From: a virus
Strand: one strand, 5' to 3'
DNA length: 64,000 nucleotides
IMG/VR virus record: IMGVR_UViG_3300019927_000044
Span: 1 to 64,000 of that record
Shown: piece after piece, positions 1-64,000 of the stretch
Layout of the letters: each line of letters opens with the position of its first letter
Numbering within the stretch: the stretch's first letter is position 1
The notes under the pieces: model-generated
Seen by the model: the letters and a program-made list of their open reading frames with translations, nothing else
Database searches by the model: none
Told to the model about the DNA's origin: nothing
Program-made: the position numbers and the translations under genes

Positions 1-129
1 ACAAAGAAAAAATCAAAGGTGTATTCTTCAGATACCGAATTTAGATTATATTCTGACAAAGATGACATACGTGGTGAAGCCTATGTTGAAGAAGTAACAT
101 CACCCATCTGGCAAGACAACGTTAATTAA
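1..129 (+). CDS. C-terminal end of an unknown protein (partial)
   Basis: An open frame enters from the left edge in frame 1 and stops at TAA 127-129, giving the last 42 residues of a protein whose start lies outside the window. The visible part is charged, with KKK near its beginning and the tail ending QDNVN. No motif is recognisable. It reads in the same direction as the next two genes. An AT-rich spacer of about 80 bp follows. Confidence 0.55.
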   Translation, partial: TKKKSKVYSSDTEFRLYSDKDDIRGEAYVEEVTSPIWQDNVN

Positions 130-210
130 TATCATATTAAAGAAAATATAAATGTAGATGCAGTGAATAAAATATAAAATTAATTAAATAAAGTAATTTT
201 TGAACTATAA

Positions 211-768
211 ATGTCTATAGCAAACAAATTTCGCCGTACAGTCGTTCCAATAGTTGAAAAGCCAGTTGAAAAATGGTTAGATAGAGATATCATCTGCAAA
301 CGTGCCCAAGACTTCACCTACGTTGGGGTCATCAGAGGCCGCTCAGTCGACACAGTTGCCGCTGAAATCAGTTCCAGAGAAAAACATTACCCAGTCAACC
401 TTGCCGCACTCAAATGGCGTGAGTCGACGCACAGCGGCTATCAGAAAGATGGTGATAAGTTTATTGGTCCAGACAGTGAAGTAGTCGACTCACTACCACG
501 TAAACATCGTGTCTACGAGCGTGGCTCATTTGCGTATAGGCCTGATGGTTGGGCTGGCAAGTATCAGTATCACGTCCGCCTCTTCCCACATGAAAGAGGT
601 ACTGCGGTCTGGGCGCACTACGAAATTAATCCGTGGTATGACCCCAAGGCGCACTATGCTGGCGTCGACTGGATGCCAAAGAAGGGACGAGACTGGGCGG
701 TGGCGAACTTCGACATCGACACGACAGTCAGCAAAGACGGTGTGGTTGAACCGAAGCACAACAACTAA
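211..768 (+). CDS. Hypothetical protein, 185 aa
   Basis: Unrecognised protein. It begins with a basic stretch (KFRRTVVP) and is rich in aromatic residues, with several Trp and Tyr between residues 100 and 160 (for example RPDGWAGKYQYHVRLFP, then INPWYDP). This suggests a compact soluble fold. No signal peptide or membrane segment is seen. The start at ATG 211 is preceded at about -27 by an AT-rich box (180-190) that can serve as TATA, consistent with a leaderless transcript. Codon use matches neighbouring viral genes. Confidence 0.7.
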   Translation: MSIANKFRRTVVPIVEKPVEKWLDRDIICKRAQDFTYVGVIRGRSVDTVAAEISSREKHYPVNLAALKWRESTHSGYQKDGDKFIGPDSEVVDSLPRKHRVYERGSFAYRPDGWAGKYQYHVRLFPHERGTAVWAHYEINPWYDPKAHYAGVDWMPKKGRDWAVANFDIDTTVSKDGVVEPKHNN

Positions 769-780
769 GTATATGCCGCC

Positions 781-815
781 ACTATACTATAATATGGGGC
801 GGTGCGGTGGCCTAC
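781..815 (+). promoter_or_regulatory. TATA promoter inside a repeated GC-rich element
   Basis: ACTATACTATAATA at 781-794 is a TATA box 27-30 nt before ATG 823. The following GGGGCGGTG...GGCCTACTA recurs at 35275-35312, where no gene follows. The pairing of box and GC-rich tail is therefore a repeated unit rather than gene-specific sequence. Confidence 0.55.
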
Positions 816-822
816 TATAGTA

Positions 823-1011
823 ATGCGTAGTGACCTACACCACTTTCTTGACCATATTACTGACCTTGCAGGAATTACTGCACTAACATATTTAGCACAA
901 TCTCCTGAACCTGTCAGCGATGGTATAATTGGAGCGATTACAACCATTGCTATCGGACAGCGGTATGCGAAGGCGAAATGGGGTAATGCCTATTCGCCTG
1001 ACAAGAAGTAA
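823..1011 (+). CDS. Small membrane-associated protein, 62 aa
   Basis: The protein has two weakly hydrophobic segments around residues 12-25 (AGITALTYLA) and 33-46 (DGIIGAITTIAIG), then a basic tail ending DKK. It could be a small membrane protein. The start at ATG 823 was chosen over an upstream ATG at 802 because the TATA box at 781-794 places the transcript start at 823. Function is unknown. A holin-like role is possible from size and hydrophobicity but is not supported by any motif. Confidence 0.5.
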   Translation: MRSDLHHFLDHITDLAGITALTYLAQSPEPVSDGIIGAITTIAIGQRYAKAKWGNAYSPDKK

Positions 1012-1045
1012 CTTTTTTGCGATACGGAAGGTTTAGCAGTATTCA

Positions 1046-1112
1046 CTTTACGATGTAAAGCAGAAGACTTAGCAGTGCTTTACTTTACGGCGTAAAGAAA
1101 AGACTTAAGTAC
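1046..1112 (+). promoter_or_regulatory. Twin palindromic operator and TATA box of the RecB-like nuclease gene
   Basis: Two inverted repeats, CTTTACGATGTAAAG (1046-1060) and CTTTACGGCGTAAAG (1083-1097), lie 37 bp apart centre to centre, joined by CAGAAGACTTAGCAGT. The TATA-like AGACTTAAGTAC follows at 1101-1112. The start codon is 48 bp from the second palindrome centre. The same arrangement with the same spacings occurs on the minus strand at 24363-24427, before the 447-aa acidic gene. Confidence 0.75.
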
Positions 1113-1137
1113 TTACACCGTCTATTATATATTACTG

Positions 1138-2118
1138 ATGGATATTAAAAGGGAGATGGTCCAAAATGTTGGGCCAGACGGTATCGATGTTCGTGAATAC
1201 ACCCGTGACGGTTTGGGCCTCCCGTCTGTAACGACTGTCCTCAAGACGCGAGACGAGGATATGAGCAATCTACACGACTGGGAAGATAGAAACGATGGTG
1301 AGGGTGACAACCCATACCACAAGCATTTGTTGTGGTACAGTCAGCAGCTTGGGACGTTAGGTCACTGGTTTGCACTTTCTTCGATGGCTGACGTGCCGTG
1401 GAGCGCCGACGAAGGTGAATCGGCTTACGCCATTCAAAACGTTGACAAGCTTGAACGTGACAACAACCATACGGTGTATGACGAGCGTCTTGGCTGTCAA
1501 ATACCTATCGAGTCTGACCGACACGAACCAGTCTGGGCAGCCTCACCGCGAGATGTACTGTACAGTGTTCTGAAAAATAATTACTGTGTTGACTCATGGG
1601 GTGACTTTTACGACGAATATGGGGCCTACTACGGCCATGACCACTATAGTGATGGACTGCTTGACAAGATTGAGCGAGATATTCAGTTCTTTGTTAGCGC
1701 CCAACAAAACCTTTGGTCGCAGTTAGGCGTTACCGAAGACAGTATTATCAGCGCAGAGCAGTACCTGCACGAAGAGCAGACTGGCTATGCGGGGCAGGTC
1801 GACCTTGTGTATGAAGACCCGAACGGATATATTGTCGTGGCAGATTTGAAGTCCAGTTCGGGCTGCTATGACAAGCACCAGATTCAGGGCGCTGCCTATG
1901 CGAAAGCAATCGAGCGCAGCGATGACGTAGCTGTCGATACTGTCGACCGTCTTGAAGTACATCGCACCCACCCTCGAACTGGGCAGGTTGTTGCCCACAC
2001 TCACGAAGATGCTGACGGCCTCCGACCAATTCACTCAACTAATTGGTGGGACGAGTCGTATGATGAATTGTGGAAGAAATTCCGCGTGCTGGCAGAAAAC
2101 TTCGAATACGAAACATGA
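1138..2118 (+). CDS. RecB/Cas4-like PD-(D/E)XK exonuclease, 326 aa
   Basis: The C-terminal half shows the order of motifs typical of RecB-family nucleases: a Glu-containing helix (ISAEQYLHEEQTG), the metal-binding Asp in GQVDLVYED, the DLK core in VVADLKSSSG, and the QxxxY-like helix QIQGAAYAKA. The N-terminal part (LPSVTTVL, then TLGHWFAL) matches the start of PDDEXK_1-type proteins. The likely role is DNA end processing for recombination or replication. It starts 48 bp after a palindromic operator and overlaps the next gene by ATGA. The conserved Cys ladder of Fe-S Cas4 proteins is not evident. Confidence 0.8.
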   Translation: MDIKREMVQNVGPDGIDVREYTRDGLGLPSVTTVLKTRDEDMSNLHDWEDRNDGEGDNPYHKHLLWYSQQLGTLGHWFALSSMADVPWSADEGESAYAIQNVDKLERDNNHTVYDERLGCQIPIESDRHEPVWAASPRDVLYSVLKNNYCVDSWGDFYDEYGAYYGHDHYSDGLLDKIERDIQFFVSAQQNLWSQLGVTEDSIISAEQYLHEEQTGYAGQVDLVYEDPNGYIVVADLKSSSGCYDKHQIQGAAYAKAIERSDDVAVDTVDRLEVHRTHPRTGQVVAHTHEDADGLRPIHSTNWWDESYDELWKKFRVLAENFEYET

Positions 2119-2393
2119 CTGATTTTATCGCACCAGAACTGACAGTAACACCACCCGCATTGAACGACGAACGAGAATGCCCAATTTGTGAGAGTGAAGG
2201 TACATACGTCGATATCGGTTTCGATGGCGTCTGTACTGTCTGCTCTCACGCCCCAAATAGCGAAACGTCGAGGAACCCGTCTTCGGACCCGTGGGGGGCA
2301 TGGTTTGAGCATCGAAAAGACAACTACAGCGGCTTTCATGGCGAGAGGCGGAAAAAGTGCGTCGGCGGGTTTATCGGCGCGTACGACTTTTAA
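2115..2393 (+). CDS. Small zinc-ribbon protein, 92 aa
   Basis: Two CxxC knuckles, CPIC near residue 21 and CTVC near residue 41, predict one zinc ribbon. They are followed by a Trp-rich basic tail ending in GAYDF. The start at ATG 2115 overlaps the stop of the nuclease gene (ATGA), so translation is probably coupled. Its stop overlaps by 4 nt the stop of the convergent gene on the other strand. Function is unknown; it may be an accessory to the nuclease. Confidence 0.7.
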   Translation: MTDFIAPELTVTPPALNDERECPICESEGTYVDIGFDGVCTVCSHAPNSETSRNPSSDPWGAWFEHRKDNYSGFHGERRKKCVGGFIGAYDF

Positions 2394-2728
2394 CTGTCGT
2401 TGTACCACGACCCAGATATAATTTCTTTTTCCATGCGATACGTTCGCACGATAGTTTCTGAACAACTGCACACAAGAGACTCGCTGACGTTCACCATCTC
2501 TGGGGAGTAGTCAGACGGCTCAATATCGCTCACAGTTCGTCGCACAGCCGTTCCACAGTTTTCGCAGTGGTGTAGGTCATGGTCAGACTGCTCGCTCTTA
2601 GAACCACTGTCAGCGGCCTCTAATGCGACGTGATATATCTGGGCCTGCTGACTATCTTCGTGCTGAAAACAAAATGGTTCGTCATCTCTGCTACACTGCT
2701 CACCGTCGTCTTTGAAGTATAGACACAT
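2390..2728 (-). CDS. Cys-rich zinc-binding protein, 112 aa
   Basis: There are two metal-binding halves. The N-terminal cysteines and histidines (MCLYF, then QCSRDDEPFCFQHE) look like a treble-clef or BRCT-free C-C-C-H site. A later CENC...CSCS pair makes a second ribbon. It overlaps the upstream gene by one base and the convergent gene by four, so it closes the leftward operon. Function is unknown. Confidence 0.65.
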   Translation of the reverse strand: MCLYFKDDGEQCSRDDEPFCFQHEDSQQAQIYHVALEAADSGSKSEQSDHDLHHCENCGTAVRRTVSDIEPSDYSPEMVNVSESLVCSCSETIVRTYRMEKEIISGSWYNDS

Positions 2729-2964
2729 TATTCTATTTCCTCCGCAATTGTCTCTGAATAACTATCCAAACGTTCTTGCCACGTTTTTAAAACACGTTCT
2801 GGTACTTGCTCAAGTGGGATAACATTCCACGAAGAACGTGTATCAGGCTTTCCTAACTGTTCTGACGATTGCTCTACACGCAATTCAGTCGAAATGAAAT
2901 TTATTCTATACCGAAGTACATATTCTGTACCACTGATGTTTCGTTTTTCTGTGAACCCAATCAC
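2728..2964 (-). CDS. Hypothetical protein, 78 aa
   Basis: Short unrecognised protein with a beta-rich N-terminus (EYVLRYRINFISTELRV) and a helical acidic C-terminus (WQERLDSYSETIAEEIE). It shares one base with the following zinc-binding gene. Spacing to the upstream resolvase-like gene is 31 bp. No motif or membrane segment is seen. Confidence 0.6.
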   Translation of the reverse strand: MIGFTEKRNISGTEYVLRYRINFISTELRVEQSSEQLGKPDTRSSWNVIPLEQVPERVLKTWQERLDSYSETIAEEIE

Positions 2965-2995
2965 AATATTATTTACGAAACGCAGCTACAAAAAA

Positions 2996-3589
2996 CTACC
3001 GACTGATATCGTAGTCTTCAACGCCAATCTGGTGTAGTAGCTTGATGTGGTCATCTTCACCAGCCCGACTTGACGGCCACGTATCAAGCTCTGGCTTAAT
3101 CATCGAGATGTTGTTTGTTGGTGTCAGTCGTGCGCCGTGGAAGCTCTCTTCTGGAATCGTGACCTTTTGCCCCCAGCCGTCTTCGTCACGTCGAAGCCAG
3201 TGCAGTAGTTCAGTCGCGTCGATAACAATTAGCTCACGGTTCTGGAATTTTATTCCGACATATTGCTGGGACCACGGCGGTGATTCTCGAATCAGTTCGG
3301 TCAGTTCTTCAAGACCACTTTGTTTCGTCCCATCGTCGTGTTCGCTGGACCCGCTCATGACGACCTTTCGATTACCTTCATCGACACCACTGCGCTTTTT
3401 CAGTTCGATGTAGGCGACGTGTCGAGGTGCGTCATCGTAGCGTTGGGCCTCCCAGACGACCATGATATCAGCCACCTCACCGACGCTACTGCCAGAAAAG
3501 TCTGGACGGTGGGCCTTCACCCAGTCATGTGTGTTGCTGTTAATGTCGTTTTTCGTGTCAAGCTCATAACGTTTGCCTTTTCCAGCCAT
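2996..3589 (-). CDS. Hjc-like Holliday-junction resolvase or related PD-(D/E)XK nuclease, 197 aa
   Basis: The order of residues fits archaeal Hjc resolvases: a basic N-terminus with Glu (KGKRYELD), a Ser-Gly step (DFSGSSVGEVAD), the catalytic Asp in ADIMVVWE, and the E-x-K core in VAYIELKKR. A C-terminal extension of about 90 residues is longer than in cellular Hjc (about 130 aa). The likely role is to resolve branched replication intermediates. It is co-directional with and 2 bp from the upstream gene. The call rests on motif order; a non-resolvase restriction-like nuclease cannot be excluded. Confidence 0.65.
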   Translation of the reverse strand: MAGKGKRYELDTKNDINSNTHDWVKAHRPDFSGSSVGEVADIMVVWEAQRYDDAPRHVAYIELKKRSGVDEGNRKVVMSGSSEHDDGTKQSGLEELTELIRESPPWSQQYVGIKFQNRELIVIDATELLHWLRRDEDGWGQKVTIPEESFHGARLTPTNNISMIKPELDTWPSSRAGEDDHIKLLHQIGVEDYDISR

Positions 3590-3591
3590 TT

Positions 3592-3816
3592 TCAGTCAAC
3601 CTCATACATTTCTCGCAATTCATCAAGCGTTTGCGGGTCACCATTCCACGTATCAAACGATGCCCACATACTTTCTGCTTCTGTAATATCGTGTTCGTTG
3701 ATAGCGTCTCTAATAATTCGTGCTTCTTCGTAATGGTGGTGACTTTTGTATAGCTCACCATCAATGTATATCCCAACCCAATCTGGGTCCATTTTAACGG
3801 TAGTTAGTTTACTCAT
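3592..3816 (-). CDS. Hypothetical protein, 74 aa
   Basis: Unrecognised acidic protein with the sequence WVGIYIDGELYKSHHHYEEA, which looks like a small alpha/beta fold. It overlaps the upstream 55-aa gene by 8 nt and lies 2 bp before the resolvase-like gene. It probably belongs to the transcript starting near 3976. Confidence 0.6.
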   Translation of the reverse strand: MSKLTTVKMDPDWVGIYIDGELYKSHHHYEEARIIRDAINEHDITEAESMWASFDTWNGDPQTLDELREMYEVD

Positions 3817-3976
3817 CGTAAATCACCGTAATAAATCCACACTTCCCACCGACCCTGCTTGCGACACACTCTCTGTAGGGAACGTCGTACTTGTCAGCAA
3901 AGTGCGATTTAATAGTGTTGATGTCGCTGTACTCCGACTCGTACGTTTCGGATAGCTTATCTGCAACGCTTACCAT
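3809..3976 (-). CDS. Hypothetical protein, 55 aa
   Basis: Short ORF with a helical N-terminus (ADKLSETYESEYSDINTIKSH) and a C-terminus rich in Gly and beta residues (GGKCGFITVIYDE). It has its own TATA box: the minus-strand TTTTTTATAG lies about 25 nt upstream of the ATG, the usual leaderless spacing. It overlaps the next gene by 8 nt. Function is unknown. Confidence 0.6.
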   Translation of the reverse strand: MVSVADKLSETYESEYSDINTIKSHFADKYDVPYRECVASRVGGKCGFITVIYDE

Positions 3977-4010
3977 ACGAATATACGTACGGCAAGCAGC
4001 TATAAAAAAC

Positions 4011-4106
4011 TTATGTTGCTAATATTCCGATAGCGACACCGAACGCAATCATGCATAGCACGCCAAAGAGCGGCCAGCCAATTGCCTCGTACCAACTATA
4101 CGTCAT
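4011..4106 (-). CDS. Single-span membrane peptide, 31 aa
   Basis: Tiny protein almost entirely made of one hydrophobic helix (WPLFGVLCMIAFGVAIGILA) after a short N-terminus MTYSWYEAIG. Its ATG shares one base with the stop of the upstream zinc-ribbon gene (TAATG), so it is likely translated by coupling. Function is unknown. Confidence 0.5.
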   Translation of the reverse strand: MTYSWYEAIGWPLFGVLCMIAFGVAIGILAT

Positions 4107-4246
4107 TACCCGCTATGCACCGTCCTGTCGTCACCACAGTGCTTACACTCTTCGTATCGGTAGCCAGCAGGTAGCTTGCTACTGATGTACATGTTTTTCG
4201 TATATTGATGCCCCATCGGATGTGAACAGTCGTCTTGGTTGAACAT
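4106..4246 (-). CDS. Small zinc-ribbon protein, 46 aa
   Basis: The protein has a C-x-H pair (CSHPMGH) at residues 7-13 and a CKHC knuckle near residue 34, enough for one zinc site. It overlaps the downstream membrane peptide by one base and begins 3 nt after the previous stop. It is part of a run of five overlapping genes (5602 to 4011). Confidence 0.6.
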   Translation of the reverse strand: MFNQDDCSHPMGHQYTKNMYISSKLPAGYRYEECKHCGDDRTVHSG

Positions 4247-4248
4247 TG

Positions 4249-4419
4249 TTAGCTGTGTAGTTTGCAGTAAATGTTACCGTCGTCGTCCATTGTCCAGTCG
4301 CTCTGTTCGACCGCTTCACGCATCGTCTGATTCGGCTCGATATTGATATACGTACACTTGTTGCAGTGAACGTGGTTTTTGTTCACATTGTCGCAGTAGA
4401 TTGTCAGGTTTGTGTTCAT
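4249..4419 (-). CDS. Small Cys/His protein, 56 aa
   Basis: Potential metal ligands are C9, the cluster HVHCNKC (16-22) and C52. It starts within the stop of the upstream nuclease-like gene (ATGA), indicating translational coupling. No family is recognised. Confidence 0.6.
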   Translation of the reverse strand: MNTNLTIYCDNVNKNHVHCNKCTYINIEPNQTMREAVEQSDWTMDDDGNIYCKLHS

Positions 4420-5222
4420 AGTTGTTCAAGGTATTCTGTTGGGTCTTGTAGGTGGTCTGGGTCCATTTCTATAACTGTATTCCCATCGAAGGCCTTGAAG
4501 GCACTATAGATGGCGTCTGAGGCAAGTACTGCCTCTTTCGTTTCCTCGTACAGCATTTCGGGGCCGTCATCAAAGTGCCCAGCAACAGCCTCGTAGTCCC
4601 AGTCGGTCGGTACTTCGCCGACGTATTCTTCCTCAGCGACACTATCATTATCGGTATCAATGAGTGTGAAATACACAAAGACAGGCACGTCATAGGCAGC
4701 CGCGTGTTCAGCATAGTGGGCCAGATGTCGGAGATTCAACTTCCCCAGCCATGACGAACTACTTTTCGTCTTCACATCACCGATAGCACGTAGCTCCCAT
4801 TCAAGCTCGTTGAAATCGTCACCCATTGAAAACGCTGGATACGTTTCTCGAAGCGTGGTTTCGCCATAGGGCGTTGTGATGTCGGAAGGCAAGAACGACT
4901 GCTGTCCTTGGGCCTCCCACAGCCGAAGGTCCATCTTGTTGTCGAAAATAAGGCCATCTTCACCACTCTCACCTCTCATGTCTACGCCCCAGTTTTCAAC
5001 TTGGAAACCGCGCTGTTTAATCCGTCCTTTTAGATGGGCCTCACCCCAGTCGTGTTTATCATAATTGTTTAGTAAACTGTTCCATTCGGTGTCCATATTT
5101 TCTGAACCACACTCTGGACATACTTCTGAACCTGCGTAAGATTTTTCACCACAATCTTCGCATTTTGCACCTCTGTTCAAGTCGTCTGACGTGATGGAAT
5201 TACTTTTATTCATTATTCCCAC
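4416..5222 (-). CDS. Zinc-ribbon PD-(D/E)XK-like nuclease candidate, 268 aa
   Basis: The N-terminus carries a clear zinc ribbon (CEDC at about 21-24, CPEC at about 35-38). The central part has an acidic DGLIFDNKMDLRLWE stretch and then IGDVKTKSSSS followed by a helix LRHLAHYAEHAA and a strand VPVFVYFTL. A D-x-K strand followed by a helix and hydrophobic strand is what a restriction-endonuclease-like core shows. The substrate is unknown. It overlaps the upstream HNH gene by 10 nt and the downstream small gene by 4 nt. Confidence 0.5.
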   Translation of the reverse strand: MGIMNKSNSITSDDLNRGAKCEDCGEKSYAGSEVCPECGSENMDTEWNSLLNNYDKHDWGEAHLKGRIKQRGFQVENWGVDMRGESGEDGLIFDNKMDLRLWEAQGQQSFLPSDITTPYGETTLRETYPAFSMGDDFNELEWELRAIGDVKTKSSSSWLGKLNLRHLAHYAEHAAAYDVPVFVYFTLIDTDNDSVAEEEYVGEVPTDWDYEAVAGHFDDGPEMLYEETKEAVLASDAIYSAFKAFDGNTVIEMDPDHLQDPTEYLEQL

Positions 5223-5602
5223 CTCTTTTCGGCACTAATACGTCCATGCTCTTCATGTTCTTCAATCTTTAGATTTTCGACTCTGTTGTCTATTTTCATG
5301 TTATTTTCATGATGAATATCTTTATTTATCACAGAACTAAAACCGTGTTCAGCAATTGCGATTAGCCTGTGTATTTTAACAGAACATCTTTCATTGCACG
5401 CATTTGTCTGTACCACTTCATATCCATTAGAACTACTAATTGTGTGATATGGTGGTGTGAACTTTTTTATATCAAACTTTCTAACCCATTTTCCTATAGT
5501 ACTTCGTGAAACGTCACACTTTTTTGCTATTTCAGCTTGTGTAAAGTCTTCTTCTACGTATTTTTTACGTAGCCAACTTTCGTCTCTATATTTTTGCCCC
5601 AT
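5213..5602 (-). CDS. HNH homing endonuclease with N-terminal HTH, 129 aa
   Basis: Residues 10-45 form a helix-turn-helix (TQAEIAKKCDVSRSTIGKWV). The remainder is an HNH core of the NUMOD4/HNH_3 type: KIHRLIAIAEHG, the paired HH of DIHHENN, then DNRVENLKI and EEHGR. The gene is AT-richer than its neighbours, consistent with a mobile free-standing endonuclease. The TATA box TTTATATA lies about 27 nt upstream on the minus strand. Confidence 0.85.
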   Translation of the reverse strand: MGQKYRDESWLRKKYVEEDFTQAEIAKKCDVSRSTIGKWVRKFDIKKFTPPYHTISSSNGYEVVQTNACNERCSVKIHRLIAIAEHGFSSVINKDIHHENNMKIDNRVENLKIEEHEEHGRISAEKRWE

Positions 5603-5701
5603 TCGTGTATACGTAGACTACCTACGTATATAAAGGTGTTGGTGTGGGTCGGAACGTATCAATTGATGGAAATAGTGCTGGTAGCGGTGGTTCGAGTAGT
5701 G

Positions 5702-5974
5702 TCATCGTAGTGAGAACCCTCCAAGGTCAGCTTCGACCTCACCAAAGAACACACGATAGCCTTCGAAGCTAACTGAACGCATGTCACTTGTGTGCGTGAC
5801 CTTGATTGGGGCAGCGTTGTGGTCTTCAAGAATCATCCGTGTGGCACCTCGCGCAAACGGATTATGAAATTCTGTATAAATGTCTATCCATTGTTCACCA
5901 GCGACAGCTTCGTAATTACCTCTGCCATCGTAAAACTCGTTCAGCGTGTCAGCGATTGCATTGTGGTCTACCAT
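5702..5974 (-). CDS. Hypothetical protein, 90 aa
   Basis: Unrecognised alpha/beta protein (ADTLNEFYDGRGNYEAVAGEQW, then VSFEGYRVFFGEVEADLGGF). It is preceded by a leaderless promoter with a perfect inverted repeat. It stands alone between two HNH genes, so it may be the original gene that the endonucleases flank. Confidence 0.6.
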   Translation of the reverse strand: MVDHNAIADTLNEFYDGRGNYEAVAGEQWIDIYTEFHNPFARGATRMILEDHNAAPIKVTHTSDMRSVSFEGYRVFFGEVEADLGGFSLR

Positions 5975-6008
5975 ACACAGTAGTGTATGATGTACACCTA
6001 CATAAATT
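5972..6008 (-). promoter_or_regulatory. TATA promoter with inverted repeat CATACAC/GTGTATG
   Basis: A perfect 7-bp inverted repeat (5972-5978 and 5983-5989, 4-nt loop) lies between the TATA box (about 5999-6007) and the start codon at 5974. Similar gene-specific repeats of different sequence occur at 11842, 17112, 21077, 29514 and 33009. Confidence 0.5.
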
Positions 6009-6034
6009 CACCGATTCCAGTCTGCTGCGATATA

Positions 6035-6688
6035 TTAGTATTCTTTGTAGTCTTCATTTTCTACCGTTCTATGACAAGATTTACACAATGTTTTAAGATT
6101 TTCTTCAAAGTTGCCATTTTCTGGTTCATCGAAATTTCGTATAGGTATTATATGATGCACTGAAAGGTCTACATCATATTTCTCTAAATGCTCACTCCGA
6201 GTAATACCACACTTAACACATTCAAAATCATCTCGTTCTATTTGTGCCTCTCTTACAAATTCCCAATTTTTACCATATTTTACATCTCCACCCTTCCATC
6301 TTGGGTGATTTTCACCAGACATTTTCTCACTATGTATGGAATTAAAACATTTATCCGAACATACAACATCTCCACAAACTTGTGATGGCCATTTTTCAAC
6401 ATTTTTATCACAATTTTCACATTGGTATACTTCTTTCCCCCCAGAATATGAAGGTGAATCCTCTCCAGAACCGTTTCTCATTTCGGCTAAGAATTTTTTA
6501 TGACATTCAGAATTACAGAAATGATTTTCATGCTCTGACGCTCTACTATGAATTTTGTCAAAATTATCGCCACAATATGTACATTGTACACTTACTCTAC
6601 TATCATGTTCCAGACCTTCATGTGCCCCGCGTGCTTGTTTGGAACCGAATACGCTATCACAAAATCTACACTTTACATCATTTTCCAT
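6035..6688 (-). CDS. HNH endonuclease with zinc fingers, 217 aa
   Basis: The N-terminus has a C2H2 finger (CRFCDSVFGSKQARGAHEGLEH) and further CxxC modules (CTYC, CNSEC, CENC, CSDKC). The C-terminus is an HNH nuclease: CVKCG, SVHHIIPIRNF, NLKTLCKSCH. It is strikingly AT-rich compared with the flanking polymerase, a mark of recent arrival. The layout of fingers then HNH resembles the broken gene at 47655-48422. The role is homing of its own gene into DNA next to polB. Confidence 0.85.
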   Translation of the reverse strand: MENDVKCRFCDSVFGSKQARGAHEGLEHDSRVSVQCTYCGDNFDKIHSRASEHENHFCNSECHKKFLAEMRNGSGEDSPSYSGGKEVYQCENCDKNVEKWPSQVCGDVVCSDKCFNSIHSEKMSGENHPRWKGGDVKYGKNWEFVREAQIERDDFECVKCGITRSEHLEKYDVDLSVHHIIPIRNFDEPENGNFEENLKTLCKSCHRTVENEDYKEY

Positions 6689-6709
6689 AAATTACTATAA
6701 TATCTCAAA

Positions 6710-9700
6710 CTACATAAATTTTTCTATATCTGTTTGTTTTGTATCTGAAATCATTGATTTATAACTCCAATTCATGGCCGACAGAATCGGCGTCAACGAA
6801 CTGCCGATGGTCTTCTGCAACTGCGTGTCCATGTCGATGACGAAGTTATCTGGTACCTTGTTTGGATTCTCGACCGACACTGCATCGACGTTCATTCCAT
6901 CCTCTTTCGTTTTGGCAGTGTACGTACTGGGCCAGTCACCGCGGACACGTTCGATGTGTAGTAGTTGTGGCTTACTACCTTCACCCATGTGTTCCCAGTC
7001 GAAGTTCTTGTTCGCGTACTTTGCACCGCGATACGTTGTCGATGGTAGCTCAGTGGGCGACCCGTACTCGTCTGGGTGCATGCTCATTCCCTTTGGACGG
7101 GCGATGTGGGCGTTTGAACACTCACCCCTTTGGGCTGTATCGTATGCAGTCTTGATGCGCTCACGGATGGCCTCACGCGCCTTAGAACGCTCGTCAATTC
7201 GAAGGATATGTTCGAGTACGTCACTGCATACCTCGCGGGTAATCGTTGCTCTGTCAGACCGCACTACGTCGATACCAGTCACGTTAAACTCTGCTGGGTC
7301 GAACCATTCACCCTCTTCCCATGCGATAATTTCTGCGTATCGTTTCTTCCCTTCTGCATTTTTCGTCGCTGGCTCTGGAACAAACAACCACGGCGCATAC
7401 GACTCTATCTCTAATCTGCAATAATGCTCACCATTCTTAATATTAAATGTATCTTCTGTCCACTCATTGTACCATTCGTTAACGCGGTCAGCAGCATCGT
7501 GCGCAATCTCTACAACCTCTTCCATATCATCGCGGTCCTCGATATCGACATACGGAACAGCGCTCATGACACTATCCGTATCTCCCCCCACAAGTCGGGC
7601 GTTCCGCCCGTCGTAACCGCGTTCTTCTTTAATATCATTTAACGCACCAACGAACTTATCAGATGAGTCGATAATCATCTTCCTTCCACCAAGTGTAATC
7701 CCTTCTGCAATGCGCCAATCATACAGTCTGTAGCCCTTTCCGTAGGAATTACTGTCTCCGAACACTCCGTAGCAATTCGGTATATTGGTAAATTTTCCAT
7801 TACGTCCAGCAACAAGCATATGATTATCTTCTACTTGGATGCAGTAGACGCCATTCTGTGCCCGCTCACGAGTCTCGTCACGATGACAGCGGAATGACAT
7901 ATTCGACCGCTCTGTACGCCAAAAGACACGCCACACCGAGTCACCATGTCTGGAACTATCATCTTCTGTATAAGTCACTGGGTGACCAGTTTCCCACACG
8001 AGGCGCATGAAATCGTCTCGAAGATTTGTCGAAACTGTTGTATATCTCTTTGGTGTATCAGCAGTATCACCATCACCTTTCATCATCGTATCACGTAGCA
8101 GCTTTTTCTGCTCCGTACTACATTTTTCAAATACCCAAGATGGAATGGTCATATTGTAGCTCCCCTCACCACACCACTCAGTCAACATCTCGGCCCATAC
8201 AGAACCGCTGTGGTTAATATCTGTATCTGTGACAGTGTACGATAGCTCCATTTCTTCAAATAGCTCAACTATTTCGCTGTGATGGTCTGGATGCACAGAC
8301 TTATACTGAGAGATGGATATCCTATCACCACGAGGTTCATCACCACTAAGATAAACTGAACCCTCAGTAATAAACCACCCAAGAAGCTTAATAACATTAT
8401 CAGCATCATAATGTCTTGGGATGGCGTTGTGTCTTCCATTATCACTACAGCGGATAGATTCATCGGTGGTATCACCATCGTAATAATCCGCGAGGTCGAT
8501 GGTATCTATACCACTACCATCAGTAGAAATCCAATTGTTTGGAGTTTCGTATTGTGTCCACTTATTAAGGTTGCCAGCCTCGGTGTATTCGTATCCTCCA
8601 CCATGTCGTGGTTTATTGGCGAGGAATCTATGGTCTGGCGTTACTTTCAAGTCCATGGATTGGTTCTGTATGTGAACAATTTCACCATCATAGTTTGGCT
8701 TTTCTATTGTCTCTGTAACTGGTTTAACCTGCATTTCTTTTGTTTTTGGGTTGTACGAATACACATCATCACCAACCTCAATATCTGTAATGTTTCGGAC
8801 CCCATCTGGTGTCAGTACTTCTGTATCGGGCGTGAAGCAACTATTCACAACCCTCTTAACGGCACTGTAGAGGTCTGTACCATCGTAATCGTTTTTCATT
8901 TCCATCAATTCATCTACAACACTATTCATAAACCCTTCTTTTATCGACGGTTTGCAGAAGTATAGCTTTTCATAATTGGGGCTATCCTCCTTTTTTATGT
9001 TCTTTGTACGCGTGTCAATGTATGTCCACCGACAGTCGTCTTTCGTATATTCAGACGCTTCTAAGTCCTCTTCTGTCCCAATAAGCGTTTCTGGGGACAT
9101 ATTACAGTTCCGAATCATGTTCGGATACATCGACCATAGGTCTGGATATACAGCGTTCTTATGCCGCCCAAACTCTGGGGTGAAGTTGTGTGCCCCATAG
9201 TACCAATCCCGCTCTGGTTTCTCATTTGTTGGTAGTGCAATACCAGCATTATAGGCTTCACGAAGAATAAATGGGTCGAGGATATCAATGTTGTTATGGC
9301 AGTTATCGAACTGCACGCCTGTCAGCTTACGAATGTTCTGGAATAGGTCGGTGACGCCCGCACTGTGGTCGATTCCTACAACGGCCTGCACGTCACGCAT
9401 GTTGTATTTCAGGAACAGTTCAGGCTCGTCACGCCACGCACTGTCGATATCTTCGATTTCTTCTTTCCCGAAGCCTAATTCCCGATTAGCGATGTTTTCG
9501 AGGCCGTACCCACCATTGGGCTTGCTGTACTGGGTCTTCTTATAGGCCTTCATCATGTCGAAAAAGGTCAGACCTTTGCCAGACGGTCCCCAGCTACCGT
9601 CCCAGACCTGCTCCATTGGCGACCAACCCTTGAATGACATGATGTTACGTGCCTTACAGCGGTTAATGAGATAGGGGTAGTCGAAGGCCTTCCCATTGTC

Positions 9701-10558
9701 AGTAGTCGAGGAATTCCAGCCACCAAGCATGTCGGGCTGTTTGTCAGCGACGTACTGATTGAAGTTATGAAGTAGCGCCGACTCTTCGTCAAACACACGT
9801 ACGTCGCTGATATTGACTGGATGGCTGTGGTCGTCAGTTTCGATAGTGTCTGGCCGATTCTCGACGGCCATATTCTGTATTTCAGTATCGCTGTAGGCCC
9901 AGCCCTCATAGCGCAGTACCCAGACAGTGTACTCGTCGGTATAGTTGTCGTGGGCAGTGATGGCCGTGACGGGCTGGTCAGCCTCGTCTGGGTCAGGAAA
10001 CCCGTCTGGACTCTCAACCTCAATATCAATCGTTATCTGACGAGGGTCAGCCTTCCAGTCAGCGTCGATGGCTTCAAAATCATCGACGTGAACGCGGTAG
10101 TCGCCATTAATGTACTGTGAGTCCCACGTTTCGTCCTTGTCGACTTCGATGTGGGTATAGATACCATTGTCAATGAGGAATCGCGTGGTGTAGAATACGT
10201 CAGCTTCCCACGTTGTATCAAAGTATTCTCGCAACCCCTCTTTGTCACGACCGCCATTGATATGCTCTGGCAGCTTCGTGTACACTCTCGCAAGGTCGTC
10301 GCCATGAATTGACTCGTAGCCACCTTCGGCGGTTTCGACCCACTGATGATTCTTGACGCGCTGGCTGTATGCATCTCGCTCGATATAGAACGATGGCAGA
10401 TGCCCTTCAACTTCGACCCAGCGAGATTTTCCACTTCGTGTCCGACAGAACAGATAGACAACAGGTTCCTCGAACTGTTCGCGGTACTCGATATTCATTA
10501 TATGCAACTGTTCTGTGTTACTGCCACCGTCGTCAATAAAGTCGTTCAATCCAGCCAT
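6710..10558 (-). CDS. polB: Family B DNA polymerase with intein, 1282 aa
   Basis: Replicative polymerase. The 3'-5' exonuclease motifs are ITIDIEVESP (Asp178/Glu180), a region near AFDYPYLINR, and YNMRDVQ (about 385-391). Polymerase motif A is DLWSMYPNMI (about 473-482). Motif B, KxxxNS-YG, is split by an intein between Ser573 and Cys929. Motif C is GGDTDS (about 991-996). Without the intein (574-928) the protein is 927 aa, usual for viral PolB. It has a leaderless start with TATA TTTATGTA. The exteins are GC-richer than the intein. The gene sits at the end of the leftward run with an HNH gene just downstream. Confidence 0.95.
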   Translation of the reverse strand: MAGLNDFIDDGGSNTEQLHIMNIEYREQFEEPVVYLFCRTRSGKSRWVEVEGHLPSFYIERDAYSQRVKNHQWVETAEGGYESIHGDDLARVYTKLPEHINGGRDKEGLREYFDTTWEADVFYTTRFLIDNGIYTHIEVDKDETWDSQYINGDYRVHVDDFEAIDADWKADPRQITIDIEVESPDGFPDPDEADQPVTAITAHDNYTDEYTVWVLRYEGWAYSDTEIQNMAVENRPDTIETDDHSHPVNISDVRVFDEESALLHNFNQYVADKQPDMLGGWNSSTTDNGKAFDYPYLINRCKARNIMSFKGWSPMEQVWDGSWGPSGKGLTFFDMMKAYKKTQYSKPNGGYGLENIANRELGFGKEEIEDIDSAWRDEPELFLKYNMRDVQAVVGIDHSAGVTDLFQNIRKLTGVQFDNCHNNIDILDPFILREAYNAGIALPTNEKPERDWYYGAHNFTPEFGRHKNAVYPDLWSMYPNMIRNCNMSPETLIGTEEDLEASEYTKDDCRWTYIDTRTKNIKKEDSPNYEKLYFCKPSIKEGFMNSVVDELMEMKNDYDGTDLYSAVKRVVNSCFTPDTEVLTPDGVRNITDIEVGDDVYSYNPKTKEMQVKPVTETIEKPNYDGEIVHIQNQSMDLKVTPDHRFLANKPRHGGGYEYTEAGNLNKWTQYETPNNWISTDGSGIDTIDLADYYDGDTTDESIRCSDNGRHNAIPRHYDADNVIKLLGWFITEGSVYLSGDEPRGDRISISQYKSVHPDHHSEIVELFEEMELSYTVTDTDINHSGSVWAEMLTEWCGEGSYNMTIPSWVFEKCSTEQKKLLRDTMMKGDGDTADTPKRYTTVSTNLRDDFMRLVWETGHPVTYTEDDSSRHGDSVWRVFWRTERSNMSFRCHRDETRERAQNGVYCIQVEDNHMLVAGRNGKFTNIPNCYGVFGDSNSYGKGYRLYDWRIAEGITLGGRKMIIDSSDKFVGALNDIKEERGYDGRNARLVGGDTDSVMSAVPYVDIEDRDDMEEVVEIAHDAADRVNEWYNEWTEDTFNIKNGEHYCRLEIESYAPWLFVPEPATKNAEGKKRYAEIIAWEEGEWFDPAEFNVTGIDVVRSDRATITREVCSDVLEHILRIDERSKAREAIRERIKTAYDTAQRGECSNAHIARPKGMSMHPDEYGSPTELPSTTYRGAKYANKNFDWEHMGEGSKPQLLHIERVRGDWPSTYTAKTKEDGMNVDAVSVENPNKVPDNFVIDMDTQLQKTIGSSLTPILSAMNWSYKSMISDTKQTDIEKFM
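7775..8839 (-). other. Intein in PolB motif B, with LAGLIDADG endonuclease (355 aa)
   Basis: The coding segment begins with Cys in CFTPDTEVLTPDG (splicing block A) and contains block B (VTPDHRFLA with its His). It carries two dodecapeptide-like motifs (LLGWFITEG and LLRDTMMKGDGD) of a LAGLIDADG nuclease. Block F is CIQVEDNHMLVAGRNG and the segment ends in Asn before the +1 Cys of the C-extein. The penultimate residue is Pro instead of the usual His (IPN/C). It interrupts the most conserved polymerase motif, so splicing is needed for activity. Confidence 0.9.
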
Positions 10559-10580
10559 TACTGTTGTATAATACGGCTAC

Positions 10581-10628
10581 CTACATAAAGGTGTCGATGG
10601 CTTTTGCAGCAAACTCGTCACTGACCAT
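10581..10628 (-). pseudogene. 15-codon remnant matching the C-terminus of the 26-kb HNH gene
   Basis: The minus-strand frame MVSDEFAAKAIDTFM matches the last residues of the HNH gene at 26063-26899 (DPDEFAEKASDTFM) at both protein and DNA level. In both places the TATA box of the next gene (TTTATGTA) is made by the last codons. Either it is a relic of an HNH gene once next to polB, or a promoter cassette copied together with the gene end. Confidence 0.5.
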
Positions 10629-10662
10629 ATCAACTACAACTACACAACAAAAACGTAAAAGA

Positions 10663-10833
10663 TTACTCTTCTATTGGGTCCATCGACACCATCACTTTCA
10701 GTACGTCGATGGCTGCGTGATAGTACAGATTTTCCCTGATTACGTGGTCGTCAGCGTTTTTAGCGGCCTCTGTTCTTGCACATGCCTGTTGTATCAACTG
10801 TCTCTGCATCAATAGGCGTTCTGAATCTCTCAT
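10663..10833 (-). CDS. Hypothetical helical protein, 56 aa
   Basis: Short, almost fully helical protein (ERLLMQRQLIQQACARTEAAKN, then AAIDVLKVMVSM). Its ATG overlaps the stop of the upstream phosphatase (ATGA), so expression is coupled. Function is unknown. Confidence 0.6.
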   Translation of the reverse strand: MRDSERLLMQRQLIQQACARTEAAKNADDHVIRENLYYHAAIDVLKVMVSMDPIEE

Positions 10834-11285
10834 TGGTTGTCGTACACGTATCTATGTCCATGCGACCGAAGCAGTTCGTTGGGGTCACCGCGACCATCTT
10901 GGGCGTTCGTCACCCATTGCAGTCCTTTATCGAAACCAATGTCACGCTCACATGCGATGATAGCCGCACAGATGGTCACAGAGCGGCTTCGACCAGCATG
11001 GCAGTGTACGAGGACCTGTTCATTCTGGACCCACTCAGAAATGTTCTCAGCGGCTATCTCGAACATTGTATAACTACAGTCGCCGCCATGTTCTTGCTGT
11101 GACTCGACACCATCAGCTAACATGAAATGGTCGTAGGGGATTCGACCAGCCACGTTATTTTCACAGCGGTCTTGGCAAACGCTGACAATGCGGTCGAACT
11201 TTCCTGCCGTGGACCCATGTCTAACTTCTTCGATGGACGCATTCCACAGTTGCCCGCCGTCAGTTCCGTAGATTGGATAGACCAT
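10830..11285 (-). CDS. Dual-specificity protein phosphatase, 151 aa
   Basis: The signature HCHAGRSRS (residues 94-102, nucleophile Cys95, Arg101) is the Cys-x5-Arg loop of tyrosine/dual-specificity phosphatases, here HCxAGxxRS. It is followed by a helix rich in Ala and Ile as in the family. A candidate general acid is Asp59 in FMLADG. Size agrees with compact archaeal DSPs. It could dephosphorylate host proteins or RNA 5' ends. It has its own TATA promoter and is coupled to the 56-aa gene below. Confidence 0.85.
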   Translation of the reverse strand: MVYPIYGTDGGQLWNASIEEVRHGSTAGKFDRIVSVCQDRCENNVAGRIPYDHFMLADGVESQQEHGGDCSYTMFEIAAENISEWVQNEQVLVHCHAGRSRSVTICAAIIACERDIGFDKGLQWVTNAQDGRGDPNELLRSHGHRYVYDNQ

Positions 11286-11326
11286 TACATACTACCATAT
11301 GTGTACATCATATAAAAGTGTTTTTG

Positions 11327-11842
11327 TTACGATTGCTCAATTTCGTCGGCGGCTGTCCCGACACCATCGACGCGATAGAAATAGCCATTCACGTCGATGT
11401 CACGATTGTAGGGATGGTCAACGAGGAACATGAACATGTCTGGTTCGTCGTCAACTAACTCTGCCAGCTTCGGTTTATCGTCAATGTAGGCGTCATGCGG
11501 TGTATGCAGCTTTTCACTTTTCGGTGTAAGAAACTCGTTGTAGGGGATGTTGTGGTGCTGTAGCCACGATTGTATCTGGTCATCAACGTCAAAGCGATGG
11601 GTGACGATATCAACAGTGTGTCCAGCCTGCCGCATCCGCTCGACGTGATGCCCAAGGTAGGGTTCACACGGTTCGATATCCAGCGGCGACTCTTCCCACA
11701 TTTCTTGCGTGATTTCATGAAACTGGTCACGCTGTTCTGGGTTTTCAAAGCCCCATGAGTCTACATCGTCAATACCCATTTCATCGTACGCTGGTTCGTG
11801 TATCTCAGCCAACACACCTTCCACGTCCAGTGCAATTTGCAT
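11327..11842 (-). CDS. HAD-superfamily phosphatase (deoxyribonucleotidase-like), 171 aa
   Basis: The HAD order is visible: motif I as ALDVEGVLAE at residues 4-13, motif II in VDIVTHR, a Lys in LTPKSEKLH, and motif IV as YIDDKPK. The usual DxD of motif I is DxE here, so the acid/base Asp is replaced by Glu, which is unusual and could lower phosphatase activity. A 5'(3')-nucleotidase-like role would suit a virus that controls nucleotide pools. Leaderless promoter with an inverted repeat. Confidence 0.75.
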   Translation of the reverse strand: MQIALDVEGVLAEIHEPAYDEMGIDDVDSWGFENPEQRDQFHEITQEMWEESPLDIEPCEPYLGHHVERMRQAGHTVDIVTHRFDVDDQIQSWLQHHNIPYNEFLTPKSEKLHTPHDAYIDDKPKLAELVDDEPDMFMFLVDHPYNRDIDVNGYFYRVDGVGTAADEIEQS

Positions 11843-11873
11843 ACACCACTATAGGTGTACTACGTATAAAAAG
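11842..11873 (-). promoter_or_regulatory. TATA promoter with inverted repeat TACACC/GGTGTA
   Basis: Arms at 11842-11847 and 11854-11859 with a 6-nt loop sit between the start codon and the TATA box (plus-strand TATAAAAAG at about 11865-11873). Confidence 0.45.
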
Positions 11874-11898
11874 TCTTCGGTTACGGTTCAGTTACTGT

Positions 11899-12501
11899 CT
11901 ATTCGTCGTCTTCATCATCGTCGTCAGTAGGGTTCCCAGCTTCGCTGCCATTGCCAGTCTCCTGCTGAGTTTCGGTATCCGACGAAGGTTCGTCCGCCGT
12001 ACTTTCCTCGTCGTTTGAGGTAGCAGAGTCGCGCTCTGCGGAGTCGTCTTCTGACGACTCAACACTACCGATGTCGTCTCGAATCTGCTCGATGGTACGT
12101 TCACCGACGCCCTTCGCGTCCATCAGTTCCTCGTCAGTTGCGAGGTAGACTTCTGTCGGCGTGCTGATATCGTGATTCTGTCTGAGGCGCTTGGCGTAGG
12201 TCGGTCCGATACCAGTGATTGCCGTCGTACCATCGTATTCACTGAGGTAGTCTGGTAGCTGTGGTTCGTCACCCGCAGCTTCTTCGTCAGTATCGCCCTC
12301 ACTATCAGTAGCATCGTTGTCAGCCACAGCCGCCGTATCCGTATCAGCAGCCGTCTGGTCGCCGCCGAAGGTAACGTCGTCGTTCCCGTCGTCGTCAACG
12401 TCGACGCTTGCTTCATTGCCGCTGAAGTACGCGTACGCAGCCGCAGAGATGGTTGTAAGTGCAATGCCGCCAGCCGCCACGAATTCAGGTGGAACATTCA
12501 T
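11899..12501 (-). CDS. Membrane-anchored helix-hairpin-helix protein, 200 aa
   Basis: An N-terminal hydrophobic helix (AAGGIALTTISAAAYAYF, about 9-26) is followed by a long acidic linker. A helix-hairpin-helix pair comes next at about 92-143 (ITGIGPTYAKRL and DAKGVGERTIEQI), then a Ser/Asp/Glu-rich tail. HhH repeats of this kind bind DNA without sequence preference. The anchor suggests it tethers viral DNA or a replication complex to the membrane. The tail ends in a run of Asp and Glu. It starts 2 bp from the previous stop. Confidence 0.7.
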   Translation of the reverse strand: MNVPPEFVAAGGIALTTISAAAYAYFSGNEASVDVDDDGNDDVTFGGDQTAADTDTAAVADNDATDSEGDTDEEAAGDEPQLPDYLSEYDGTTAITGIGPTYAKRLRQNHDISTPTEVYLATDEELMDAKGVGERTIEQIRDDIGSVESSEDDSAERDSATSNDEESTADEPSSDTETQQETGNGSEAGNPTDDDDEDDE

Positions 12502-12503
12502 TG

Positions 12504-12899
12504 TTAGTTGTCTCCAAGTTCGATGGTCCCGCGCTCATTGAGGGACGCATTTGTAGTGACGCCACCAATCCCCATAAGTGTGTCGAAAGTCACTTCGTCT
12601 GGGTCCACGTCAGTGTGCGATGCGACGAACTGCACCAACGGACTGTCATTGTCGCCAGTACCGTCATTAGGAATCAGGAACTCGCGCTTACCAGTTCCGT
12701 ACAGTTCACCGTCAGCGGTCTGAACGCCGAAGTGGAAGACGACAGACGGTTCGTCAACCAGATTCGGTTCTGGCTCAGTGAACGTTGCTTGCAGGTCAAG
12801 CGTAGCCTCACGCTCGCTGAACAGTTCTCGAAGCGCCTCAGTTGAACTGCGGTCGTCTGTGCTAAATAGTGCGTTACGCACGTATTGTAGTAGGCTCAT
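12504..12899 (-). CDS. Hypothetical protein, 131 aa
   Basis: Unrecognised acidic protein with strands such as VVFHFGVQTADGELYGTGKREFLIP. No membrane segment is seen. Own TATA box (plus-strand TATAAAAAAG) about 25 nt upstream. It is followed after 2 bp by the HhH gene, with which it forms a two-gene operon. Confidence 0.65.
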   Translation of the reverse strand: MSLLQYVRNALFSTDDRSSTEALRELFSEREATLDLQATFTEPEPNLVDEPSVVFHFGVQTADGELYGTGKREFLIPNDGTGDNDSPLVQFVASHTDVDPDEVTFDTLMGIGGVTTNASLNERGTIELGDN

Positions 12900-12947
12900 A
12901 CATACTATTGTAGAAGCCCTATGTATAAAAAAGTGCCGACTCGTCAG

Positions 12948-12977
12948 TCAATCGAGAAATTTGTTCCGTTCGGGCCT
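12948..12977 (-). repeat. Duplicated 3' end of the 13018 gene
   Basis: The minus strand reads PERNKFLD then stop here and PERNRFID then stop at 13018-13047. About 24 of 29 nt match. The copy lies in the spacer after the intact gene and has no start codon of its own, so it looks like a tail left by recombination between related genes. Confidence 0.55.
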
Positions 12978-13017
12978 GTGACGCAATCGAAAATTTCTCA
13001 CATGACCACGAACGGAA

Positions 13018-13254
13018 TCAGTCGATAAATCTATTCCGCTCGGGCCAAACGTCTTCCAGCCGCTCAAGCCGACGAATGTATTCTTTTGCCGTTAGTTCCT
13101 CGTTCAGAAGCATCTCTGAAAGCGTACGCATATCGTACACCATTTGTTCGGCCACGACAAGCTCGTCAATTTCCTCCTGAATTTCGGCTACTGTAGCCAC
13201 ACCGTCATGCTCAACCTCACTGATTGGCTTATCTGGGACGCGCTCTGACAGCAT
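13018..13254 (-). CDS. Hypothetical helical protein, 78 aa
   Basis: Mostly helical (TVAEIQEEIDELVVAEQMVY, RTLSEMLLNEELTAKEYIRR). It shares its first base with the stop of the upstream gene. Its last nine codons are repeated downstream at 12948. Function is unknown. Confidence 0.6.
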   Translation of the reverse strand: MLSERVPDKPISEVEHDGVATVAEIQEEIDELVVAEQMVYDMRTLSEMLLNEELTAKEYIRRLERLEDVWPERNRFID

Positions 13255-13559
13255 TATTGTGCCACCTCTTCAACACGGCGCTTGAAGCGACGGAACAGTT
13301 TTCGCTGTAGGTAGTCCGACCGAAGACTGTGTTCTCGCTTCGCACGCTGTAGTTCCGTGATGATGGCACGCCACTCGTCGTCTTCAAGTGGGTATTCATC
13401 ACGCATAGGCGAATACCCGTCAAGTGCCTGTGCCGCATTAGCAATCTTTTGTTCGTTCTCACTGTCGATGTTCTCCAAATCAGCAAGCACGAACGGGAGA
13501 AATTCTTCTGTTAGCTGTCGACGCTCGTTTTCGCGCAGTTGTAGTGGAACAGTTACCAT
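13254..13559 (-). CDS. Hypothetical helical protein, 101 aa
   Basis: Start placed at 13559 (MVTVPLQL), not the ATG 6 nt earlier, because the TATA box TTTTTATAG is about 25 nt upstream of this codon. It has charged amphipathic helices (RENERRQLTEEFLPF, then LQRKLFRRFKRRVEEV). The basic C-terminus could bind nucleic acid, but no motif is recognised. Two-gene operon with 13018. Confidence 0.6.
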   Translation of the reverse strand: MVTVPLQLRENERRQLTEEFLPFVLADLENIDSENEQKIANAAQALDGYSPMRDEYPLEDDEWRAIITELQRAKREHSLRSDYLQRKLFRRFKRRVEEVAQ

Positions 13560-13604
13560 ACACACGTACTACAACTGCCGACTATAAAAACGTTTTGTTA
13601 CTGC

Positions 13605-14222
13605 TTAGATGCCGTAATGTTCGATTGCACCCTCCTTCGTTCGGTACAGATGGATACCACTGGTACAGCGCGCAGTCACGTCATCATCAAACTCGTTTTC
13701 GGGCTGAATCAGGTCACCAAGCTCGTACTCGAAATCATTGTCATGACGTGACACATCTTCGAACACACCAGACGCATTTTCGGCGTCACTCATGAATTCT
13801 CGCTCTTTATCAGCAAACTCGTCTGGGTCGTACATGTCTGCGACGAAGGCCATGTTTGTTCGCAGCTTTTTTCGACCAAATGCGCTGTGGCGTGGATACA
13901 CGACCTTGGCCGTGGGAGGAAGGAGTAGCTTGACGATAGCATTGCGAGTTGCCTTCCACGCAACACGTTCTTCCTCAAGGCGGACTACTTCACCGTCTTT
14001 CCCTTCAAGTTCGGCAACGGCATCAGTCTCGATATTGAAGCGGTTGTACATCGCCTCTGCAAACTCCTCGAACTTGTTTTCAATACGCTCAGCCTTCCGC
14101 TGTGCGTTGTCAGCAACGTTTGCAGCACGTCGCGCATCTTCCTGTGCTGTTTCTAACTCGTCTTCAAGTGCTTCGATTCGGTCTTCGTTCTCAACTGTCG
14201 AACCGCCAAGTAGGATTCCCAT
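13605..14222 (-). CDS. Coiled-coil protein with DUF5758-like domain, 205 aa
   Basis: Residues 10-60 are a coiled coil (EDRIEALEDELETAQEDARR). From about 90 on, the sequence follows a pattern I associate with the DUF5758 family: ATRNAIVKLLLPPTAKVV, a basic RKKLRTN, then MYDP, and a C-terminal CTSGIHLYRTKEGAIEH. Biochemical function of that family is not known. An upstream box CACTTATTAC at -28 to -37 may be the promoter. Just upstream of it ends the ncRNA-like region. Confidence 0.65.
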   Translation of the reverse strand: MGILLGGSTVENEDRIEALEDELETAQEDARRAANVADNAQRKAERIENKFEEFAEAMYNRFNIETDAVAELEGKDGEVVRLEEERVAWKATRNAIVKLLLPPTAKVVYPRHSAFGRKKLRTNMAFVADMYDPDEFADKEREFMSDAENASGVFEDVSRHDNDFEYELGDLIQPENEFDDDVTARCTSGIHLYRTKEGAIEHYGI

Positions 14223-14273
14223 GTGCGTTTCATTATAAAGTCTTTATTGTAATAAGTGTTTTCATTCACGTTC

Positions 14274-14690
14274 AAAAAAAAACGGTCGGATAGCCCGTTA
14301 CCGCCACACTTTGTGGTGATACGATACCTGTTTCAATGTGGCCTACTGGCACGGAGGCAGTCGACCAAATGTCGAACTCATCCATATCATTGAGCCGCGA
14401 TTATATGCGGCAATCTAACAGGCTGGTGTCCATTTAATCCATACTTCGCCACAGTTCACCCAACAGTTACCTTTAGGGCGATGCCCTATTCGGCATCGTC
14501 CTATCGGCTCGTGCGATAGTACGATACTTTGCCGTGCATAGGGTATACACCGTTTCACGAGGTCAGTTGTGTAGCGCGCATGGAACCACTTTTCATTTCG
14601 GTATCTTAATTTGGTTTATGCTTGTTTTGCGTCGGTGGAAGGGGCATATCAACCCACCATCCGTGTCAGGGGTAGTTCGACCACCGACAT
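14274..14690 (-). ncRNA. Structured non-coding RNA candidate II (about 415 nt)
   Basis: A strong TATA box (plus-strand TATAAAAAAG, 14711-14720) points to a start near 14690. The only ORF there is 13 codons. Perfect stems are visible: GTCGGTGG with CCACCGAC (14681-14688 with 14631-14638) closes the 5' end, and CGATGCC/GGCATCG (14479-14498) forms a hairpin. An alternative 12-bp stem around ACTATCG competes with the second. A run of T on the minus strand (14274-14282) would end the transcript. No known RNA family (RNase P, SRP, tRNA) is recognised. Confidence 0.45.
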
Positions 14691-14722
14691 ACTATGTTAG
14701 GAACCCCGTGTATAAAAAAGTT

Positions 14723-15004
14723 TCGAAAATAAATGGAAGAGGGCTGCATGATTACCGCACCCACAGCCGTTAGTTAAAGGCTTTTCCTATCTCATATCCC
14801 TTACCGTAAGTGTCTACATGACGTTTCACCGTCATCCCCGACAATCTTACAAGGGCTATAATTCGGTCTACCATACTGTTGTGAGCCATGACCTCCCTAC
14901 AGCGTTAATCAGCTATGGTCATGCGGCCTCCAAGCGGACAGCCTACCGCTCTCATCGCAAGATGCTTAGTTGTATGCACTAACTTCCTCTCGTGTGAGAG
15001 GCAT
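14723..15004 (-). ncRNA. Structured non-coding RNA candidate I (about 280 nt)
   Basis: The TATA-like GTATTAAGTAG (minus, 15023-15033) sets a start near 15004. A perfect hairpin CCTCTC/GAGAGG (14986-15001) sits at the 5' end. Further nested pairing on the minus strand includes CCCTT...AAGGG enclosing GTAAG...CTTAC and ATGACG...CGTCAT, and ATGACC...GGTCAT. A T-rich stretch near 14723-14735 may end it. Only a 12-codon ORF starts at the 5' end. No protein frame covers the region in either direction. Confidence 0.45.
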
Positions 15005-15042
15005 GTAGTAGTACACAACCCAGCTACTTAATACTTGTGAAA

Positions 15043-15297
15043 CTATTCCATTTTCTCCATCCCATCAACGCTAATTGAGATACTATCATCTCGACGTTGC
15101 CGACCAAGTTCAAACTGCTCACTCGCCGTATGACCGACCAGTTCCGCCGTCAGACCGTCGCCAACGTCAAAGACGATGCATACCACCTTCGTCAGTCCAA
15201 GGCTCTTCATCTCCGTCTCAACGACTGTCAGCGGCTCTGGCACTTCGTCAGTATCGAACTGTACAACATCTCCTTCCTGTAGGTTTTCGGGCCTCAT
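15043..15297 (-). CDS. Hypothetical protein, 84 aa
   Basis: Start at 15297 (MRPENLQEGD) chosen because it overlaps the stop of the upstream zinc-ribbon gene as ATGA. The sequence is beta-rich (GDVVQFDTDEVPEPLTVVET), reminiscent of a small beta-barrel, ending in charged residues. No motif recognised. Confidence 0.6.
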   Translation of the reverse strand: MRPENLQEGDVVQFDTDEVPEPLTVVETEMKSLGLTKVVCIVFDVGDGLTAELVGHTASEQFELGRQRRDDSISISVDGMEKME

Positions 15298-15569
15298 TCG
15301 TCGTAGCACTCCGTATGCATGTCAGACTTCCAGTCGTACTTATGCCAGTGGTTAGACAGATTTGAGTTGAGTATGATGTCTTTCAGCACTGTCTGACAGC
15401 GTGGGCACAGCGTCTTTGCGTAGTCCGCCGTCCAGAGTCCGTCTTTCCTAACCGTCGACTGCGAGTCGGCGTTTGGCAACTCTGTGACGCGACCGTACAG
15501 CCAGACGCCACCATGAATACCGTACTCATCCTTCACGTCACTGCCACAACCGACACAACGAATTGTCAC
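15294..15569 (-). CDS. Zinc-ribbon protein, 91 aa
   Basis: CVGC (5-8) and CPRC (about 55-58) form one zinc ribbon with a 46-residue insert, and there are extra His and Cys near the end (HWHKYDWKSDMHTEC). It is coupled by ATGA at both ends to its neighbours, so 15901-15043 is one three-gene operon. Confidence 0.65.
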   Translation of the reverse strand: MTIRCVGCGSDVKDEYGIHGGVWLYGRVTELPNADSQSTVRKDGLWTADYAKTLCPRCQTVLKDIILNSNLSNHWHKYDWKSDMHTECYDE

Positions 15570-15901
15570 ATTCCAGCCTCCCGAACCGTTTCAAGTGCGT
15601 CTTCATACCGCTCTTCGTCTATTTTAATCAGCACGCGTAGCAATTCATACGTGCTGTATTCTAAGTCTTCATCTGTCGGGCCACTTTCTATATCGTAATT
15701 ATCGACACAGTTTTCTATTCGCTCGACCAACATGTCGGCAACCCAGTCGAGTGCTACAGCAGCACCGCCACTAACAATGTCTTGTTCAGACGGGGACGCA
15801 CTGTCAAAATAGACCGCCTTACCAAGCGGTTTATCGTTTTCTTCATCTTTGACAGTTTCAACACCGTACGAGTCGATAACTTCGTACAATTTTCCGTTCA
15901 C
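15566..15901 (-). CDS. Hypothetical protein, 111 aa, GTG start
   Basis: A leaderless GTG start at 15901 fits the TATA box GTTTATAACC about 25 nt upstream. No ATG fits. The protein is acidic and helical (AVALDWVADMLVERIENCVDNY, ELLRVLIKIDEERYEDALETV). First gene of a three-gene operon. Function is unknown. Confidence 0.6.
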   Translation of the reverse strand: MNGKLYEVIDSYGVETVKDEENDKPLGKAVYFDSASPSEQDIVSGGAAVALDWVADMLVERIENCVDNYDIESGPTDEDLEYSTYELLRVLIKIDEERYEDALETVREAGM

Positions 15902-15932
15902 ACAATACTATACTATACGAAAGGTTATAAAC

Positions 15933-16544
15933 TTATCGTTCACCCACTGCTGGGAAGTGCGTCTTAAGGACAGGATGCATGTCTTTCACGGCGATGTCAT
16001 TATATGGACGAGAACCAGCTAAGTCGGCCATGTGCATTGTCTGTTCGGCACTTGTTGAAGGGGGTGACCCAACATACCAGCAGCCGTTATGGGCCTCCAC
16101 AGCGTCAGCTACGCCGTCTGGCAGGCTTGTGTGATTGCGAATGTAATTGGCAGCAAGAATGTCGTGATTTGAAACAGTGCTATCAACTGCCGTGGGCGGG
16201 CGACCGTACTTAAACATGTCGTGTAGGATACAGGCCGCTCGCATCTCATTCACGTCCTGTTGGCTCATATGGCCCTGCTTTTTCAGCGACGGTGCAAAGC
16301 CCTCAAACATCGAACAGACACGTTTTATGTGCAGCCAGAGGCCATGTCGTGACCGATGTTCGGGCTGGTGGTTCCGAGACGAGGCTGGGGCGACCCAAAA
16401 ATAATTCGGGATATCATCCTGAATGACCTGAATGACCTGCTCTCGAAGATGACTGTCAGTAATATCAGTCACTTCGGGAAAACGTGCCACAGCTTCGTCG
16501 TCGTCAAAGTCACCGTACAAATCGTGTGTTACCGTAATGTCCAT
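15933..16544 (-). CDS. HD-domain phosphohydrolase, 203 aa
   Basis: HD-superfamily metal ligands in order: His in RHGLWLHIKRV, the HD pair in ACILHDMFKYG, His in SNHDILAANYI and AVEAHNG, and the final Asp in MADLAGSRP. This is the layout of nucleotidases and (p)ppGpp or cyclic-nucleotide phosphodiesterases; the substrate cannot be read from sequence. It may adjust dNTP pools or degrade a signalling nucleotide. Promoter: ACTTAAAC box 27 nt upstream. Confidence 0.8.
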   Translation of the reverse strand: MDITVTHDLYGDFDDDEAVARFPEVTDITDSHLREQVIQVIQDDIPNYFWVAPASSRNHQPEHRSRHGLWLHIKRVCSMFEGFAPSLKKQGHMSQQDVNEMRAACILHDMFKYGRPPTAVDSTVSNHDILAANYIRNHTSLPDGVADAVEAHNGCWYVGSPPSTSAEQTMHMADLAGSRPYNDIAVKDMHPVLKTHFPAVGER

Positions 16545-16569
16545 ACAGCCTCAATTACGGTTAGGAGGT

Positions 16570-16674
16570 TTAAGTACTTTTCGGTTCCAGACTGTAGTCT
16601 TTATTTGGACAGCCCTCGTCAATTTCGTGGCGCTCTTCACAGTCGTAGCAGTAGACGTTTCTGTTACTTGTCAT
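16570..16674 (-). CDS. Mini zinc-binding protein, 34 aa
   Basis: Tiny ORF with CYDC (residues 9-12) and CEERHEIDEGC, which could ligate one zinc. Its start overlaps the end of the upstream zinc-ribbon gene by 11 nt. It ends just before the promoter of the HD gene. Coding is supported by gene packing and the Cys pattern only. Confidence 0.5.
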   Translation of the reverse strand: MTSNRNVYCYDCEERHEIDEGCPNKDYSLEPKST

Positions 16675-16960
16675 TGATTTTTTCCTTCATATTGTGTCGT
16701 AATACTTTCATCGTCATGTCATGACCGTAATCTCCATTACATACAGCATGTTCGCCAGTTTCTTCGTCACTGACTGACAGTTCGACCTCGTTACTACAGG
16801 CAACACATGTAAAGACTGTCGTCTGTCGAAGTACTATCGGTGCCGTCGCATTAGTCGTTACGGTCTGCATTAACAACTCACCGAGTGCATATTCTTCATG
16901 CACGTCGTACTCAGCGTCTTCGTTGATGGCACCACATTCTTGACAAATGTGGTCAGTCAT
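16664..16960 (-). CDS. Zinc-ribbon protein, 98 aa
   Basis: Start at 16960 (MTDHICQEC) chosen since it overlaps the previous stop as ATGA. There are two CxxC knuckles: CQEC (6-9) and CVAC (about 52-55), with a further Cys/His cluster near CNGDYGH. Function is unknown. Middle gene of an operon that starts at 17112. Confidence 0.65.
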   Translation of the reverse strand: MTDHICQECGAINEDAEYDVHEEYALGELLMQTVTTNATAPIVLRQTTVFTCVACSNEVELSVSDEETGEHAVCNGDYGHDMTMKVLRHNMKEKINDK

Positions 16961-17112
16961 TGTTCCATCTGACGAGTCCACCACTGTTCAAACTGGGCCA
17001 GCGCCGCACGACGGTCGATTGATTCCAGTTCTTCGACACCGTAGCCCTTACTATACCCTTTCCAAAAGCTCTTCCATGCGATTTCTTTTGCTGGGTCGTC
17101 GTATTCTGCCAT
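16957..17112 (-). CDS. Hypothetical protein, 51 aa
   Basis: Trp-rich helical protein (IAWKSFWKGYSKGYGVEE, ending FEQWWTRQMEQ). It has a leaderless promoter with a 7-bp inverted repeat. No family recognised. Coupled by ATGA to the next gene. Confidence 0.65.
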   Translation of the reverse strand: MAEYDDPAKEIAWKSFWKGYSKGYGVEELESIDRRAALAQFEQWWTRQMEQ

Positions 17113-17140
17113 ACACAGTAACGTACTGTGCCTATGTATA
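17112..17140 (-). promoter_or_regulatory. TATA promoter with inverted repeat CACAGTA/TACTGTG
   Basis: Arms at 17114-17120 and 17124-17130 (3-nt loop) lie between the start codon and the TATA box, plus-strand TATAAAAAAG just beyond. The same class of gene-specific repeat occurs at 5972. Confidence 0.45.
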
Positions 17141-17185
17141 AAAAAGTATCGTCTTACTCTGACGTAAACTCGAAGTTACTTGTCA

Positions 17186-17632
17186 TTATTCTTCCTCGAT
17201 TAGTGACGCCAACATTGCCGCGTACCCAGCAAGGTCACGGGCAGCATCGGACGTGCTATCATTGCCGACTTGCGGTTCATCAGCCAGCAAGACAAGGGTA
17301 TATGCGCGTAGAACCTTGTCCAGCATCCGTGTGAAGATGCCATCAGCGTTCTCTTCAAACAGCGACCCATTCGTGGGCGTATCGGCCATCTTCACGTACT
17401 CGTCTCCCTCATGTTTGATAGTCGTTGGTCCACCCTCGTCAGCCATCACGCGCTTGATAGCACCAACCTTCTCGTAGGCGTTTCCGTAGTCGTCGTTTTT
17501 GTCTTCGACGGTTTCTGCCACATCTTCGAGAACGTCTTGCGGACGAGTCTGGTTCAATTCTGCCAGAAGTTCACTTCCGTTAACTTCAAACGTCATTTCG
17601 ATTTCTCTGGCACCATACAGACCACTATTCAT
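17186..17632 (-). CDS. Nucleotide-modification-associated (DUF1599-like) protein, 148 aa
   Basis: The core EDKNDDYGNAYEKVG, then FTRMLDKVLRAYTLVLLADE and DAARDLAGYAAMLASL, follows the pattern of the DUF1599/Nmad1-like family seen in phages next to DNA-modification genes. It is related to all-alpha MazG-type folds. Start at 17632 is preferred because it overlaps the acidic gene's stop by 8 nt; ATG 17596 (MTFEV) is an alternative. The expected role is in nucleotide metabolism. The assignment is from remembered motif pattern. Confidence 0.6.
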   Translation of the reverse strand: MNSGLYGAREIEMTFEVNGSELLAELNQTRPQDVLEDVAETVEDKNDDYGNAYEKVGAIKRVMADEGGPTTIKHEGDEYVKMADTPTNGSLFEENADGIFTRMLDKVLRAYTLVLLADEPQVGNDSTSDAARDLAGYAAMLASLIEEE

Positions 17633-17729
17633 CATCATCACCGTCGTTAGTCAACACAATGTCGTCTTCGCTGTCACTGTTTTCGAAAATCTCGCCAGCG
17701 TCGTCTGTGTCGTCAGTGTTGTCTACCAT
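17625..17729 (-). CDS. Acidic peptide, 34 aa
   Basis: Extremely acidic short ORF with more than half its residues Asp, Glu, Asn or Ser (ending DGDDDE). It starts at a leaderless promoter (plus-strand TATAAAAAG at about -27) and overlaps the DUF1599-like gene by 8 nt. It may be a leader ORF that controls the downstream gene rather than a functional protein. Confidence 0.5.
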   Translation of the reverse strand: MVDNTDDTDDAGEIFENSDSEDDIVLTNDGDDDE

Positions 17730-17773
17730 ACACAGTAGTATAGCAGACCTACCTATAAAAAGTTATCGACTTA

Positions 17774-18133
17774 CTATTCGCCCCGAGGAATGTCGTCAGT
17801 GTCAGGTTCTTCTGGCTCTTCGACAACTTCGTCTGGCTGCGACATGCCAGACTCTGCGGTGCCATTTTCAAATGGCACAACTTCAAGTTCCTGCAGGGCC
17901 GTCAGTCCAGCCTCAATCGGAATGATGAACTCGATTGGGGCCATCAGGTCACGGGCGTCTTCACCCTTGACCAACTTCCCAACCACTTCATCGGGCTGGT
18001 CGTTAAGTCCAGCCACTTGCGCCAACTGTAGGGCCAGTTCTCGACTGACCGATTCTGGGTCGATAAGAATGCTTGTCTCCGCTCTATCCATTACGCTGTC
18101 GTCGCCAATAATGTCTGATGGGTAACGCGTCAT
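17774..18133 (-). CDS. Hypothetical protein, 119 aa
   Basis: Unrecognised acidic protein. It has a helical centre (SRELALQLAQVAGLNDQ) and a hydrophobic segment PIEFIIPIEAGLTALQ, which is too polar for a clear membrane span. The C-terminus is a Pro/Glu/Asp tail. Own TATA promoter. Confidence 0.65.
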   Translation of the reverse strand: MTRYPSDIIGDDSVMDRAETSILIDPESVSRELALQLAQVAGLNDQPDEVVGKLVKGEDARDLMAPIEFIIPIEAGLTALQELEVVPFENGTAESGMSQPDEVVEEPEEPDTDDIPRGE

Positions 18134-18190
18134 GCGTCCCCTACTACACGGTACTACTATAAAAAAGTGTTGCTATTTGTCTATACTACT

Positions 18191-18283
18191 GAACTGCGTT
18201 CAACAGAGGCTGAAGCCGCATCTCGCAACCTTTGAGAGTGTGTAACACTCTCATTCGGTAGCAGCTTTAGCACAAGCTAAAGC
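18191..18283. repeat. Tandem hairpins and 17-bp direct repeat
   Basis: Consecutive stems: GAAC/GTTC (18191-18201), GGCT/AGCC (18208-18217), TGAGAGTGT/ACACTCTCA (18233-18253) and GCTTTAGC/GCTAAAGC (18264-18283). The 17-mer AAGCCGCATCTCGCAAC occurs twice (18213 and 18280). The last hairpin overlaps the end of the 32-aa gene. The hairpin GAACTGCGTTC is also present at 25429. Confidence 0.6.
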
Positions 18284-18365
18284 CGCATCTCGCAACGCAC
18301 CGCTCACAGCCTTCGATGAACGCAATATCGCTACCACAGTCAGGGCATTTATCGAGGTGTCCCAT
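18267..18365 (-). CDS. Mini zinc-ribbon protein, 32 aa
   Basis: The minus strand encodes MGHLDKCPDCG and then a second pair CERCVARC. Four to six Cys in 32 residues make a full zinc ribbon. The upstream spacer holds GTCAGTACG (18377-18385), the motif otherwise seen at late promoters. The end of the coding region folds into the 8-bp hairpin at 18264-18283. It is isolated between larger genes. Confidence 0.6.
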   Translation of the reverse strand: MGHLDKCPDCGSDIAFIEGCERCVARCGFSLC

Positions 18366-18423
18366 GTGTATTATTCCGTACTGACGCGTTTATTTTGATA
18401 AACGCTTCCGTGATTGAATGTTT

Positions 18424-20394
18424 TCATTCTGAACTGACAGATACTTCGTCACTATTCACAACGATGTACGAATCGCCATTTTCTTCATCGAAGAATTGCA
18501 TTACCTCTTCGTCGGTCAGCTTGGCAATCGCGTTCTCAACGATATCAGCGACCTGCCCCTCACTCTTGTCAGCCCACATATGATGGGACGGGTCCATGAT
18601 AGACCCATTCTTATCATCACTACGCCGCTCACGTTCAGCACGCACGTACTGTAGTCCCTCGTCGTTGGTGTAGTACTCGACGGGACTGATGCCCAGCATG
18701 TGCTGTGTGTCCAGACTCTGCACGTCGTCTGGCGTCACACGTTTGTCGTCAATCGTATTCTCAAGGTGCTGTGCGACTTCTGCATCGACTTCTCGCCATT
18801 CTACGTCCCCTTCATCGTCATCATCACTGAACGCGCTCAGACCCTCGTCAGCGTCGTCTGTGTCGTCGTTAGTATCTGGCTCTGTTGCACGAGATGGTGC
18901 AAGCGACTCGGCTGCATTTTCAGTTTCGCGTACTTCCGTCGTCGCAGATAGCTCGGCCTCAAATTCGTTAACTGTCTCAGCGATGTGCTGGTCACGAATC
19001 GGGTCGGTTACAGGTTCGAACAGTTCTGGGTACACATCGAGATTCGGGTGACCGAACGTGGACCCACCCAAAAATTCATACATGTGTGCCCCATTCGGCC
19101 CGTCACCCTCATGTTTGACGATTAGATACTCGTCTTCCATTTCGTCCAGCACACCTTTGTCACGACTGTTCGACAGTTGGTCTTTTGACAGCGATGGGAT
19201 ATCTGCATAATCGTCAATATACTCCGCGATATCCATGCGTGTCGCCTGTAGCCCACCGTTCGGACCATGCCCACCGACACCATTGTGCTCGTCTGTCAGT
19301 GCGTCGATAACTGCAAGTCGCTGTTCATCCATACCGTGCGTGAGATTCAGCAGTAGATGGCGGTAGGAAAGGACATTGCCGATGTCTTGCGGTTCAGCAA
19401 CAAGATATTCCGTCCCACCGACGTTCATCGTCTCACGAGAGTGATAGTTCATCCGCGTCCACGACCGAATGTGGTTCCCGACCGCCTTGGCAGCCCGCTT
19501 ACTGTCAGTTTTTCCCCAGTTGAATATCGGCCCCATGACTTCGAATGTGTCCCAGCCATAACTTTCGATATCTGGGTGCGTGGACGTGGGCCAGTCGATA
19601 TCTTCACTGTGTGGGATAATGACGGGACGGGCGTAGGACTTTGTAACGCCGTCGACAGTACTCTCAAGCGGGCGTGGGATATTAGCAATGTGGTCCTGTA
19701 CAGCCCGCGTCCCTTCATCGAAGTTGAAGTTGTATGTATGCTCACGGTCAGTAACCTCGACCTCGCGGTGGTCGAACATGGTCTTCCCGACCGCACGGTT
19801 AATGTCTTCGTCGGCCTCAACGCGAATGACCATCTGCCGCGTTTCCAGTTCTTTCGGAATGTCGGCATTATTCTCGTCAGCGAACAGGAAGACGGTCGGC
19901 ATTGCCTGTTTCTCAATTACGTCTTCCTCTCGTCCGCCATCACCGTCGTCAACATTCCGACTATGCTGGAACCCGACACCATTTTCGTCGGCGTCGTCAC
20001 CCGCTGAAGACTTTACCATTTCTAACATTTTACCCTGCATCTGCTGGAACTCTGCGAACGCGCCGATATACTTCTTGTTCCAGCGGTCTGAGTCGACCAG
20101 CCCCATGTCAGACGTGCTACCAGTCCGCAGCAGCCAGTCATTGACCCAAATTTTGTCCTGCGTCTGCTTAAGTTTCGTCTTCCCCTCACCGCTTTTTCCA
20201 CGGATAATCAGTTGCAGATACTCGTCTGGGTCGATAGAAAGGCCAGATGCGTAGCCCGCAGCAGTCGCAAGGAATTCGGCCTCATTACCGACCATTTCCG
20301 ACCGAATCACGTCGACAATATTCTCCGCGATATTATCTGCCACTTCGTAATTCGGGGCTGTCTTATCGGATACGTCTATTTCAAATTCACTCAT
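18424..20394 (-). CDS. P-loop ATPase, probable replication helicase/loader, 656 aa
   Basis: The Walker A sequence GKSGEGKT is at residues 66-73 and a Walker-B-like hydrophobic strand ending in acid is PTVFLFADENN (about 166). The N-terminal 300 residues look like an AAA+ or SF3-type module. The rest has a winged-helix-like stretch (TRMDIAEYIDDYADIPSLSKDQL), an acidic linker and a terminal helical domain. The closest functional guess is a DNA helicase or initiator ATPase working with PolB. MCM-specific motifs are not seen, so the class is open. Confidence 0.6.
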   Translation of the reverse strand: MSEFEIDVSDKTAPNYEVADNIAENIVDVIRSEMVGNEAEFLATAAGYASGLSIDPDEYLQLIIRGKSGEGKTKLKQTQDKIWVNDWLLRTGSTSDMGLVDSDRWNKKYIGAFAEFQQMQGKMLEMVKSSAGDDADENGVGFQHSRNVDDGDGGREEDVIEKQAMPTVFLFADENNADIPKELETRQMVIRVEADEDINRAVGKTMFDHREVEVTDREHTYNFNFDEGTRAVQDHIANIPRPLESTVDGVTKSYARPVIIPHSEDIDWPTSTHPDIESYGWDTFEVMGPIFNWGKTDSKRAAKAVGNHIRSWTRMNYHSRETMNVGGTEYLVAEPQDIGNVLSYRHLLLNLTHGMDEQRLAVIDALTDEHNGVGGHGPNGGLQATRMDIAEYIDDYADIPSLSKDQLSNSRDKGVLDEMEDEYLIVKHEGDGPNGAHMYEFLGGSTFGHPNLDVYPELFEPVTDPIRDQHIAETVNEFEAELSATTEVRETENAAESLAPSRATEPDTNDDTDDADEGLSAFSDDDDEGDVEWREVDAEVAQHLENTIDDKRVTPDDVQSLDTQHMLGISPVEYYTNDEGLQYVRAERERRSDDKNGSIMDPSHHMWADKSEGQVADIVENAIAKLTDEEVMQFFDEENGDSYIVVNSDEVSVSSE

Positions 20395-20444
20395 CCACTC
20401 ACAGATAGAGTATGGGGATATAAAAAGTTATCGATTGCTGCTCG

Positions 20445-21077
20445 CTACAGATACTGCTTCACTCGTTCCACGTCACCGTGCGGGAATGGCGTGTCCGTAT
20501 AGACACCCCAGTCCATTGAAACTGCCTTCAACCTCGCTCGGAAGGACGGAATATCACTATTGTTTGGAATGATGTGGTCGGCAGTGTGTGGCGAATTAGC
20601 GGCATACATCGACGCACAGTCCCATTCGTATAGTTCCTGTTTGTCACGGTACTGGAACTGTTCCCACATTTCGTGGTCGACACTGACAGGCTCACCGTGC
20701 TTGCGCTTGAATCGTAGGTCTGGAAGTGTCCAGATAGCTATTGTTCTGACAGCACAGTCGAATCGAGTTTCGAATACATCGACTTCTGCGGGTGAACGAA
20801 TGCCGCTGACAATTACCACGTCACTGTCAGAATCATTGACAATCGTGTCAGCAAGACCATCAGCGAAGGTAAAGTCACCGTATTCTTCTTTACAATTACC
20901 AGCCCATTCAGCAAGACTGATGTCAACACCACTGTCTTGCCATTCTCCCCGAACAAAGTCGCTCATTTCTTCGACACGAACGTCTTTACCCCATTCAGTG
21001 AAGTGCTGTTCGAGAAGGTCAGCGGCCAGTGATTTGCCAGCGCCCTGCGGTGCAGCGAGTAGGATGATTGATTCCAT
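20445..21077 (-). CDS. Deoxynucleoside-monophosphate kinase-like P-loop protein, 210 aa
   Basis: The Walker A APQGAGKS (9-16) is at the very N-terminus, as in nucleotide and dephospho-CoA kinases. VVIVSGIRSPAEVDVF matches the lid-side pattern of viral dNMP kinases, and Arg/Lys follow (LRFKRKHGE). It probably phosphorylates dNMPs for DNA synthesis. Leaderless promoter with a 7-bp inverted repeat. Confidence 0.7.
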   Translation of the reverse strand: MESIILLAAPQGAGKSLAADLLEQHFTEWGKDVRVEEMSDFVRGEWQDSGVDISLAEWAGNCKEEYGDFTFADGLADTIVNDSDSDVVIVSGIRSPAEVDVFETRFDCAVRTIAIWTLPDLRFKRKHGEPVSVDHEMWEQFQYRDKQELYEWDCASMYAANSPHTADHIIPNNSDIPSFRARLKAVSMDWGVYTDTPFPHGDVERVKQYL

Positions 21078-21109
21078 ACACTACCCTATTGTGCAGGGTA
21101 GTATAAAAG
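21077..21109 (-). promoter_or_regulatory. TATA promoter with inverted repeat CTACCCT/AGGGTAG
   Basis: A perfect 7-bp repeat (21081-21087, 21095-21101; 7-nt loop) lies between the start codon and plus-strand TATAAAAGG. Spacing matches the 33009 promoter, which has a different repeat. Confidence 0.5.
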
Positions 21110-21114
21110 GATTA

Positions 21115-21687
21115 CTATTCTACGTTACGCATGACGATTTCTGTATTTGACGGAACGAAGTGTAGCCCATTGTCAAAGTTTTCACACTCTTTACCCGAAA
21201 ACCAGCCGAAGCTATTTCCAATTACATCTTTGTCGTCATAATAGACTGTCGACTCTATCAGACTCGACTTTTTCTCCGAAATGATATTAAACGATGATGT
21301 CAGCGGTAGCACTACACTATTGACACCATCACTGAACCTGACACACTTTTCACGCTCTTGCACTTCTTGCACGGCCTCATACACCCGCTGCAAATCATCT
21401 TCTGGAATTGTATACCCATTCCACTCTACACTATCACACGCTTCAATATCCAGCGTTGCTTTTGAACCATCTGTCTTACCTGCTGGAACATACGTAAGGC
21501 CAGTAGATGTATGGTGTGTCGACTGCGCCTGTCCGTCAATCTCACGCAGCGTCGTCAGAATTTCACTGATATCGTCTGGCGTGAGATAGTGCGTGTAAGT
21601 TTCATTACCGCCGTCAATCTTGACAGCATCGCCGTCGAATGTTGCTTCAAAGTCGTATCGTGGTTCGATGTCGAGTGTTTCAGACAT
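21115..21687 (-). CDS. Hypothetical protein, 190 aa (paralogue family member)
   Basis: Unrecognised. The C-terminal part (VVLPLTSSFNIISEK, then ESTVYYDDKDVIG) resembles the protein at 22426-22905 (IVLPFDEEFEIVDEE, ETLYFDPDEITVI), so the two are likely diverged copies. Beta-rich and acidic, with no catalytic motif visible. Confidence 0.6.
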   Translation of the reverse strand: MSETLDIEPRYDFEATFDGDAVKIDGGNETYTHYLTPDDISEILTTLREIDGQAQSTHHTSTGLTYVPAGKTDGSKATLDIEACDSVEWNGYTIPEDDLQRVYEAVQEVQEREKCVRFSDGVNSVVLPLTSSFNIISEKKSSLIESTVYYDDKDVIGNSFGWFSGKECENFDNGLHFVPSNTEIVMRNVE

Positions 21688-21730
21688 TACGATTAGTATA
21701 TTGCGAGGGTATTACTTAATAGTACCGATT

Positions 21731-21916
21731 CTACTCGACAATGCGGTAGTCGTTCTCTGGGTCTTCTATCCCAACCCACTCAGTTTCGACAGTCTCTCGC
21801 TTGTCCATCTCTGTGTTACAGTCAGGACAGAGTAGTTGCCGATGAACGCCACCGCTCTCGACAAGTACAGCACTGTTGTCACAGTCGTCACAAATGTATT
21901 TGTAGCTACTGCTCAT
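21731..21916 (-). CDS. Zinc-ribbon protein, 61 aa
   Basis: Classic small zinc ribbon with CDDC (9-12) and CPDC (30-33), followed by an acidic tail. It overlaps the stop of the upstream gene by ATGA. It could act in transcription or as a protein adaptor. No further clue. Confidence 0.65.
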   Translation of the reverse strand: MSSSYKYICDDCDNSAVLVESGGVHRQLLCPDCNTEMDKRETVETEWVGIEDPENDYRIVE

Positions 21917-22383
21917 AGTTCCTCATAGCGGTACGCATCAACATCTGGCTCTGGCTCACACCAGCCGTTACAGACACCGACACCATTGCTCTGCATGTCG
22001 ATTGTCTCAGCGTAGCAGTAGCCGACAGTCTCGACACCAAACGCGTCGTAGATTTCGTCAGACTCGAAACCGATAACTGGACCGTCGTCGTAATCGACCA
22101 TCGTCGCCCACTCAAACAGATGTTCGTGCAGTTCGTACTCACACAGTTGCTCTAAACCAGCCTGTAGCGCATCTGGAAGCGATTCAGTAGTGAACAAGTG
22201 TTCTACCCTTCGCCCCCCGTCACAGCCCTCACGACAGCACACAGACTGCTCTACAACGACAAACAGTTCGTCACCATCAACCATATCGACTTGGCTAACG
22301 CCGAAGCCGTCGATATCAAATGTCGGCTCGCTCAGTTCGTGGTCAGTGTCGTGCAGTGGTTCGACGTAAGTTGGTGGTTGCAT
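21913..22383 (-). CDS. Cys-rich hypothetical protein, 156 aa
   Basis: Acidic protein with a CCREGC cluster near residue 49 and a second set near the end (YCYAET, VCNGWCEPE), suggesting a bound metal. Own TATA promoter at about -27. Coupled to the small zinc-ribbon gene. Function is unknown. Confidence 0.6.
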   Translation of the reverse strand: MQPPTYVEPLHDTDHELSEPTFDIDGFGVSQVDMVDGDELFVVVEQSVCCREGCDGGRRVEHLFTTESLPDALQAGLEQLCEYELHEHLFEWATMVDYDDGPVIGFESDEIYDAFGVETVGYCYAETIDMQSNGVGVCNGWCEPEPDVDAYRYEEL

Positions 22384-22425
22384 TACGTCTTAACCATCAC
22401 ACCACTATAATAAAAAGCTGTCGAT

Positions 22426-22905
22426 TTACTCGTCTACTGTGTTCAGTTCAAGCGACTGGAAATAAAATCCGTTCTTGTTAGTCCCAGCATTCCATGAACT
22501 TTCATCAGTAATTACAGTAATTTCATCAGGGTCGAAATATAGCGTTTCAATATTATCGCTTGTACTTTCTTCATCAACAATTTCAAATTCTTCATCGAAC
22601 GGTAGCACAATTTTATGACCTTCCATATCAATGAATGAGACAATACGAGTAGCACCGTCTGGAACCAGCGCATCTTCGGCCAGTTGTTTAACCTTTGAAA
22701 GCGCCACTCGCAACGACTTGCATCCATTGTAGTGAATGCGAACATCACTATCATCATATCCATCACCAACGACAAACACATTACCAGAATGATGAACATA
22801 GCCAGCGGTGTTCTCTTCATCATCGAACTTCTTTGCTGCTTCAAGAGTGTCTTCGGCGGGCACTGTAAGGCTCCCAATTTCAACGTCGGTAGTATCGTTT
22901 GACAT
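22426..22905 (-). CDS. Hypothetical protein, 159 aa (paralogue family member)
   Basis: Start at 22905 (MSNDTTDV) chosen because the TATA box GTTTAATAC is about 27 nt upstream. The region before ATG ends CTAATCGCA, a pattern shared with the starts at 35735, 36630 and 38389. The protein is acidic and beta-rich and appears related to 21115-21687. The promoter and the first residues also resemble those of 30100-30627. Confidence 0.65.
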   Translation of the reverse strand: MSNDTTDVEIGSLTVPAEDTLEAAKKFDDEENTAGYVHHSGNVFVVGDGYDDSDVRIHYNGCKSLRVALSKVKQLAEDALVPDGATRIVSFIDMEGHKIVLPFDEEFEIVDEESTSDNIETLYFDPDEITVITDESSWNAGTNKNGFYFQSLELNTVDE

Positions 22906-22973
22906 TGCGATTAGACAAAAGAGACTATTTGTATTAAACTTTTCTATATTATTCTCACGCATATTTACTGACG

Positions 22974-22983
22974 AAAAAAAAAA
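22974..22983 (-). terminator. T-tract terminator of the 447-aa gene
   Basis: An uninterrupted run of ten T on the minus strand begins 9 nt after the stop of the upstream gene, typical of archaeal intrinsic termination. Confidence 0.6.
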
Positions 22984-22991
22984 CTACCTAC

Positions 22992-24335
22992 TTACACGTC
23001 GATTTCGTCACGGATGGCCTCGACAGACGGGTCCACATCGAACGCATCATCGTTCAGTTCAACCAGTCCAGCAAGGTCATACGTCTCGCCATCGACCTCG
23101 AAGGCGTCTTCGTCGTCCAGTGAGGCTTCTCGGCCAGCCATCTTTTCACTAACCATCTGTGCGAATCGCTCTTCCTGCTCGGTCGGGTGGTCGACGCCGC
23201 TGTCGTCGTCGCCATCGCCCATCTCGAAGCCGCCACCGTCGTTACCATCGGCACTGCCGCCCCACTCGTCAGGTTCGTCCTGCCAGCCCTCACCGCTGTA
23301 CCACTGGTACAGTTCGTCAGCGGGCTGGTCGAAGAACTCGTCCAGTTCCTCGTCAGCATCATCGCTGTATCGAAGCCCAACCTCGTCGTAGCCGTCCAGT
23401 TCAATGTCGTCATACGAACTGTCACGGGCATTCATCGCCTCGACAAAGGCCTCGTAGTCGTCCAGTGCGTACCCGATATTGGCTTCACGCATCGCACCGC
23501 CATTGAAGCGACTGATGGAGATGAACAGCCGCTCACCGTCGATATCAGGACGGACATGCGGTCGGCGGACAGTTCGTGGCGACCGACCAAGACCGCCCCT
23601 ATCTTCGGACTTTGCCAGCTTGCTCTTATCCGTCGTCTCAACGTTGTCGTAGAAGTCAGCGTCAGCACTGCCACGCCAGCCCTTTGCTGGCTGGAACAGG
23701 CCCTTGATAAGATATGGCTGTTCACCATCATCGGGCTTCGTGAACCGCGCCCACGGCAGGCCATTGAAGTCCATCGCACGACCAACGAACTGGCCAGCGA
23801 TACCGCCATACCAGACCATTACGTTGTCGGTATCGAAGCTGTCGACAGTGACAGAATTGAACGTTCCGCCACCAACGTCGACACCCTTCTCATTTCCGTC
23901 ACGGTCGAAGGACGGTTCGGTATCTTCGTCGTCTGGGTCGACAATCTTGTAGTCAGTCCCACCGACAGACTCGTCGCTCACGTCGTCAGGAATGTCACCG
24001 ACGACGGCCTCAACGGCCTCAGTCGCCGCCTCAACCATTTCGTCGTCAACTTCCATGCCGCGCATGTAGTCAGGTTCTTCGACAGCCAGTTCAAGATAGT
24101 CGTTGAACTGACTGGTACTGACGAAGCCCTCGGGAATGCTGTCGTTCTTCCAGATTTCACCCTTCTCGACAACAGCGTCCGCAAACGTGACGCCGAAGTT
24201 ACTGCCCGTCTGTTCGGCATCACTCACGTCAGGCGAGACGATATCATCGACCTCACCTTCAACGATGGTGTGCGGGTGCTGCGTGACTTGTGGGTACCAA
24301 TCGAAATCGAATACGTCGTCGTTGGTTTCTACCAT
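22992..24335 (-). CDS. Acidic 447-aa protein, candidate recombination/replication partner
   Basis: No family recognised. It has very high Asp/Glu content, GC-rich codons and a strong promoter, as expected for an abundant protein. A central basic-aromatic part (WYGGIAGQFVGRAMDFNG, PWARFTK, RRPHVRPDIDGERLFISIS) looks like a folded domain; the C-terminal third is Gly/Asp linker and a helical tail. It shares its twin operator, with identical spacing, with the RecB-like nuclease gene at 1138. By analogy with exonuclease-annealase pairs it may bind or anneal single-stranded DNA; this is inference. Confidence 0.65.
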   Translation of the reverse strand: MVETNDDVFDFDWYPQVTQHPHTIVEGEVDDIVSPDVSDAEQTGSNFGVTFADAVVEKGEIWKNDSIPEGFVSTSQFNDYLELAVEEPDYMRGMEVDDEMVEAATEAVEAVVGDIPDDVSDESVGGTDYKIVDPDDEDTEPSFDRDGNEKGVDVGGGTFNSVTVDSFDTDNVMVWYGGIAGQFVGRAMDFNGLPWARFTKPDDGEQPYLIKGLFQPAKGWRGSADADFYDNVETTDKSKLAKSEDRGGLGRSPRTVRRPHVRPDIDGERLFISISRFNGGAMREANIGYALDDYEAFVEAMNARDSSYDDIELDGYDEVGLRYSDDADEELDEFFDQPADELYQWYSGEGWQDEPDEWGGSADGNDGGGFEMGDGDDDSGVDHPTEQEERFAQMVSEKMAGREASLDDEDAFEVDGETYDLAGLVELNDDAFDVDPSVEAIRDEIDV

Positions 24336-24362
24336 TGCATACTATTGTAGACGGTGGTTATA

Positions 24363-24427
24363 CTTAAGTCTTCTGTTTTACGTCGTAAAGCGAAGAACTG
24401 CTAAGTCTTCTGTTTTGCACCGCAAAA
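24363..24427 (-). promoter_or_regulatory. Twin palindromic operator and TATA box of the 447-aa gene
   Basis: On the minus strand, TTTTGCGGTGCAAAA (24413-24427) and CTTTACGACGTAAAA (24376-24390) are 37 bp apart centre to centre, each followed by CAGAAGACTTA. The second runs into ACTTAAGTATA as TATA box. The start codon is 48 bp from the proximal centre. Every spacing equals that at 1046-1138. Confidence 0.75.
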
Positions 24428-24458
24428 AAAAAAGGATACCGATTGAATCTCTAATCGG

Positions 24459-24668
24459 TTACTCGTGTGGACCGAGCGGAAACTCATGCGGCTTGATATG
24501 CGCTATCAAGAACGTGAACAGACCGCAGAGGAGGCCAGAGAACAGCAGGCCGTAGACGCCACTTGAGGAGATTGTCCCCAGCCCGATTCCCATTGCGATG
24601 CCTGCACACACCAGCACTCCATCTGGGTGCTGTAGCGTCCAGTCGCCAAGTTGCTGGATGATGCTCAT
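24459..24668 (-). CDS. Two-span membrane protein, 69 aa
   Basis: Start at 24668 (MSIIQQLG), which overlaps the stop of the upstream membrane peptide (ATGA). Two hydrophobic stretches, GVLVCAGIAMGIGLGTI and GVYGLLFSGLLCGLFTFLI, are separated by a short turn and followed by a polar tail. A holin-like function is possible by size and topology but unproven. Confidence 0.6.
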   Translation of the reverse strand: MSIIQQLGDWTLQHPDGVLVCAGIAMGIGLGTISSSGVYGLLFSGLLCGLFTFLIAHIKPHEFPLGPHE

Positions 24669-24751
24669 GCGTACACCTCTTGATAGGCCGTGACAGTTGC
24701 GTAGGCCAGCCACGCAAGGCACATCGCAGTAAATACGACCCAGCCCCACAT
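24665..24751 (-). CDS. Single-span membrane peptide, 28 aa
   Basis: Begins MWGWVVFTAMCLAWLAYAT, one hydrophobic helix, then a short polar end. Its stop overlaps the next start (ATGA). A GGAGG sequence with the same flanking bases precedes this start and that of the 18-aa ORF upstream, indicating ribosome-binding-site driven internal starts. Confidence 0.5.
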   Translation of the reverse strand: MWGWVVFTAMCLAWLAYATVTAYQEVYA

Positions 24752-24752
24752 A

Positions 24753-24809
24753 TTACATAGCCTCCCGAGTGGTCGGCACAGTAACGCTTGTTTCGATTGA
24801 AACAACCAT
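24753..24809 (-). CDS. 18-aa mini-ORF, possibly a coupling peptide
   Basis: Frame MVVSIETSVTVPTTREAM. It starts inside the stop of the 165-aa gene (TAATG) and ends with the same codons (EAM, stop) as that gene, so the 14-nt element GGAGGCTATGTAAT is duplicated. It may carry ribosomes to the membrane peptide downstream, or be a by-product of that duplication. Confidence 0.35.
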   Translation of the reverse strand: MVVSIETSVTVPTTREAM

Positions 24810-25306
24810 TACATAGCCTCCTGCATCTCGACACCATCGTACAGTAGCTCACTGTCCAGCTTGACGACACACAGATACTCTGCGGCACTCTTTGGTATCC
24901 ACAGTTCGCCGCTGTCAGCGCCGTCATACTCGTCATCTTCGTACATTTTTAGCATCGACTTGCGACCGTCACCGCTTTCAAGCCAGCCAGCCTGTACGAT
25001 TTGCGTATTATTGAACAGCACTGCATCTTTTCCGAGTGAGGCCTGATGGTTCAGTTCACCAAACGCAATCTTGTTCAGCGAATTGTCACTGAAACCAAAC
25101 TCGTTCTGGGCGTATTCAGACCACGTACCACTAATTATCATACACTCAGTCGCGTCGTCGTCAAGTGCCGAGCCACGTGCATCAGCACGCTGCTGGGCGA
25201 CTTTCAGCAGTCGCTCGAACTGTTCAGCAGGGATATCATGGCAATGTTCGTTGCTGTCCAGAATTTGCTGAAGATTGTCTTCGGTGAACGCTGTTGGGAG
25301 TTCCAT
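24809..25306 (-). CDS. Hypothetical protein, 165 aa
   Basis: Unrecognised acidic protein, helical in the first 50 residues (EQFERLLKVAQQRADARG), then mixed (DAVLFNNTQIVQAGWLES, SAAEYLCVVKLDSELL). First gene of a chain with two or three tiny membrane ORFs. An AT-rich box lies near -27. Confidence 0.6.
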   Translation of the reverse strand: MELPTAFTEDNLQQILDSNEHCHDIPAEQFERLLKVAQQRADARGSALDDDATECMIISGTWSEYAQNEFGFSDNSLNKIAFGELNHQASLGKDAVLFNNTQIVQAGWLESGDGRKSMLKMYEDDEYDGADSGELWIPKSAAEYLCVVKLDSELLYDGVEMQEAM

Positions 25307-25344
25307 TACAGCCCTATATTCGGATTAGGGGGTAATAAAACTTC

Positions 25345-25440
25345 GCATTTGAAATGCTCGCCTCGGCTTACGCCGTGCGTAACCGTGCGAGATAGCGTGT
25401 GCTATCACGCAGGCTCATTCGATTTCACGAACTGCGTTCG
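25345..25440. repeat. Cluster of four tandem hairpins
   Basis: Stems at 25345-25357 (GCATTT/AAATGC), 25364-25385 (CGG-TTACGC with one bulge), 25387-25410 (GATAGC/GCTATC, extended by GCG/CGC) and 25428-25440 (CGAAC/GTTCG). They fill the whole spacer between the 25306 start and the 25459 stop. The last hairpin shares GAACTGCGTTC with the 18191 cluster. Confidence 0.6.
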
Positions 25441-25458
25441 AGAAAAAGAAACTTTCGA

Positions 25459-25704
25459 CTACAGTTCGTCAATCTCGTCCATGACCTTGCGAATAAGTTC
25501 GGCGGCACCATCACTACGTTTGTGATACACTCTCGTCACGTACTCACCGCTTTCAGTTACCTTCTCACCTTCCTGAACATCTTCACAGCGATATGCCTCA
25601 TACTCACAGGTTTCTGGCATATCGCCCGCATCTGGCCGAGACATGTTTATAATAGCTAACTGTGCAACACCGCGCCGATTAACATCAACTGTCACTCTAA
25701 GCAT
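25459..25704 (-). CDS. Hypothetical protein, 81 aa
   Basis: Unrecognised. Basic-beta N-terminus (MLRVTVDVNRRGVAQLAIIN), two Cys (ETCEYEAYRC), and a helical C-terminus (AAELIRKVMDEIDEL). It overlaps the upstream gene by 8 nt. Confidence 0.6.
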   Translation of the reverse strand: MLRVTVDVNRRGVAQLAIINMSRPDAGDMPETCEYEAYRCEDVQEGEKVTESGEYVTRVYHKRSDGAAELIRKVMDEIDEL

Positions 25705-26041
25705 CAGTAATCAATGACGTAATCTGGTCTTCGATTTCATCACCGTTCACATGCCCGTCGCCGTACTGTAGCAGTGCATCAATCATCGCCTCGCAGGCTG
25801 CATTGGTATGACAATACAGCGTCACCATCGAATCGTTCCGTTCGTGAATGGCGTTGTAAATGCGCTCTGCATAATCGTCAGCAATGGCACCACATTCCTT
25901 ACGGTTGTGGTCGCCATAATGGGCGTATTCTTGCAGCACACGGGCATACCACAGCGCACGCCAGTCGTCAAGTGTTACTGACGGCGCTGTGTCCCTATCC
26001 GCTGGGTCAGCAGGAACAGCGTTATGTTCTATTATAGCCAT
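25697..26041 (-). CDS. Hypothetical protein, 114 aa
   Basis: Start at 26041 (MAIIEHN) chosen because the TATA box TTTATGTA, formed by the last codons of the upstream HNH gene, lies 25 nt before it. Helical protein with several His and Tyr (ALWYARVLQEYAHYGDHNR). Its 5' region is nearly the same as that of polB. No family recognised. Confidence 0.6.
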   Translation of the reverse strand: MAIIEHNAVPADPADRDTAPSVTLDDWRALWYARVLQEYAHYGDHNRKECGAIADDYAERIYNAIHERNDSMVTLYCHTNAACEAMIDALLQYGDGHVNGDEIEDQITSLITDA

Positions 26042-26062
26042 ACTATTGTATAATAGACCCAC

Positions 26063-26899
26063 TTACATAAAGGTGTCGGATGCTTTTTCAGCAAACTCGT
26101 CTGGGTCACAGTCTTTCCACCGTCCTTCACAACGACTGTGACAACTGCTACAAAGTGTAATTAAATTATCTAATGTATTAGAATCAGACACATTATCAAA
26201 ATCACTTCGAGGTTTAATATGATGAACGTGGTTGGATTCGTCTTTAAATTCGCATACTTGACAGATATAGCTGTCACGGTCTAACCTTTCTTGACGTATT
26301 TCTTCCCAACCAGAACCATACGCTCTTTCACCAGTACCAGCCAACTCTTTCATATCTAATCTATTAATTTTCAATCCAGCTTCTTTCAATGCCTCATTCC
26401 ACGACCCAAAATTTCTTTGATAAGTTGTACTATCCCAAGGGCCGTCATCATTCATATCCCCCTTTGTTGGCGTTCTGCCCAATTCTTCTGCAAATTGCTG
26501 TAAATCTTCTATTAATTGCCGTTTAGATTTTACACATTCTATCTTTTTATTAATATCTAATCCAGCCTCTTCTAATGCATTATTCCATGACCCAAAATGT
26601 CGATGATAAATATTTGCATATCTCTGTCCAAATTCTTCCATTTTTTCTTGTGTTGGGGGACCGTCCACTTTTTCTGCAAATTGTTGGAGGTCTTTTATTA
26701 ATTGTTCTTTAGACACCCCCTTTTCTTGGTTAACATCTAATCCAGCCTCCTTCAATGCTCCATTCCACGACTCAAAATACTTCACATAAGTTGTCGGACT
26801 CCACGGACCTTCATCATTCATGTCGTTTTGCGTCGGCGTTTTACCCAACTCTTCCGCAAAAATCTTCAAGTCTTCTATTAATCGGTCATCGCTAACCAT
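26063..26899 (-). CDS. HNH endonuclease with three DNA-binding repeats, 278 aa
   Basis: Three copies of a repeat of roughly 60 residues (each with LIxDLxxFAEELGxTPT and ending SWNxALxEAGL) precede the nuclease. These are homing-endonuclease-associated repeats (HNH_repeat type) that read DNA. The C-terminal HNH core is CQVC, HVHHIKPRSDF, NLITLCSSCH. AT-rich compared with flanks. The final codons hold the TATA box of the next gene, and the 3' end has a twin fragment next to polB (10581-10628). Confidence 0.9.
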   Translation of the reverse strand: MVSDDRLIEDLKIFAEELGKTPTQNDMNDEGPWSPTTYVKYFESWNGALKEAGLDVNQEKGVSKEQLIKDLQQFAEKVDGPPTQEKMEEFGQRYANIYHRHFGSWNNALEEAGLDINKKIECVKSKRQLIEDLQQFAEELGRTPTKGDMNDDGPWDSTTYQRNFGSWNEALKEAGLKINRLDMKELAGTGERAYGSGWEEIRQERLDRDSYICQVCEFKDESNHVHHIKPRSDFDNVSDSNTLDNLITLCSSCHSRCEGRWKDCDPDEFAEKASDTFM

Positions 26900-26929
26900 A
26901 CTATATACATAGTACCATACACGTTACAT

Positions 26930-26949
26930 GTATATAAATCCAGCGAAGT
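26930..26949 (-). promoter_or_regulatory. Promoter core shared with the GIY-YIG gene and the 38001 gene
   Basis: The minus strand reads ACTTCGCTGGATTTATATAC. The same 20 nt stand before the GIY-YIG gene (28141-28160), and CGCTGGATTTATATAC occurs at 37961-37976. TATA is TTTATATA. Confidence 0.6.
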
Positions 26950-26952
26950 AAG

Positions 26953-27234
26953 TTACGTATCTGCGAGAATCGTCACAAGTGGCTGTTCATACGTCCCATC
27001 ACGGCCAGCAGCCCGCTCAATCTTGTCAGTCTCACCTTCAAATAGGTCACGTACGTCTTCATATCCGACTGAAACATCAGCATAACCGACCGATACAGAC
27101 TCCAAGAAAATGCTGATACTTTCACACCCGTCTGGATGGCAGCGAATTTCTCCGTGGTGGACCAGTGACAGCGCCTCTGCGACAGTAATTTCAACCTCAA
27201 GTTCAAGGTTCTTCTGTTTGACAGTTGATTGCAT
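26953..27234 (-). CDS. Hypothetical protein, 93 aa
   Basis: Beta-rich protein with a short internal repeat SVGYADVSVGYEDV. Own promoter (GATTTATATAC on the minus strand). It lies between two homing-endonuclease genes. Function is unknown. Confidence 0.6.
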   Translation of the reverse strand: MQSTVKQKNLELEVEITVAEALSLVHHGEIRCHPDGCESISIFLESVSVGYADVSVGYEDVRDLFEGETDKIERAAGRDGTYEQPLVTILADT

Positions 27235-27267
27235 ACATACTACCGTACACGTTCCACGTATATAAAT

Positions 27268-28119
27268 CTATTGCCCTCCAAGAACGTTTTCAGTATCGAA
27301 GTTTTCTATAACTTCCATATAGCGCTCTCGCTCCCTTGAGCGGGCATGTTCCCTGTTGTGACAGATTTCTATATCTACTACATCAATAAATTCTATTTTT
27401 CCAGACTCTCTATATTCCTTCACATTATGTGATGGAATTCTATTCACTGGCGAGTTTGTCATACCAACGTAGTACCACACTTCATTAAGTGAATTTTTTA
27501 ATTTTATTGTGTAAACATATTGTTGGTGGTTATATAAATTATTTTGCTGCATATATTTTTTAACTTTTTCTTCAACATCCTTTGGCGATGGGGTAGACCC
27601 TACATCTGTGGCCCATTTTAATCCATCTAATAAACGAACGCGCCTTTTTGACTGCTCAAATTCTTTCATTTCAGAGTTATTAAATGGGTTTTTACTATTA
27701 CCGTTTTTAGCATCATATTCTGCAAATGTTTCGTATATTCTTCCAAATTCTTTGTCCATAATATATGATATAAACCGCCGTCCTTCTTTTGAGCGCATTA
27801 CATCCTTGTTATATGTATATTCATTATGTATTCGAAGCTTTTTACTAACATAATTATAAAACCATTCAAACCCCCACTCTTTAGCCACACTTCTATCCAT
27901 TTGTTCTATTTTAACGTATGGCCTAAATGCTATATACATATCATGTGCGAGAAACCTGCTATGCATCCTATCGACAGCTTCACTACACACTTGAAACTTA
28001 GAACTTACACTTCTACCGCCTTTGTTATATTTAATTTTTGCTTTTGTACCCACTGGTTTCATGAAATCGCATTTAGAACTATCAAACAATCCTATACGCA
28101 TCCATTCTCTCTGAGACAT
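27268..28119 (-). CDS. GIY-YIG homing endonuclease, 283 aa
   Basis: Start at 28119 (MSQREWMR) fits the TATA box GATTTATATAC. The C-terminal 90 residues show the GIY-YIG module: VYTIKL, then WYYVGMTNSPVNRIPSH with the Arg, and the catalytic-type Glu in REHARSRERERYMEV. The N-terminal part is basic and AT-rich (KTKIKYNKGG-like, many Lys) and probably binds DNA. Low GC relative to neighbours supports mobility. Confidence 0.75.
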   Translation of the reverse strand: MSQREWMRIGLFDSSKCDFMKPVGTKAKIKYNKGGRSVSSKFQVCSEAVDRMHSRFLAHDMYIAFRPYVKIEQMDRSVAKEWGFEWFYNYVSKKLRIHNEYTYNKDVMRSKEGRRFISYIMDKEFGRIYETFAEYDAKNGNSKNPFNNSEMKEFEQSKRRVRLLDGLKWATDVGSTPSPKDVEEKVKKYMQQNNLYNHQQYVYTIKLKNSLNEVWYYVGMTNSPVNRIPSHNVKEYRESGKIEFIDVVDIEICHNREHARSRERERYMEVIENFDTENVLGGQ

Positions 28120-28140
28120 ACGAAACACTTTATGCTATAA

Positions 28141-28197
28141 GTATATAAATCCAGCGAAGTAGTAACAGCACAACAATACAACAGTAGTAACAGCACA
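28141..28197 (-). promoter_or_regulatory. GIY-YIG gene promoter plus tandem 15-bp repeat
   Basis: The promoter core ACTTCGCTGGATTTATATAC (minus) abuts a direct repeat: plus-strand AGTAGTAACAGCACA at 28158-28172 and 28183-28197. Its reverse complement TGTGCTGTTACTA recurs in the gene-free spacer near 35325. Confidence 0.5.
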
Positions 28198-28277
28198 GTC
28201 CAACTCCCGTAGTCACCGCCCCGCACAACCCTATTGTTGTATATGTACTACTATAGTAAAAGAGTGTCGGTCTGCCC

Positions 28278-28634
28278 CTACTCGCTACCGCGACAGTCGT
28301 CTGCGTCACATCGCTCTTCCCACGACCCTATCATGTCAACAGTAAAGACTTTTTTATATGCATAGCGATAGTTGTTACAGTCTTCACATCGCTCTTGTAC
28401 CGCTTCATGTAGAACCGCTGTCTTACCGTCTCCTTGCCCTTCTACTTTGAACGGCTTAGAATTGGCGTGTGCTGTAGCAAGCAATGGCTGTTTGCTGCCT
28501 CTATGTTCTATTTCCCAATGGTGTCCGTTACAGCCCTCTGTGTTGTCGCTACTTTTCGACTTGTAATACGCTCGAACAATACCTGCTGTAGCAGTCACCG
28601 CAGCAACAACTGGTAGTGGGTCAATATTGAACAT
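28278..28634 (-). CDS. Membrane-anchored Cys/His protein, 118 aa
   Basis: N-terminal hydrophobic helix (PLPVVAAVTATAGIVRAYY), then a luminal or cytosolic part with two Cys pairs (CEDC near residue 83, CDADDC near the end) and several His. It probably binds zinc. Own TATA promoter. Function is unknown. Confidence 0.6.
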   Translation of the reverse strand: MFNIDPLPVVAAVTATAGIVRAYYKSKSSDNTEGCNGHHWEIEHRGSKQPLLATAHANSKPFKVEGQGDGKTAVLHEAVQERCEDCNNYRYAYKKVFTVDMIGSWEERCDADDCRGSE

Positions 28635-28732
28635 TGCAGATAGACCTCTATGGCCTACCTATAAAAAACTTCGTATTGAAAATACTCAGTCAATACGATG
28701 CCGATATATTCGCCATTGGAAAGTTGTCGAAG

Positions 28733-29236
28733 CTATTCTTCGGTCAGCGATTCACGCTCAGTTGTAACAACGACACCACTGTCACTGTCACGGGCAGCCC
28801 GCTGCACTGACGGACCACCATCCTTGTCAATTTGGCCGCCAGCCGCTATTTCAGCGGTTTCTTGCTCGGTACTATTGTCACCACCATCAAACCATTCAGA
28901 TTCTCTCAGCGCCGACTCAGCGTCTTTCATGGCGTGCTGGGCAAGTAGGTACGACCCATCACCGTCTGGGACGACTGGGACCACTGTTGTGTCTGGTTCA
29001 CAGTCACGCATTGTACTGTCACCCTCTCCGATATCTGATGGTCGGTAGCCCCACTTTGCGAGGAACTGTAGGGCTGCGTTATCGACTGTCCAGCCACCAT
29101 TCGGTAGGTCATGCGTGTGCATGTCACCGTCTGGCGCTCGAAGGTAGATGCGAAGTATTGGAACTGGTTGCTGTGGTACATTGCCAGTTTGTCTGAATTG
29201 CAGTGCGACAAGTCGTGCGAGTGGTTGGTTAATCAT
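28733..29236 (-). CDS. Hypothetical protein, 167 aa
   Basis: Unrecognised. The N-terminal half is folded (LRIYLRAPDGDMHTHDLPNG, LAKWGYRPSDIG), the C-terminal half acidic and low-complexity. It overlaps the upstream gene as ATGA. The spacer after its stop contains a stem CGTATTG/CAATACG that may terminate the transcript. Confidence 0.6.
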   Translation of the reverse strand: MINQPLARLVALQFRQTGNVPQQPVPILRIYLRAPDGDMHTHDLPNGGWTVDNAALQFLAKWGYRPSDIGEGDSTMRDCEPDTTVVPVVPDGDGSYLLAQHAMKDAESALRESEWFDGGDNSTEQETAEIAAGGQIDKDGGPSVQRAARDSDSGVVVTTERESLTEE

Positions 29237-29514
29237 GCGCTCACAACCCCTTCATCGTCGCTGTACGTCCACTGACCGTCTTCTATCGCGTCAAGCGTGG
29301 TCCAGACCTTTTTGCTGTGGCGGTGGCTCACAAACGTATTGTCGCGCTCATAGGCCAGTGCCGTGCGAATCTCTGCGATGAATGCAGTCGTGTCGATATG
29401 GCGCTTAATTTCCGATGCCTTCGGCGGGATACCGTTTTCCCGCAGTTCATCGCACAGATTGGTCAGAATGCCACTGTAAAGCAGTTCATCGCGGTCGTAT
29501 TCGTACTGTTGCAT
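29233..29514 (-). CDS. Hypothetical protein, 93 aa
   Basis: Start at 29514 (MQQYEYDRD) since the promoter with inverted repeat sits directly upstream; a longer frame would read through that promoter. Helical with a middle SEIKRHIDTTAFIAEIRTAL. Function is unknown. Confidence 0.6.
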   Translation of the reverse strand: MQQYEYDRDELLYSGILTNLCDELRENGIPPKASEIKRHIDTTAFIAEIRTALAYERDNTFVSHRHSKKVWTTLDAIEDGQWTYSDDEGVVSA

Positions 29515-29548
29515 ACACTGTTGCCTTTCGGGGCAGTGTATATAAACC
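29513..29548 (-). promoter_or_regulatory. TATA promoter with inverted repeat ATACACTG/CAGTGTAT
   Basis: An 8-bp perfect repeat (29513-29520, 29534-29541) overlaps the start codon and the edge of the TATA box GTTTATATA. A repressor or alternative initiation control could act here. Confidence 0.5.
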
Positions 29549-29554
29549 TTTCTA

Positions 29555-30055
29555 TTATATCCCGTGGACAAACGTATGTTCGCTGTAAAGGTCAAACCAC
29601 TTACCACGGTTATCTTCATCAACAACACACGCGTCTACATCATCGTCTACTTTTCCGCCAACTGTACTGTCATACTCACTTTGTACGAGTGCGGCAGCAG
29701 TACGACCACATTGCGGACACGTCGTCGGAACATCTGTATTTGAGAACGTCGGTTCATCGACGCTTAATGGGTCTGTAAGTGCTGCTCGTTTGACATACGT
29801 GAGATAGTGCCCGCTACCATAATCGTTCGGTTCGAATGTCAGTGTGACATATTCGCCACGCTCATATGAATGTACATCCCCGTCAATTTTAACAGCCCCA
29901 CCACCCATATCTTCCGCACCACCGTCAGTACGCCTGTCACGACCGATTACTGGGATGTTGACGTACAGTGAACTGTCTATTGATGAATTGGTAAGAACTT
30001 TCGCAAGTAGTGTTTCGGTATCGTTACTGTCGAAGTGGTCGGTATGCATCGCCAT
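29555..30055 (-). CDS. Zinc-containing hypothetical protein, 166 aa
   Basis: Start at 30055 (MAMHTDHF) matches the TATA box spacing. Beta-rich (GEYVTLTFEPNDYGSGHYLTY) with a CPQC knuckle near residue 119 and another Cys near ACVVDED. Not recognised. Confidence 0.6.
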   Translation of the reverse strand: MAMHTDHFDSNDTETLLAKVLTNSSIDSSLYVNIPVIGRDRRTDGGAEDMGGGAVKIDGDVHSYERGEYVTLTFEPNDYGSGHYLTYVKRAALTDPLSVDEPTFSNTDVPTTCPQCGRTAAALVQSEYDSTVGGKVDDDVDACVVDEDNRGKWFDLYSEHTFVHGI

Positions 30056-30099
30056 ACATACCAATTAACAGCTACCTATAAAAAGCTATCGGAACTGCC

Positions 30100-30627
30100 T
30101 TATTCGTTGCGCTGGTCGAGTAGACCGACGACCGTGAACTCTTCCTCGTAGTCGTTGTGATTTGCGCCTGTATTTGCGATATAGCTCAGTTGTACATTCT
30201 CATCATCCTGCATACTCTTGATGGTCCCAGAACCGAACACATCACGGTGCTGATTACTCTTAACGTCCATTTCTCCGTCATTGAACATCGTATCATTACC
30301 TTCTGCGGTAACAGTGACACGATAGTTGTCTTCGATGTACGCAGCGAAATCGCTCTTTGTAGCCATCTCAATTTCCTCTTCCGCCTTTTCTTTCAGTGTG
30401 CTGAGATAGACATAGCCATCAGACTGCCAACTCTCACCACTCATGTAGACGGCAGTATCATTGTCACCGTCGTCAGCAGCAGTGACAGAATTGACAACAG
30501 CGACACCATCAGTTACTTCACGACCGCGCCCATCTTCCTCTAACAGTTCATCAGCCATTTCAACAATCGTTTCTGCATCGACTTCGTGACCATCAACGTT
30601 AACGGCAAGGTCTTCAGTTTCGGACAT
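30100..30627 (-). CDS. Hypothetical protein, 175 aa
   Basis: Start at 30627 (MSETEDLAV) with TATA GACTTAATAC about 27 nt upstream. Acidic and similar in layout to 22426-22905. The promoter and the upstream bases of these two genes are alike, so they may be expressed together. Function is unknown. Confidence 0.6.
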   Translation of the reverse strand: MSETEDLAVNVDGHEVDAETIVEMADELLEEDGRGREVTDGVAVVNSVTAADDGDNDTAVYMSGESWQSDGYVYLSTLKEKAEEEIEMATKSDFAAYIEDNYRVTVTAEGNDTMFNDGEMDVKSNQHRDVFGSGTIKSMQDDENVQLSYIANTGANHNDYEEEFTVVGLLDQRNE

Positions 30628-30696
30628 TGCACTTAGGTAGAAGAGCCTATCTGTATTAAGTCTTTTCATATTACTACAAGTAATATTGACTGCTAA

Positions 30697-30708
30697 ATAA
30701 AAAAAAAA
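30697..30708 (-). terminator. T-tract terminator
   Basis: A run of T on the minus strand follows the stop of the 35-aa gene directly. Confidence 0.55.
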
Positions 30709-30816
30709 CTATGACAGTTCTTTTTCCATACAGTCTCGATGCAGGTCTGTACCAGTCTCAACACGTTCACCGAGCGGTATTTTCTCACCACAGCGTCGAC
30801 AGATATGCTCAGACAT
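30709..30816 (-). CDS. Mini zinc-binding protein, 35 aa
   Basis: Encodes CRRC (6-9) and HRDC (about 26-29), a compact four-ligand site, with a basic start MSEHI. Overlaps the upstream gene by 8 nt and is closed by a T-tract. Confidence 0.6.
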   Translation of the reverse strand: MSEHICRRCGEKIPLGERVETGTDLHRDCMEKELS

Positions 30817-31060
30817 CTGTTACAGGCTCCCCTTCTTCTTGTGGTTCGTATTTGACAGACGTAACATTTCCGTATTCCATCAGCTTTTGCCAGCGGGCCA
30901 ATTTAGACATGGAAGCTGGAAGTTCACCACTGACGTAGCCTTGTAGCAGACTCTCTGCATGACGTTCGTCAACTTCTATCGTAGTTGTCTTTATTGCCAT
31001 CCGCGTGTCAATTGCGTCAACTTCGTGGGACATGACGACTTGCGACCTTGTGAATTCCAT
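30809..31060 (-). CDS. Hypothetical protein, 83 aa
   Basis: Start at 31060 (MEFTRSQVV) is preferred over a longer frame because TTTTATTAC lies about 27 nt upstream. Helical (DERHAESLLQGYVSGELP, ARWQKLMEYG). Function is unknown. Confidence 0.6.
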   Translation of the reverse strand: MEFTRSQVVMSHEVDAIDTRMAIKTTTIEVDERHAESLLQGYVSGELPASMSKLARWQKLMEYGNVTSVKYEPQEEGEPVTDV

Positions 31061-31130
31061 CACATCACACTGTTGCAGAGTATGGGTAATAAAACTATCG
31101 AAATACTGTATACCTCTCAGACGCGTCTGT

Positions 31131-31168
31131 AGCGGTTTGAAATGAACGCAACCAATGCCACTCACTTC
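31131..31168. repeat. 38-bp dispersed element, copy 1
   Basis: AGCGGTTTGAA...ACCAATGCCACTCACTT. A second copy at 42063-42101 has one indel and a handful of substitutions, and there the flanks pair into an 11-bp stem. It sits in the spacer between the helicase stop and the 31060 promoter. Confidence 0.5.
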
Positions 31169-31200
31169 GAAAAGAAACAGTCTGTACGCCAACTGAGCGG

Positions 31201-33009
31201 TTATTTGTAGCCGTCTGGCAATTCGTCAGCGACCGTCACGTCGACAGCTTCAAGCACGTAATCTTCAATCAGATGTTGCTTATCTTTCAGTAATTCAACG
31301 CATGATTCATCTAATAAATAGGTAAAGCACCAGTCACTTTCGCTTCTCATACCTCTCCCTATTGCTTGTTGCATATCTATTGCCGCTGAACCAAAGTACC
31401 AATCCCACTCATTGAGTTCGTTAACCCTATAATTCGTCCGCTTCGCTTCGGGACCAGCGTACGGGTGTGCAGCCTTCGCAATGACCTGCCAGCGAGTTTG
31501 CCAGTCGTCAAGACTGATACCTTCCGCCATGCCGACTGAAAGGAACACTTGCCCGCCCTCGTTCTTGCCCAGCCCGCCGTCGTCCACGTCAGCGTTTAGC
31601 CAGTCTTCAAGTGACTGCTCGCGGTTATCCTCGTCCTGACACCGCGTCCGCCGTCGAACGTTGGCAGGTAGCAGTTCGTACAGCTTTTCCATGATGGCAT
31701 AGCTGTGACAGTGAACGAAGCCGCGATGTGGGTTCCCCTCATTGTGATAGTCAGCAATGTCAGCAATCTTATCTGCCATCTTCGGTAGCGTCGTGTCACG
31801 TTCTGCCATTGTCATTTTACCGACAGTACAGTCCGTGTAAATCGGGCGGCGATGGGGGTCAAACGTTGACTCAACCTCGACGTTAGCTACGTCACCGCTC
31901 GGGAGGCCCAATTCCTTCATGAAGTCGTGCTTCGGAATTGTGGCGCTGGATAGGACCGCCTTATGACCTTGCGACCACAGGAAACTGTCAAGAAATCGGC
32001 CAATGTGAATCGGTTCAAATTCTACTTTGAAACCATCATCTTCATCTTCGGTATTGACCGTCCAGTGGTTATTTTCGACATCTTCAATCAGGTTACTGAC
32101 CTTACGGGAGAACTGCTGTAGGTCTTCCTGATTGTCAGACTGCTGTTCAGTTAGTTCGACTATCATTTCATACTCGTCCAGTTTTTCAGCAACGAGTGGT
32201 TGCACATCATTAGATAGCCAGTCGACCATTTCAGTAGCGTCATCAGTGCTGGGCGGTATCGAAATGTCGTCGTACACAACAGGGACAGTGTTGTCGCTCA
32301 CAACAACGCCAATGAACTGTAGTGCAAAGTCTTCGATAGACTGACACTCATCAATTAGCACCAGTTCACGTGGGTCGAGTCGGCCATCAACAGTTTCAGG
32401 TATCATGGAGTTAGCCATGAGGTAGGCGATGTTTGTCGTCAGTTCGGCAGTGTGCTTGGCCGACTCTTTCCGACCGTAGTAATCACAGCCGCCAGACGTG
32501 TGTGGCTGTTTCTTGTACTGACAGTCAAAGTCGTCAACGCGCTGGCAAATGGCATTGTCAACGCTTGCACCTCTATCCATACGGTGCTTGCACTGGTAAT
32601 TGCTCATTCCCTTGATGGTCAACACATCATCACCGATGAATTCATCGGCGTTTATCTGGTCAATGAGAGAGTTAAGCGGCGTGGTGATGAATGAGTCACG
32701 ATTAAACACGTTGTCAATCGTTGCCACGACCGCATATATGATTAGGGACTTTCCAGCACCAGTGGGGGCTGAAAGCGTGACTGCGCTGTTGTCGTTGACA
32801 TATAGCTCTTTGATAATCTCGACCACAGCCTCGCGCTGGTGCGGTCGATATTCGGGTGCAGGCCAGATTTCGTCAACAGCGGCACCAATGCACGCGTCAA
32901 ACCCGACGCCATCAGCTTGAGCCGCGTACTGTTCGATAATCGTCTCTTTGAACTCGTCTGACTGAAGCGGTGGAGTAACGTCACCGCCTATCTGGAATGG
33001 ACTTCGCAT
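31201..33009 (-). CDS. XPD/DinG-like Fe-S helicase, 602 aa
   Basis: SF2 helicase motifs in order: Walker A APTGAGKS (81-88), motif II IDECQS (about 219-224), motif III-like VLSSATIP, motif VI QAIGRGMRS. Four Cys at about 140, 155, 163 and 175 sit between motifs Ia and II, where XPD, FancJ and DinG carry a 4Fe-4S cluster. It would unwind DNA 5'-3' during replication or recombination. The start is close after a TATA box and its inverted repeat. Confidence 0.85.
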   Translation of the reverse strand: MRSPFQIGGDVTPPLQSDEFKETIIEQYAAQADGVGFDACIGAAVDEIWPAPEYRPHQREAVVEIIKELYVNDNSAVTLSAPTGAGKSLIIYAVVATIDNVFNRDSFITTPLNSLIDQINADEFIGDDVLTIKGMSNYQCKHRMDRGASVDNAICQRVDDFDCQYKKQPHTSGGCDYYGRKESAKHTAELTTNIAYLMANSMIPETVDGRLDPRELVLIDECQSIEDFALQFIGVVVSDNTVPVVYDDISIPPSTDDATEMVDWLSNDVQPLVAEKLDEYEMIVELTEQQSDNQEDLQQFSRKVSNLIEDVENNHWTVNTEDEDDGFKVEFEPIHIGRFLDSFLWSQGHKAVLSSATIPKHDFMKELGLPSGDVANVEVESTFDPHRRPIYTDCTVGKMTMAERDTTLPKMADKIADIADYHNEGNPHRGFVHCHSYAIMEKLYELLPANVRRRTRCQDEDNREQSLEDWLNADVDDGGLGKNEGGQVFLSVGMAEGISLDDWQTRWQVIAKAAHPYAGPEAKRTNYRVNELNEWDWYFGSAAIDMQQAIGRGMRSESDWCFTYLLDESCVELLKDKQHLIEDYVLEAVDVTVADELPDGYK

Positions 33010-33040
33010 ACCCGTACATCACACGGGTACTATAAAAAAG
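33009..33040 (-). promoter_or_regulatory. TATA promoter with inverted repeat TACCCGT/ACGGGTA
   Basis: A perfect 7-bp repeat (33009-33015, 33023-33029; 7-nt loop) includes one base of the start codon; the TATA box follows at 33031-33040. Same geometry as 21077. Confidence 0.5.
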
Positions 33041-33067
33041 TATCGTATTAAAAATACTCAACCGATG

Positions 33068-33090
33068 CGATGGTGAATAAATCACCATCG
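33068..33090 (-). terminator. Hairpin after the 202-aa gene
   Basis: Perfect 9-bp stem CGATGGTGA/TCACCATCG with a 5-nt loop in the spacer downstream of the 33103 gene. It may terminate or protect its transcript. Confidence 0.5.
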
Positions 33091-33102
33091 AAAAGTATCT
33101 AT

Positions 33103-33711
33103 CTACTCTTCTGGGTAGAACGTGATTCCGACACCGTTGATGTTCGCATCATAGTCAGCATACCAGCCATCAGGAATGTGACTAATTTCTGCCTCGTTTT
33201 CGTAGACATATAGACAGTAGCACCCGCTATTGTCTTCCGTCTGAATGACTTTGCCAGAGAAGTTGTTATTTTTGTCAATTTCTTCTCCAACGCTTTCCCA
33301 GTCAGGTTCATCATCGACGGGGCTAAATTCTACCCCATCAATGGTAATGTTCTCGTCATTTTCAGCAGCGTCGATGATGTGCTGACCCACTTCAAGCAGT
33401 TCATCACGTGGCATTTTGACAACCTCGCCAGTCTCGTCAGCAAGCTGCACTTTCACGTTCTGCATGTCCCAGTAAATTTCCTCTTTTTCACCATCTCGAA
33501 GTCGTTCCCATGAATGTATGGTGTGTGGCGTTGTGTCGTATTTGACACCATCGTAGCGATTATCATCGATGAAGTCGTACCCGACTGAGTGCCGACGACC
33601 GTCATCAGTTGTCACATCAATGCGGCGCTCACCCGCGATAATTTCGTTCAGTTCATCTTCGGTAATCTCAACAATCTTCGTGTCGCCATCGCCGTTTGTG
33701 ATTTCGACCAT
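33103..33711 (-). CDS. Hypothetical protein, 202 aa
   Basis: Acidic, beta-rich, unrecognised (KVQLADETGEVVKMPRDELLEVGQ, then GCYCLYVYENEAEI). First gene of the leftward arm. Its promoter (TTTATTACT) is part of a divergent region of only 81 bp shared with the rightward gene at 33793. Confidence 0.65.
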   Translation of the reverse strand: MVEITNGDGDTKIVEITEDELNEIIAGERRIDVTTDDGRRHSVGYDFIDDNRYDGVKYDTTPHTIHSWERLRDGEKEEIYWDMQNVKVQLADETGEVVKMPRDELLEVGQHIIDAAENDENITIDGVEFSPVDDEPDWESVGEEIDKNNNFSGKVIQTEDNSGCYCLYVYENEAEISHIPDGWYADYDANINGVGITFYPEE

Positions 33712-33792
33712 TGCGTTTCAACTGTCTGGTCGGATAGTAATAAAGGCTCCGATTTACCACAGATTTATATACTCCCAACCACACGTACACAT
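33712..33792. promoter_or_regulatory. Divergent promoter region
   Basis: Two TATA boxes back to back: minus-strand TTTATTACT (about 33736-33745) for the 202-aa gene and plus-strand GATTTATATAC (33762-33772) for the gene at 33793. Both have leaderless spacing. This is the point where the long leftward arm and the rightward accessory block separate. Confidence 0.65.
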
Positions 33793-34104
33793 ATGGGCAA
33801 CAGACTTCCCAAACCAACGGCAGTCGAACTGCTGAAAGAACGACAGGCAAATGTCGACGGTGCATTCGGCGTCAGTCAGGCTAACTTGCCAGACAAGGCT
33901 GACGACATTGGTGACGTTGACGAGGCCGCAAACCCGTCTGCGACCGATTTAGACCACGTTGACGCCGCTGCTGGAAGTATGCAGCACAGTGAAAACGACG
34001 GTATGCATACGTTCTATGATGGCCCGAACGTCGTGCTGGCGGGCAGTCGCTACGTGTGCGTGGATGATGGTAGCCTGATAGACGATATCACGAACTGGGC
34101 ATAG
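33793..34104 (+). CDS. Hypothetical protein, 103 aa
   Basis: Basic N-terminus (MGNRLPKPTAVELLKER), then Asp/Ala-rich, ending with a folded portion FYDGPNVVLAGSRYVCVDD. First gene of the rightward accessory block, leaderless. Not recognised. Confidence 0.65.
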   Translation: MGNRLPKPTAVELLKERQANVDGAFGVSQANLPDKADDIGDVDEAANPSATDLDHVDAAAGSMQHSENDGMHTFYDGPNVVLAGSRYVCVDDGSLIDDITNWA

Positions 34105-34142
34105 ACCAAAACACTTATTACATAGTGCAGTAATTGTCGTGT

Positions 34143-34409
34143 ATGGTGAATCGAACACCACTCCCCCAGCGGTCGAACAGTACGCTTGAACTTGTCACAG
34201 ACTTCGATAACGAAAATGTTGCACATCTTACCTCGACGGACGGCAGCCTTTTCCTACAGTTTAACCAATTGAAACGTATGGATGTGGGTGATTTTGAGGC
34301 ATTGTACTTAAGACATAAGGGTGAAATTGTCACATCTATCTATGTCGAGTCACATGTTGCGACACGCATGGAAATCGAACTGGTTCGTGACGGCGTTATT
34401 GAACCGTAA
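34143..34409 (+). CDS. Hypothetical protein, 88 aa
   Basis: Start at 34143 (MVNRTPLP) set by the ACTTATTAC box at about -30. Mixed alpha/beta sequence (DGSLFLQFNQLKRMDVGDFE). Function is unknown. Confidence 0.55.
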   Translation: MVNRTPLPQRSNSTLELVTDFDNENVAHLTSTDGSLFLQFNQLKRMDVGDFEALYLRHKGEIVTSIYVESHVATRMEIELVRDGVIEP

Positions 34410-34444
34410 CACTTAATACAAATACCTCACAATAGACAACTGCA

Positions 34445-34576
34445 ATGGTACGAGTTACTGACGGCGATTACAGCTTCGAGGCAGAGGTTACAGAACAGTA
34501 CGACCACAGCGGCGATACATTCGCGCATGTCGAAGAGCGTGACGGTCAGCGGTCTGGTTGGGTCGAACTGAACTGA
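34445..34576 (+). CDS. Hypothetical protein, 43 aa
   Basis: Short acidic beta-rich ORF (MVRVTDGDYSFEAEVTEQY), preceded by ACTTAATAC at about -29 as TATA box. The promoter and codon use support it. No family recognised. Confidence 0.5.
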   Translation: MVRVTDGDYSFEAEVTEQYDHSGDTFAHVEERDGQRSGWVELN

Positions 34577-34614
34577 TACCGTAATACTTTTGTAGTGTCG
34601 GACTAACGGGTGCG

Positions 34615-34680
34615 ATGCCAAAGACGGCGACGTGTACCGCGTCTGGTTCCAGCGATAGAGTAGTCGGTACCTTTTTGTAA
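34615..34680 (+). CDS. Possible 21-aa ORF
   Basis: ATG 34615 follows a TAATACTTT box by about 27 nt and reads MPKTATCTASGSSDR... to TAA 34680. Its end overlaps the presumed promoter of the next gene, so it may be a leader peptide or not a gene at all. Confidence 0.3.
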   Translation: MPKTATCTASGSSDRVVGTFL

Positions 34681-34704
34681 GTGGGTGTTGAAGACCGTTA
34701 TGTA

Positions 34705-35097
34705 ATGGCAGTGAACCCAATCGACAGTGTTGAACTGTCCACGGACGGTCGACGCTACGGAGAGTACGGACGTACAGATGGCGGTTCGCTCGTGTTTGTC
34801 TGGTATCACGATGGGCTGTACAGCTACAATGAACCTGCATGGGCAATGGGTGGCATGGAAGAAGCTCGAATAGACGACCGTGTTGAGACTATTCTTGTCT
34901 CACACTTCGGTACTGTCTACGCCATCGACCGTGAAGCATTTGGTCGTGCCTATGGTGTACTTGACGGTATTGACCAGCTTATCGCAACCGCGTCGGACGA
35001 TTTCGTCAGCCGTATTGGTCGTGCTAAAGACATTTTCAATAAGCATCTCGACATGGCACACATTGATGACGGGTACCACAAGCGGGCTAACCACTGA
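34705..35097 (+). CDS. Hypothetical protein, 130 aa
   Basis: Start at 34705 (MAVNPIDSV). Tyr/Trp-rich beta segment (GGSLVFVWYHDGLYSYNEP) then helical C-terminus (RIGRAKDIFNKHLDMAH). Stop codon lies inside the first of two tandem hairpins. Not recognised. Confidence 0.6.
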   Translation: MAVNPIDSVELSTDGRRYGEYGRTDGGSLVFVWYHDGLYSYNEPAWAMGGMEEARIDDRVETILVSHFGTVYAIDREAFGRAYGVLDGIDQLIATASDDFVSRIGRAKDIFNKHLDMAHIDDGYHKRANH

Positions 35098-35147
35098 TGA
35101 AGGGAGCGCCTTCATCTGATTTTCAGTCCGCCTGTGGAGGACTGAAA
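35096..35147 (+). repeat. Two tandem hairpins between genes
   Basis: GATGAAGG/CCTTCATC (35096-35116, perfect 8 bp) and TTTCAGTCC/GGACTGAAA (35121-35147, perfect 9 bp). The first contains the stop codon of the upstream gene, the second ends 5 nt before the next ATG, so both would be in a joint mRNA. Confidence 0.6.
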
Positions 35148-35152
35148 CATTA

Positions 35153-35248
35153 ATGAGTGATTTCCTCATTCTTGCGACGGCTGTGACACTGTGCTGTGGC
35201 TGGCCTGTCGCGTGCTACATCATCTGGCGTGTCGTTGGGCTGGCATAG
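35153..35248 (+). CDS. Single-span membrane peptide, 31 aa
   Basis: MSDFLILATAVTLCCGWPVA then CYIIWRVVGLA: one long hydrophobic helix with two adjacent Cys. Located directly after the double hairpin. Function is unknown. Confidence 0.45.
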   Translation: MSDFLILATAVTLCCGWPVACYIIWRVVGLA

Positions 35249-35274
35249 GTCCGACAGTATTAAGTACTTATAGC

Positions 35275-35312
35275 TATTATACTATATTGGGGGCGGTGTG
35301 GGAGGCCTACTA
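35275..35312 (+). promoter_or_regulatory. Second copy of the TATA/GC-rich promoter element, no clear gene
   Basis: TATACTATATTGGGGGCGG, then GGCCTACTA, parallels 781-815. From the expected start (about 35312) only a very short frame follows. It may drive a small RNA across TGTGCTGTTACTA and the 35336 repeat. Confidence 0.4.
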
Positions 35313-35335
35313 ACTTTGCTGTGCTGTTACTAAGA

Positions 35336-35353
35336 GCCAGAAATTAGATTAGG
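35336..35353 (+). repeat. GCCAGAAATTAGATTAGG repeat, copy 1
   Basis: First of five intergenic copies (35336, 36370, 36426, 39252, 40821). Copies 1 and 3 continue alike for about 100 bp, through CATGTGCGT and CTGCAC to a TATA box, so the 18-mer heads a larger promoter module. Confidence 0.7.
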
Positions 35354-35477
35354 GACTTTGCTGACTTTTCATGTGCGTATATGTATCTGCACGTATATTA
35401 TTGGCAGTTATCTATAACTGCTGTGCATACCTCGCTCGAATCGATGGATTTATATGTGGATGGTGCTATTGTCATGT

Positions 35478-35729
35478 ATGGCTCGCATTTTCCGCGAATG
35501 TCCATGCTGTCGGCAGTACCGCGACGACGTGCAGCGCGATTATACTGGCGAGCGAGAGGCGTGTGGAAAGTGTAAGAAACATGAAACTGGACCAATTCGT
35601 GACAGGCGGCATTATCGTAGCAGCTACCGCACTGCACCGCAGATGGGTGGACGTGACTGTCTACGAAAGTTCCGTGACAGTCTTCGACGTAATGGAGAAG
35701 ACTTAAGTGATATGCTCGATAAGCACTAA
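35478..35729 (+). CDS. Basic zinc-ribbon protein, 83 aa
   Basis: Start at 35478 (MARIFRECPCC), about 27 nt after TATA GGATTTATATG. The knuckles CPCC (8-11) and CGKC (about 29-32) form a zinc ribbon; the rest is Arg/Lys-rich (RDRRHYRSSYR, LRKFRDSLRR) and could bind nucleic acid. Confidence 0.65.
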   Translation: MARIFRECPCCRQYRDDVQRDYTGEREACGKCKKHETGPIRDRRHYRSSYRTAPQMGGRDCLRKFRDSLRRNGEDLSDMLDKH

Positions 35730-35734
35730 TCGCA

Positions 35735-35821
35735 ATGGAATACCTCTGTGAAGCCTTCGATTGCATCGTTACCGAATCGCCATGTCCGTACTGCGGCTCT
35801 ACGGGACACGATGAACTATGA
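35735..35821 (+). CDS. Mini zinc-ribbon protein, 28 aa
   Basis: Contains CEAFDC, CPYC and a final His, adequate for one zinc. The start is preceded by CTAATCGCA as at 22905, 36630 and 38389. Its stop overlaps the next start (ATGA). Confidence 0.5.
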   Translation: MEYLCEAFDCIVTESPCPYCGSTGHDEL

Positions 35822-36021
35822 GTGACGCTGTTGCCAGTGGCTACGTCAGCGTTAAGCGGCTTTCTGACGGCGCTGAATGGGATGAGAAAGTCGTCGTCTT
35901 CCCGTCGCAAGTCTGCGACACAGACGGCACTCACGTGCCTATTGAAGACGCTGCACGGCGGCAGGCGCGTCGACAAGCGGGTATGGGGCAGTTCAAGGTC
36001 GTCGGCGTCGACGTGAGCTAA
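35818..36021 (+). CDS. Hypothetical protein, 67 aa
   Basis: Unrecognised. Basic centre (EDAARRQARRQAGMGQFKV). Coupled to the mini zinc-ribbon gene and followed after 10 nt by a T-tract terminator. Confidence 0.6.
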   Translation: MSDAVASGYVSVKRLSDGAEWDEKVVVFPSQVCDTDGTHVPIEDAARRQARRQAGMGQFKVVGVDVS

Positions 36022-36031
36022 GACAGTCGAG

Positions 36032-36041
36032 TTTTTTTTTT
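36032..36041 (+). terminator. T-tract terminator
   Basis: Ten T residues start 10 nt after the stop at 36021. The same arrangement (stop, about 10 nt, T-tract, promoter module) is repeated after 37918, 38303, 38562 and 38842. Confidence 0.6.
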
Positions 36042-36126
36042 GACGGTTAGATATAACCAGTAGTAATTTCGTGAACTGCTGCCTCTTTTTCGAAACCTAT
36101 AAGTAGGGATACGACAATGACTACAT

Positions 36127-36357
36127 ATGGCAGCACTCTGCCCGAAGCTCGAAGATATCGAAGCGGTGATAGATGAACACACTGGTGGCAATGTTGTAAC
36201 AGCTCAGCGACACAACGCTGGCCATGTCTATGTCAGTTACATACACAACGCTGGCAGTCTTCAAACTCGGTATGACAACATTCGAGAACTGGCCGATTAC
36301 TTTTCTGATATTGGCTATGAGACAGAAGTAAACGGTCTTTCGTTATACGTCTGGTAG
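36127..36357 (+). CDS. Hypothetical protein, 76 aa
   Basis: Leaderless start 27 nt after CCTATAAGTA. Small alpha/beta protein (HVYVSYIHNAGSLQTRYDNIRELADYF, residues shown in part). Function is unknown. Confidence 0.6.
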   Translation: MAALCPKLEDIEAVIDEHTGGNVVTAQRHNAGHVYVSYIHNAGSLQTRYDNIRELADYFSDIGYETEVNGLSLYVW

Positions 36358-36369
36358 ACTCCGTTGCGG

Positions 36370-36443
36370 GCCAGAAATCAGATTAGGAGGCTTTTCACAG
36401 AAAAGTTATACTTTTTCTGAAAATCGCCAGAAATTAGATTAGG
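36370..36443 (+). repeat. GCCAGAAATYAGATTAGG repeats, copies 2 and 3
   Basis: Copy 2 is at 36370-36387 and copy 3 at 36426-36443, 56 bp apart. Copy 2 is followed by TTTTCACAGAAAAG, which is self-complementary (CTTTT...AAAAG) and precedes a T-run. Copy 3 begins the long promoter module of the 36630 gene. Confidence 0.7.
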
Positions 36444-36507
36444 AGGGTTGTGGGCTTCATGTGCGTGTACGTTCTGCACATGATAACTGCTGGTAATATT
36501 ATTGTCG

Positions 36508-36540
36508 TGCATATAACTGTCACGCATATCGAAAGGTTTA
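36508..36540 (+). promoter_or_regulatory. Promoter module in inverted orientation
   Basis: GTCACGCATATCG (36519-36531) is the reverse complement of CGATATGCGTGAC, the core found upright at 36899, 37940, 38329 and 38868. It abuts the BRE/TATA-like GAAAGGTTTAGAG. Confidence 0.55.
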
Positions 36541-36588
36541 GAGCGAATAGCTCATGCACCATTCGCTCTATCGCGTGAGGTCGATAGA
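36539..36588 (+). repeat. Two overlapping hairpins upstream of the 36630 promoter
   Basis: TAGAGCGAAT/ATTCGCTCTA (36539-36570, perfect 10 bp) and TCTATCG/CGATAGA (36567-36588). They lie between one TATA-like box (36533-36540) and a second one (GGGTTTATA, about 36594), so a short hairpin RNA may be made upstream of the gene. Confidence 0.55.
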
Positions 36589-36629
36589 CCGAAGGGTTTA
36601 TACCATTGCACCTCATGTCTCTAATCGCA

Positions 36630-36872
36630 ATGCAACACACCACCGTCGTGCCAGAAAACGCCGAAAGTCGAAAAGCCCAGAAACTATCAACGTGCCCGTA
36701 CTGTTGCGCAAATGCAAACCGTTTAGATAGTACGTGGTATTTCAAGTGTGAAGGTGAAACGCGGCATACGTACCACGCGGATGATTATGATGGCATTCGA
36801 CAGACTGATAATACCATTTACGGTAATGTTGAAGATAACATTTCCGTAACCCCGAATTACGGTAAGCTGTAG
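36630..36872 (+). CDS. Zinc-finger protein, 80 aa
   Basis: Start at 36630 (MQHTTVVPEN) preceded by TATA GGGTTTATA and CTAATCGCA. CPYC near residue 22, a further Cys (FKCEGETRH) and His residues form a zinc site. Function is unknown. Confidence 0.6.
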   Translation: MQHTTVVPENAESRKAQKLSTCPYCCANANRLDSTWYFKCEGETRHTYHADDYDGIRQTDNTIYGNVEDNISVTPNYGKL

Positions 36873-36892
36873 GCGGGCAGACTTTTTTATTT

Positions 36893-36933
36893 GGCTGGCG
36901 ATATGCGTGGCAGTAATGTCGAAAGGTTTAATA
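36893..36933 (+). promoter_or_regulatory. Promoter module (copy with GAAAGGTTTAATA)
   Basis: GATATGCGTGGCAGTAATGTCG followed by GAAAGGTTTAATA (shown in two parts of the module). A T-rich run (36882-36889) stands just before it. Expected transcript start is near 36957, leaving a leader of about 130 nt with four hairpins before ATG 37086. Confidence 0.6.
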
Positions 36934-36938
36934 TACCC

Positions 36939-37064
36939 TACCTCATTTGTTGAGGTACGCGACGGTAAGCGTGGTTTCCCTACGCCTTACCCGATTTGTA
37001 AGCCCTGTATCGGAATTGAAAGATTCCGTACGTGGGGACGACTGATTTTCAATCAGTAGCCCCC
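36939..37064 (+). repeat. Four tandem hairpins in the leader of the 37086 gene
   Basis: Stems TACCTCA/TGAGGTA (36939-36957), GGTAAGCGT/ACGC-CTTACC (36964-36991), CGGAAT/ATTCCG (37011-37028) and ACTGATT/AATCAGT (37041-37057, enclosed by GGGG/CCCC at 37034-37064). The third and fourth hairpins have near-identical counterparts in the cluster at 41913-42011. Confidence 0.65.
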
Positions 37065-37085
37065 AAACCAAAGGACAACACTACA

Positions 37086-37754
37086 ATGTCAGACATTCAA
37101 TCCGTACGTGAATGGATAGTTGACCACAACGAAGATTATGCTCAAGTGCGTAGCCGTTTGGATGCATGTCGGAATGTCATCCTTCATGGTCGTTTGGACG
37201 CCGCCAGTGAAATGCTGAGGGCGTCTTACATCAATGCGGTCCTTTCCATCAGAACCGCGAAAGACCGTCATGAAAACGCATTTGCGGCGTACTATGCCAG
37301 TGATAAAGTGTCACTGAAAGATGCAGCCCTACAAACGGTGTATGGTGGGCACAAAAAGAACTGGCTTAACCGTACCCATAATAAGGTAGACTGGGAAATG
37401 CTGGCTATTGCAGTCCGCCAGCATATTAAAAATGGTCGCATCAAGAAGCTACTTGAAACCGTCGTGGATAATATTGTCGGTGTGTCATATCGCAAAGGTT
37501 CATTTATGCTGGCAATGGTCGGCATGCATGAATACATGTGTATCGATAGCAATGTCGGAAACTTTGCAGATATTGACACCGATGGGGACTATTACAGCGC
37601 GACGGCATACCTATCTGATTGTAAGGCCATATATGACGAAATAAATGCTCAGTGGCTTCCGCCGTTTATTGTCCAGTGGGCAATATATGACGTGGAGCGC
37701 GGCGAACATGCCCGTCATATGCCGTTTTATAATCAGGTGTTAGGTGGCAAATGA
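37086..37754 (+). CDS. Hypothetical protein, 222 aa (weak glycosylase-like pattern)
   Basis: Start at 37086 (MSDIQSVRE) after the hairpin-rich leader. All-helical. Residues about 130-170 (VVDNIVGVSYRKGSFMLAMV, then YMCIDSNVGNF) recall the HhH-GPD pattern of DNA glycosylases, with Lys in the helix and Asp in CIDSNV, but the match is by eye and weak. The next gene overlaps by ATGA. Confidence 0.6.
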   Translation: MSDIQSVREWIVDHNEDYAQVRSRLDACRNVILHGRLDAASEMLRASYINAVLSIRTAKDRHENAFAAYYASDKVSLKDAALQTVYGGHKKNWLNRTHNKVDWEMLAIAVRQHIKNGRIKKLLETVVDNIVGVSYRKGSFMLAMVGMHEYMCIDSNVGNFADIDTDGDYYSATAYLSDCKAIYDEINAQWLPPFIVQWAIYDVERGEHARHMPFYNQVLGGK

Positions 37755-37918
37755 AGCCAGTATCGGCACTTAAAAAAGACGGTAATATTGTTGCACTATT
37801 TGAAGAGCGAAAAGACGCCTATCAGCTACGTGAGGAGAAACAAGAATTTGAAGAGTGCCACTTTACAGTAGAAAAACATATCCTCTATCGGGATATCGAA
37901 GATAGAGAACAGCTGTAG
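37751..37918 (+). CDS. Hypothetical protein, 55 aa
   Basis: Highly charged short protein (LFEERKDAYQLREEKQEFEE). Overlaps the previous gene by 4 nt (ATGA). Stop is followed by a T-tract and a promoter module. Confidence 0.6.
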   Translation: MKPVSALKKDGNIVALFEERKDAYQLREEKQEFEECHFTVEKHILYRDIEDREQL

Positions 37919-37921
37919 GGT

Positions 37922-37976
37922 GGTTTTTTTTTGGTCGGTGGATATGCGTGACAGTAATATCGCTGGATTTATATAC
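37922..37976 (+). promoter_or_regulatory. T-tract plus promoter module
   Basis: A T-rich run at 37923-37932 ends the upstream transcript; then GGTCGGTGG, the core GCGTGACAGTAATATCG (37946-37962) and TATA GGATTTATATAC. The ATG at 38001 is about 30 nt from the TATA box. Confidence 0.7.
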
Positions 37977-38000
37977 ATGGCAGTGTATGAACTAAGTGTA

Positions 38001-38303
38001 ATGTCCGAACTTGATGTTGCTGTCGGCGCGGCAGTTGAATCGGCTCAAAAAGCATACGACAGCGGTGACAAAAACCCCTTCGACCACGGTTTTGCCCATC
38101 TTGAGGTAGATGGTCGCACAAGCCTCGCAAAGGCGCTACAAGAACACCCAGCGGTAAACGCGTCCGATTCATCATACGTTACTGTTGATGGACTCTCACG
38201 GTATCTCACGCCCCAGCAGGCGGGCTATAGAGCGTTCATCGAGACGTTAGAAGACTACGGCGTTGATGTGGGTCATGTTTCGCGGCATGGCCGTCTTGAC
38301 TGA
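38001..38303 (+). CDS. Hypothetical protein, 100 aa
   Basis: Start at 38001 (MSELDVAVGAAVE) set by the TATA box. Helical and moderately acidic (AVESAQKAYDSGDKNPFDHG). Function is unknown. Confidence 0.6.
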   Translation: MSELDVAVGAAVESAQKAYDSGDKNPFDHGFAHLEVDGRTSLAKALQEHPAVNASDSSYVTVDGLSRYLTPQQAGYRAFIETLEDYGVDVGHVSRHGRLD

Positions 38304-38312
38304 CAATTGAGG

Positions 38313-38361
38313 TTTTTTTTGGTCGGTGGATATGCGTGATAGTAATATCGACAGACTTAAT
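38313..38361 (+). promoter_or_regulatory. T-tract plus promoter module
   Basis: Eight T (38313-38320), GGTCGGTGG, the core GCGTGATAGTAATATCG (38335-38351) and TATA GACTTAATAC. Drives the 57-aa gene at 38389. Confidence 0.7.
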
Positions 38362-38388
38362 ACATCTCATTCTAAAGTACTAATCGCA

Positions 38389-38562
38389 ATGTCCAATGCA
38401 CGAAAAGCTCAGATATGGTACGATGTTAGAACCGATGAAAGGGAACATACCGATATTGTTCAAGTGGATGATATAGAGAAAAGTGGTGATATTATAAAAA
38501 TCTGGCTTGAAGGTAGTGAAGAGCCAGATTACTATGTAAATGGTGTCCATTTCTTAGAGTAG
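38389..38562 (+). CDS. Hypothetical protein, 57 aa
   Basis: Start at 38389 (MSNARKAQIWYD), preceded by CTAATCGCA. Small beta-rich acidic protein (IIKIWLEGSEEPDYYVNGVH). Function is unknown. Confidence 0.55.
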   Translation: MSNARKAQIWYDVRTDEREHTDIVQVDDIEKSGDIIKIWLEGSEEPDYYVNGVHFLE

Positions 38563-38568
38563 GGCAGC

Positions 38569-38620
38569 TTTTTTTTAGTCGGTGGATATGAGTGACGGTA
38601 ATATCGACAGACTTAATACA
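38569..38620 (+). promoter_or_regulatory. T-tract plus promoter module
   Basis: T-run at 38569-38576, AGTCGGTGG, the core GAGTGACGGTAATATCG (38590-38606) and GACTTAATACA as TATA. Drives the gene at 38642. Confidence 0.7.
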
Positions 38621-38641
38621 CACCATTTCATTTACTGATGT

Positions 38642-38842
38642 ATGCTCTTTGGCCGATGTCCGCGATGTGGTGATGTGGCGGAATTGTTCCACGCAAATGC
38701 TGTAAAGTGTCTGTGTAAGCATTGTATTCGTACGACTGAGAGAAATTCACGTTTACAAAATCATGGCCGTCCAGAGTTACCTCATGATAAGAATGATGTA
38801 CAATTAGTGTATCAAGTAGATAGAGTATACTCACAATTGTAG
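38642..38842 (+). CDS. Zinc-ribbon protein, 66 aa
   Basis: CPRC (6-9) and CLCKHC (about 23-28) form a zinc ribbon; the remainder is basic (TTERNSRLQNHGRPE). ATG 38638 is out of frame and soon stops, so ATG 38642 is the start. Confidence 0.6.
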   Translation: MLFGRCPRCGDVAELFHANAVKCLCKHCIRTTERNSRLQNHGRPELPHDKNDVQLVYQVDRVYSQL

Positions 38843-38849
38843 AGTGACA

Positions 38850-38887
38850 TTTTTTTTTGGTCGGTGGATATGCGTGACAGTAATATC
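38850..38887 (+). promoter_or_regulatory. Orphan promoter module without TATA box
   Basis: T-run at 38850-38858, GGTCGGTGG and the core GCGTGACAGTAATATC (38871-38886), then the sequence departs (TTTTCTAAG) and no gene follows. It marks the left edge of a 1.2-kb gene-free region. Confidence 0.6.
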
Positions 38888-38973
38888 TTTTCTAAGACGC
38901 TGTATGGCTTTCTCAGCAGTTTTTGACGTATGAGGGTTCCAACTACGTGCCCCACAAACAAACCGCCCTAACA

Positions 38974-38984
38974 CGTACTGACAG
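38974..38984 (-). promoter_or_regulatory. Late-type motif CTGTCAGTACG on the minus strand
   Basis: Exact match to the motif before structural genes, here pointing left into sequence with no convincing gene. Confidence 0.4.
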
Positions 38985-39043
38985 ACTTCTAAGCTGGTTC
39001 TTACGGTGGTAATGAGAGAGAATAGGTAGGTTGTGGGTTCTGG

Positions 39044-39166
39044 CTGGGAGAGTGTTGTAAGGAATGCATGGGAGTTATTTCTGTATGTATGGGCGTATTT
39101 ACTGGTAGATATGGGCATATTTAGTGATTGAATGGGTGTAATTGCGGGAAGATATGGGGGTGGGTA
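39044..39166. other. Phased iterons, candidate replication origin
   Basis: Five copies of an ATGGGNGTATTTA-like unit start at 39068, 39089, 39111, 39132 and 39154, with intervals of 21, 22, 21 and 22 bp, two turns of DNA. A weaker sixth unit (CTGGGAGAGTGTT) lies at 39044. They sit in the largest gene-free stretch of the window (38843-40055), which also has other repeats. Regular helical phasing is typical of initiator-bound origins. Confidence 0.55.
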
Positions 39167-39251
39167 CTTGTGCGGCGACGAAAATAACCTGTAGTTATAC
39201 CCTAATAGCCCACAGACGGCCATGCCTTACACGCGTACGTAACGCAAAACG

Positions 39252-39269
39252 GCCAGAAATCAGATTAGC
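39252..39269 (+). repeat. GCCAGAAATCAGATTAGC repeat, copy 4
   Basis: Followed by ACACGGGCGTGAGAAGCGG and ATAACTGACGGTAATG, a degenerate form of the promoter core, so this is a third long module. It lies between the iterons and the 39352 direct repeat. Confidence 0.6.
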
Positions 39270-39351
39270 GGGTGTGTGCTGGCTTACACGGGCGTGAGAA
39301 GCGGATAACTGACGGTAATGAAAAGGTGGGGGACATATGCAGCTAAGAAAT

Positions 39352-39396
39352 GATGAAATAGTACTTCACAAATATGCGATGAAATAGTACTTCACA
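39352..39396. repeat. Perfect 19-bp direct repeat
   Basis: GATGAAATAGTACTTCACA occurs at 39352-39370 and 39378-39396, 7 bp apart. Immediately downstream is a TATA-like CCTAATACA about 28 nt before ATG 39436. The repeat could be an operator for that promoter. Confidence 0.6.
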
Positions 39397-39435
39397 CCTT
39401 TACCTAATACATCCTAATATGACCTTGTACATTTC

Positions 39436-39633
39436 ATGTCAGATATGTGGACTGGCAAGTATTGCCGCCAAACCACTCTCAATCAGGTAGCCGCAATCTA
39501 TCAGTCAGACAGAATTAAGGACAGTCGACAGTGTATAAGGGTGTATAATGCATGTATAAGGTTTTACGCGTGTACAATCTACCTTTACAGCTATAGTAGT
39601 TTCACGTCTATAACAGTGAAACAAAGTCGATAA
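39436..39633 (+). CDS. Doubtful 65-aa ORF
   Basis: It has a well-placed TATA-like box and ATG, but the protein (MSDMWTGKYCRQTT..., then Tyr/Cys-rich low-complexity) lacks the acidic bias of viral neighbours, and its 3' part contains a hairpin GTTTCAC/GTGAAAC. It may instead be the 5' part of a non-coding transcript. Confidence 0.25.
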   Translation: MSDMWTGKYCRQTTLNQVAAIYQSDRIKDSRQCIRVYNACIRFYACTIYLYSYSSFTSITVKQSR

Positions 39634-39665
39634 CTCAAAGACATATTTGCCAGTACAAGATTGCT

Positions 39666-39905
39666 ACCTGCTGTAAACAGCGGCATTAACGGTTTCGCCA
39701 GCTTTAAGTGGGGTAAGGTGCATTGTACAAGTACATCAAGTCAGGAGCTACCCGCCACTTGCCCACCCTTCAAACCCTCTTGCTGGGGTTACACCGTGAA
39801 ACGTCGAAGGGCTCGATTCAAACAGCAGGTCCGTGTGTTGTCCACGGGAATGGTTCACTGAGGTAGTAGAAGCCCGTTAAGAGCGGTAAGTCTTCGAACG
39901 TTCGA
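39666..39905. ncRNA. Structured element, multibranch RNA candidate
   Basis: ACCTGCTG (39666-39673) and CAGCAGGT (39823-39830) pair perfectly and enclose two stem-loops. One is AAGTGG-GGTA/TACCCGCCACTT (39706-39715 with 39749-39760) with inner TGTAC/GTACA; the other is CCCTTC/GAAGGG (39766-39771 with 39806-39811) with inner AACCC/GGGGTT. CCGTG/CACGG (39831-39847) and the palindrome TCGAACGTTCGA follow. No reliable protein frame covers it. Strand uncertain. Confidence 0.4.
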
Positions 39906-40055
39906 TACCTCATGCAATCACGACAAAGGCGCTGTACAGCCACACAAAGCCCTACAAGGCGACGTAACCATGTAAGACGGTAAGAACTAACCAGCGGCGT
40001 GATACCAAAACCTATCCGCTATATTCACGCTAAACAGGTAATACAGACTTCAACG

Positions 40056-40349
40056 ATGCACATCAATTACAACGACAGCGGCAAAATCGAAAGTATAGAT
40101 GTCGACAAATACGGCGATGTTCGAACGGAAGTAGAACAGGCGTTGCAACGGTTTTTCCACAACAAAACGGCCAAAGTCCGCGCTGGGCTTGTGGCTGCTG
40201 GTGTAAGCGACTTGAACAAGGCTCATCCGCATTCTAAGCGGTATCAAGACATGGCTGATGACATGACCGTGGAAATCGAAGATATCACTCATACGCGGCG
40301 TGGATACGAATGTGAGGCTACTCGCGTCATCATTCAGGAGGCTAACTGA
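40056..40349 (+). CDS. Hypothetical protein, 97 aa
   Basis: Start at 40056 (MHINYNDSGK), TATA-like CTATATTCAC about 36 nt upstream. Basic helical middle (RFFHNKTAKVRAGLVAAG). It overlaps no gene; the GGAGG near its end is the ribosome-binding site of the next one. Confidence 0.6.
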   Translation: MHINYNDSGKIESIDVDKYGDVRTEVEQALQRFFHNKTAKVRAGLVAAGVSDLNKAHPHSKRYQDMADDMTVEIEDITHTRRGYECEATRVIIQEAN

Positions 40350-40350
40350 T

Positions 40351-40659
40351 ATGACTGAAGCAAACACTCAAGCTATCCGCGTGTACGTCCCTATCAATGC
40401 TCCAACTGATTCGCACCAAGACGTGAAGAGCTATTTCAGCCAGCGTTTCGGTGGGTACACTGAGTATAACGTGAATGGTGGGTGGGAAAGTGACAGTGGG
40501 CAATGCATTCAAGAACCAGTAAAAATCTATGAATGTGTGGCTGATACAAACGAACCCGTTACCGTGGCAAAACGACTGGCTCAAATGGTCAAAGCACAAT
40601 CAGATGAAGATACTGTCATGTGGGAAATTCGACCTGTCACTGTGATGGGTATGGAATAG
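40351..40659 (+). CDS. Hypothetical protein, 102 aa
   Basis: Start at 40351 is supported by GGAGG 10 nt upstream inside the previous gene. The pattern VYVPINAPTDSHQDVKSYFS then FGGYTEYNVNGGWESDSGQ suggests a small alpha/beta ferredoxin-like fold of the type of DUF3574, which is a weak recollection. Last gene of the rightward accessory block. Confidence 0.6.
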   Translation: MTEANTQAIRVYVPINAPTDSHQDVKSYFSQRFGGYTEYNVNGGWESDSGQCIQEPVKIYECVADTNEPVTVAKRLAQMVKAQSDEDTVMWEIRPVTVMGME

Positions 40660-40820
40660 CACACCCGCCCGTCGAAATTGGTCAAGTGGGTAACATCTTT
40701 TTTATCGGGGTGCGGGGTGCATACACGCCTGCTCTGTGTCATTTTGATATCCCATATATAGCGACCCGCCGACACGTTTTGAGCCTCATTTTTTATTTTT
40801 TACAGATTTGACCCAAAATT

Positions 40821-40838
40821 GCCAGAATTTAGATTAGG
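40821..40838 (+). repeat. GCCAGAATTTAGATTAGG repeat, copy 5
   Basis: One mismatch to the others. It stands before a convergent terminator, not a promoter, so the repeat is not solely a promoter part. Confidence 0.6.
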
Positions 40839-40863
40839 GGGTTACAGCAACGTAAACATAAAT

Positions 40864-40893
40864 TACAACTGTTATAAAAAAAAAAGAGTTGTA
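40864..40893 (-). terminator. Terminator at the convergent junction
   Basis: Stem TACAACT/AGTTGTA (40864-40870, 40887-40893) with a T-run in the loop on the minus strand; it follows the stop of the leftward 78-aa gene and faces the end of the rightward block. Confidence 0.55.
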
Positions 40894-40914
40894 GGTCTTA
40901 CAACATGTTGCTGC

Positions 40915-41151
40915 TCACTCGTGATGCATCCACCGCTCTGTCATAATTAGCAGCCGTCGCCAGTCGTGTATCCACGGATGTCGAGGGGAAACACCGTAGT
41001 CAAGTATTGGATACATTTCTGACACTTTTTTGCTAAAACGGCGCTGTTCTATGTCAGGGTGCTCAGACGCCAGCTTCGGTATGTCAACATTTCCGTCACT
41101 CTTGATAGCTCGTTTTGCTATCAACAATTTAATATTTGGGTTATTCGTCAT
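40915..41151 (-). CDS. Hypothetical protein, 78 aa
   Basis: Basic small protein (LLIAKRAIKSDGNVDIPKLA, RRFSKKVSEMYP, WRRLLIMTERWMHHE). It directly follows the HNH gene (no gap) in a three-gene leftward operon. Possibly DNA-binding; not recognised. Confidence 0.55.
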   Translation of the reverse strand: MTNNPNIKLLIAKRAIKSDGNVDIPKLASEHPDIEQRRFSKKVSEMYPILDYGVSPRHPWIHDWRRLLIMTERWMHHE

Positions 41152-41559
41152 TTAAATAGGTCCAGAATGTATTTTACCATGACACGTTTCGCACAGCGTT
41201 AACAAATTTCGACGTGTGTTCGTCCCGCCACAGCCCAGCGGTACAATGTGGTGAATCGGTGCGCTCGCATCCACGTCAGACCCGCACCCTTGGCACGTAT
41301 AGTCGTCCCGCTCTAAGACGTATTCTCGAAGTGCTTGCCAATCGTCATCACGTGGGTAATCCCGAAATCTGACATGGCCGAGGAAATCGTCGTATGGTTC
41401 TTGTTTCACCCATTCAGTTGTAGAAATTACCCCAGCGTTGTCTCGTGACTTTGCACCACGGTACCATATTTGATTCGAGTCATCGTGATGCGTTGTCACG
41501 ACCTCACCCTCTTCGACATTGTGGTAATAAATATTACCGACACGTATTTTCTGACTCAT
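41152..41559 (-). CDS. HNH nuclease, probable packaging accessory, 135 aa
   Basis: C-terminal HNH: CQGCGSDVDASAPIHHIVPLG, then NLLTLCETCHGKIH. The N-terminal 75 residues are a small beta domain unlike the AT-rich homing enzymes elsewhere, and base composition matches viral genes. Position shortly before the terminase cassette fits HNH proteins that assist terminase in tailed viruses, though here it reads in the opposite direction. Confidence 0.75.
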   Translation of the reverse strand: MSQKIRVGNIYYHNVEEGEVVTTHHDDSNQIWYRGAKSRDNAGVISTTEWVKQEPYDDFLGHVRFRDYPRDDDWQALREYVLERDDYTCQGCGSDVDASAPIHHIVPLGCGGTNTRRNLLTLCETCHGKIHSGPI

Positions 41560-41825
41560 AGTGGAATATCGTCACGGTCGTAGCCAGCCTGTTCCAGACG
41601 GCTAACTGCTCGCCGTCGTTCATCGAGGTTGGCAACAATTTCGTGCAATTCATCTCGCTGCTTCCGTATCGCTACTTTACGTTCCAGCCTTTCTTTCACA
41701 GCAGTGACATGACCCTCATTGATATCCGACGTGTCACTAATTGGAACCATTACACGTTCTTCTTTCCCACCAGCAGTTACGTGAACAACTGCAATATGTT
41801 CAGTAACCACCTCAGTCCACGTCAT
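41556..41825 (-). CDS. Hypothetical coiled-coil protein, 89 aa
   Basis: Start at 41825 (MTWTEVVTEH) suits the TATA box TATTATATTATA; ATG 41840 (MGLLP) is possible. The second half is a charged helix (VTAVKERLERKVAIRKQRDE). Coupled to the HNH gene by ATGA. Function is unknown. Confidence 0.6.
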   Translation of the reverse strand: MTWTEVVTEHIAVVHVTAGGKEERVMVPISDTSDINEGHVTAVKERLERKVAIRKQRDELHEIVANLDERRRAVSRLEQAGYDRDDIPL

Positions 41826-41912
41826 TGGTAACAGCCCCATCCATATTATAATATAATAGCTGTAACTACTAAAGTGTTGTGGTACGCCACGACCCCGCCC
41901 TTCCTCTGGCCT

Positions 41913-42011
41913 GCAACGGAATCTTTCGATTCCTTGCGTGGCCCGCAAGACGAGTCTTGCATGGCCATGTAGGGGTTGTCCTCTACAGGCCACGACTGAT
42001 TTTCAATCAGT
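41913..42011 (+). repeat. Four tandem hairpins separated by GGCC
   Basis: GCAA-GGAATC/GATTCC-TTGC (41913-41937), GCAAGAC/GTCTTGC (41945-41960), TGTAGGGG/CCTCTACA (41968-41987) and ACTGATT/AATCAGT (41995-42011). One pair in the third stem is G.U only if the plus strand is transcribed. GGCC or GGCCC lies between neighbours. Hairpins one and four recur at 37011 and 37041. Confidence 0.65.
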
Positions 42012-42062
42012 AGGGGCTCCCGACAGTAGCCAGTTTACTGAAAGCTTCTGAGACGACGCTGA

Positions 42063-42115
42063 AGCGGTTTGAATATCAGCATGACCAATACCACTCACTT
42101 TCTATTCAAACCGAT
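42063..42115. repeat. 38-bp dispersed element, copy 2, in an 11-bp stem-loop
   Basis: CGGTTTGAATA (42065-42075) pairs with TATTCAAACCG (42103-42113); the loop contains ACCAATACCACTCACTT, shared with 31131-31168. Rest of the spacer up to 42299 holds G-rich TGGGCG repeats (42129, 42162, 42193, 42206) and a CTTAAGTTA box near 42262 that can serve as promoter for 42300. Confidence 0.5.
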
Positions 42116-42299
42116 TGAGCGTCGACTGTGGGCGACTGAGTATGGGTTGCTGGTGAGACAGTGGGCGTGATATAGAAGCCCCACTCAAAAAATGGGCGGT
42201 CGTGGTGGGCGGACTACAAACGTGTCGTCCCCTCCGCAGACTATTACTGCGAATCATAACACTTAAGTTACTGGGACCGTTAGTAATATATACAGCAAT

Positions 42300-42896
42300 A
42301 TGACGGTGCCAGAACACCAGTTGGATAGAAGTGAAGGGAACGGTAGTAGTGCTGGTATTGATGATAAGTACGACGGAACCGAATACCAGTCAAAAGACAA
42401 ACGTAGTGATACAAAGACGACATTTTACGAACATGATATTGACTCACTTGAGGTCAGTCAGCGGCGAAAGCGGCAGTTAAAGCGTTCACTACGTCGACAG
42501 GAAGGTGAAGATTTCGGTGAAGGGACGACCAAAGACCGAAATTACCGCAGTCGGAAAAAGCAAAACCGTGAAGAATGGCGACGACGCATTGTCTTGACTT
42601 ATGCATCGCAGGCAGAGCTAACTGATAGGCAGAAAGAGCGGTGTGTCCATTGGATGATGGATGTGCTTGAAATGACTTCATTTGGACCCTATTCGAAGGA
42701 GAAAATAGCCCTCGGTGTTGTTAACGTCGTCGGAAATAGTGAAGGCCGCATGCTTGAGGATGAAGAACTGTTTCAGGACCTGATGCGTGCGGCTGAAATA
42801 ACGTTGGACGACAATGAGACACCAGACCATGACACAATGGGCCGATTACGTGGTTTGGTACGTGACCGTATCCCAAGTCAAAAACTCGACGGATAA
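42300..42896 (+). CDS. Basic protein, TerS or transcription-factor candidate, 198 aa
   Basis: First gene of the late block. The N-terminus is disordered; residues 50-95 are very basic (QRRKRQLKRSLRRQ, RSRKKQNREEWRRR); the C-terminal 100 residues are helical (LTDRQKERCVHWMMDVLEM, YSKEKIALGVVNVVGN), with a pattern that recalls one cyclin-like repeat of TFB proteins. It may be a viral late-gene activator or small terminase. Neither is proven. Confidence 0.55.
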   Translation: MTVPEHQLDRSEGNGSSAGIDDKYDGTEYQSKDKRSDTKTTFYEHDIDSLEVSQRRKRQLKRSLRRQEGEDFGEGTTKDRNYRSRKKQNREEWRRRIVLTYASQAELTDRQKERCVHWMMDVLEMTSFGPYSKEKIALGVVNVVGNSEGRMLEDEELFQDLMRAAEITLDDNETPDHDTMGRLRGLVRDRIPSQKLDG

Positions 42897-42898
42897 TT

Positions 42899-42908
42899 TG
42901 TCAGTACG
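42899..42908 (+). promoter_or_regulatory. Late promoter motif TGTCAGTACG (copy 1)
   Basis: Stands 2 nt after the stop of the preceding gene and 35 nt before a leader ORF. The same 10-mer precedes 49395, 50968 and 57490. Confidence 0.65.
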
Positions 42909-42933
42909 TTCCAGTGTGGAGAAGGCATCTTTG

Positions 42934-43011
42934 ATGCTTGAACCACATGGGTCACTCTATTGGGACCAGAGTGGCTGCCCATACTCGGCCATACCGTTTT
43001 TGATACTATGA
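42934..43011 (+). CDS. 25-aa leader ORF
   Basis: ATG 42934 after GTGGAGAAGG reads MLEPHGSLYWDQSG... to TGA 43011, whose bases overlap ATG 43008 (ATGA). It may be a leader peptide coupled to the next gene. Confidence 0.4.
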   Translation: MLEPHGSLYWDQSGCPYSAIPFLIL

Positions 43012-43928
43012 CTAACCTACGAGAACGAGTTGTTGATACGATACCAGACGACGTAGAGTTGTTCGAGCAAAACGGCGATGTGTATGGTCGGGACGAGCAT
43101 GGGGAATTTATTTTAGACCCGCTTCGAGGTTCTGACGAGCCAGTTGAGGGCCGCTGTGGTGCGGTCTGTAAATTTACAATGGAGCGATATGGGCAGACCC
43201 GATACTGCACTGCAATGCCCGAATCTACGTTTGTAGATGATGGGTCAGACTTTTGCAGAAACCACAAATCGAGGGAAGCACTAATGGAACGAGCATACGA
43301 ACTATTTGAACACGGTTACTTCGCACAGAATTACGTCAATTTCGCACAGAAGCTTGATGCGGCAAAGTTTCTGTTTGCTGTAGAAATGGTTGGTGGGCTA
43401 TTTGAAATGAGTACCCACGAATTTGAACTGCACGAAGAGCGTCGAAATATTGACACGAGTGATAGCAACCTTATTAACGAAGATTCGGTTGCTGTCGACC
43501 TTCCGCTTCCGACACAGAAAACGTTGGCATTTCAGGCTAACGAACTGTGGACGGCGGCGCTAAAAGAGGTCATGACGCAGAATATGCAGGAAGCCATCTT
43601 TACAGACGGCATGGCTACTGAAACGATTTCTCAGACTGCTGATATGGAGGGGAAGATTACTGATACGAAAACAGAGTCGGTAGAACATCACCTCCATCTA
43701 CCACTTTCTCGTGTTGCGAAAGATATCAAAAACCATCTTGAGAATGGTGGCGTTACTATCGATGACGACGATGGTGCTGGCGTGACGTTTGAGCAGCGTG
43801 AGTACACGCTGAACGTCGGGCCAGAAGATAATGATGCAGAGGTCGATGATGTTGGAGAAGTCGCTTCAGACCTTACTGAGAAGCTGCAATCGGGTGCTGA
43901 GGAGATTGAGGTGGAGATTGATGGCTAA
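43008..43928 (+). CDS. Terminase-associated zinc-binding protein, TerS candidate, 306 aa
   Basis: Start at 43008 (MTNLRERVV). Cys ligands CGAVC and later YCTAMPE, FCRNH form a zinc site in residues 48-87, followed by helices (QNYVNFAQKLDAAKFLFAVE) and a coiled, acidic C-terminus. Position one gene before TerL fits a small terminase subunit or an accessory of packaging. No sequence family recognised. Confidence 0.55.
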   Translation: MTNLRERVVDTIPDDVELFEQNGDVYGRDEHGEFILDPLRGSDEPVEGRCGAVCKFTMERYGQTRYCTAMPESTFVDDGSDFCRNHKSREALMERAYELFEHGYFAQNYVNFAQKLDAAKFLFAVEMVGGLFEMSTHEFELHEERRNIDTSDSNLINEDSVAVDLPLPTQKTLAFQANELWTAALKEVMTQNMQEAIFTDGMATETISQTADMEGKITDTKTESVEHHLHLPLSRVAKDIKNHLENGGVTIDDDDGAGVTFEQREYTLNVGPEDNDAEVDDVGEVASDLTEKLQSGAEEIEVEIDG

Positions 43929-44106
43929 TAGGGAAGATATTGTTGCGGCTGAATGGAACGATGCTGATGCAAGTGACCATCTTCCACAGCACCCAGACGA
44001 CGTGAGTGAGCTATGGGATGCTGATAAAATGGCGATTGTCAATTACGAAGATGGTCGACGTACGGGCGTTGTAACTGCTGAATATCCCATTTCGGTGAGA
44101 CGATAA
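43921..44106 (+). CDS. Hypothetical protein, 61 aa
   Basis: Begins 8 nt inside the end of the previous gene and ends in a TAATG overlap with terL. Acidic N-terminal half, then a strand-rich end (MAIVNYEDGRRTGVVTAEYP). Function is unknown, probably translated with terL. Confidence 0.65.
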   Translation: MANREDIVAAEWNDADASDHLPQHPDDVSELWDADKMAIVNYEDGRRTGVVTAEYPISVRR

Positions 44107-45986
44107 TGTACGACGGTATGCCCGAGGAACTTCGTGAACTACTCCCTCACGACATTCGTCTTTATATGCGAAATTTGTGGGTTCATCCCAACGACCCAAC
44201 ACGAAGTTACGATTTTTATGATGACGTTGGTCCAGCAGAAGATGAAGACGATGAAGAAGGGCAGTTTCTTCACTATCTTGCTGACGAAGATGGACCACTT
44301 GTTCCGAAAAATTGGGGCGATGTAGTTGTTCTTAATTTCGCTCGTGGGTGTCTAAAAACAACGACGGCGACTGCGGCTGCTGACTGGGGCGTGAGCCAGT
44401 TCCCCATGATTGAAGTTGACATTACTGCACCGCGACAAGAGCAGTTCGGTGAAGTAATGGACAGATTTAAGGGGGCCGTCAAAAACAGCGGCATGGAAAA
44501 GCTACGGACGAAAGACAATATTAGTCACCAGAAGTTCGAGCGCGTACTTGAAGATGATAGCGGTGATACAATTAACGTCGAAGCTGACGTGAAGGCACGT
44601 TCTGCGTGGGGTAGCGGTGACGCACTTCGTGGACTGCACGGCCACTTCGGTATTATTGACGAGTTTCAGGACGTTGACGAATCGATGTTCTCAACGTTCC
44701 TTGAGGCAGTCGACCAGTCTGTTCCGCAAGTTCCGTATTTCCCGACGATTTTCATTATTGGAACGCCGAAGATGGCCAATTCGTTCTTCCATGACCTTTG
44801 GTCAATGTCGGACCAAAAGACGTGGAAACCGTACGAAGATAAAGATGGTGGCGAATGGGTCGAGCAAGACGAGCCAGACGAATTTATCCCACCCGAGCTT
44901 GCTGAACGGCGCGAGGAACTGCACGAAGAAGCAGATGAGTATATTGAATATTTGCATGGCGTTGCGAGAGAGGCTTACAATGAATGGCAGTCGCGTGATG
45001 ATGCGCCACGAGATGTAGCTATTCCAGACGACCTACAATCGATTGTTGCAGAAATCCAGAGCAAGCGTGAGGCTGCATCGTCTATTGAAGGTTATACTGT
45101 TACTGGCTGGCACATCGACCAGTATGCGTCCCCACTGCACGATGATGCAAAGATAGAATTTAAGCGCCAAAAATATACCGAAAAGAAGTTTAAAAACGAG
45201 GTGCTGGCAGAGTTTTACACGCCAGAAAACGACCTGCTTGCCGACACGCACGTTAATGATGCATTTATTGACGACGCTGGCTTCACAAACAGACGGCAGT
45301 ATGATGATAGCACTGTCGTGATGGGCGTTGACTGGGGTGGTGGTAGTTCCGAAGATGCGTCAGATACTGTTATTGTCGTTGGTGAGCAAATCGGTGACGA
45401 TGAGAGTGAGCGAATTGTAGTTCGGGATATCGAATTCCTTGACCCAGACCTCAATAAGCAAGACGAATTGGACGAAGTTGAACAGCGCATACGTGACTAT
45501 GAGGTTGACCGCATTGCGGTGGACGAGGGGTACGGCGCAAAGCAGCGTGAAGACCTGCAAGAAGGGAATAACATCTGGAACGATGATGGATGGGAGTCTG
45601 TATGTGGTATAATTTACGGCAACATCAAAGATAAGGAAAAGCCGAAGTTTAGTGATTCAAGCTTTACTAACTCCGCATACTGTACTGTTGCCCGAACACA
45701 CATGATTGAATCGATGGTCGACTACTTCAAAGATGGGCGGATTGAGATTCCCGCTGCGGATATGGATAACAACCGTGACGGGATGAAACAACAACTTATT
45801 GACCATTTGACTGCCCCGTACACTGATAGGACAGAAACCAGTGGTGGGAAAAAGAAACTAAAAGTGATGGCTGACAGAAACGATGACGCGTTTCAGGCCT
45901 TCACGTATATGTACATCGCTGCTAAGAAATTTGGCAGCACGAGAACGTTGACGAAAATTGGCAGCCATAATCGAACTGGATACTAA
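44106..45986 (+). CDS. terL: Terminase large subunit, 626 aa
   Basis: Packaging ATPase-nuclease. Walker A-type FARGCLKTT (78-86), Walker B FGIIDEFQ (181-188), coupling motif IIGTPK. The C-terminal RNase H-like nuclease has VMGVDWGGG (first Asp), the second acidic site near VDRIAVDEGYG, and the last Asp in RNDDAFQAF. Length is in the usual range. It overlaps the preceding and following genes by one base each, in the order TerL-portal conserved in tailed viruses. Confidence 0.93.
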   Translation: MYDGMPEELRELLPHDIRLYMRNLWVHPNDPTRSYDFYDDVGPAEDEDDEEGQFLHYLADEDGPLVPKNWGDVVVLNFARGCLKTTTATAAADWGVSQFPMIEVDITAPRQEQFGEVMDRFKGAVKNSGMEKLRTKDNISHQKFERVLEDDSGDTINVEADVKARSAWGSGDALRGLHGHFGIIDEFQDVDESMFSTFLEAVDQSVPQVPYFPTIFIIGTPKMANSFFHDLWSMSDQKTWKPYEDKDGGEWVEQDEPDEFIPPELAERREELHEEADEYIEYLHGVAREAYNEWQSRDDAPRDVAIPDDLQSIVAEIQSKREAASSIEGYTVTGWHIDQYASPLHDDAKIEFKRQKYTEKKFKNEVLAEFYTPENDLLADTHVNDAFIDDAGFTNRRQYDDSTVVMGVDWGGGSSEDASDTVIVVGEQIGDDESERIVVRDIEFLDPDLNKQDELDEVEQRIRDYEVDRIAVDEGYGAKQREDLQEGNNIWNDDGWESVCGIIYGNIKDKEKPKFSDSSFTNSAYCTVARTHMIESMVDYFKDGRIEIPAADMDNNRDGMKQQLIDHLTAPYTDRTETSGGKKKLKVMADRNDDAFQAFTYMYIAAKKFGSTRTLTKIGSHNRTGY

Positions 45987-47662
45987 TGACAGAAGAATTT
46001 GATATTGGTGTCAGTGCAGAAACTGACGCTACGACATCGTTTGAACTTGGACGTGTAGCAACACATCAGTATTCCGAACGCACTGCGGAGCGGACTGCTG
46101 GTGTTGGAACCGAAGAGGGTGACAGTGCCGATGAAATTGACCCACGTCGGCTGATGGGCGACCCGACTGTTAATAAAATACGTTGGCTATATCGCACATC
46201 GCTGGCACAGACACTTGTCAATAAACCAGTCGATGATGCATTTAAAAATGGCTACGAAATAGAACACGACGGTAATCGTGACATTCAGTCGCTACTTGAT
46301 GGTCTTGACTGGGAACAGCACTACAAAGACGTGAAGAAAAAGGCACGTCGTGATGGATTTGCACTATCGTTCTTTGTTCTTGAGGATAATAGCGATGGTG
46401 TGTGGGAGGACCCAATGAAAGACGACGTGACTGTTAGTTCTGTCAAAAAGCTTGAAATAGAGACACTTGACAGTCTTGCAACGTTTAAGGCCAGTCACGA
46501 CGCTATTCCTGCGGGTGCTGATGCTGACCCACTTGAAGGTCTTCCACACGACGACTATGAGATTCGTCCAACTGGTATTGTGATGGACACTGACCCCACA
46601 TCTGAAACATACAAAGAACCACTTGGTTATCTCATTGGTCCGAAAGACTGGATTGAGGAGCATGACCCGTCTGGTGTGAAATTCTATCATCGCAATCGCT
46701 TTATCCACCACGTTGAGAACCGTACCGTGGATGGCGATATTAGCGATGATAGTCTGGGTCGCTGGGAAGGTGACAGCGTACTTGTCTCTTCGTATCATCT
46801 TCTTGACGGTATGAAGAAAGGTAACTGGGCGACAATGCAGACAGTATTCCGTTATGCTGCAAAGCTATACCACGTTGCCTTACCCGAAGACGCTGACGAA
46901 GACGACTGGGAGCAGGCCAATGAGAACATGCAGAATCTCAATGCCAAGTCAGAGCTTGTTACGCCAGCTGGCTACGAAATTGATGATTTCCAGACTGATG
47001 GTCAACTGGACCCAGAGCCGTACTTTGACGTGCTATTCGAGCAAGTCTGTGCGTCTAATGAGATGACCAAATCTGTTTTGTTTGGCACACAAAGCGGTAC
47101 TGTCAGTGGGTCTGAAACTGATATCAAAAATTACTTTAACAAAGTCGAGCGGATGCGTCATGGGTCTATTGACAGAGACATGCATAAATTTGTTAACAAG
47201 TCGATACAACTTGTTGACAATCGTGCAAGTAGCGATTACGACCTTGATTTTACAATTGAGTGGGGACCACTATTTCAGCTATCGCAGCTTGATAGGGCAG
47301 AGCAGCTATCCCGAACGATGGGGACGCTGGCCTCGGCTATCAATAACTTCATCCTGACGCCAGAAGAAGCCCGTGAGATTCTGAAAGAGGAGTGGGCTGA
47401 CGTTGACATTGACTGGTCTGATAGTTTCAGTGAAGAAGAAACTGACTTCCTCAAAACGCTGAACATTGCCCAGCTTGGTACTGAGGCTGCATTACCAGAC
47501 GGTGAGGGTGGCAGCGACGGAAATCCCGCTGTCGGGCAGAATGGTGGGGGCAACCCTCGCGGAAATACTATATCATCCGAACAACCAACGACTGATAACT
47601 TAAGCGATGAAGACAAAAGTGATATAGCACGGAGAGTTGTGGAGATGATAGAAAATGAGTGA
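45986..47662 (+). CDS. Portal protein, 558 aa
   Basis: Located right after terL. Pattern of DUF1073-type portals: WLYRTSLAQTLVNKPVDDAF, YKDVKKKARRDGFALSFFVL, a stem-like helical region and LFGTQSGTVSGSETDIKNYF, then LTPEEAREIL. It forms the dodecameric DNA entry ring. The last 30 residues (SEQPTTDNLSDEDKSDIARR, ending MIENE) have a second, diverged copy at the end of the HNH pseudogene downstream. Confidence 0.88.
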   Translation: MTEEFDIGVSAETDATTSFELGRVATHQYSERTAERTAGVGTEEGDSADEIDPRRLMGDPTVNKIRWLYRTSLAQTLVNKPVDDAFKNGYEIEHDGNRDIQSLLDGLDWEQHYKDVKKKARRDGFALSFFVLEDNSDGVWEDPMKDDVTVSSVKKLEIETLDSLATFKASHDAIPAGADADPLEGLPHDDYEIRPTGIVMDTDPTSETYKEPLGYLIGPKDWIEEHDPSGVKFYHRNRFIHHVENRTVDGDISDDSLGRWEGDSVLVSSYHLLDGMKKGNWATMQTVFRYAAKLYHVALPEDADEDDWEQANENMQNLNAKSELVTPAGYEIDDFQTDGQLDPEPYFDVLFEQVCASNEMTKSVLFGTQSGTVSGSETDIKNYFNKVERMRHGSIDRDMHKFVNKSIQLVDNRASSDYDLDFTIEWGPLFQLSQLDRAEQLSRTMGTLASAINNFILTPEEAREILKEEWADVDIDWSDSFSEEETDFLKTLNIAQLGTEAALPDGEGGSDGNPAVGQNGGGNPRGNTISSEQPTTDNLSDEDKSDIARRVVEMIENE

Positions 47663-48422
47663 ATGTCCAAGTTGTGACAAAACTTTTCAAACTGATTCAG
47701 GAATGAAATCACACCACACGCAAGTACATAATGAAAGTTTATGTATGATAGAAGTGGGCTGTGCAAATTGTAATGAACTATTTTCTGCCCACGAATATAA
47801 GATAGAACGTTCAGATAATTTGTTTTGTTCTCAAGAATGTCAGTCAGAATATAAAAAAGACAATGAATATTTACACCCTCCCACATATGAGGGTAAAGAA
47901 CATCCACAATTTGATTCTACTAAAATAAATTGTTGTTGATGTGATAAAATATATTTACAACATGATTATAAAATAGAACAAAATGAAAACAATTTTTGTT
48001 CTGTCGGTTGTCGTGCAGAATGGCAATCTGAAAACGTTGTAGGAGAATCACACCACCAATGGAGTGGTGGTAAAAATAAATATAACAAAGGTTGGGAAAG
48101 AAAAAGAATTAATGCAATAGTCCACTCTGATGGAAGATGTAAATCGTGTGGAATATCAGAAAAAGAACATATTAATAAAAATGGTTTTGGTCTTCATGTT
48201 CATCATATAATACCATTAAAAGAGTTTGATGACCAAAACAGAGCACATCAGTTAGATAATCTTATGCCCTTATGTATTAATTGCCATATGAGAGTAGAAA
48301 ATTCTGGCGGGATGGAGCAAGGTCAGCAAACGGCAAGTGAGCAGCCAGAAAATGACGGACTTTCGCGCCGAGACATTGACAGAATTGCAGAACGAACGGC
48401 AGAAATAATTCAAAACGAATGA
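47655..48422 (+). pseudogene. HNH endonuclease gene with in-frame TGA, carrying a portal-like tail
   Basis: ATG 47655 starts CPSC and a C2H2 finger; a second module CANCNELFSAHEYKIE follows. An in-frame TGA (47937-47939) falls inside the third module, between Cys residues, after which the frame continues as CDKIYLQHDYKIE, then the HNH core (CKSCG, HVHHIIPLKEF, NLMPLCINCH). The last about 35 residues (ASEQPENDGLSRRDIDRIAE, ending IQNE) resemble the portal C-terminus, not a nuclease. AT-rich; an invasion at the portal 3' end. Confidence 0.75.
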
Positions 48423-48462
48423 CACAGAATGTTACATTAATATTAAAATGATAACAATTATT

Positions 48463-48472
48463 TGTCATTACG
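48463..48472 (+). promoter_or_regulatory. Late promoter motif variant TGTCATTACG (copy 2)
   Basis: One mismatch to TGTCAGTACG, followed by GTATATATG. The next ATG (48494) lies 31 nt from its start and has its own GAGGAG ribosome-binding site. Confidence 0.55.
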
Positions 48473-48493
48473 GTATATATGAGGAGTAACACA

Positions 48494-48802
48494 ATGGGAG
48501 AATCATTCACAGTTTCGGAAGGCGACGTTCCTGATGGTGACGACTTTGTTGCGACAAAAGAAGGGCAGAATACAGAGTTTGTCGCAAAGTCTTTTGTACT
48601 TGGTGGAGAATTTGAAATTTATTGGGAACGTGATACGGATGGTGATGGAAACTATGAAGTGTCGGTGCTGCTTGATACGTTAGGGCAGGGCATTTCAACT
48701 GGTAATGATATCCCAGTTGATGAGTTTTTCCGCTCACGACTTCGATGTAAAAATGTTAGTGGCGATACCGCAGATATTAGTGTTATGGGGGAACGTTTAT
48801 GA
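48494..48802 (+). CDS. Hypothetical beta-rich structural protein, 102 aa
   Basis: ATG 48494 follows GAGGAG by 7 nt; the ATG at 48479 overlaps that site and is less likely. Beta-rich (GGEFEIYWERDTDGDGNYEV). It lies between portal and protease, where head decoration or fibre proteins are often found. Overlaps the next gene by ATGA. Confidence 0.6.
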   Translation: MGESFTVSEGDVPDGDDFVATKEGQNTEFVAKSFVLGGEFEIYWERDTDGDGNYEVSVLLDTLGQGISTGNDIPVDEFFRSRLRCKNVSGDTADISVMGERL

Positions 48803-49332
48803 GTGGGCTTAATCCAACTGGTCTGGGTAATACTGAAAACTTTTCTAACGTAAAAGCTGAATCGGTTAATGCAGAGCAATCATCTCTTAAAAACGTATCA
48901 TCTGAAATAATTTCAAAAAATTTAAAAACTGATATTGATGTTAATGAATATGAATTTATTTCTATTTTAATCAAAAATCTTTATTCTGGTAATAATGAAA
49001 ATATTATATTTCGTATAAATAATAATACAAATAAAATATATAATAATATTTTTGAATACGGTTCATCAGTTAAAAATTATTGGGTTGTGGCTTCAAACAC
49101 GTCTTCTGAAAATCGTTATTCTGGAAAAATAGATATATTTTCAGGAGATAATATTAATGGCAATTCTCCTATAACAATTTCTAATCATGGAAATTTAAAA
49201 AAAGTTAATAACACTAAAATAAAAAATGGACACACAACAAATAATGTTAGTATGAATTCCATTCAAATCAATACAACTGGTACAGAAAACTTATCATCAA
49301 CAAAATTTGTTGTCATAGGTTATAAATATTAA
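48799..49332 (+). CDS. Asn-rich protein of foreign composition, 177 aa
   Basis: About every fifth residue is Asn and most codons end in A or T (for example RINNNTNKIYNNIFEYG). Composition is far from the acidic viral norm, so recent acquisition is likely. Beta-strand pattern with many N, S, T and I suggests a surface or fibre protein. Followed by a T-rich end and a late promoter. Not recognised. Confidence 0.65.
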   Translation: MSGLNPTGLGNTENFSNVKAESVNAEQSSLKNVSSEIISKNLKTDIDVNEYEFISILIKNLYSGNNENIIFRINNNTNKIYNNIFEYGSSVKNYWVVASNTSSENRYSGKIDIFSGDNINGNSPITISNHGNLKKVNNTKIKNGHTTNNVSMNSIQINTTGTENLSSTKFVVIGYKY

Positions 49333-49360
49333 AAAAAAATATTTGACAGAATATATTACC

Positions 49361-49380
49361 TGTCAGTACGATATAAACGA
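49361..49380 (+). promoter_or_regulatory. Late promoter motif TGTCAGTACG plus ATATAAACGA (copy 3)
   Basis: The 10-mer at 49361-49370 is directly followed by a TATA-like ATATAAACGA; ATG 49395 is 34 nt from the motif start. Confidence 0.7.
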
Positions 49381-49394
49381 GACAGGTTGCTTCT

Positions 49395-50918
49395 ATGACT
49401 GACATTGTACGAAGTCACGACACTGGAATTAACGCGCTTGCAGACGCGGGTGGTGTCGTAGAGAGCGCGGATGGTGAAAGTGTCTCATTTGACTGGGACG
49501 AGCAACACGTCGTTACTGTTGATGCGCCAGCCGACCTGAAAGGTGCATTTGATACCGACAAGTTCTACAAAATTACCGATGCCGTTGTTGCGAGGCCGAT
49601 TAAACAGCGGTATATTAAAGATGGCGAACTTGTCACAATGGTCAAAGCGGCTGACGAGCTTCGAAAAGCTGCATGGTCGTTTGACAATTCACCATACACC
49701 ATCGGCCATCCTAACACTGGGATGGTCAAGGATGTGAACGACATCCACGGGTTCTGGCGCAACGTTCAGTACGACACTGACGATGCAGAAATGGTTGCGA
49801 ATCTTTATATTCCAGTCACAGACGACGAGGCTGTTGACTATATTGAAGAAAATAAAGACGTATCGGTTGGATTTTACAACCGAGAGGCCGCTATTGACAG
49901 TTACGATGGCGACCTTGGGCCTCTTGTCGAAGATACCAGCGATGTAGATGGCGTTCAGACAGATATTCTTGGCAATCATATCGCTGGTGTTGAGCGCGGA
50001 CGATGCAGTGGTGAAGATGGATGCGGACTTGATGACGCCTCTCATGGTGTCATCAAACAGACTGATTCTATGACAGACGAGTATTCTATCGTTGGTGATA
50101 GTTCTGTCGACTTTACGACAGACTATACTGACGACGAGGGCCAGTATTTTGCAGTTGCGCCCGACGAGAATCCAGACGACGAACCAAAATTCCCTGTCAA
50201 TAGTTGTTCTGATGTGGAAGACGCATGGCACTTTGCTATTCGAGAGCGAGGTGACATTGACATTTCATTTGGAACGCTAAAAGAGCGCATTCAGTCGAGA
50301 GCGAGCAATCTTGACTGTGATGTACCATCCGAAGACGAATCGGATGATGGGGAAACTGACAATTCTTGTGGTTGCGGTACGACACAAACAATGGACGAAG
50401 ACTTTAAGCTTCCACAAGCCAGTATCGACGCGCTGGCTGAGGAGAACGATAAGGTTGCACAGCTAATTGAAGAACGAGACGAATATGAGTCTGCGCTTGA
50501 CGAGCGGCGTGAGCGTATTGACGACGCGTTCGATTCTGCCGAAAACTTTGACATCGACCTTGACGAAGATGAGTGTCGGTGCGATGGTGTTAAGCAGATT
50601 GTTGAAGACCTTGACGAGCAGATTGACGAGGTTGAAGACCTTCGAGACGAACTTTCCGAATATCGGGAAGACGAAATCGAAGAGAAGCTTGACGAACTTG
50701 AAGACTTTGGTGCTGACCGTGAAGAGATGAAGGAAATGGCCGACGAGGCCGAAAACCCTATTTCGGAACTGGACAGCGAGCTTGAGCGGTGGGAGACTAT
50801 CGCTGAAAACGTTGACGACAGCACCGTGAAGAATACTGAGTCTGGTACCGAGTCTACACCAGACACGACAGTTGAATCCAGTGGCACGCGAAGTTACGGT
50901 CGCGGTCACGGGGCATAA
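49395..50918 (+). CDS. Prohead protease and scaffold fusion (DUF2213-like), 507 aa
   Basis: The N-terminal 200 residues follow the DUF2213 head-maturation pattern: YTIGHPNTGMVKDVNDIHGF, NKDVSVGFYNRE, QTDILGNHIAGVERGRCSGE (with His and Cys/Ser active-site candidates). The C-terminal 180 residues are a long acidic coiled coil (EQIDEVEDLRDELSEYREDE) as in scaffolds. Proteases fused to scaffold act early in head assembly and then degrade it. Late promoter upstream. Confidence 0.78.
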   Translation: MTDIVRSHDTGINALADAGGVVESADGESVSFDWDEQHVVTVDAPADLKGAFDTDKFYKITDAVVARPIKQRYIKDGELVTMVKAADELRKAAWSFDNSPYTIGHPNTGMVKDVNDIHGFWRNVQYDTDDAEMVANLYIPVTDDEAVDYIEENKDVSVGFYNREAAIDSYDGDLGPLVEDTSDVDGVQTDILGNHIAGVERGRCSGEDGCGLDDASHGVIKQTDSMTDEYSIVGDSSVDFTTDYTDDEGQYFAVAPDENPDDEPKFPVNSCSDVEDAWHFAIRERGDIDISFGTLKERIQSRASNLDCDVPSEDESDDGETDNSCGCGTTQTMDEDFKLPQASIDALAEENDKVAQLIEERDEYESALDERRERIDDAFDSAENFDIDLDEDECRCDGVKQIVEDLDEQIDEVEDLRDELSEYREDEIEEKLDELEDFGADREEMKEMADEAENPISELDSELERWETIAENVDDSTVKNTESGTESTPDTTVESSGTRSYGRGHGA

Positions 50919-50920
50919 TC

Positions 50921-50930
50921 TGTCAGTACG
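50921..50930 (+). promoter_or_regulatory. Late promoter motif TGTCAGTACG (copy 4)
   Basis: Begins 3 nt after the stop of the protease-scaffold gene; ATTAATACAG follows, and a GGAG ribosome-binding site precedes ATG 50968. It should drive decoration and capsid genes. Confidence 0.7.
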
Positions 50931-50967
50931 ATTAATACAGACGGAGACATAACGGAGATACTATATT

Positions 50968-51534
50968 ATGGCAGTTGAACGCTACGTTGAACAGGCTGAC
51001 CGTTCCCCGCTATCGGGTATTGTTGACGAAGACATTTACGCTGGTGAACTGACCAGCGATGGTGGCAGTGGTGTCACCGCCTTCGTTTACGCCGATGCGA
51101 ATGAAACGCTTGGCCTTGCACGATATGATGGACAGGCATTTGCACGAGAACACGAGGATGAAGTTCGGGAAGACAAGTACGTCGCTGGTGATGCCCAGCG
51201 TGAGCGTGCCCAGTACCACCCGAACGAATCTGACGCCCGTGTGAACGTTCGCACGGCGGAAGATAATGGCGTCGACCCCGCACCGTCGATTGGACATCGG
51301 GATGTTGTCGGTGTCATTGACGCGGCTGGTGGGACTGCTGACTCTGCGGCTGAGTTTAGCGGGCGCATTGTTCAGGAGGGTTACACTGACGATGCGGCAA
51401 CGACGTACGACCGAGATACTGGCAACTTTAAGGCTATTGGCTATGCCTACCGTCCTGCACAGCAGGCGGGCAACAGCGTGACTGAGTTTGACCGACCAAC
51501 TCGTGTCGTGCTTTTCGGAGAAATTAAGGAGTAA
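50968..51534 (+). CDS. Head decoration protein candidate, 188 aa
   Basis: Gly/Ala/Asp-rich, beta-rich protein located between protease-scaffold and major capsid genes, where decoration proteins sit in many tailed viruses. GC-rich with a good ribosome-binding site (CGGAG), signs of high expression. No motif beyond that. It may trimerise on the capsid surface. Confidence 0.6.
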   Translation: MAVERYVEQADRSPLSGIVDEDIYAGELTSDGGSGVTAFVYADANETLGLARYDGQAFAREHEDEVREDKYVAGDAQRERAQYHPNESDARVNVRTAEDNGVDPAPSIGHRDVVGVIDAAGGTADSAAEFSGRIVQEGYTDDAATTYDRDTGNFKAIGYAYRPAQQAGNSVTEFDRPTRVVLFGEIKE

Positions 51535-51541
51535 TTAACTA

Positions 51542-52654
51542 ATGGCAACGACTTCTTTCCATACTGAAGAAGATTTCACTGAACAGGTTAGTCCCGACGA
51601 AGACCTCATGCTTGAGCGTGAGGGTCGTGACCGTCGTGGTGTCCGTCGAGAGATGGCCCCACTGAATGTCATGGAGCGTGGGACGCGAAAGATTGAGGAA
51701 GGCGATGGGACGTATGTGCAGCACGATTCGTCCATGCCGACTGGTACCACTGGCGTTGGCGAGGTTCTTGGCAACGTCGACATCGTTCGGTACCTCGGTG
51801 ACGAAGTGCTGATTCCGCGTATGACGCACTCCATGGCGCTTGACGCCGAAGACCTTGACCTTGGCAATGCCAATGAAAAGGTCCAGCGAGCGCAGGATAC
51901 CGTCATGGAGATGTTCGACATTCAGGCGGACCTACAGTTCCTCAAAGGCATTACCGATGAGGAAGGTAACGAGGTTCAGCCCGATATCTTCTCGTGGCTT
52001 GATAACAACATCCCGAGCGGAAATGTTATCGACGCGACGAACTACACGTCGGACTATTCGCTGTCGAACGGACAGCCGTCGAACATTATCCAGCGTGTTG
52101 CCTACCAGAACACGCAGGGTATCTATGCCGACGACGCATGGGACATGGCGCTGTGGAAGCATCCTGTAGAGGCACTGTGGAACACGATTGACGACAACAG
52201 CGGCTTCGCGCTTCAGAGTCAGTGGGTTGACATGGGCGCTGACGCGGCTGGTGTCGGTAACTCTGTCGTTGGCGATACGGTCAAGATTCCGAATCAGGTT
52301 GGTCTTCGCACCGCGCCCGACCAGCCCGATAGTCTTCAGTTCGACATCGACTTCCCGACTCGTCAGAACTCCTCGTACGACTCGCCCATTGGTGACATCG
52401 AAGGGTTCACGGATGACGACGACGTGATGTACCTCATCCCCGACCACGGTGGGGACTTCTTCTCGATGTACGAGCATCCCGAACCCACGCTTATTCAGGA
52501 GCCTGTCCGCAAGAACGGCGGGCGTCTTGAGTACGAGTACTACTGGCGTGCTGGTCAGGCATTCGGCTTCGGTTCCCACAAGACCGACGACGGTGCTGGT
52601 GGCGATGTTGCGTACGATGCCATCAAGATTGAGAACGTCTCTGCGCTATTCTAA
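51542..52654 (+). CDS. Major capsid protein, HK97-like, 370 aa
   Basis: Position after protease and decoration genes, AAGGAG ribosome-binding site, highest GC of the window and length near 370 aa point to the major capsid protein. The N-terminal helix region is acidic and could be a delta domain (EDLMLEREGRDRRGVRREM). Central DIQADLQFLKGITDEEG and the C-terminal P/A-domain-like WRAGQAFGFG fit an HK97 fold, though the fold is not provable here. Ends NVSALF. Confidence 0.85.
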   Translation: MATTSFHTEEDFTEQVSPDEDLMLEREGRDRRGVRREMAPLNVMERGTRKIEEGDGTYVQHDSSMPTGTTGVGEVLGNVDIVRYLGDEVLIPRMTHSMALDAEDLDLGNANEKVQRAQDTVMEMFDIQADLQFLKGITDEEGNEVQPDIFSWLDNNIPSGNVIDATNYTSDYSLSNGQPSNIIQRVAYQNTQGIYADDAWDMALWKHPVEALWNTIDDNSGFALQSQWVDMGADAAGVGNSVVGDTVKIPNQVGLRTAPDQPDSLQFDIDFPTRQNSSYDSPIGDIEGFTDDDDVMYLIPDHGGDFFSMYEHPEPTLIQEPVRKNGGRLEYEYYWRAGQAFGFGSHKTDDGAGGDVAYDAIKIENVSALF

Positions 52655-52733
52655 CATGACGGTGGGAACTGATAGCGCAGATGCAGAGCGGACTCATGCT
52701 ACGCAGAGTCCGAAAGTCTCTGCGCTATTCTAA
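52637..52733 (+). promoter_or_regulatory. 18-bp repeat and alternative hairpins after the capsid gene
   Basis: GTCTCTGCGCTATTCTAA is present twice (52637-52654 and 52716-52733). Between them, ATAGCGCAG (52672-52680) is complementary to CTGCGCTAT in either copy, so two exclusive hairpins can form. Pairing with the second copy would bury the bases next to the GGAG of the following gene. An inner stem CGGACTC/GAGTCCG also forms. Confidence 0.6.
52656..52733 (+). CDS. Possible 25-aa ORF ending like the capsid protein
   Basis: MTVGTDSADAERT... ends KVSALF, matching the last residues of the capsid protein because of the 18-bp repeat. No ribosome-binding site of its own is seen. It may be only the spacer of the switch. 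Confidence 0.3.
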   Translation: MTVGTDSADAERTHATQSPKVSALF

Positions 52734-52745
52734 GGAGTTGTGGCA

Positions 52746-52913
52746 ATGGGTTCCGAAGAATCGTACGAACGACCATTGCCAAAACGCAATCGGGAAGATA
52801 TTGACCAAAATAGCAAGAAAATTGACTGGCTCATGAAACTTGGCATTTTGGTCAGTGGCTATATGATTAACGATGGTGCGAATCTCGTAACTGACTTAGC
52901 TCAATTCATTTAA
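52746..52913 (+). CDS. Small protein with hydrophobic C-terminus, 55 aa
   Basis: ATG 52746 is preceded by AAGGAG. A basic N-terminal half (RPLPKRNREDIDQNSKKIDW) is followed by a hydrophobic helix (LMKLGILVSGYMI). Overlaps the next gene as TAATG. Function is unknown. Confidence 0.6.
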   Translation: MGSEESYERPLPKRNREDIDQNSKKIDWLMKLGILVSGYMINDGANLVTDLAQFI

Positions 52914-53335
52914 TGGCACTACCAACATTTGCGGTCACGGACGACAGTGAACTACAGACAGACGTTCGTGACCTGACATCATACAACGATTCGCCAGATG
53001 AACTGCCAGCAACGCAGTTTGACGGCATTATCCGTAGTGCTAAACGGACGCTCTATGTAAAAACTGGGTCGGATAAATGGTACGACGATACGGCCTATGG
53101 TAATGCGCTTGTCATGATGGCGGCGCTAAAGGCAAAAGAGGCCGTTGAGAACGTCAATATTGATTCGTACGGCATTGCCGATGAATCACTGTCGTTCCAT
53201 AATGCTGACCCAGATGATAGCCAGCAGATTCGGTCGTGGAGCGGTGAACTAAACGAGTCGCTTGAGAAATCTGACGTACAGTTCGACAACGAGCAAGACT
53301 TGGCGTTCAGTAACACAAGCTCATACATAGGATAA
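52913..53335 (+). CDS. Head-tail connector (adaptor), 140 aa
   Basis: All-helical protein of the size and position of the gp6/gp15-like adaptor that docks under the portal. Pattern DELPATQFDGIIRSAKRTLY then ALVMMAALKAKEAVENV. Overlaps the next gene by one base. Confidence 0.65.
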   Translation: MALPTFAVTDDSELQTDVRDLTSYNDSPDELPATQFDGIIRSAKRTLYVKTGSDKWYDDTAYGNALVMMAALKAKEAVENVNIDSYGIADESLSFHNADPDDSQQIRSWSGELNESLEKSDVQFDNEQDLAFSNTSSYIG

Positions 53336-53736
53336 TGGTTCGGAGTTCTGGCACACCACGACGGCGGGCGCTCGGTCACATGAGTCGCATCATTCGCAGT
53401 CGTGCAGAGCCAGTGACGTTTGCACGACCGACCGAATCAAAGAACGCTCTTGACGACACAACCACCTCTCTAACGGAACACACGGAGTCTGTGTGGTTTT
53501 TTGACCCAGATAAAGGGGTTGGTACCGTTGATACTGGCGAGCGCGTCAACGGTGCTATAGCGGCTCTCACAGTGGCTGATGATTCTGTCGATATTCAACT
53601 AAATGACAGAGTTACGCACGGTGGTGTCGAGTACGAGGTTGATACTGTCATCGGACAGCCAGTTGACGCGGATGCCGATGGTACAGCATCGCCAGAAACG
53701 TCATTCTTTATTATTGACATGGTGCGTCGTCAATAA
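53335..53736 (+). CDS. Head closure / stopper protein candidate, 133 aa
   Basis: Beta-rich (AIAALTVADDSVDIQLNDRV, GGVEYEVDTVIGQ), as expected for an SPP1 gp16-like stopper, with a basic N-terminus. The order adaptor, stopper, neck protein is preserved. Confidence 0.6.
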   Translation: MVRSSGTPRRRALGHMSRIIRSRAEPVTFARPTESKNALDDTTTSLTEHTESVWFFDPDKGVGTVDTGERVNGAIAALTVADDSVDIQLNDRVTHGGVEYEVDTVIGQPVDADADGTASPETSFFIIDMVRRQ

Positions 53737-54329
53737 TGCCGTCAAACATTGACAGCGTTATTGATGATGTTGGTGATGTGAAAGACGACATTACAAACGA
53801 GTCTCGCAAAAAAGTCGGTTTAGAGATGCAAAATATGGCTGGTGATATTCGGCAGACGATTGCCAATGACCCGCTATATACAGGCGCACTGTATGATAGC
53901 GTCGAAATTGATACACCACTTCCCAATACTGTCGACATGCAGTTCACAGTCCGTGCTGGCGGTCCTCGTGCTGCACACGGTACTGTTGTTGAATTTGGGA
54001 GCGGTGACAAAAGTGAGCGACCATTCTCGGCATCTGAAAAGGTACCGCCACAGTGGTCGTTCAGTTCAACTTCTGAATATCCTCGACAGTTCCCATATTC
54101 TGCACCAAATATCTCTCCCGATGCGTTGGCAGTTGAAATAAAGCAGTGGATGGAACGAAAGGGAATTGTCCCGCAAAAAGACACGTTGTCTGCATCTGCA
54201 TCGGCAATTGCGTCAACTATTGTCAATGATGGGACGTATGCACATCCCTTTATGCGGCCAGCATATTACCGTCACGAATTACAGCTTATTCGTGCGGCCC
54301 GAAACGCAATACGGAGTGCTACACGATAA
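53736..54329 (+). CDS. Neck protein, HK97 gp10-like, 197 aa
   Basis: Pattern of the HK97-gp10/tail-completion family: TGALYDSVEIDTP, RAAHGTVVEFGSG, and the C-terminal YAHPFMRPAYY. Overlaps its neighbours by one base on either side. It would join head and tail. Confidence 0.75.
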   Translation: MPSNIDSVIDDVGDVKDDITNESRKKVGLEMQNMAGDIRQTIANDPLYTGALYDSVEIDTPLPNTVDMQFTVRAGGPRAAHGTVVEFGSGDKSERPFSASEKVPPQWSFSSTSEYPRQFPYSAPNISPDALAVEIKQWMERKGIVPQKDTLSASASAIASTIVNDGTYAHPFMRPAYYRHELQLIRAARNAIRSATR

Positions 54330-54895
54330 TGGCAACACGAGAGGTTGTTCGGACAGCGTTTTACGACGAGCTTGAGTCTTCTGTTAGTGGTTTGGTTGAC
54401 AGTAGCAATGTATCGCTACAATCGCCAAATGTGAAAGAAGATTTACCCGCAATTACGCACACAGACTCATACCGAAATATTCCATATAATCGCGGTACTG
54501 AACCATCTCGCATCATTCGTGATAGTGATGGCAATGTGAATGGGCAAGAGTTTACAAAAGTAATGGAAATTCGGTTTATTTGTACTATTGCATCTGAATT
54601 TGAAAGTGAAACTGAACAAATTTACGAAACTGTTCGGTCACACTTCGAGGAATTTGAAACGTTTGAAACGAAAAACGTTGAAGATATTCACCCAGATGCA
54701 AGTAATATCTCCGTTGGTGATGCAAACCCATCGGACGATATAGAGCGGGAACCAAGCATGCGTGGTGATGCACTGGATATCCGAATCCAGTATAAGCGGA
54801 AACATATTGAATCGCTAACGTCTATTACCGAGGTTAATACGGCTGTGGACGTTGACGATGACGATACTGACGAAATTAACAAGGTGACTAATTAA
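54329..54895 (+). CDS. Tail terminator / completion protein, 188 aa
   Basis: Located directly before the sheath gene. Alpha/beta protein (KVMEIRFICTIASEFESETE, QIYETVRSHFEEFETF), like tail terminators that cap the tube. Acidic C-terminus. Confidence 0.6.
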   Translation: MATREVVRTAFYDELESSVSGLVDSSNVSLQSPNVKEDLPAITHTDSYRNIPYNRGTEPSRIIRDSDGNVNGQEFTKVMEIRFICTIASEFESETEQIYETVRSHFEEFETFETKNVEDIHPDASNISVGDANPSDDIEREPSMRGDALDIRIQYKRKHIESLTSITEVNTAVDVDDDDTDEINKVTN

Positions 54896-54897
54896 TA

Positions 54898-56196
54898 ATG
54901 GCAGAAGTTTACGGCGGAAGTGGTCCTGTTGGGGATACGACAACTGTTCGCACTGGCGGAACGACCGCTATTAGTGCGGCATTTAATATTTCTGTTGGTC
55001 TTGTCGGCAATGCTGACTTGGCTAACGGAACTGCCTCAGCAGAGTCCGTTGAGTTTGTAGAATCGTCCAGTGAAGCGGCAACGTTGTTCGGTGAAGATTC
55101 CGAACTAAAGCAGCAGATTGACCTTGCCATTCTGAATGGTGCTGGGGAAATTTACGCTGCTGCGGTGCCCGAAACTGAAACAACTGAGTCCTTTGACAGT
55201 ACGTCCAGCGGGACGCTGGGCAATCAGACGGTTGCTGACCCGCGTGTGATGCCAGAGGAAGAGATTACGGCCCTTGATACGGTCGAGTCGACAACTGTAA
55301 CGGTCAATCTTGTCGACGGACTACCCTCAACACCGACAGAAGCTAACACGATGAACCTAAATCCTGTTAGTGGCGAGTGGGCTGCCGATGAGTCGTCTGA
55401 TTATGATATCACGTACACGTACAGCGACTACTCGACGGCCATTACGAACATGGTTGACGAGTCGCCGCGCTTCCTCGGCATCTGTTCCGAGAAAAGTACT
55501 GATGGCAACACGGCACTGACTGGAATGAACAACGCCGATGTTGGGTTCGACTTCATGCACGCTGTTGTTGGGGCTGTACCAGAAGTCGACCCGTCGTCGT
55601 TCAGTCAGTCCTACAACGACCGTCGTATGGGTGTTATCACGTCGTCTCGTGGCTACACAGACGATGCTGAAACGAATGAGCAACGTCTTGTCGGTGCAAT
55701 TGCTGGCAAGCAGGCTGGGAAAGCACTTGGTGACTCTACGACGCAGGAACTTATTAGCGGCTTTACGGCGCTGAAACAAAATCACAATCCGAGTGATACG
55801 TCGACGCTAAACGACGCTGGCGCATACGTTGTTAAGGAAGAACGTGGTATCCGTGTTGTTCGAGATACTAACACCAGCGAGGAGGCCAAACTTGGCCGAT
55901 TTGCGTGGTCGGAAATTACGGATGAGGTGACTGAAATTTCCCACCTTATTTCGCTGGACTTCCTCGGTGAGAAAAACACTGAAGAGCGACGTGATGACCT
56001 TGCCGAGTCTCACCGTACGTCCTATGATGAATTTGTTGCAGACGACCTGCTAACGAATTACTTCGTTGGCGTGTCTACTGTCAATGATACCACAGTCGAC
56101 CTTAACATTGGTATCGATGTTGTCGGCTACATGGACAATATTAATGTTACGGTTACTGTCGGTGACGTGACTGTTGAAAACGGAGGTGCAAGCTAA
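54898..56196 (+). CDS. Tail sheath protein, 432 aa
   Basis: Contractile sheath: NISVGLVGNADLANGTASAE and AATLFGEDSELKQQIDLAIL, followed by GAGEIYAAAVPE, match the sheath N-terminal pattern; a GMNNADVGFDFMHAVVG-like central domain and a C-terminal NINVTVTVGDVTVENGG strand end. Its presence with a following tube gene defines a myovirus. Confidence 0.85.
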   Translation: MAEVYGGSGPVGDTTTVRTGGTTAISAAFNISVGLVGNADLANGTASAESVEFVESSSEAATLFGEDSELKQQIDLAILNGAGEIYAAAVPETETTESFDSTSSGTLGNQTVADPRVMPEEEITALDTVESTTVTVNLVDGLPSTPTEANTMNLNPVSGEWAADESSDYDITYTYSDYSTAITNMVDESPRFLGICSEKSTDGNTALTGMNNADVGFDFMHAVVGAVPEVDPSSFSQSYNDRRMGVITSSRGYTDDAETNEQRLVGAIAGKQAGKALGDSTTQELISGFTALKQNHNPSDTSTLNDAGAYVVKEERGIRVVRDTNTSEEAKLGRFAWSEITDEVTEISHLISLDFLGEKNTEERRDDLAESHRTSYDEFVADDLLTNYFVGVSTVNDTTVDLNIGIDVVGYMDNINVTVTVGDVTVENGGAS

Positions 56197-56642
56197 TGGT
56201 TTGGTATCCTACAAATGCGAACGATGTTTCGCTAACGGTTAGTGTTGTAGAGCGCGACGAAACTGGGTCCCGTACTGGGTCGACTACACTTGGCGAAAGT
56301 GCCAATATCAGCGTCGATGATTTCAGTATTGGGACTGATGAAGACCTTGAGGGGCTGTCGGGAATTGGCAACCCTGAAGCTTTGGGCCTCTCACGCGGTG
56401 ATATTGAACACACGTTCTCGTTCACTGTCCAAGGTGAAGACGCAGCACTGTTCACTGGTCTTGCCAGCGACGAAACTGGTCGTGCAGTCGAACTGGAAAT
56501 TATTGTTGTAATGGAAGACTACAAAGATAAACTTGTCGGTGCGCGTGCTGGCACTCGGAACATCTCTGGGTCCAGCGGCGACCCGATTGAGTTTGAAGTT
56601 GAAGGTATGGCAACTGGGCGACCGAACGCGGATACATCATAA
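56196..56642 (+). CDS. Tail tube protein, 148 aa
   Basis: Beta-sandwich pattern (EHTFSFTVQGEDAALFTGLA, VELEIIVVMEDYKDKLVGA), right size and placed immediately after the sheath, sharing one base with it. It forms the inner tube. Confidence 0.78.
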   Translation: MVWYPTNANDVSLTVSVVERDETGSRTGSTTLGESANISVDDFSIGTDEDLEGLSGIGNPEALGLSRGDIEHTFSFTVQGEDAALFTGLASDETGRAVELEIIVVMEDYKDKLVGARAGTRNISGSSGDPIEFEVEGMATGRPNADTS

Positions 56643-56653
56643 ATTAATAACCA

Positions 56654-57220
56654 ATGAGTGACCTATTTGAAGTACGTGGTAAGACAGAAGAAGGTACAGA
56701 CTGGCGTGGTTCCATTACAATCCAGATGGATGGTGAAGAGAAAGAGCTTACCATTCGTCAGCTAAACGACACTGAAAACTGGGATGTGATGGAAAAAATT
56801 GACAAAAAGGAGCTTCAAAACCTTGACGCTGACGTTGATGAAGAGCTTGTTTCTGAGCTACAGGAGCTTGAAGAGCGTGAAGACCTAAGTGATGAAGAGC
56901 AAGAGCGGAAAGAAGAACTGTACGAACGCGTCGAGGAAGAAGACATGAACCTGTTCGATACTATCTCGAAAGAAACGTTCGAGGGTATCAAACAGGCTGC
57001 AAAGTACGGTGTTGAGCCTGACAACAAAGACGTTCGTGATGCACTGACCGAACATGCTGGTGAAATTGAAGAGCAGTATGGCGGTACTGCACACGAAGAT
57101 GCGCGACAGTACGTCAACGACAATGTTGTCAAGCCGATGATTGAAGATTCGGTTGACTTTACGTCGTTTGCTATCGGTATTAAAGTTCTGAACGCTACGC
57201 TTGGTGATGTAAAAAACTGA
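56654..57220 (+). CDS. Tail assembly chaperone (zero-frame product), 188 aa
   Basis: Located between tube and tape-measure genes, the standard place of the tail chaperone. Helical and acidic (ELQELEEREDLSDEEQERKE). The last codons before TGA are GTA AAA AAC, containing the slippery heptamer A AAA AAC (57211-57217). A -1 shift continues in the frame of the following ORF. Confidence 0.8.
   Translation: MSDLFEVRGKTEEGTDWRGSITIQMDGEEKELTIRQLNDTENWDVMEKIDKKELQNLDADVDEELVSELQELEEREDLSDEEQERKEELYERVEEEDMNLFDTISKETFEGIKQAAKYGVEPDNKDVRDALTEHAGEIEEQYGGTAHEDARQYVNDNVVKPMIEDSVDFTSFAIGIKVLNATLGDVKN
57211..57217 (+). promoter_or_regulatory. Programmed -1 frameshift site A AAA AAC
   Basis: Canonical X XXY YYZ slippery sequence directly followed by TGA in frame 0. 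After slipping, reading proceeds CTG AAA GAG TTA GCC through ATG 57241 without a stop. The fusion would be 261 aa (188 + 73). Confidence 0.8.
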
Positions 57221-57438
57221 AAGAGTTAGCCCATTCTGAAATGGGGAAAGAAATATATTCCCTACATGATAATGGGCGAAAATTATTTACATCACCGAAA
57301 GATTGTACACCAATTCAGCGATATGTTTATGTGATGGCAAAAGACCATCACACTGACGACCCAGACGCGGGAAGCCCAAATCCGCACGGTATGCAGCACG
57401 GGCAAGACATTAAGAACCACACAAGTAAATTTGTGTGA
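57217..57438 (+). CDS. Tail assembly chaperone, -1 frame extension (73 aa)
   Basis: Open from the slip point with sequence LKELAHSEMGKEIYSLHDNG, then HHTDDPDAGSPNPHGMQHG. A separate start at ATG 57241 would give 65 aa but has no ribosome-binding site. A short acidic zero-frame product plus low-level fusion protein is the rule for this locus in tailed viruses. Confidence 0.7.
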   Translation: MKELAHSEMGKEIYSLHDNGRKLFTSPKDCTPIQRYVYVMAKDHHTDDPDAGSPNPHGMQHGQDIKNHTSKFV

Positions 57439-57462
57439 CTTTTTTTGTAGCCATTTCTAATC

Positions 57463-57472
57463 TGTCAGTACG
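57463..57472 (+). promoter_or_regulatory. Late promoter motif TGTCAGTACG (copy 5)
   Basis: Preceded by a T-run (57440-57446) that can end the upstream transcript; ATG 57490 is 27 nt from the motif start. Confidence 0.7.
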
Positions 57473-57489
57473 TTCTACACAGAATAGGT

Positions 57490-59274
57490 ATGGCTATCGA
57501 ATCTCTTGAAATCGATGTCATCATTAATGTTGCTGAAGCTTTATCTTCATTAGAAGAATTAGAAAATGAGCTTGATGAACTTTCTGATGATATTGATGCT
57601 GTCGATAGGCGCGGGACAGAAGGGATTAGTGTTAATACCCGCGTTGACCCGATAGATGACGACCTTGCAGAAATTCGTGCAAAGTTAGCTGCATTTGAGC
57701 GGAGTACGTCGCTCGATATTGGGACAAATATCGGTGGCATTGGTGGCGGGGGTGGTGGTATGGGACCAGCACAGCTACGTGGGGTGATGCGTGATGCTAT
57801 GGCTGATGCTCTAAGCTCCACAGGCGGCTCTCAAGCGGTTGATGCATCGGCAAGGTCCAGAACCCTTCGCGGCGCGCTGCAACGGATGCAGGCGTCTACT
57901 GCGTCCAATGTGGGCGAGCTATTCGACCAGTTCGATGACTTTGGCGGCACTCGTCGTGGAACTGGTGACGACGGTGGCCCACTTGACAGTTTGTTCCGTC
58001 GAATGCGTGGTAGTTTTAGTAGCATGATTGACGGTATGGGCGAGTTCGACCTTCGTATGTCGGACCTTCACAATGCGATGGCACGCCTTGTCCCGCTACT
58101 ACTTGTCTTTATTGGTGCCATTCCAGCAGCTTACACTGCACTCATTGGTCTTGCGACTGCCGCAGTTGCTGCTGCTGCATCGCTGGCTGCTATTGGCGGC
58201 TTTGGTGCGTTAGGTGTTGCACTGCAAGATGGGCAGTTAGATATGGCCCGATTGCAAGAAGTTGGAACTGAAATAAAGAACTCTTTCATTGACGCCTTCG
58301 CACCGCTGGCCGAACAACTACAGCCGTTGTTCATAGACGCAGTTGACGGTCTGGATAGATTCTTCCAGTTAGTTGCCAACAATGGTGATGCGTTGCTTGA
58401 ACTGCGTGACGAGGCCAGAGCATTTGGTCAGTTTGTTATTGACTTTGTTCCAAACGCACTTCGAGCAATTGCTGGACTTGTTGAAGGAATGGCAGATGTC
58501 TTTGGCAACATTGGCGATTTCCTCCAACGTAACTTTGCTGGTGGAATGCGGCAGCTACTTCGAGTGACGAGAGATGCTATTCCTGCCGTCGCAGAGGTGG
58601 GGTTATTGCTTGCACAAGCTGTTCCGACACTTGTTGAAATGTCTGTCGGCTTTATGCGCGTTGTTGGGACTGTAATACAGGTAATTGGTGCCTTCTCACG
58701 TCTACTCGGGCTATTAGGCATTGGGCCTGAAATGTTTGGGTTACTAACTGGTGCGATACTTGCTGCGGCAACCGCAACGTTACTTTTCAGAACTGCCATT
58801 GTTAAAGCATTAATAGCTTCGTTAGCAAAACTGGGAGGTGGAATCTTAGCAGCCGCTTCATCACTTGTTGGATATTCTGGCAGTGCCATTGTAGCTACTT
58901 TAGCAACTAATGCACTTGGAATGGCGCTGCTGACACTTATCGGCATTGTCACTTTGGGCCTCGGAATTGCGGTACTGGCTGGTGTCGTTGGTGGGATAGC
59001 CTCACAGTTCGACCTTCTGAAAAACGATATTACGGACACGACTGACGCACTAAAAGAGTTCGATAACGTTGCCAGTTCCGTTGGTGGTAATGGGTCGCAA
59101 AATCCGTATGGCTTTACACCAGAAAACGGTTCTGGCGGTGGTTCTGGAACGTCTGGCAGTAATAGTTCCAAAGACGTAACCATCAACATCGAGTCCAGTG
59201 GTGATTCTCAAGAAGATAGGAGCAACGCACGCTATGCGGCATGGGCGCAAGGTCGAGACACAGGTAGTACATAA
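57490..59274 (+). CDS. Tape measure protein, 594 aa
   Basis: The longest late gene so far, after the chaperones. N-terminal coiled coil (LEELENELDELSDDIDAVD), a glycine patch, then long hydrophobic helices (PLLLVFIGAIPAAYTALIG, ATAAVAAAASLAAIGGFGAL, and GMALLTLIGIVTLGLGIAVL). This is typical for tape measures, which set tail length and insert into the membrane. It ends in a Gly/Ser linker. Confidence 0.85.
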   Translation: MAIESLEIDVIINVAEALSSLEELENELDELSDDIDAVDRRGTEGISVNTRVDPIDDDLAEIRAKLAAFERSTSLDIGTNIGGIGGGGGGMGPAQLRGVMRDAMADALSSTGGSQAVDASARSRTLRGALQRMQASTASNVGELFDQFDDFGGTRRGTGDDGGPLDSLFRRMRGSFSSMIDGMGEFDLRMSDLHNAMARLVPLLLVFIGAIPAAYTALIGLATAAVAAAASLAAIGGFGALGVALQDGQLDMARLQEVGTEIKNSFIDAFAPLAEQLQPLFIDAVDGLDRFFQLVANNGDALLELRDEARAFGQFVIDFVPNALRAIAGLVEGMADVFGNIGDFLQRNFAGGMRQLLRVTRDAIPAVAEVGLLLAQAVPTLVEMSVGFMRVVGTVIQVIGAFSRLLGLLGIGPEMFGLLTGAILAAATATLLFRTAIVKALIASLAKLGGGILAAASSLVGYSGSAIVATLATNALGMALLTLIGIVTLGLGIAVLAGVVGGIASQFDLLKNDITDTTDALKEFDNVASSVGGNGSQNPYGFTPENGSGGGSGTSGSNSSKDVTINIESSGDSQEDRSNARYAAWAQGRDTGST

Positions 59275-59753
59275 TGCCAACAATACAAATAGTTGACGAT
59301 ACTGGAACTGTCACAGAAACAGAAGTTATTAGTCGTGGTGCTGCAATATTAACTGATGTTCAGGCAGTAAATGTTGGGACTGAAATACCAACATTTGAAG
59401 ACATTAATGACGAAAATCCAGACGTGTTTGTTCCAGCAGTTACACGACGAGTAGAATATGATAACAAGGGCGTTATGTCGAGCATTACGACAGATTGTGG
59501 TGAAACTGAGAACCGTCGTGAAGCTGATGAGAAGCCTAATATAACGCTTGAAGGCATTATCACCGAGTCGCAAATCCCCGCCGCGAAAAGTCTCAAAAGT
59601 CTGAATAAGATAATTCTTATCAGTGATATTGAACGAGGTGAAATGGTCATTGAAAGGGTAACTATTAGTCAAGATACAGACTTGCTTTCATACATTACAA
59701 ATGGTAACGAAGAACTGGCATTTAGTTTCCAAATGCAGCTTAAACAGCCATGA
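59274..59753 (+). CDS. Baseplate/hub-linked tail protein, 159 aa
   Basis: Beta-rich protein (KPNITLEGIITESQIPAAKS, RGEMVIERVTISQDTDLLSY) between tape measure and hub, the place of the LysM-type gp53 or tail-tip adaptor. Family not recognised. Overlaps the next gene by ATGA. Confidence 0.6.
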   Translation: MPTIQIVDDTGTVTETEVISRGAAILTDVQAVNVGTEIPTFEDINDENPDVFVPAVTRRVEYDNKGVMSSITTDCGETENRREADEKPNITLEGIITESQIPAAKSLKSLNKIILISDIERGEMVIERVTISQDTDLLSYITNGNEELAFSFQMQLKQP

Positions 59754-61348
59754 TACCTGATGATTCAGACTTTGCTGGAATAGATGCAGAGTCGCTTCCA
59801 GAAGTAGATTACGACTTTTCATGTAAGTCAGATACACCACCAGCACAAGCTGACGTGGCTGTCGACTTGTTTAAAAAAGACGATGAAGGTGGAGAGGTGA
59901 GTGGCCCATTTGCACCCGTTGCTGGCACATTTGACGTTTCTGGTGAGTTTATTCGCCTTCCAGTGGTCGAAGCAGAAACGTGGGAAAATAAAGACGGCGC
60001 GTCTGATTTGATTCGTACCAGTCGTGTAAAAGTACCGATGATATGGGACGGTGTCGAAATACATGAGCTTGTCGGTGCAGATAGAGAAGATGAAGATGCT
60101 GGGTTCGATTTGTGTCGTATTAGCTACAGAGATAGAGATACTGGGCGCTGGCAAGTTCAGCAGTTTGGCTACGTCGCATCAATTGGCCCAGCCAGTGAAA
60201 ATGGTGTGCTAAAGTTTTACACGTATGACCCAGCCGACTTCATGCGTGAGATACCTGTTACAAAAACATACGACGAACCTACTGCATCACAAGTCGCCAG
60301 TTTTGTCGCATTTGATGACGAATATGGACTGGATTTTAATAATCCTGTTCCAATTCTTGACACAATTGTTACAACGCCAGCAAGAAACTTTGAAGAAGCC
60401 GCCCGTGAAGATATAGAGGTCGATATTGTCGGTCAATATGAAAACTTAAATAACAACGTGTATGGCTGGGCTGATGAAAATATACCTATTATTGGAGACT
60501 TCTTACTTTCAGGTAGGGATGCATTAAACGTTAGTGAAGCAGAAGAATGGGCAGATGATGCACTTCATAACGGTGGACATAAACATTTTCGTCGTAATAG
60601 ACACAATCTTGTCGATGTAATGAATTGGCTTACCGACCGCATTGGTGGGTCATGGTTCCTACAGCCAGAAGATAAAGGTGTAACACTTATTGTGAACAAC
60701 GGTGGCGATGTTGACGATTCGATGGCACGTCGGTCGTTTAAAACGCAAAGTGTTGACCCATCACAATATGATTATATTCAGGGAACAAACCATAGCGATG
60801 CTATAGCAATAGACAATAATGCTATAGAAGACATTAAACCTATAAATAAACTAACGCTAAATGGTGAAAGTGCAGATTCATTCTTAGGCCTTAATGCTGA
60901 TAGGGACATATTTGACGGTCCATTAGGTGCCCCTCGTGGACATACAAACAAGTATCCTCACGTTGAAGTGACGTATCCGCCGCTACTTAAGCGGGCTGGC
61001 GGTGTTGAGTTGGGACCAAAACGTATTGAATCTGATGCAACAACGCTTGCTGAAGCCAGAGAGGAGGCTATACAGTCATTTATTTCACAACACGAAGACA
61101 ATACTGAAGGAAATATCATAATTTACGGAAAACCAACTATCCGACCGTATGATTATCTTTCCGCAAAGCCAGTTTGTAATGATGTGTTTGATATTGATGC
61201 TAACCCTATTCAATATGAAATTAATAGCGTCAAACATCATGTCAAAAACGATGAACCATACCAGACAGAATTAGGTGTCAGTATAGCATTAAATGAAGAT
61301 ATCGTGCGAGAAAATGTTGTAGACGATTATCTTGACACAAGAAAATGA
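59750..61348 (+). CDS. Baseplate hub protein, gp27/gpD-like candidate, 532 aa
   Basis: Large beta-rich protein upstream of the spike gene. Several domains: an N-terminal acidic part, SYRDRDTGRWQVQQFGYVAS, a helical insertion (ALNVSEAEEWADDALHNGGH) and NRHNLVDVMNWLTDRIGGSW as in tail hub proteins that process tandem beta barrels. It would cap the tube and hold the spike. Confidence 0.65.
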   Translation: MIPDDSDFAGIDAESLPEVDYDFSCKSDTPPAQADVAVDLFKKDDEGGEVSGPFAPVAGTFDVSGEFIRLPVVEAETWENKDGASDLIRTSRVKVPMIWDGVEIHELVGADREDEDAGFDLCRISYRDRDTGRWQVQQFGYVASIGPASENGVLKFYTYDPADFMREIPVTKTYDEPTASQVASFVAFDDEYGLDFNNPVPILDTIVTTPARNFEEAAREDIEVDIVGQYENLNNNVYGWADENIPIIGDFLLSGRDALNVSEAEEWADDALHNGGHKHFRRNRHNLVDVMNWLTDRIGGSWFLQPEDKGVTLIVNNGGDVDDSMARRSFKTQSVDPSQYDYIQGTNHSDAIAIDNNAIEDIKPINKLTLNGESADSFLGLNADRDIFDGPLGAPRGHTNKYPHVEVTYPPLLKRAGGVELGPKRIESDATTLAEAREEAIQSFISQHEDNTEGNIIIYGKPTIRPYDYLSAKPVCNDVFDIDANPIQYEINSVKHHVKNDEPYQTELGVSIALNEDIVRENVVDDYLDTRK

Positions 61349-62160
61349 GTAATAATTCTAACCCATATGACCTTGATGGTGGACAAATTCGGAGCATACT
61401 ATCCGAGGCTGTTGACAGAGCGACAGTACTCGACGTGATTCCAGAAGCCCATGCCGTTCGTGTCAATCCTCGCGGTGATAATTCGCCACTTGTCGCACCA
61501 GTCGTGACACCAATGTACGGGTCTGTCACGCTGCCACGTAAAGGTTCTCGTGTGACGCTTGTCTATATTACTGACAACGTACCCATTTGTGTCGGTGGTA
61601 TTTATCTTGCTGACGGTGAAGAACCGCCTACCGCAAAAGATGGAGATATTATACTTGGCAACGGTACTGGGTCACAAATCAAAATAGCGGATGACGGACA
61701 TATTGAAATTGTTACAGACGGTACTGAGCGCGTTGATATTGACAATAAAAGTGCCAGTGTCTATCTCTCGAATACACAAACAATCCCGTCACAATCGGAC
61801 CCAACGAAGGTAAAATTTGACACTGTTGAGGAAGATAAAGAAAGTCTCTGGGACCAAGATAATTATCAAATGGTCGCTAAAGCGAGCGGGTTGCATAAAA
61901 TAAACACATCAGTCGCAATCCTTTCGGCTGGACAAAATAAACTGTATGAGATAAGCATTTTCGTAAATGATGTAGAAGTAGATAAAATGTATCGACAATC
62001 AGCAACAAACGAACCGCTTTCACTACATGCGTCAACTTCTGAACTACTTGAGGCTGGCGATACAGTTGACGTTCGAGTGAAAAACCAATCTGGTAGTAGT
62101 AGAGATATAGAAGGTGATTCAGTGACAACAGAATTTGACATACGGAGGACTGGTATCTAA
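61345..62160 (+). CDS. Baseplate spike, gpV/gp5-like OB protein, 271 aa
   Basis: The N-terminal OB-type domain is seen in AHAVRVNPRGDNSPLVAPVV, SVTLPRKGSRVTLVYITDN and VPICVGGIYLADGE. A strand-repeat DGDIILGNGTGSQIKIADDG, then IEIVTDGTERVDIDN, follows as in puncturing spikes. The C-terminal 120 residues are a further beta domain. ATGA overlap with the hub. Confidence 0.75.
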   Translation: MSNNSNPYDLDGGQIRSILSEAVDRATVLDVIPEAHAVRVNPRGDNSPLVAPVVTPMYGSVTLPRKGSRVTLVYITDNVPICVGGIYLADGEEPPTAKDGDIILGNGTGSQIKIADDGHIEIVTDGTERVDIDNKSASVYLSNTQTIPSQSDPTKVKFDTVEEDKESLWDQDNYQMVAKASGLHKINTSVAILSAGQNKLYEISIFVNDVEVDKMYRQSATNEPLSLHASTSELLEAGDTVDVRVKNQSGSSRDIEGDSVTTEFDIRRTGI

Positions 62161-62495
62161 TGGTTGAGTATCCGACTGACGCTGAACTAAATGGGCAGAA
62201 AGACATCTTTATTGATGAGGCAGGTGATATTTCTGTAATTAGCGGTATTGACCAGCTTGCACAATCAGTTGGTATAGATATATTTGATGAAACGCAAGAC
62301 TTTACTGGGTCTAAATTAACAGGCCTGACAATTGGCCGACTTGAGGCCCAAATCCGCGATGGCCTTGATAATGACCCGCAGCTTGACGATATTGTCAGCG
62401 TTACAATACGAAGTTTTGATGAGGAGGCTGGCAATGTATTTATTGAAGTTGTAACAACTGCAAACAACGAATTTACACTTCCGATAGAACTATGA
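62160..62495 (+). CDS. Baseplate wedge protein, gp25-like, 111 aa
   Basis: GPW/gp25 pattern: FIDEAGDISVISGIDQLAQS, GSKLTGLTIGRLEAQIRDGL, and a beta hairpin end VFIEVVTTANNEFTLPIEL. It starts sheath assembly at the baseplate. Shares bases with both neighbours. Confidence 0.8.
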   Translation: MVEYPTDAELNGQKDIFIDEAGDISVISGIDQLAQSVGIDIFDETQDFTGSKLTGLTIGRLEAQIRDGLDNDPQLDDIVSVTIRSFDEEAGNVFIEVVTTANNEFTLPIEL

Positions 62496-64000
62496 CAATA
62501 ATTAACGGACAATACGAAAAATTGACGGAACAGGAGATTACTGACGCACTTGAGCAGGAACTACAGGACCAGTTTGGTGCTGATATTGACCTGACAGAAT
62601 CGTCAGTTTTCAGCACACTTATTAGTACGCTGGCGGCAGTGCTGGCAGAAAATCAAGAAAAATCGCTACAAGATGTATACCAGAGCGCGTTCCTTGATAC
62701 GGCCACTGGTATTGACCTTGAACGCATTGTTGCACTTATCGGTCTACAGCGCCGTCAAGCAACGCACGCTACTGGCGTTCAGCGATTCCTCGCAAGTGGA
62801 AAGGTGACACAGGACTATGTTATTCAACGCGGGACAACTGTCCAAACTGGCGGTGGAGAGCCAATAGAATTTGAAACGACTGATGTTACCATTCTTAAAC
62901 TGATTGATAGTTTTGAAAACGGTAATCTTGATGAATACAATGGTAATACTACTAACGCGTCTACACTATCGGTTGCTAATGCGCCAGAAGGGTCAAATGT
63001 CCTTGAACTTGATGCAACTGAAGATGCAAGTATCTATCAAGAGAACACTGTGCTAAAACGCGGCAGTGTAATGCATTGCTACGTACGGCCAGATGCAGGC
63101 ACCGTTCCGATTATGCAGTTTGGCATTCAGCAAAGTGATGTGTCGAACTATTATCAGGTCGCTGTAGACGAGGCAAACGATACTATCTCACTTGAGCGGT
63201 TTGATAGCGGTTCTCTGGCCTCGACTATCGATAGCACTAACGTGACCATTTCCAGCAACACATGGTACGAAATCGAAGTGGACTGGAACATCACGGATAA
63301 TATCAGCGTCACGCTGTATGACATCGACGGTAACGAACTTGCTACCTTAGGCGGCATTGACGATACATATATTCAAGGGCTGTGTGGCTTTAAAAGTGGC
63401 GATAACAATGGCACAAAACAGTTCGACTGGTACACTACCAGCGAAGTGAGTGTCAATATTCGGGCCATTGAGGGTGGCAGTGCTGGCAATGTCGGCCCTA
63501 ATAGCATTACGTCTATTCCGTCACCGCCCGCTGGCGTCAACGCAACGACAAATCTTTACTCGACTGGCGACCTTGACCTATATGACCTTGAAGGAACGGC
63601 CTTTATTGTCGGTCGTGACAGGGAAGAAGATGACGAACTACGCGAACGTGCTGAAGAGGCCGTTGCGGGTGGTGGTACTTCAACTCACGACGCCCTTGCC
63701 GCAGCACTAATTAACGATATTATTGACGTTATTTCCGTCACAATTTACGAAAATAAAACATCAATAGATAATAGTGGCAGTGGCGGACTACCGCCTCACT
63801 CATTTGAAGCTGTTGTGTACGGTGGTGACGAAACTGAAATTGCCAGAACAATATTCGATAATAAAGCAATAACGTCAAATGATATCGGCGGTGTTCGTGG
63901 AACAAAAGTTACGGAAACAGTACAGTCAAATGTAAATAACGACGAACGCCAGATATCATTTACTCGACCGACAAAGCAGACTGTTGATATTACAATTAAT
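62492..64000 (+). CDS. Baseplate J-like protein with inserted lectin-type domain (partial)
   Basis: Open to the right edge, 503 residues visible. The N-terminal part (LTEQEITDALEQELQDQFGA, LDTATGIDLERIVALIGLQR) and the later RAIEGGSAGNVGPNSIT and GRDREEDDELRERAEEAVAG are typical of baseplate J (gp6-like) proteins. Between about residues 139 and 317 lies a concanavalin/LamG-like beta domain (SFENGNLDEYNG, QFGIQQSDVSNYYQVAVDE, YEIEVDWNITDNISVTLYD) absent from ordinary J proteins. Start by ATGA overlap. Confidence 0.75.
   Translation, partial: MTIINGQYEKLTEQEITDALEQELQDQFGADIDLTESSVFSTLISTLAAVLAENQEKSLQDVYQSAFLDTATGIDLERIVALIGLQRRQATHATGVQRFLASGKVTQDYVIQRGTTVQTGGGEPIEFETTDVTILKLIDSFENGNLDEYNGNTTNASTLSVANAPEGSNVLELDATEDASIYQENTVLKRGSVMHCYVRPDAGTVPIMQFGIQQSDVSNYYQVAVDEANDTISLERFDSGSLASTIDSTNVTISSNTWYEIEVDWNITDNISVTLYDIDGNELATLGGIDDTYIQGLCGFKSGDNNGTKQFDWYTTSEVSVNIRAIEGGSAGNVGPNSITSIPSPPAGVNATTNLYSTGDLDLYDLEGTAFIVGRDREEDDELRERAEEAVAGGGTSTHDALAAALINDIIDVISVTIYENKTSIDNSGSGGLPPHSFEAVVYGGDETEIARTIFDNKAITSNDIGGVRGTKVTETVQSNVNNDERQISFTRPTKQTVDITIN

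Follow-up and report, generated by a model that had tools for sequence, protein, structure and literature searches.

The window analysed here, the whole 64,000-nucleotide stretch of a virus record of 67,387 bases, carries a run of tail genes on the plus strand. A tail sheath gene (54898-56196; PHROG 10244 tail sheath, E = 3e-58; Pfam PF04984) is followed by a probable tail tube gene (56196-56642), which gave a weak match to Pfam Phage_tube_2, below the cut-off, and has the same position as in the haloarchaeal myovirus HATV-2. Two overlapping ORFs, referred to as G and T, lie between the tube gene and the gene for the tail tape measure protein (57490-59274), the latter assigned by position and because 38% of its length aligns with the HATV-2 tape measure protein at 39% identity. 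The resulting order of sheath, tube, G/T and tape measure agrees with the original prediction of a chaperone gene between tube and tape measure and matches HATV-2, whose record (MZ334525) annotates the same shift as a "putative programmed translational -1 frameshift".

Where hosts were named, the tail sheath hits from the phage collection were tailed viruses of haloarchaea, and HATV-2 was the only virus found by G, by the 370-residue protein encoded at 51542-52654 and by the tape measure protein. Together, these matches make a haloarchaeon the very probable host. Neither G nor T matched a curated chaperone family in Pfam, PHROG or NCBIfam. The predicted structure of G (pLDDT 70) had no solved-structure match in the PDB, and its strong matches in BFVD were only to close, unnamed proteins; weak Pfam and PDB matches (TipAS, apolipoprotein E) were set aside as products of coiled-coil composition. 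The name "chaperone" for G is thus based on gene order together with the HATV-2 annotation. A profile search of genome contigs with T returned no cellular or provirus relative.

G (56654-57220, plus strand) encodes a zero-frame product of 188 residues and ends in GTA AAA AAC TGA, with its stop codon at 57218-57220. Exactly as had been claimed, the slippery heptamer A AAA AAC (57211-57217) directly adjoins this stop, in X XXY YYZ phase. Upstream, the -1 frame is closed by a TGA at 57205-57207 and is then open from 57208 to 57435. Read from 57217, it begins CTG AAA GAG and, in line with the original prediction, translates through to a TGA at 57436-57438, giving T (57217-57438) as an extension of 73 residues. 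The predicted G-T fusion has 261 residues and, for tandem slippage, a VKN/LKE junction. The heptamer alone is not rare, with nine occurrences of WAAAAAAC in the window against 5.4 expected, so that phase, context and conservation have to carry the case. A scan for ORFs of at least 60 residues with an in-phase heptamer in their last 12 codons and 50 or more open -1 codons after it returned three of 307 ORFs; G was the only one of the three with the heptamer directly before its stop.

Scans of viral contigs, together with HATV-2, supplied 14 further copies of the gene, and we compared the site across all 15, namely the window, 13 IMG/VR contigs and the isolate HATV-2 (L001 and L005, one and the same contig, were counted once). 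G of the window is 41-98% identical to that of 11 relatives. A slippery heptamer was present at the corresponding place in every copy. It is A AAA AAC in five of them (window, L005, L012, L018 and HATV-2) and G GGA AAC in ten (L006-L011 and L013-L016). The zero-frame stop follows the heptamer directly in 13 copies and three codons later in L009 and L010. Given the encoded amino acids, the chance of codon choices that create a heptamer ranges from 0.02 to 0.11 per lineage. GGA accounts for 9% of glycine codons in these genes, yet it is used at every G-type site, and the preceding codon (TCG, ACG, AAG or GAG before the G type; GTA, ACA, TCA or CGA before the A type) always ends in the matching base. 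Conservation in 15 of 15 copies despite saturated synonymous sites is far beyond chance, and the retention of GGA, AAC and the matching third base at such sites provides strong evidence of selection for slippage. In the best tree of the fusion protein, the heptamer type switches three times; its inner branches are weak, and a single change between the two types could still account for their distribution.

All copies have a T frame of 68-73 codons. Its synonymous sites differ by about 80% among copies; mean pN and pS in the -1 frame were 0.14 and 0.80, respectively, corresponding to a pN/pS of 0.18, whereas the other two frames across the T region gave 1.2 and 2.4 (calculated from T sequences with HATV-2 left out). 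The T alignment contains 21 invariant columns, and conservation begins at the first codon after the heptamer, with L1, L4, A5 and S7 invariant among the first eight codons. Judged from these substitution patterns, the -1 frame is conserved as a protein from its first codon and under purifying selection. The expectation that relatives would keep both the heptamer, in either of its two versions, and an open -1 frame was thus borne out.

These data bear directly on the reading in which T is a separate gene (57241-57438, 65 residues), translated by re-initiation after the G stop. An ATG at 57241-57243 could serve as its start, being in frame and 20 nt downstream of the G stop; it is kept in L005, L011-L016 and L018. 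The start is not conserved, however: it is missing in six of the 15 copies (L006-L010 and HATV-2), and in these six no ATG, GTG or TTG follows the upstream stop until T codon 33-41, though codons 1-32 are conserved. T codons 1-8 are conserved as well, although they lie upstream of ATG 57241, and a separate start would leave the maintained slippery heptamer unexplained. The original prediction had also invoked the lack of a ribosome-binding site before T. ATG 57241 indeed has no Shine-Dalgarno-like motif; the argument is weak, because the G gene lacks one as well and the absence is therefore uninformative. Taken together, we consider separate initiation of T very unlikely. The original prediction had named two findings that would count against it, relatives without the heptamer or the open -1 frame and a T made only from 57241; the comparison spoke for the prediction on both counts.

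Even less likely is slippage of the RNA polymerase on the A run, which would yield a mixed mRNA pool from which G-T is made. The window and four relatives have six consecutive A, but such a run is short for polymerase slippage, and ten relatives carry GGGAAAC, where neither the G run nor the A run exceeds three, in the same frame relation. The exchange of G and A between the heptamer types points instead to tandem tRNA slippage. The least probable reading, that a base was lost or gained in the homopolymer at the window site through assembly or sequencing error, or through decay of a once continuous gene, is already refuted by independent contigs, since the same frame break occurs in the 98%-identical L005, in 12 more IMG/VR contigs and in isolate HATV-2, including sites without a homopolymer, and purifying selection on T in the -1 frame speaks against error and decay alike.

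Several elements that might stimulate the -1 shift were considered. A candidate hairpin on the plus strand (57229-57277) begins about 11 nt 3' of the heptamer, with stems GCCCATT/AATGGGC and, inside, GGGGAA/TTCCCT. Its minimum free energy is -18.7 kcal/mol, with a z-score of -3.6 relative to dinucleotide shuffles, none of 200 being as stable. Among 37 positions along the gene in 11 relatives, the segment directly 3' of the heptamer had the lowest mean folding z-score (-1.6, mononucleotide shuffles), whereas four of 11 individual sequences had folding z-scores above -1, and RNAalifold detected no consensus structure downstream of the heptamer in the relatives. A 3' hairpin stimulator is plausible, though with no shape common to the relatives. 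No internal Shine-Dalgarno sequence at the spacing of bacterial stimulators was conserved among the relatives. As a stimulator, GGTGAT at 57204-57209 was discarded, because no more than 2 nt separate it from the heptamer, it codes for Gly-Asp and several relatives have lost it. This hexamer is complementary to the archaeal anti-Shine-Dalgarno sequence and adjoins the heptamer within 2 nt in several relatives too, a spacing that fits no known -1 stimulator. Rfam gave no match of note, and the window contains no tRNA genes, so that no virus-coded tRNA there explains the shift. We regard it as conceivable, though rather doubtful, that in this archaeal myovirus lineage the heptamer alone, without a conserved RNA stimulator, sets the ratio of G to G-T.

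The closest known system is gp21/gp22 of HATV-2 (Soleiviridae), which shares with the window homologous G and T and the same gene order; its site reads CGA AAA AAC TGA. G identity between the two viruses is 36-41% (36% over the full length) and T identity 49%; HATV-2 is a different species from the window virus and probably belongs to a different genus. HCTV-2 gp40/gp41 (KC292028, Saparoviridae), annotated as a joined CDS, has the same heptamer and stop as the window (GCA AAA AAC TGA). It differs in its longer T and in being a siphovirus rather than a myovirus, and homology of its chaperone to G/T of the window was not detected by the searches run. In PMC5009743, the HCTV-2 tail chaperone shift site is given as A_AAA_AAC, citing Sencilo 2013, the sites of HCTV-1 and HCTV-5 as G_GGA_AAC and G_GGA_AAG, respectively, and a -1 shift is reported for the HVTV-1 tail chaperone. 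For the Hardycor1 tail chaperone, the site is G GGA AAT (PMC7911831). By these published reports, the HCTV-1, HCTV-5 and Hardycor1 sites resemble that of the window in following X XXY YYZ; these viruses and HVTV-1 differ from it in being siphoviruses of other families.

The arrangement also resembles that of lambda gpG/gpGT, described as a pair of small ORFs located between the tail tube and tape measure genes, which an infrequent -1 shift joins (Xu, Hendrix and Duda 2004). The window likewise has two small ORFs between tube and tape measure, with T in the -1 frame. The lambda slippery site is G GGA AAG. Sequence homology of G and T to lambda gpG/gpGT was not detectable, and, unlike lambda, the window virus has a contractile tail and depends on an archaeal ribosome. 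The only studied archaeal -1 frameshift is that of fucA (fucA1) of Saccharolobus solfataricus (PMC8211752, PMC8037382), and several -1 frameshifts have been predicted in haloviruses (PMC8211752). The original prediction had stressed how scarce such evidence is in Archaea; this holds insofar as we found no experimental proof in these viruses in the literature consulted, whereas novelty was overstated, because the same heptamer and stop had been published for HCTV-2 and several other haloviruses had been predicted to shift. In light of the published HCTV-2, HCTV-1 and Hardycor1 sites and the HATV-2 annotation, the kind is already known, and the predicted site described here is a well-supported addition to it, a strong and testable new case in an archaeal myovirus lineage.

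Beyond this lineage, the motif of T, E-I-x-x-L-x-D-x-G-x-x-L ... D-x-T-P-x-Q-R, could also be recognised. In HRTV-25 (MZ334521, L019:5722-6409), the chaperone is annotated with a putative -2 frameshift and its T part has the T motif of the window (hhalign probability 92). In Methanobacterium virus PhiF3 (MN737622, L021:2970-3180), an unannotated T-like domain, IRSDDGKEILILDDLGYKLSETQKDLTPLQR, lies between ORF20 and ORF21, in the +1 frame relative to ORF20, with an hhalign probability of 97 to the T profile. Each hhalign run compared a single pair, and its E-value is therefore not that of a database search. The PhiF3 stretch suggests a tail chaperone with a +1 or -2 shift in a methanogen virus, and with HRTV-25 it raises the possibility that the same G-T fusion may be reached via different shift directions in different archaeal viruses. 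In HGTV-1 (KC292026, L020:6755-7416), gp19/gp20 occupy the position expected of the chaperone pair. Relative to gp19, gp20 lies in the -1 frame, but the pair showed no canonical heptamer, nor was T homology detected.

Based on these findings, we hold with high confidence that positions 56654-57438 constitute a lambda G/GT-type tail assembly chaperone gene with a predicted -1 frameshift, in a contractile-tailed virus of haloarchaea that is a relative of HATV-2 (Soleiviridae). Very probably, the virus makes a longer second version of a tail-building helper by a -1 slip before the stop, a mechanism long familiar from phages of bacteria. In our working model, most ribosomes would terminate at TGA 57218 and release G, while a minority would slip back by one base upon reaching A AAA AAC, most likely through joint movement of the P-site Lys tRNA and the A-site Asn tRNA. 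The slipped ribosomes would then continue in the T frame to 57438 and produce the G-T fusion. On the lambda model, G together with a small proportion of G-T would coat the tape measure protein and bring in subunits of the tail tube.

This lineage thus offers a predicted archaeal -1 site that is backed by comparison across 15 copies. Two natural versions of the heptamer can be compared directly in it, which makes the rules of archaeal -1 slippage testable, and the T frame is a useful marker for the correct annotation of these virus genomes.
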